The notes under the pieces were generated by a model. That model searched no databases, had not been told where the DNA came from, and worked only from the letters and a program-made list of their open reading frames with translations. A stretch of 16,067 nt of DNA from the NCBI GenBank assembly GCA_011053245.1, contig DRGS01000056.1:1-16067 (forward strand). The letters run 5' to 3'. Shown piece by piece: positions 1 through 16,067 of the stretch (position 1 is its first letter; each line of letters starts with the position of its first letter). This DNA comes from Phycisphaerales bacterium (GTDB lineage Bacteria > Planctomycetota > Phycisphaerae > Sedimentisphaerales > Anaerohalosphaeraceae). A program made the translations under genes and the position numbers.

Positions 1-1
1 G

Positions 2-559
2 AGTGGTTGTGTTCTCCACAATGACTCCGAGATTGATGAGAAAAAGGTTAGGTTCTGTTTCGAATCTGAGAGAAAATATAAGTTGGACGATGTGTTATTC
101 CCAGAGGGCGATCAATATATTAATGAAGGTTTTAAGCAAGCTATCAAAGTTGTCCAAGGCAAGGATATTCCCCAAGGTTATATTGATGATTTTGTTAAAA
201 CTCATAACTTTAGAAAGAATCAACGAAAATTAAGCAATATTGTAGCACCACTGCATAATGTTGCTTGCCGTTTTATTAACGAGAACCTTGAAATTGTTAG
301 TTCTTTAAGACCAAATAAGATAAGACGTTTTTTGTGTGTTCTTGATAGAGCCAGCACTCTCAACTTCCATATTAACAGTTTGTCCCAGTCTTGTAATGCC
401 ACTTTCGATTCTACATTGTCACCTGATAACCACGAGCGAATTAAAATTAATTACTATGGTACTTGTCAGATTGTTTCCGATTTTGCGTATGCGACATCTA
501 TAGAGATTGATGGGCTTCTAGACATACTTCAGGCTTACTCATGTCTATCGCCACGTTGA
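2..559 (+). CDS. 3' part of an unrecognised gene (5' end outside window)
   Basis: The reading frame is open from the first bases of the window and stops with TGA at 557-559, giving about 185 residues. It therefore almost certainly starts upstream of the window; an internal TTG at 83 is a possible but less likely start. I do not recognise the family. The visible protein is soluble, with no membrane segment, and mixed in charge. It has an asparagine-rich and hydrophobic C-terminal half ending in LLDILQAY. The DNA is AT-rich compared with the centre of the window, like the next gene. The gap to the following lipoprotein is only about 40 bases, so the two may be co-transcribed. Coding potential is supported by the long open frame and the adjacent same-strand gene; function is unknown. 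Confidence 0.6.
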   Translation, partial: SGCVLHNDSEIDEKKVRFCFESERKYKLDDVLFPEGDQYINEGFKQAIKVVQGKDIPQGYIDDFVKTHNFRKNQRKLSNIVAPLHNVACRFINENLEIVSSLRPNKIRRFLCVLDRASTLNFHINSLSQSCNATFDSTLSPDNHERIKINYYGTCQIVSDFAYATSIEIDGLLDILQAYSCLSPR

Positions 560-601
560 ATCTGAAACAGTAAATATCAATGTTTTATCCGGAGAATAAA
601 A

Positions 602-1705
602 ATGGAAACTAAAAAAACGAATGGGTTGCTATACTTGCTATGCTTAATGTGTTTAGGGTTCTCTGGATGTATGGAAACCTCGGTAACATGCAGAACTTTT
701 CAAAATCGTACTTTGTATCAAATTGAAAAGAATCCTTCTAAACATATAGGGAAATTGTACGCCTTTCAGGGGGAGGTTCTACAAGCCCAAGAATCCAACA
801 GCGAAATCGTATTTCAGATGTTGACTAAAGACTACCGCGGCTCATATGATTATGGGCCCTCATTAACCGTCTTGTTCAATCGGCCCAATACTCCAATTGT
901 CAGGAAGTCCTGGGTTAAGGTTTTGGGGTACATTGGTCCTGCAATAGAAGGGCGTAACGCTTTTGGGGCCTCTGTCAGTTCTCTAACTGTGAAAGCAATT
1001 GCCGTAACTGTAGACGGTCATATTTACTATTCCACCAAAGATGAAGCTACCGTTGAACAATGGCGGTCAGGGGAACTCTTTGCTCCAAAATCTTCTGTGC
1101 AATCAAAACAAACTGTTGCGCAGAAAACAAAAAAAACTGATGCTACCTATGCGGTTGTTGGTTCTAACATTGTGCCTGGTATTAAACGAAGTCTTGATGT
1201 CCGGTTGAGTAAAAAGGTGTCCGAAGCTAAACTTGGGTCCATAGCACTCAAACTGAAAAAACAGGATTCGCGGAGTTACAAACGAATTTTTATCTGTTAC
1301 TATCTCCCAGATATGGAGGTAGGTGCTGGCGCATGGGCCACTACGCACTTTAATCCTAATCTAAAAGTCCAAATACTTGGGCTTACAAGCGAACAGGAAA
1401 AAACGCTAAAACAAGTGACCGATGATCCGTCACGAAAGATAATTGGTAATTGGCTCGACGAAACCCCATACGCCGGAAGTAGAATTGCAATTTTTCGCCA
1501 AAATGGCAAGTTGTTTTTGGAAAACATGTTTAAAGATGGCAGTAGCGGTAAAAAGGAAGTCATTGAAAAGTCATCTGGCAGAAAAAGAACTTTTCGAGCT
1601 AAAGAAAAAAACAACTTTGGTGAGTTTTATTTAATTGACAAACAAGGCAATTTGCAACTGTGGGACAATGAGGGGTATATCTCTACTGCAAAGAAATTTG
1701 ATTAA
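602..1705 (+). CDS. Multi-domain lipoprotein, OB-fold-like N-terminal domain
   Basis: A 367-residue exported lipoprotein of unknown function. The start is ATG 602, preceded by GGAG at about 591-594. Residues 1-23 form a lipoprotein signal: KK, a hydrophobic core, then the lipobox FSGC with C23 as the expected lipidated cysteine. Residues about 37-137 (NPSKHIGKLYAFQGEVLQ, then WVKVLGYI) resemble small OB-fold modules that follow the pattern of a conserved P-x-K-x-x-G-K segment and a beta-rich body. A polar linker (about 160-182) leads to a second domain at about 225-262 with the striking stretch YYLPDMEVGAGAWATTHF, and a third beta-rich region at 280-365 rich in Gly, Lys and aromatic residues. 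The role is not known; envelope location is inferred from the lipobox. A hairpin just downstream may terminate transcription. Confidence 0.8.
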   Translation: METKKTNGLLYLLCLMCLGFSGCMETSVTCRTFQNRTLYQIEKNPSKHIGKLYAFQGEVLQAQESNSEIVFQMLTKDYRGSYDYGPSLTVLFNRPNTPIVRKSWVKVLGYIGPAIEGRNAFGASVSSLTVKAIAVTVDGHIYYSTKDEATVEQWRSGELFAPKSSVQSKQTVAQKTKKTDATYAVVGSNIVPGIKRSLDVRLSKKVSEAKLGSIALKLKKQDSRSYKRIFICYYLPDMEVGAGAWATTHFNPNLKVQILGLTSEQEKTLKQVTDDPSRKIIGNWLDETPYAGSRIAIFRQNGKLFLENMFKDGSSGKKEVIEKSSGRKRTFRAKEKNNFGEFYLIDKQGNLQLWDNEGYISTAKKFD

Positions 1706-1720
1706 GGCTATATATAACGC

Positions 1721-1743
1721 GTGTGAAAGACAGCGTTTCACAC
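1721..1743 (+). terminator. Hairpin after the lipoprotein gene, possible terminator
   Basis: GTGTGAAA at 1721-1728 and TTTCACAC at 1736-1743 form a perfect 8-bp stem with a 7-base loop, 16 bases after the stop codon of the lipoprotein gene. The position suits a transcription terminator or 3'-end processing hairpin. There is no long T tract immediately after it, only a loosely T-rich stretch further on, so it is not a textbook intrinsic terminator. Confidence 0.45.
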
Positions 1744-1772
1744 CCTACGGTTTGGTTGCTATTTTAATATGG

Positions 1773-1822
1773 ATACCTGCCTAAAGCATGCCCATTCGAC
1801 TGCGCTCAGGACAGGCAGGTAT
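1773..1822. repeat. 10-bp inverted repeat in gene-free region
   Basis: ATACCTGCCT (1773-1782) and AGGCAGGTAT (1813-1822) are perfect inverted copies separated by 30 bases that include CATTCGACTGCGCTCAGGAC. This is the first of three palindromes in the gene-free stretch before the rimO fragment. The trailing ATGACAAGGGG (1821-1831) recurs exactly at 10894-10904 next to another palindrome, which suggests a dispersed repeat family. Confidence 0.5.
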
Positions 1823-1879
1823 GACAAGGGGAAGGTTCGTTGAAATTGTTGAGTTGTTTCTGCGAGTGACGGAAAAAAA

Positions 1880-1921
1880 GGGACAGGTTCAACCTGCCTT
1901 CGGCAGAACGTAACCAGTCCC
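1880..1921. repeat. Compound hairpin with T tracts on both sides
   Basis: GGGACAGGTT (1880-1889) pairs with AACCAGTCCC (1912-1921) with one mismatch, and inside it CTGCC/GGCAG (1894-1898, 1902-1906) forms a second stem with a TTC loop. A run of T follows on the plus strand and a run of seven A precedes it (T on the minus strand), so it could terminate transcription in either direction. The GGGAC-GTCCC ends also resemble the hairpins associated with IS200/REP-type transposons; no transposase is present here. Confidence 0.45.
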
Positions 1922-1957
1922 AGTTTTTCCTGCGTTTGCGATAATCGTTGAGTCAAG

Positions 1958-1977
1958 ATCCCAGCCTGCGCTGGGAT
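1958..1977. repeat. REP-like palindrome, ATCCCAGC-ctgc-GCTGGGAT
   Basis: A perfect 8-bp inverted repeat with a 4-base CTGC loop, followed by GGATGACA, which is repeated 20 bases later (1974-1981 and 1994-2001). A degenerate relative with the same CTGC loop and a GAATGACA tail lies at about 10875-10898. Small palindromes of this type occur as dispersed intergenic repeats in many bacterial genomes. Confidence 0.5.
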
Positions 1978-1990
1978 GACAAATGTGCGC

Positions 1991-2336
1991 TTAGGATGAC
2001 AGGGGTGGGGTTTGTTTTGTGGTTAGGTCGTAGTCTTTTGTGTTTGTTACTTTTGCGTTTATGAACTGGCCGGGTAGGGCGGTGGGGTTTTCTATTAGAC
2101 AGACGCTGTCGATCTCGGGGGCTTGGGCGTATGAGCGGCCGATGGCGGTGTTTTCGTTTACGCTGTCTACGAGGAGGGTTATGTCTGTGCCGATCTTGGC
2201 GTTGGCTTTTTTGAAGGCGATCTTTTGCTGGGCGAGCATTATGGTGTCGGCTCTGTGAATTTTTGTTTCTTCGGGGACCTGGGCGGTCATTTCGGCGGCG
2301 GGGGTTCCTTGTTCGGGGTAATAGGTGAAGCAGCCG
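1991..2336 (-). pseudogene. rimO: Duplicated 3' fragment of rimO
   Basis: The minus strand of 2011-2336 encodes the last ~110 residues of RimO, from GCFTYYPEQG through the TRAM domain, and is a near copy of 5759-6084. I count 22 substitutions and no indel over 326 bases (about 93% identity). The frame is intact and ends at TAA 1991-1993, with a different final tail (PPLSS rather than SQT). Upstream of 2336 the homology stops abruptly; the frame continues 26 codons to an ATG at 2410 in unrelated sequence. The radical SAM and N-terminal methylthiotransferase domains are missing, so it cannot act as RimO. It is most simply a gene fragment, though several changes are conservative and the frame has not decayed, so the event is recent or an expressed TRAM-only peptide cannot be excluded. 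Confidence 0.85.
2011..2336 (-). repeat. 326-bp direct repeat, distal copy
   Basis: This copy pairs with 5759-6084 in the same orientation at about 93% identity without gaps. The homology begins near the stop codon of the coding sequence and ends sharply at GTGAAGCAGCCG (2325-2336 and 6073-6084). The two copies bracket the secreted dockerin gene and its terminator. Confidence 0.85.
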
Positions 2337-2389
2337 TTTAGATGAACAACATAAGGATATTCGAATGGAACAATAAGGGGGTTACTTAG

Positions 2390-2417
2390 TTGCCAAGGCC
2401 CCGAAAACATTTATGCT
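2390..2417 (+). promoter_or_regulatory. Candidate promoter for the dockerin gene
   Basis: TTGCCA (2390-2395) and TATGCT (2412-2417) are spaced by 16 bases and lie about 50 bases before ATG 2470. They match sigma-70 hexamers moderately. Between them and the gene is AT-rich DNA followed by a G-rich stretch (GGGACCGGGGGC) that may act as a weak ribosome binding site. This assignment is by pattern only. Confidence 0.3.
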
Positions 2418-2469
2418 TTAGCCTCTGTTCGTTTAAAGGATATTTTATATTGGGACCGGGGGCAGCCGG

Positions 2470-5400
2470 ATGTTTAGAACTTTGGGGTCACAAAATAACC
2501 GTCGTCAGAAATGGTTGAGCTTTCTTATTTGGATGCTATTGACCGTATTGTCAGGATGGACAATGGCCGATCCGAACGTACCTTTTCCTCACGATGCCGT
2601 TGATACGCCTTTGATCACACCCAATGGCGGTACATTCATAGATTCGGTTGTGGTAACTTTGTCTACCGATACACCTGATCCAAATATTTTCTACACCATT
2701 GATGACAGCGAGCCAAACCAATCATCAATTCTTTACGAAGGGCAATTTACTATCAGTGCCAGTACCACCATAAAAGCAAAAGCCTTCAAGGATGCCTTTC
2801 TGCCGAGTGACACAGCCTCAGCGATGTTTACGATCGAAACAACGCCGCCGGAAACAGTGTCTACGCCTTTGATCACACCCAATGGCGGTACATTCATAGA
2901 TTCGGTTATGGTAACTTTGTCTACCGATACACCTGATCCAAATATTTTCTACACCATTGATGACAGCGAGCCAAACCAATCATCATTTCTTTACGAAGGG
3001 CCATTTATTATCAGTGCCAGTACCACCATAAAAGCAAAAGCCTTCAAGGATGCCTTTCTGCCAAGTGACACAGCCTCAGCGACGTTTACGATCGAAACAA
3101 TGCCGCTAATTATTAGCAATGTACAGGTAACATCGAGTGATGTATCCGCCAATGTGAGATGGACGACCAATGAACCGGCGACCAGTACTGTATATTATGG
3201 TCTAACCAGTGACTATGGAGTCGAAACCGCCCTGACAATAACTAACGAACGCCGTTATTCATACGGTAATATCGGTCTGGTCTTCCATGGCAGCTATGTC
3301 GGCGATCTCGAGTGCTATAACAATCTCGTTCTCGGCCTCATTATTAACAACACAGGCGTAAATATAAACGCCGGCAACAACATCTGCTGGGACTACGAGT
3401 ACCCCAGCCCATTTAACTATAGCAACACTGCCCTGGGCAACTCCATCATTGCACATCCCAACTACAACATGCTTGAGCACGGCATGTTCGTTCAGGACCC
3501 GATCGACTTCTCCTGGCCGCAGGATCAGATCCGCCGGAAATACTGCAATCAGCTTTTTCAGGATTTTCATCTCGTGGAAGGTGCACCGGCTATTAACTAC
3601 GGTAACCCTGCAAAGCAGACCACAATGGGTATGGGCACCATTGACCCAAACGGCTTTATCCGGGATGATGGCATGCCTCGTGACGCCCTCAATCGCAGTG
3701 CAGGCGCCTACGAATTCAGTCCCATCCAGTTAGGTTACGAAGACGAATTGATATCTTTTACTATCCACGCCGACGATCCGGAAGTCGAGGCGATTACTTA
3801 CTCAGCTTTAACACTACCATCTGGAGCGATTTTTGATGAGATTACAGGCGATTTCGCGTGGATTCCCAGTGTCGGCCAAGCTGGTCAGTATGAAATTATC
3901 TTTACGATATATGGCGACACAGCTACTTACAATCGCAATGTCGTTATCATAGTCTACCCCAAGTATGTATTCCTGCCGGAGATCGAATCTGCAACCGAAA
4001 ATGCGATGACATACTATCTCGACGCCGTCAATGGAAACGACAACAACGATGGCTCAATAAACAGCCCCTGGAGAACCATGGGCAAGGCAACAGCACTTGG
4101 CGGCGGAAACACCGTCATCGTAGCAAACGGCCACTACGGCTCCCTTCGTGACAACAAAGCAAGGGGCGACTGGCTCACGATCAGGGCCGCCTCTGGAGCA
4201 AAACCTCGACTGTACAGCATCAACGTCGGACCGGGTATCTTGAACTGGGGCGATAAGGGTCCCTGGGCCACCACAGATGTTCGCCTGAGAGTTGACGGAT
4301 TCATTGTCACGGCCCCCGTCGGATTCAACGACTATATCGTAAAATCAATTGGCGGAAACTACTTCGAGATCCTTAACAGCACGATCGCAGGCTCGCCCAA
4401 TCCGGCAGGTTATAACAAAGGCTACTGGGATATCGACCGCTCTGGCGTCTTGGTGGTCGCAAATCACACAAAGGTCCACCGCTGCGATATTTCCAACGTC
4501 AAGCGAGGCATTGAACTGAAACAGATAGGCTACCCTAACGTAAACCATGTAGAAGAGATCACTAACAACTACGTTCATGACTGCTCGAATACAGGTATCT
4601 TCATCTTTGAGCAGGCTCGTGTAAATATAGAGTATAACCATATATATCGACAGCAACCCTACAAACATCAGACAGGTCCTGCACAGCACGGTTCGGGTAT
4701 CGGGGTTATCTCTCCGGAAGTATCCATTCGCTATAATATCGTGCATTCTTACGGCAACTCCGGCGGTATCAACTACTTCACAGTTCCCCCGTGGGACGGT
4801 GTAAACACCAACGCTATTATTGAAAACAATCTGGTCTATGACAGCGGCGGCATGCGTATCGCGGGCATCAAGTCCGGTTGTAAGGTCAACAACAATACCG
4901 TTATAGGCCACGATGATGCAAACGTAACTGTCGATAACAGCGATCCGACAACTGATCACAGTCTCATACTAACATACCTCGACCCTAATACAATCTATCA
5001 CTACCAAGTAATCTCAATTGATGGAAGCGGCAACATCGCTGAATCCAATGACTTAACGTTTACAACTAATCTGTCCAACACCACCGGGCAGCTACCAGTA
5101 ACTTTGTCTGCCGATACACCTGATGCAAATGTTCTCTACACCATTGATAACGGCGAGCTTGCAAATTACATTACATTTGATGTCGAATTTACAAGCGACC
5201 CAGATGCAGCAGGAATATTAGCTGTTTATTGGGATCAACAACATATAGCTGATATCGACGAACGGTACGCACTTGAAGGTGTTCAGGAATACGCATTTAT
5301 GCTTCCTTCGACCTATAAGACTGGTTTTTATTCTCTAAAATTCAGCATCGATTTTTTCTCATCTGTTGTTACCACTGTAACGATAAATAATATAAGGGCA

Positions 5401-5607
5401 GGTGTCGCAACCGCGGGATTCGACTATGTAATAGATGGTAAGATTGATCTTTCAGATTTTGCTTTCTTTGCGGCCAGATGGGCTGTTACCGGCTGCGATG
5501 AAACCAATGACTGGTGTCAAAGAGCTGACCTTGATCAGTATGGCTCTGTAGATCCAAACGATCTTATGATATTCACCCAGCACTGGCTTGAAGGGGCTAG
5601 CCTTTAA
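2470..5607 (+). CDS. Secreted mosaic beta-helix protein with dockerin-like C-terminus
   Basis: A 1045-residue exported protein, probably carbohydrate-directed. By eye: signal peptide 1-33 (RRQK, hydrophobic core, TMA then DP); two near-identical chitobiase-like (CHB_HEX/Fn3-associated) repeats at about 45-127 and 131-213; first half of a fibronectin-III domain at 214-259 (RWTTNEPATSTVYYGLTSDY); the closing part of a right-handed beta-helix at 262-416 (DFHLVEGAPAINYG, GAYEF); an Ig-like He_PIG domain at about 419-497; the opening and body of a beta-helix at 514-816 (YYLDAVNGNDNNDGS, NNLVYDSGG); the second half of FN3 at 819-866 (LDPNTIYHYQV); a truncated third CHB_HEX copy at 874-897; a beta-rich segment to about 975; and a dockerin-like EF-hand pair at 984-1042 (DLSDFAFFAARW, ADLDQYGSVDPNDL). 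The domain order is abnormal. The family resembles polysaccharide lyases or other beta-helix enzymes, but no catalytic residues can be assigned. It stands alone, with its own terminator. Confidence 0.9.
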   Translation: MFRTLGSQNNRRQKWLSFLIWMLLTVLSGWTMADPNVPFPHDAVDTPLITPNGGTFIDSVVVTLSTDTPDPNIFYTIDDSEPNQSSILYEGQFTISASTTIKAKAFKDAFLPSDTASAMFTIETTPPETVSTPLITPNGGTFIDSVMVTLSTDTPDPNIFYTIDDSEPNQSSFLYEGPFIISASTTIKAKAFKDAFLPSDTASATFTIETMPLIISNVQVTSSDVSANVRWTTNEPATSTVYYGLTSDYGVETALTITNERRYSYGNIGLVFHGSYVGDLECYNNLVLGLIINNTGVNINAGNNICWDYEYPSPFNYSNTALGNSIIAHPNYNMLEHGMFVQDPIDFSWPQDQIRRKYCNQLFQDFHLVEGAPAINYGNPAKQTTMGMGTIDPNGFIRDDGMPRDALNRSAGAYEFSPIQLGYEDELISFTIHADDPEVEAITYSALTLPSGAIFDEITGDFAWIPSVGQAGQYEIIFTIYGDTATYNRNVVIIVYPKYVFLPEIESATENAMTYYLDAVNGNDNNDGSINSPWRTMGKATALGGGNTVIVANGHYGSLRDNKARGDWLTIRAASGAKPRLYSINVGPGILNWGDKGPWATTDVRLRVDGFIVTAPVGFNDYIVKSIGGNYFEILNSTIAGSPNPAGYNKGYWDIDRSGVLVVANHTKVHRCDISNVKRGIELKQIGYPNVNHVEEITNNYVHDCSNTGIFIFEQARVNIEYNHIYRQQPYKHQTGPAQHGSGIGVISPEVSIRYNIVHSYGNSGGINYFTVPPWDGVNTNAIIENNLVYDSGGMRIAGIKSGCKVNNNTVIGHDDANVTVDNSDPTTDHSLILTYLDPNTIYHYQVISIDGSGNIAESNDLTFTTNLSNTTGQLPVTLSADTPDANVLYTIDNGELANYITFDVEFTSDPDAAGILAVYWDQQHIADIDERYALEGVQEYAFMLPSTYKTGFYSLKFSIDFFSSVVTTVTINNIRAGVATAGFDYVIDGKIDLSDFAFFAARWAVTGCDETNDWCQRADLDQYGSVDPNDLMIFTQHWLEGASL
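2604..2848 (+). repeat. 245-bp tandem repeat, copy 1
   Basis: This copy matches 2862-3106 with 7 substitutions in 245 bases (about 97%) and no gap; the copies are 13 bases apart (period 258). Each encodes one chitobiase-like domain (TPLITPNGGTFIDS to TFTIE). The high nucleotide identity, including synonymous sites, indicates a recent duplication or gene conversion. Confidence 0.95.
2862..3106 (+). repeat. 245-bp tandem repeat, copy 2
   Basis: This is the second copy of the domain-length repeat. Amino acid changes against copy 1 are few (V/M, I/F, Q/P, T/I, M/T, T/M). It runs straight into the first half of the FN3 domain. Confidence 0.95.
5098..5157 (+). repeat. Truncated third copy of the repeat
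   Basis: These 60 bases match 2653-2712 with 6 differences (90%), encoding VTLSADTPDANVLYTIDNGE against VTLSTDTPDPNIFYTIDDSE. Both ends of the domain are missing, so this is a remnant fused between FN3 and the C-terminal beta-rich segment. Confidence 0.85.
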
Positions 5608-5632
5608 TAAACTATAGTCTCTAAATCCTTAT

Positions 5633-5669
5633 AGGGCTGTAACAAATCAAAGTTACGACCCTTTTTCTT
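5633..5669 (+). terminator. Intrinsic terminator of the dockerin gene
   Basis: AGGGCTGTAAC (5633-5643) pairs with GTTACGACCCT (5652-5662) apart from a 2x2 internal mismatch, with an 8-base A-rich loop, and is followed at once by TTTTCTTT. It lies 25 bases after the stop codon of the dockerin gene and before convergent rimO, which fits Rho-independent termination. Confidence 0.75.
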
Positions 5670-5741
5670 TAACTTTTACAATAACAGATTACCGGATATT
5701 GACAGAATACGGGGACAAATCACATAGTTGTTGTAGGGTGT

Positions 5742-7097
5742 TTACGTTTGAGAGGGAATTTGTTCTGTGATCAGGTCGTAGTCTTTTGTTGCTGTTACTT
5801 TTGCGTTTATGAATTGGCCGGGTAGGGCGGCGGGATTTTCTATTAGACATACGCTGTCGATCTCGGGGGCTTGGGCGTATGATCTGCCGATGGCGGTGTT
5901 TTCATTTACGCTGTCTACGAGGAGGGTTATGTCTGTGCCGATCTTGGCGTTGGCTTTTTCGAAGGCGATCTTTTGCTGGGCGAGCATTATTTTGTCGGCA
6001 CGGTGGATCTTTGTTTCTTCGGGGACCTGGGCGGTCATTTCGGCGGCGGGGGTGCCTTGTTCGGGGTAATATGTGAAGCAGCCGAGGGCGTCGAATTTGG
6101 CCCAGTTTACGAAATCGAGTAGTTCCTCGAAATCCTCGTCGGTTTCTCCGGGCAGGCCGGCGATGATCGTTGTTCTAAGGGCTACGTCGGGCATGGCTTT
6201 GCGGAGGCGGTCGATCAGGGCCATTGTTTTTTCTTTGCGATCGCTGCGCCGCATACTGCGAAGTATCCGGTCGTTTATGTGCTGGACGGGCATGTCGATG
6301 TAGTTTACGATCCTTTGGCTTGCGGCGATGGCGGTGATGAGTTGGTCGGATATTTCGGATGGGTAAAGGTACATTAGGCGTATCCATTTCAGGTCATCGA
6401 TGGTTTCGAGTTGGGCGAGGAGTTTTACGAGGCCGTCTTTTATGTTCATGTCGCGGCCGTAGTAGTTGCTGTCCTGAGCGATGATGTTGAGTTCGACTGC
6501 GCCGTTTGCGACGAGTTCGGCAGCTTCTGCGAGGATCGCGTCCTGGGGTTTGCTTCGGAAGTGGCCGCGGATCGAGGGGATGGTGCAAAATGCGCATTTT
6601 CGGTCGCAGCCCTCGCTGATCCTTAGATATGTCCAGTGGCGGGGGGTTATCAGGAGTCTTTCGGAGTCATCCATCTCGGTTTCGCCGGCGGGTTCGAGGT
6701 AGTTGCTGAACGATCCGGGGTTTTGCAGGGTTTCTTTTATGATCGACGCGATGTCGTCGCGCTGGCCGAGTCCGACGATGGCGTCAATTTCGGGTATCTC
6801 ATCGCGGAGGGCCTGGCCCATTCGCTGGGCGAGGCATCCGGTGACGATGACCTTCTTAATGTGTCCTTTTTTCTTCTGCTTGACGGCTTGTCGTATCTCT
6901 TCGAGGGCCTCTTCTTTGGCGGGTGCGATGAATCCGCAGGTGTTAATAACGAGGATATCAGTACTGGTAAGGTCGTTTGAGAGTATGAATCCGGCTTGTC
7001 CGATGTTGGCGAGCATCTTTTCGGAATCGACGAGATTCTTCGGACAGCCGAGGGCGACAAAGCCGACGCTTATTTCTTTATGTTCAGGTTTTTTCAT
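5742..7097 (-). CDS. rimO: RimO, ribosomal protein S12 methylthiotransferase
   Basis: A radical SAM methylthiotransferase that adds a methylthio group to a conserved aspartate of ribosomal protein S12, acting in the cytoplasm. 451 residues, normal for the family. The N-terminal cluster domain has C18 in ALGCPKNLVDSEKM (the CPKN form separates RimO from MiaB), C54 in NTCGF and C88 in TGCLAQR. The radical SAM motif is C164-x3-C168-x2-C171 in SEGCDRKCAFC. A TRAM domain follows at about 386-446. The start is placed at ATG 7097 because conserved sequence begins there; the longer frame to 7160 adds 21 unconserved residues. There is no SD, but TATAAT lies only 6 bases before the ATG. The last ~110 codons are duplicated at 2011-2336. 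Confidence 0.96.
   Translation of the reverse strand: MKKPEHKEISVGFVALGCPKNLVDSEKMLANIGQAGFILSNDLTSTDILVINTCGFIAPAKEEALEEIRQAVKQKKKGHIKKVIVTGCLAQRMGQALRDEIPEIDAIVGLGQRDDIASIIKETLQNPGSFSNYLEPAGETEMDDSERLLITPRHWTYLRISEGCDRKCAFCTIPSIRGHFRSKPQDAILAEAAELVANGAVELNIIAQDSNYYGRDMNIKDGLVKLLAQLETIDDLKWIRLMYLYPSEISDQLITAIAASQRIVNYIDMPVQHINDRILRSMRRSDRKEKTMALIDRLRKAMPDVALRTTIIAGLPGETDEDFEELLDFVNWAKFDALGCFTYYPEQGTPAAEMTAQVPEETKIHRADKIMLAQQKIAFEKANAKIGTDITLLVDSVNENTAIGRSYAQAPEIDSVCLIENPAALPGQFINAKVTATKDYDLITEQIPSQT
5759..6084 (-). repeat. 326-bp direct repeat, copy inside rimO
   Basis: This is the rimO 3' end that is duplicated at 2011-2336. The right end of the homology falls within codons for GCFTYYPEQ, upstream of the TRAM domain; the left end is 15 bases from the stop codon, after which the two sequences diverge. 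Confidence 0.85.
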
Positions 7098-7103
7098 GGG
7101 GGC

Positions 7104-7109
7104 ATTATA
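7104..7109 (-). promoter_or_regulatory. -10 box of rimO, leaderless geometry
   Basis: On the minus strand TATAAT (7109 to 7104) is followed by GCCCCC and then the rimO ATG at 7097. A start site about 7 bases past the -10 falls on the start codon, so the transcript would be leaderless. No good -35 lies at 17 bases. The 13-mer TTTGTTGTATAAT is shared exactly with the promoter at 12990-13002. Confidence 0.5.
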
Positions 7110-7213
7110 CAACAAACAGATACGGCTTGGTAGTATCAAAAAAACGCATTCTTTGCACAAATCTGTTGTAGAAAAAACGGGCTATCAGCCGACTATATAA
7201 GTATCAACTAAAA

Positions 7214-7242
7214 CCTATAAGGCAAGATGACACCCTTATAGG
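7214..7242. promoter_or_regulatory. 9-bp inverted repeat upstream of the secretin pair
   Basis: CCTATAAGG (7214-7222) and CCTTATAGG (7234-7242) are perfect inverted copies 11 bases apart. The second sits in the local hairpin CACCC-TTATA-GGGTG (7231-7245). The region lies between divergent rimO and the first secretin gene, so this is a possible operator or a leader-RNA structure. Confidence 0.35.
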
Positions 7243-7269
7243 GTGATAAACGTTCGCGGCGGCAATTAA

Positions 7270-7290
7270 TATGTTATCGTAAATAACATA
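7270..7290. promoter_or_regulatory. Palindrome TATGTTAT-N5-ATAACATA, candidate operator
   Basis: A perfect 8-bp inverted repeat with a 5-base centre, 37 bases before the start of the first secretin gene and next to a TATAAA (7297-7302). Size and symmetry fit a site for a dimeric regulator; no regulator gene is adjacent. Confidence 0.4.
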
Positions 7291-7327
7291 ACCGCGTATA
7301 AAAGCGTATCTTACGATTGTAATTGGT

Positions 7328-8986
7328 ATGATGGATTTGAAACCAAAAATCATTTCGAGGCATACATTTTTTAGGGTTGGCTTGCGCTGTTTTGTGATGG
7401 TATCGGTTCTGTTGGGCGCTTGCGGGTGCAGCGATTTCTTTGCGAATAAGCCGACGGATATCGAATCGCGGGCGATCCTTGCTGACCTTAGTCAGGTTAA
7501 GGACAATCCGTATGTGAACAACCCGCTGCCTGCGATATACCGTGACGGGCCAAAACGGATAACTGTGCATAATGGTGTTAAGCTGTTCTACTTTACCCAA
7601 CATCTGCCTGTCGCTGAACTGGCTGACGGTCTCGGCGGCAAGGGGCTTGGTTTTACTGTAAGTCAAAATCCTTCGACGAACCAGTTGATCATTCATTGCG
7701 CCGACGATGCCGAGGCCGATACCGTACTTGAGTATTTGGCCAATGTCGATGTTCCTCCGATACAGATCAATATTGACTGCCTGATCCTGGAGCGTTTCGG
7801 TGATGTGACGACGGACTGGGAGACTACGCTTTTGATCGACAATTTTCTCGGTGAAAATATTGTTCTCGGTCGTGACAAATTTCCGGGTGCCGCTTTTCCG
7901 GGCGCCAGTCTTAGAGAAATTGAAAGGTCGACTTTTGGCTTGGACTTCGGTTACTGGATAGACAAGGGCGTTACCGGTCATGAGGTGAGGCTGATAGTCG
8001 ATATGCTCGAATCGCGAGGGTATCTGAAGGTTCTGATGAATCCGACACTTGAAACTCTTAACGGTAAAACAGCGAGCGTTTCGATAATGGATCTTGCGCC
8101 GATCGAAAAGACGATTACCGGCAGGGGTGTTGATGCTGATGGCGAAACTATTACCACGTCATACGAATTGATAGAATACAAGCCTGTTCGCGATACACTT
8201 ACCGTTACGCCTTATGTGTATTCGGATGGATATATCGGTCTTAAAACTTCGATAGTTGTCGGTTCGAAATCGAAACCTGAGGGTATTACACAGGAGTCGA
8301 TCATAACGGAACGGTCGATCGAAATTACCGAGAACAGGATAAAGCCGGGCAGTAGTCTGGTTATCGGCGGGATGCGAAAATCGGAGAACCGTTCCGTTAT
8401 CCGTGGCGTGCCGTTTTTTCAGGATCTGCCGCTTATCGGCGTTTTCTTTTCCAGTAAGGATTTTGAAGAAAAGGCTACGGAGATAGTTTATATTCTTACG
8501 CCTACCATATCTTCTGGCGGCAAAGAAAACGCCGAAATGCTTGATTTCATACGCGATAAGTACCGTACTCCGGAATATACTCCGGGTTTGACCGAAGCTA
8601 TTACGAATCCGATGGGCAGGGAGGTATATACCGAGCTTATAGAAGAGAAGGCTTTGAAAGCGGTCACTCAAAGAGACAGGGCGGAGATGGAAAAGATAAT
8701 TGCCGAGCTTCAGGCTCAGTCCGAAAGAGCAAAGGCCGAAAGCGCACAAAAACAGATAGAGGCGATCAAGGTTGAGATCGCGATAACCAAGGCCAAGGCG
8801 CAGCAGGCAAAGCAAGAGACAAAAGTTGTCAGAGGGCAGACTGCGTCTGAAAAGAAAAAAGCACAGCAGGTACTTGCCGAGAAGCAAAGGATCGATGCGG
8901 AAGTGAAAAAGTCGCAGCAAGCGGCGCAGCAGATGCAAAAAGAGTTGGATGCAATCAAAGCAAAGGCTGCTGCGGATGCCAAATAA
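7328..8986 (+). CDS. Secretin-like lipoprotein with coiled-coil tail (copy 1)
   Basis: A 552-residue envelope protein of the type II/III secretin superfamily. The signal ends in the lipobox LGAC (C32; C34 is an alternative that aligns with copy 2). Residues about 84-165 look like a secretin N-domain (KLFYFTQH, NQLIIHCADDAEADTVLEYL, VDVPPIQINID). The secretin core lies at about 205-395, with NPTLETLNGK, the RPG-like KPGSSLVIGGM and the hallmark GVPFFQDLPLIGVFFSS then EIVYILTPTI. Residues about 435-552 are a charged Ala/Lys/Glu/Gln coiled coil, which classical secretins lack. The start is one of two adjacent ATGs (7328, 7331) without a clear SD. A near-identical paralogue follows with virtually no gap, so they probably form an operon and may act together. 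Substrate is unknown: no ATPase, platform protein or pseudopilin is in the window. Confidence 0.85.
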   Translation: MMDLKPKIISRHTFFRVGLRCFVMVSVLLGACGCSDFFANKPTDIESRAILADLSQVKDNPYVNNPLPAIYRDGPKRITVHNGVKLFYFTQHLPVAELADGLGGKGLGFTVSQNPSTNQLIIHCADDAEADTVLEYLANVDVPPIQINIDCLILERFGDVTTDWETTLLIDNFLGENIVLGRDKFPGAAFPGASLREIERSTFGLDFGYWIDKGVTGHEVRLIVDMLESRGYLKVLMNPTLETLNGKTASVSIMDLAPIEKTITGRGVDADGETITTSYELIEYKPVRDTLTVTPYVYSDGYIGLKTSIVVGSKSKPEGITQESIITERSIEITENRIKPGSSLVIGGMRKSENRSVIRGVPFFQDLPLIGVFFSSKDFEEKATEIVYILTPTISSGGKENAEMLDFIRDKYRTPEYTPGLTEAITNPMGREVYTELIEEKALKAVTQRDRAEMEKIIAELQAQSERAKAESAQKQIEAIKVEIAITKAKAQQAKQETKVVRGQTASEKKKAQQVLAEKQRIDAEVKKSQQAAQQMQKELDAIKAKAAADAK

Positions 8987-9011
8987 TAACGATAACAGTT
9001 GCGTAAAGTTT

Positions 9012-10793
9012 ATGGGAAATATCAATACAAGTCGTTTGTGTTTTATACTGGCAATGATGCTGACATGTTGTCTTGCCGGTTGCGGTGATTTTTTTGCTAA
9101 GAAGCCTACCGAGATTGAATCGAGGGCCATACTCGAAGAACTCAGGCAGGTCAAAGAAAATCCCAATGTAAATAACCCTCTGCCGGAGGTGTATACCAAA
9201 CCTCCGAGCAGGTTGAAGATTAAGGGCGGGGTAAAGCTGTTCTATTTCACAAGGCATCATTCGGTGGGTATTATTGCCGAGCTTGTCACGCAGCAGCTTG
9301 GGCATAAAGTCGTGCAGAATTCTCGGAACAACCAGTTAGTCATTTATTGCGGAGATGACGCGCAGGCGGACAAGGTTCTCGAATACCTTGAGCTAACCGA
9401 TGTTCCGCCGATCCAGGTCAATATTGACTGCTTGATCCTGGAGCGATTCGGTGATGTTACGATGGACTGGGAAACTTCGATAATGATTGAGAACTTTCTC
9501 GGTGAAGGTGTTACGTTGGGTGAAAATAGAGGTACGTTTGGAACTATTCCTGCACCTGAAACTGGTGCTAATCTTGGTGAACTGTTAAGTCTTGACCCCG
9601 CTTTTCCCGGGGCGGCGCTGAGGGAATCGGAACGTGCTGATTTCGGTCTTGACTTTGGGTACTGGATCGATAGAAATGTCCCGGGTCACCAGGTGCGGGC
9701 GCTTGTAGATGTTCTTGAATCGCGGGGTTATCTGAAAATACTTTTGAACCCAACCCTTGAGACCATAAACGGAAAAACAGCAACGGTTACGATCAAAGAT
9801 TATGCACCCATAGAAGAGATACAAACCGGAAAAGGCGGACAAAGCGATGTTTTCAGCATAACCAAATATCAATGGGTTGAAGATACACTTACAGTGACGC
9901 CGTCGGTTTATGCTAACGGTTATATCGGATTGGATACCAAGATAAAAGTCGGCTCACGTTCCAAGCCCGAGGGTGTTGCTCAAAGGTCGATCATTACCGA
10001 GCGGTCGATCACTGTTCCTGAAAACAGGATACGGCCGGGCCATAGCCTTATCATCGGTGGAATGCGAAAATCCGAAAAACGTTCCGTTATCAGGGGCATT
10101 CCATTTTTTAAGGACATACCGATTTTTGGCGTATTCTTTTCGAGCAAGGATTTTGAAGAAAAGGGGACGGAGATAATTTTCATTCTTACTCCTACAATAT
10201 CTTCTGGCGGCCGCGATAACTCCGAAGTGGTTGCCGACATAAGAAGGAAGCACGAATCACACAGTTATAAGACGGAGTTTGGTGATTGGATAGCCGATCC
10301 GCTTGGTACAAAGATCTATACAGAGGTGATCGAGGAGCGCGCCACCGTGGCTGAGAGCGCAAAGGTCGTTGCGGAAATGAAAAGGGCCAGTGCAGAGCAG
10401 ACTGCGGAAGAGGAAAAAGCAAAGGTCGAAATGTTCAAAAGACAAGTCGGCGAAATAACGGAACTTAGCGAGCAACTGAAGGGCGAAACGCAAAAAGCGA
10501 TAGCCGAATCGAATAAGACAAAGGCAGATGCCGCTTCGGCGAAGGCAGCGACAGATAAAGCCGAAAAAGATCTAAAGGCCGCCCGTCAACAGCTCGATGC
10601 GGGCAAAGCTCAAACGGATAAGCTGCGTCAGGAACTGAAGAAGGCAAAAGTTGCCGAGGCCGCTCGTTTGAAAGCTATCGTCGAGGAGAAGGAACGTATT
10701 CGCAAGGCCGCTGAGGAAGCTGGGCGTGTTAAGGCTGAGGCCGAAGCTGAGAGGTTGCGACAGGAAGCAGAAAAGGCCGAGCCTGCTCCTTAA
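9012..10793 (+). CDS. Secretin-like lipoprotein with coiled-coil tail (copy 2)
   Basis: A 593-residue paralogue of the preceding gene, aligning from GDFFAKKPTEIESRAIL to ILTPTISSGG. I chose ATG 9012, which gives a compact lipoprotein signal (hydrophobic core, LAGC, C24). Upstream in-frame ATGs at 8976 and 8949 would overlap the first gene and add a polar extension. No start has a convincing SD. The N-domain is at about 74-155, followed by an insertion absent from copy 1 at about 168-196 (Gly/Pro/Thr-rich). The secretin core runs to about 396 with IPFFKDIPIFGVFFSS. The C-terminal coiled coil is longer (about 440-593) and ends in KAEPAP. Membrane insertion as a ring is expected from the family but not shown; hetero-oligomerisation of the pair is inference. 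Confidence 0.83.
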   Translation: MGNINTSRLCFILAMMLTCCLAGCGDFFAKKPTEIESRAILEELRQVKENPNVNNPLPEVYTKPPSRLKIKGGVKLFYFTRHHSVGIIAELVTQQLGHKVVQNSRNNQLVIYCGDDAQADKVLEYLELTDVPPIQVNIDCLILERFGDVTMDWETSIMIENFLGEGVTLGENRGTFGTIPAPETGANLGELLSLDPAFPGAALRESERADFGLDFGYWIDRNVPGHQVRALVDVLESRGYLKILLNPTLETINGKTATVTIKDYAPIEEIQTGKGGQSDVFSITKYQWVEDTLTVTPSVYANGYIGLDTKIKVGSRSKPEGVAQRSIITERSITVPENRIRPGHSLIIGGMRKSEKRSVIRGIPFFKDIPIFGVFFSSKDFEEKGTEIIFILTPTISSGGRDNSEVVADIRRKHESHSYKTEFGDWIADPLGTKIYTEVIEERATVAESAKVVAEMKRASAEQTAEEEKAKVEMFKRQVGEITELSEQLKGETQKAIAESNKTKADAASAKAATDKAEKDLKAARQQLDAGKAQTDKLRQELKKAKVAEAARLKAIVEEKERIRKAAEEAGRVKAEAEAERLRQEAEKAEPAP

Positions 10794-10799
10794 GTAGCA

Positions 10800-11035
10800 A
10801 ATTCTAAGCACGAAGCACGAAATTCTAAACAAGCACTAATGATCAAAATTCAAATACCAAAACAAACCGCATGGATTCGGCGCCTGCGCGGGAATGACAA
10901 GGGGCGCGGGAATGATACAACAGGCGGTATTTGGATTCTTACTTGATCTTCCACGGCCAAGCACAGCTTGACCGTGCCACCCATTAACAACCAGTTTGAA
11001 TTTGTTTCGTATTTCGATGTTCGTATTTGAGCGAA
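10800..11035. repeat. Degenerate dispersed-repeat region with palindromes
   Basis: This 248-base gap between convergent genes contains no credible gene. It holds A-rich low-complexity sequence with CACGAAGCACGAAATTC (about 10809-10826), a REP-like imperfect palindrome (10875-10895, CTGC loop, GAATGACAAGGGG tail), a hairpin CACGGCCAAGC-aca-GCTTGACCGTG (10952-10976, one mismatch) followed by GTGCCAC, and at 10985-11035 an oppositely oriented, similar A-rich phrase (on the minus strand ATCGAAATACGAAACAAATTC, split here only by meaning, not sequence). It looks like stacked dispersed repeats. Any hairpin could also end transcription from the flanking genes. Confidence 0.5.
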
Positions 11036-11041
11036 CCGCTC

Positions 11042-11707
11042 TTAATGGTAGAGGTTTTCCAGGTCGTGGGGCAGGCATTGAAGGGGGCATTGGCTGCATT
11101 TAGGTTTCGGCTTGCAGTGTTCTTTTCCCACACGCACCAGCAAGGCGTGGAATTCGTTGAACAGTGCTGTGTCATTTGGCAGGGCAGCTTCGAAGAACTC
11201 CCTGATCTGTTCGTATCCTGCTTCGGGTTCGATGAGTCCGTGTCTTACGAGGATCCTACAGGTATAGGCGTCGACTACGAAGACCGGCTTATCGAATGCG
11301 TACAGACAGATCGAATCGGCGGTCTCTGGGCCGATGCCGTTTATTCGCAGCAATTCTTCTCGTAGTGAATACACATCGTAACCTGCGAGAGCGTCAAGGT
11401 TCCCATCGTGTTCCTTGAACAGCCATGTTAGAAAGTTGCTGAGCCTTTTAGCTTTGATATTGTAATATCCGGCGGGGCGGATGATCGCAGCTAACTCTGA
11501 TCGGTCCATTTCGTAGAGTTTTTCGGGGCAGAGGCAGCCTGCGGCGGTTAAATTCGCGATGGCTTTTTCGACATTGGCCCAGTTGGTATTCTGGGTCAGG
11601 ATGGCACCGACGATGATCTCGAAGGCGCTGTCGCCTGGCCACCAGTGCTGCGGACCGTAGCGGTTGTGCATCAATTCATATATTTCTGTCAGTTTTTCGT
11701 AGCTCAT
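11042..11707 (-). CDS. HhH-GPD DNA glycosylase, endonuclease III-related
   Basis: A 221-residue base-excision repair glycosylase with an iron-sulphur cluster, cytoplasmic/nucleoid. AILTQNTNW (35-43) matches the conserved family segment. The helix-hairpin-helix is at about 118-132 (RINGIGPETADS), and the catalytic aspartate is D146 in FVVDAYTCRI. Cysteines C198, C204, C207 and C211 form a 4Fe-4S loop with spacing C-x5-C-x2-C-x3-C, tighter than the C-x6-C-x2-C-x5-C of E. coli Nth. The catalytic lysine of bifunctional Nth is replaced by E128, as in MagIII-type enzymes, so a monofunctional glycosylase (perhaps for alkylated purines) is more likely than an AP lyase. The start ATG 11707 begins the conserved sequence. 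A TTGGTT/TAACAT promoter ends 9 bases upstream, and there is no strong SD. Confidence 0.9.
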   Translation of the reverse strand: MSYEKLTEIYELMHNRYGPQHWWPGDSAFEIIVGAILTQNTNWANVEKAIANLTAAGCLCPEKLYEMDRSELAAIIRPAGYYNIKAKRLSNFLTWLFKEHDGNLDALAGYDVYSLREELLRINGIGPETADSICLYAFDKPVFVVDAYTCRILVRHGLIEPEAGYEQIREFFEAALPNDTALFNEFHALLVRVGKEHCKPKPKCSQCPLQCLPHDLENLYH

Positions 11708-11716
11708 CCGGTTCCA

Positions 11717-11745
11717 ATGTTATTAATCACTCTTGCGTTAACCAA
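11717..11745 (-). promoter_or_regulatory. Promoter of the glycosylase gene
   Basis: On the minus strand TTGGTT (11745-11740) and TAACAT (11722-11717) are 17 bases apart. The -10 ends 9 bases before the ATG at 11707, so the leader would be only a few bases. Confidence 0.4.
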
Positions 11746-11770
11746 ACCTCTATAAGCATATCAAGCTTTG

Positions 11771-11858
11771 CATGGCCACGCAAGCGTGGGCATGGCACCG
11801 GGAGATGTTTTTTGATAGTAAGATTCAGCACCCACAAGCTTCGCTTGAAGGTGCCACA
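11771..11858. repeat. Two palindromes related to the 10952 hairpin
   Basis: CCACGC-aa-GCGTGG (11776-11789), then GCATGGCACC, and GCACC-ca-CAAGC-ttc-GCTTG-aa-GGTGC (11828-11854) ending in GTGCCAC. The CAAGC/GCTTG arms and the GTGCCAC or GGCACC flank recur at 10952-10980. The same family therefore flanks the glycosylase gene on both sides. The rest of 11746-11865 shows no gene. Confidence 0.5.
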
Positions 11859-11865
11859 CGAGATA

Positions 11866-11891
11866 TTGACACTTAGCTAAAGTATTGTCAA
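11866..11891 (+). promoter_or_regulatory. Inverted repeat TTGACA-N14-TGTCAA
   Basis: Perfect 6-bp arms (11866-11871, 11886-11891) enclose the 8-bp palindrome TTAGCTAA (11873-11880). It lies just upstream of the promoter for the CPBP protease gene and may be a regulator site. TTGACA could instead be a -35, but no good -10 follows at 17 bases. Confidence 0.3.
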
Positions 11892-11900
11892 TTTTTTTAC

Positions 11901-11929
11901 TTTACATTTCGTATTGCTGATAGTATTGT
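11901..11929 (+). promoter_or_regulatory. Promoter of the CPBP protease gene, leaderless geometry
   Basis: TTTACA (11901-11906) and TATTGT (11924-11929) are 17 bases apart. Only ACTCTG separates the -10 from ATG 11936, so transcription should start at or next to the start codon. No SD is present, in agreement. Confidence 0.45.
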
Positions 11930-11935
11930 ACTCTG

Positions 11936-12850
11936 ATGAGCAGAAGTCAACTGTTTAATTTCATGCAGGATTCATATCTGGACCGTACGAGCCGGCCGGT
12001 GTATGCGCTGGTGTTTTTGCTGCCGCTTATCATCTTCTATGAGATCGGAACGATGATCATAAGTCCCGAAGCCTTTACGTCTTTGGCCAGCGGTCCGGAG
12101 GTGCGTGTCGTGTCGTTCGTATGGGTTCAGGATCTGCTGGAATATCTGGGTTTTTCCAGCCGGGCGACATGGATAATTGTTCCCCTTGTAGTTGTTGTGA
12201 TCCTTCTGGCGATGCAGATGACTTCGAGGGCACGGTGGTATGTCAGGCTGAAAGATTTTTTTCCGATGATCATAGAGTGTGTTCTTCTTGCGATTCCGTT
12301 GATAATGCTGAGTTTGATGGTTAATCGTTCGATCAGTGAAGATAAGTCGCAATATCTGTCGGCGAATCTTTGCAATAGATCATCAGTTACGGTTTTGGCG
12401 GCGGATGCTGCGCCGGAGGCATTGTCTGACGAAGCTGAGGTGGCGGATCCGGCAGTGGTCGGTGATAAAGGTCTGCTGGTGAATATCGTAACGGGTATCG
12501 GTGCGGGGATATACGAAGAGCTGGTCTTTCGTCTGATATTGATATGCCTGCTGATGATATTCTTTCAGGATCTGCTTCATGTAAGCAATGGCAGTTCGGT
12601 ATTGCTTTCGGTGGTTATCTCGGCGATCCTTTTCAGCGCTCATCATCACTTCTATTTCATCGATGGAAGGTTCGCGGTCGCTGAGTTCTTTTCGCCGGGC
12701 AAATTTTTCTTCCGTTTTTTGGCGGGTATTTATTTCTCTTTTATATTCGCTGTTCGCGGTTTCGGCATTACGGCAGGGACGCATGCGGCATACGACATTA
12801 TCGCCGCTTTTATGAACGCATTTCTGTTTGACGGCGGGGCAATGGAATAA
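11936..12850 (+). CDS. CPBP-family intramembrane protease
   Basis: A 304-residue integral membrane protein of the CPBP (Abi/Rce1-like) glutamic protease family. Motif 1 is EELVFR (E194, E195, R199). Motif 2 is FSAHHHFYF (F233, H236-H238) and motif 3 is HAAYD (H283, D287). Hydrophobic segments lie at about 22-42, 76-94, 108-129, 180-192, 197-211, 221-235 and 262-275. A polar, acidic, alanine-rich loop at about 132-177 sits between the N-terminal helices and the catalytic core and is longer than usual. Substrate is unknown; family roles range from CAAX-type processing to peptide maturation and immunity. It is monocistronic by position. No strong terminator hairpin follows. Confidence 0.9.
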   Translation: MSRSQLFNFMQDSYLDRTSRPVYALVFLLPLIIFYEIGTMIISPEAFTSLASGPEVRVVSFVWVQDLLEYLGFSSRATWIIVPLVVVVILLAMQMTSRARWYVRLKDFFPMIIECVLLAIPLIMLSLMVNRSISEDKSQYLSANLCNRSSVTVLAADAAPEALSDEAEVADPAVVGDKGLLVNIVTGIGAGIYEELVFRLILICLLMIFFQDLLHVSNGSSVLLSVVISAILFSAHHHFYFIDGRFAVAEFFSPGKFFFRFLAGIYFSFIFAVRGFGITAGTHAAYDIIAAFMNAFLFDGGAME

Positions 12851-12972
12851 CTTTACACTTTTTAGTATTTTCTCGAATTTTTTTTGGATGCGTTAGTCTT
12901 TACTGGGGGCAAACTTGTGCGATTACCGTCCGATAAGTCCTCGATTCGGCGTTTTCAATACTGATAATCCCC

Positions 12973-13002
12973 TTGAATTGCACCCCTGTTTTGTTGTATA
13001 AT
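12973..13002 (+). promoter_or_regulatory. Sigma-70 type promoter
   Basis: TTGAAT (12973-12978) and TATAAT (12997-13002) are spaced by 18 bases, upstream of the 13058 gene. Expected transcription starts near 13009, giving a leader of about 50 bases with the SD GAGGGG (13047-13052). The -10 region shares TTTGTTGTATAAT with the rimO promoter. Confidence 0.6.
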
Positions 13003-13057
13003 ACGCTTGTGAGAAAACGATATAGAATGTAATTTGGTCCGTAAGTGAGGGGAAAAC

Positions 13058-13603
13058 ATGGACGCACCAAGAACGAATTTAAAAGTTGGTCAATTGGCAT
13101 TTTCGCTTTTTCAGCGGCCTTTGCATCCGGAGCTTTTTAGCATCTATGCCAAGCGGCAGTTGAAGACTGAAAAATATGAGGTAACGATCTGGGCTACGGG
13201 TTGTTCGCATCTGGTTTCTGTTTTTAGAAAGAAGCTGTGTTTGACAGAGGTGATAAGTCCGGCTACTCAGATGCTTCCCAAAGCCGGTTTGATCGAGAAG
13301 TTTCCGTTCAAGGGGCAGAAGAATCATAAATGTGTCGTTGGAAGAGGTCTTAGTTATATGACCGAATTTCAGGTTGAACGCATGAGCGCAAACCTGTATC
13401 GGCAGAGTCATTCCGATCTGGCGCGTTTCGCACGGAATCGCGGCATATTCGTTACATTACCTCAGTTGAGCCAGAACGGATTAGAGCCGTTTAGCTATCT
13501 TGACTTTGAAGCCAGGCGCAATGAACTTCACATTCATGCGTTCCACGCTTATCCGGAGCAGGTGACGATCATCAAGACGCAATCGCTGTTTGATTTTCAC
13601 TGA
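13058..13603 (+). CDS. DUF2617-like protein
   Basis: A 181-residue soluble protein without signal peptide or membrane segment. The start ATG 13058 has a strong SD, GAGGGG, 5 bases upstream. The segments LAFSLFQRPLHPELFSIYAKR (residues about 13-33, split in meaning from the following) and WATGCSHLVSV then LTEV fit what I remember of DUF2617, a family of unknown function frequent in planctomycetes; the match is from memory. Histidines in RPLHPELF, CSHL, HIHAFHAYP and the final residue are notable and could bind metal, but this is speculation. Own promoter, no obvious operon partner: the next gene starts about 230 bases later with a separate promoter. Confidence 0.8.
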   Translation: MDAPRTNLKVGQLAFSLFQRPLHPELFSIYAKRQLKTEKYEVTIWATGCSHLVSVFRKKLCLTEVISPATQMLPKAGLIEKFPFKGQKNHKCVVGRGLSYMTEFQVERMSANLYRQSHSDLARFARNRGIFVTLPQLSQNGLEPFSYLDFEARRNELHIHAFHAYPEQVTIIKTQSLFDFH

Positions 13604-13654
13604 GAATTCCGGCGTTGTTCCGCAAACATTGGTGCATGAATAAAATCATCGCTA

Positions 13655-13683
13655 TTGGTTATATTTCCCCGCTGCGCTATAAT
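13655..13683 (+). promoter_or_regulatory. Promoter upstream of the sigma-factor operon
   Basis: TTGGTT (13655-13660) and TATAAT (13678-13683) are exactly 17 bases apart. The sigma gene begins at 13835, leaving a leader of about 145 bases that is AT-rich and shows no clear structured element. This would be a housekeeping promoter; an ECF-type autoregulatory promoter (GGAAC-like -35) was not seen. Confidence 0.5.
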
Positions 13684-13834
13684 CATGTGAAATCTAACCT
13701 CTATTCCCGCAAAATGCCTCTAAAATCATAAAAAAAGTCAAAATTGCGATTTAATGCGCTCATTTTTGGCCTTATTCACGTCAATATGGTAGAGTGGTCA
13801 AAAATAATAACTTATCGGAGACCCTTAGTAAAAC

Positions 13835-14362
13835 GTGAACGGAAAGCTTCAAGCAAAACTGGTTAATGCCGCAAAGAGCGGCAATCTTGAGTGCTTCGGC
13901 AAGCTCTGTGAAAATTATTACAGTACACTCGTTGCGATCGCATACTCGGTATTGGGCGATCACCACCTTGCAGAGGATGCGGCACAGTCGACATACGCAA
14001 AAGCGATAACAGCATTGCCAAAACTCAAAGACGGCGATAAATTCGCAGCATGGCTGGCACGCATTTGCAGAAATACCGCCTCGGACATGATCAAGAAGAG
14101 GTCCAGGCAATATACGACAGATGATCTTTCGCAATTAGAAGCTTCAGAAAAAGGTGACGATACTACGCCGCTGATACGGCAGGCGATAGCAGAGCTTGTC
14201 CCGGCGGAAAAAGAAATTATATGCCTTCGCTATTACGATCAAATGAGTTATCAGCAGATGGGCGAAATACTCGGGTTATCTACGGCGGCTATAAATGGCA
14301 GGCTGAAACGCGCAAAGCAAAAAATCGCGGAACATCTTAAAAGAAAAAATTTCGGAGTTTGA
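13835..14362 (+). CDS. ECF-type RNA polymerase sigma factor
   Basis: A 175-residue sigma-70 family protein with regions 2 and 4 only, directing RNA polymerase to a specific regulon. Sigma-2 spans about 20-90 (YYSTLVAIAYSVLGDHHLAEDAAQ in outline, then FAAWLARICRNTASDMIKK). Sigma-4 spans about 115-168 (LVPAEKEIICLRYY, the helix-turn-helix MSYQQMGEILGLSTAAINGRLKRAKQ in outline). GTG 13835 is the first possible start, because an in-frame TAA lies 6 bases upstream; GGAG at 13817-13820 is rather distant (14 bases). The next gene begins 3 bases after the stop and has its own SD, forming a tight operon with a membrane protein that is the likely anti-sigma factor. Confidence 0.92.
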   Translation: MNGKLQAKLVNAAKSGNLECFGKLCENYYSTLVAIAYSVLGDHHLAEDAAQSTYAKAITALPKLKDGDKFAAWLARICRNTASDMIKKRSRQYTTDDLSQLEASEKGDDTTPLIRQAIAELVPAEKEIICLRYYDQMSYQQMGEILGLSTAAINGRLKRAKQKIAEHLKRKNFGV

Positions 14363-14365
14363 ATT

Positions 14366-14887
14366 ATGAAATCTGAAAACGAAGACGCAAAATTAGACGA
14401 TCTTATCTCAAAAGCCATAGGGGATAACAAATCCGCTTTTGACTTTGCTCAATGGAAAGAGGACCATCCGGAAGAGATCGCTGCTTTCAAAGAGCAAACG
14501 GCGGATAAGTCTCATAAGCTTTTCAAATACGCCAGTATAGCAGTTGGGGTTGCAGCGATGATCCTGCTGGTTTTTATGTTACAGCCCAACGTCAGCGAAA
14601 GCGAGTTACAGATTGCGGAATATAGCCCTAAGATCCTGACAGCAAAAATTAAGCTGCCTGACAATGTAGCCACCATAGCAAAATTGAATTTTGCTTTTGA
14701 AAAAGGCGGCATGGAAGCCGTCGATACATTCTACGAACAAACTGTCAAAAGGACCGGACCGCGGCCGGAGAAAATGACAGTTCGACAGTTGTTAAAAGAA
14801 ATGGAAACCGACTCGAATAAAACGAAAGGAAATAACCATGAGAATCGCTCTTATAATATCAGTGATGACATTAGCAACGCTGCTTAG
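14366..14887 (+). CDS. Single-pass membrane protein, putative anti-sigma factor
   Basis: A 173-residue protein with an N-terminal acidic cytoplasmic part (LDDLISKAIGDNKSAFDFAQW), one membrane helix at about 55-72 (YASIAVGVAAMILLVFML) and a C-terminal part of about 100 residues outside. Topology and position directly after the ECF sigma gene suggest an anti-sigma factor, but no zinc-binding ZAS motif (HxxxCxxC) is present, so this is inference from context. SD GGAG (14354-14357) is 8 bases before ATG 14366. Its last 50 bases overlap the start of the next gene in another frame, which points to translational coupling. Its C-terminal tail (NHENRSYNISDD) is read from sequence that also encodes the next gene's signal peptide. 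Confidence 0.8.
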   Translation: MKSENEDAKLDDLISKAIGDNKSAFDFAQWKEDHPEEIAAFKEQTADKSHKLFKYASIAVGVAAMILLVFMLQPNVSESELQIAEYSPKILTAKIKLPDNVATIAKLNFAFEKGGMEAVDTFYEQTVKRTGPRPEKMTVRQLLKEMETDSNKTKGNNHENRSYNISDDISNAA

Positions 14888-16055
14888 CCCTGTTGCGGAG
14901 GCTAATACCTATCCGCCAGAAAACGCGGTAGTAATTTATTACAAGATCATTTCAGAATATCCGCCAGATGGCGATGACGATATTATGAATAAGATCAGAG
15001 ATTACGCAGACGGTGAGATCGAACTGGACGAAGATATCATCAAGCATCTTGATAAATATCAATATATTATTAAAGATCTTACGGTCGCATCGGATATTGC
15101 GTATTGCAACTGGGGGATCGATTTTTCGGAAGGACTTGAGACACGTTTGCCCTATGTGGGCGTATTTAAGCGATATACCTATCTGCTTGTGTCCGATGCG
15201 AAAAGGCTTGTCTCAAACGGAGATTATCATGAGGCGATAGATCGCTGTATCACTGTTGAAAAATTAGCTTCCCATGTTGGTGGAGATTTATTGATAATGT
15301 CCCTTGTTGGCAGCCATATGAGCAGGAGGTCTGACGAGTGTATCATGCAGATTCTTTCTGAAACACCCGTCGATACAGACAAACTACTTCACCTGCGATC
15401 ACAACTTGATCATTTCGAAGATAGAATTAAACGTATGAAGGACGGTTTTTTGGCTGAGAAGAAACTGCTTGAGGTACTGTGTGATAAAAAATCGCCACAT
15501 AGAATTACCCTTGAAACGCTTGAGGAATGTGAATGGGTTGAATCGGAATTGAAATTAAAATCAGAAAACAGTGATCTCAATATCAAGAAAGAACTAATAG
15601 AAAAAGTCAAGTCAGAAGACGCTCAGTTTTTTGATAAGGCATTGAAATACCATGCTGACACAGTATATGACTTCGCATCTGCTTTTGACCGCCCCTATAT
15701 GGAAGCTTATGAAATAGTATCAAGACGAATACCTGACAGCATAGAAAAAGACTCAAAAGAAAAACCAGAAGCTCTACTAACTTGTATCTTTATGCCTGCC
15801 TGCGGCAAACTTTATGGCTACGCCATAAGAGGACAGAATTCACTTAATGCGATTAAAGCAGCTCTGGAAGTGTATATTGCCCTGGCTGAAACCGGCAAGA
15901 TGCCCAAGGCTTTACCGGCCAATACTCCAAGGGATCTTTTCAGCGGCAAAGAGTTTGTTTATGAAATAACCAGTGGGGGTTTTATTCTGCGATGCCAAGG
16001 CAAGGATATTGGAGAAGATACCACACACGAATACGAATTCAAGGTTAAGAAGTAG
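14838..16055 (+). CDS. Exported protein of the sigma-factor operon
   Basis: A 405-residue secreted protein of unknown function. A Sec signal peptide occupies residues 1-22 (MRIALIISVMTLATLLSPVA, then EANT). SD AAAGGA (14825-14830) is 7 bases before ATG 14838. The body is helical and charged, with a DYHEAIDRCITVEKLASHV segment that looks like a TPR-style helical pair. The C-terminal ~65 residues (AALEVYIALAETGKMPKALP, DLFSGKEFVYEITSGGF) resemble a module widespread in planctomycete proteins, akin to pseudopilin-type C-termini with a P-x-x-L ... D-x-F-S-G-K pattern. As the third gene of the sigma operon it may be a sensor or effector of the signalled envelope state; this is inference. The gene is complete, ending 12 bases before the window edge. 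Confidence 0.85.
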   Translation: MRIALIISVMTLATLLSPVAEANTYPPENAVVIYYKIISEYPPDGDDDIMNKIRDYADGEIELDEDIIKHLDKYQYIIKDLTVASDIAYCNWGIDFSEGLETRLPYVGVFKRYTYLLVSDAKRLVSNGDYHEAIDRCITVEKLASHVGGDLLIMSLVGSHMSRRSDECIMQILSETPVDTDKLLHLRSQLDHFEDRIKRMKDGFLAEKKLLEVLCDKKSPHRITLETLEECEWVESELKLKSENSDLNIKKELIEKVKSEDAQFFDKALKYHADTVYDFASAFDRPYMEAYEIVSRRIPDSIEKDSKEKPEALLTCIFMPACGKLYGYAIRGQNSLNAIKAALEVYIALAETGKMPKALPANTPRDLFSGKEFVYEITSGGFILRCQGKDIGEDTTHEYEFKVKK

Positions 16056-16067
16056 CCTGAGTACAAC

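Follow-up and report, generated by a model that had tools for sequence, protein, structure and literature searches.

We found that a protein encoded in the DNA of a Phycisphaerales bacterium carries, within an FN3 domain, a beta-helix and Ig-like module whose parts stand in circularly permuted order. The window, the whole stretch of 16,067 nucleotides that was analysed, holds a plus-strand reading frame at 2470..5607 that is open across 1045 codons, as the original prediction had stated, and that specifies one mosaic protein of 1045 aa. All features of this protein given below lie on the plus strand. The corresponding database entry, P0002, begins at residue 32 (1014 aa), and this start would remove an N-terminus that resembles a signal peptide by eye. 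The signal-peptide-like start is followed by two CHB_HEX_C_1 domains (2604..3106; Pfam PF13290, 113 bits in two stretches), a first FN3 part, a beta-helix end, a He_PIG Ig-like domain, a beta-helix start, a second FN3 part, a third CHB_HEX repeat piece and a tail with a dockerin-like end. The DNA copies of the two CHB_HEX domains, 2604-2848 and 2862-3106, are 97% identical across 245 bases. The dockerin-like end (5422..5577) scored under the curated cut-offs for dockerin type I (PF00404, 12.2 bits vs 22.9; NF041540, 17.6 vs 29).

The host domain was recovered once the insert was taken out. Pfam placed PF16656, the purple acid phosphatase N-terminal domain, which is FN3-like, on the whole protein in two partial stretches (33.5 bits, cut-off 30). 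The first FN3 part lies at 3121..3219, possibly up to 3237, and the second at 4924..5067. Searched alone, the left part (segment 3082-3219) matched profile positions 6-37 with 17.0 bits and the right part positions 54-93 with 25.0 bits (48-93 in the whole protein). The joined parts matched positions 6-93 of 93 in a single stretch (36.6 bits, cut-off 30), and they also matched Pfam fn3 (25.3 bits, cut-off 25). A split FN3 domain had been proposed from the sequence, and the merging of two Pfam stretches into one bears this out. By its PF16656 match the host has the A1-B-A2 arrangement of a domain insertion, divided by the guest and whole after its removal.

A search with the joined host (477 aa, insert removed) matched 133 proteins, and BLASTP was run against the 120 of these that were listed. 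Among those 120, 45 alignments in 28 proteins cross the FN3 join, many of which are CHB_HEX repeats overlying the join and were not counted as FN3 support. Continuous FN3 domains spanning the join were found in at least eight proteins (P0036, P0040, P0044, P0074, P0078, P0087, P0115 and P0117). In the eight FN3 domains picked up by a motif search of the proteins collected, the YG-to-HS spacer was 12 residues in six, 11 in one and 13 in one.

The inserted module occupies 3223..4923 (567 codons), with edges that slide jointly from 3220-4920 to 3238-4938. The C-terminal part of the helix comes first (3229..3717, residues ~254-416; matched by P0003 from 345 onward and by P0131), then the He_PIG Ig-like domain (3721..3984; PF05345, residues 418-488 by Pfam), and the N-terminal part of the helix comes last (4003..4923, residues ~512-818), with DUF1565 and Beta_helix matches. 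Beta_helix PF13229 scored just above its curated cut-off of 25.9 bits in the whole protein (26.0 bits) and reached 27.4 bits in the rejoined module. In the closest long relative, P0003 (1592 aa), the order is helix start, helix end, Ig. Positions 43-345 of P0003 aligned to residues 515-820 (71% identity, E 1.6e-143) and positions 345-611 to residues 253-507 (67%, E 4.5e-113). Because these matches lie in swapped order at such identities, the rotated order is not due to chance. P0131, a 376-residue fragment from marine sediment, aligned in one piece with rejoined positions 98-476 (82%), straight across the cut.

A search with residues 262-816 matched nine proteins, the window's own entry included, and a profile search with the rejoined module matched 41. 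Pooling both and removing the window's own entry left 47 homologues, four with a named origin (three planctomycete, one marine sediment), which makes a planctomycete host likely. In 35 of the 47, a single alignment spanned the cut with 20 or more residues to either side. When the two helix parts were searched apart (E <=1), both were matched in 34 homologues, with the start before the end in every one; the remaining 13 were uninformative on part order. Thus, the natural order is that of the family and the order in the window is derived. The original prediction had described a permuted helix and had named the same linear order in many homologues as what would speak against it; this order was found in none of the 34 informative homologues. 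The module and its relatives (P0003, P0131 and the 34) form a circularly permuted pair, in which the first part of each corresponds to the second part of the other. The natural-order helix proteins from planctomycetes and sediment, P0003 and P0131 among them, have the same helix, several with Ig domains after it, and differ from the window protein in being unpermuted. These results confirm that a permuted helix-Ig block lies within the FN3 domain.

We defined the cut by L, the last left-host residue, and R, the first right-host residue, with R = L+568. The insert thus measures ~567 residues or 1701 bases and keeps the reading frame at either end. The same offset is required by the P0003 loop and by the most frequent FN3 spacer. 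The ungapped score of both rejoined stretches was 221.7 at offset 568 and no higher than 103.7 at 16 other offsets between 560 and 576, a scoring that partly favours one length by design, as other offsets need a gap. Any L from 250 to 256 scored nearly alike, with the best sum at 251, and with L at 255 the rejoined helix aligned with P0003 without a gap at the cut. P0131 is one or two residues shorter there and the FN3 spacers vary from 11 to 13, so the cut appears exact to about one codon only. The earlier proposal that residue 816 runs on into residue 262 agrees with the P0131 alignment across the cut and the ungapped match to P0003. The cut falls slightly outside the borders placed there (L 250-256).

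Within the insert, the Ig domain passes at its end into SATENAMTYYLD (closing junction, 3985..4011). By eye, this resembles the signal-peptide end plus helix start of P0003, SATASAATYYLN. A YYLDA-type motif is present in 41 of the 47 homologues. In P0004 it is not at the helix start; in the other 40 it follows directly on a signal-peptide-like stretch in ~30 and on other sequence in ~10, judged by eye. The closing joint of the module therefore looks like an in-frame union of the Ig end with sequence like a signal-peptide tail.

The simplest reading of these results, and one that we regard as probable, is that a helix-Ig segment was circularised, then cut open within a helix loop and integrated into the FN3 gene. 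The donor DNA would have encoded a secreted beta-helix protein from the beginning of its mature chain up to and including the first Ig-like domain. An in-frame, head-to-tail closure would have turned it into a ring of ~1701 bases. This ring would have been cut at a surface loop in the late part of the helix, and its entry into an FN3 loop of another modular protein would have kept the frame and caused no visible loss. Such an event would yield a domain insertion whose guest is circularly permuted. The sequence itself shows the open frame, the order of the parts and, to within about one codon, how they complement each other at both sites; from these we infer the ring, its opening and its insertion. 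A single insertion of the ring accounts for the rotated order, for a complete guest and for an intact host. A circularised module had been the first idea of the original prediction, and the exact complement at both sites with an intact FN3 domain supports it. The rotated order with one closing and one opening point is that of a circular-DNA-mediated duplication, here at the protein level only: the searches made found no donor gene, empty-site orthologue or relative's DNA, so that ring closure and micro-homology are not readable at base level. Selection for a foldable guest, acting on a linear fragment, could be an alternative source of the exact permutation.

The main rival to the ring is a one-period fragment of a tandem duplicate. 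A donor of the form helix-Ig-helix-Ig would have supplied a linear fragment that began within helix 1, ended at the equivalent position of helix 2 and was put into the FN3 gene. We consider this possible, though rather unlikely. It yields the order observed, it is the model given for swaposin in the parts of PMC3320104 available to us, and the locus holds tandem and dispersed short duplications (the CHB_HEX copies at 97% and a copy of the rimO end at 93%). Against it, BLASTP found helix-Ig-helix in none of the 47 homologues, a set outside which the donor's own genome lies; the two helix regions of P0004 are separated by other sequence. The likeness of the closing junction to a signal-peptide tail, judged by eye, fits a single N-terminal helix, although a tandem duplication could include the tail. 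Furthermore, a linear fragment of exactly one period needs luck or selection.

Two other histories can be drawn. A natural-order module may have been inserted, duplicated in tandem and trimmed by two deletions, which was the second idea of the original prediction, or fragments of two different helices may have been combined. In favour of these histories, the helix proteins of the family are common and modular; against them, both parts lie near P0003 (71% and 67%). Both deletions would have to stop at the same helix position and leave FN3 whole, and for two fragments the complementarity to about one codon would be chance. Duplication with two deletions needs more coincidences, and we give these histories very little credence.

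The insert also differs from its flanks in codon composition. Of the two-fold C/T codons, 104 of 166 in the insert have a final C, as against 47 of 125 flanking ones (Fisher P 3e-5), an enrichment that had been noticed by eye. In seven other plus-strand genes the counts were 24/72, 35/94, 36/101, 24/67, 16/35, 17/38 and 30/95, and in two minus-strand genes they were 71/93 (rimO) and 42/59 (a DNA glycosylase-like gene). Since the minus-strand genes of the window are equally C-rich, the composition of the insert need not mean a foreign genome; the insert looks as much like an opposite-strand gene of such a genome as like foreign DNA. A shift in composition at the junctions is also what a chimeric contig could show. 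However, all three junctions preserve the frame, each domain is complete to within about one codon, and the longest identical stretch common to the two insertion junctions is no more than 3 bases in the 60 compared, so that there is no repeat by which an assembler could have been misled. We regard an assembly artefact as very unlikely. The database entry represents four member sequences on one contig; the independence of the four is not evident from the entry.

The surroundings of the gene contain further duplicated pieces. A copy of the rimO 3' end (326 bases, 93% identical, no gaps) lies before the gene at 2011-2336, and the true end lies after it at 5759-6084. Both have the same orientation, which places the gene between direct repeats 3748 bases apart, the pattern expected after a ring has entered by a single crossover. 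The third CHB_HEX repeat piece (5098-5158; 61 bases, 90% identical) is cut off and fused to the tail domain, which makes another mosaic joint. Identity between the insert and P0131 is 97% across 126 residues (4285-4662, residues ~606-731) and 75% thereafter, a step reached in 0 of 500 shuffles. Against P0003 there is a step in identity as well (2 of 500 shuffles). The step against P0131 looks as if recombination had occurred between the insert and P0131; given the P0003 step, uneven constraint may also be the cause. The repeats, the CHB_HEX piece and the identity step fit a locus that copies and re-inserts short pieces, and are no proof of a ring. Elsewhere in the window, two overlapping secretin-domain genes (PF00263; 7328-8986 and 8949-10793) are ~68% identical in DNA, apparently a tandem duplication. 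The intergenic stretch 1780-2010 holds phrases such as GACTGCGCTCAGGACAGGCAGG and CCCAGCCTGCGCTGGGATGACA that look by eye like dispersed intergenic repeats.

Structure prediction rendered a natural-order relative as a single uninterrupted helix, in which the cut position falls in a loop of low confidence. The prediction for the permuted module was uninformative in its first 255 residues (pLDDT mostly <50). The guest can probably still form a single helix. Its two cut ends lie next to each other in the natural fold, so they may share the FN3 loop and allow the two parts of FN3 to come together. The Ig-like domain would then become a tether that bridges the two original helix ends.

The original prediction held that no described mechanism routinely yields this order, which is too strong: permutation by duplication (PMC3320104) and circular DNA intermediates (PMC7450558) both give it, as far as the consulted portions of these papers go. 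In the first, permutation by duplication explains swaposin, the plant-specific insert of plant aspartic proteinases. Like the window protein, swaposin is a circularly permuted domain within the host domain of another protein. Its guest is one small helical domain with a tandem precursor, in plants, whereas here the guest has two domains, a beta-helix and an Ig, and sits in a bacterial-type protein, the Ig domain bridges the helix ends, and no tandem donor was found among the 47 homologues. The available part of PMC7450558 describes circular intermediates of segmental duplications by a rotated order (A-B/C-D to B-A/D-C) with unique closing and opening points, and by junctions with one or two bases of homology or short indels. 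The insert shares the change in block order and the unique points. Such intermediates are described there for large (>20 kb) human duplications and have been proposed in a few other eukaryotes, whereas the insert is ~1.7 kb, lies within one reading frame and is seen at the protein level, its donor DNA not in hand.

Insertion and permutation also occur together in some RNA polymerase inserts, given in the excerpt of PMC13114784 as inserted domains that are permuted themselves; host and guest differ from those described here. In the laboratory, a circularly permuted beta-lactamase has been inserted into maltose-binding protein and both can function (PMC3214044, in extract). This is likewise a permuted guest within a host domain, made in vitro, whereas the present case is natural. 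The sections consulted of PMC3411829, on spontaneous bacterial rearrangements, list deletions, duplications and inversions whose joints carry short repeats, and re-inserted rings were not met there. A ring-mediated case within a bacterial gene was not found in the literature searched, whose limited coverage makes this no proof of absence.

It is conceivable, though doubtful, that bacteria shuffle protein domains by way of small coding-DNA rings, which are joined illegitimately back into open reading frames and yield permuted in-frame modules, with two entries recorded here: the 1701-base helix-Ig ring in FN3, and a ring of ~3.75 kb with the whole gene between the direct repeats of the rimO 3' end. 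For annotation, a split and rotated domain may be overlooked when domains are read in linear order, as Pfam gives mere FN3 fragments in the intact protein. With host and guest both complete in sequence, the protein is a natural counterpart to the permutation-plus-insertion libraries of protein engineers, and it offers a concrete case in which a ring intermediate may have acted in bacterial domain shuffling.
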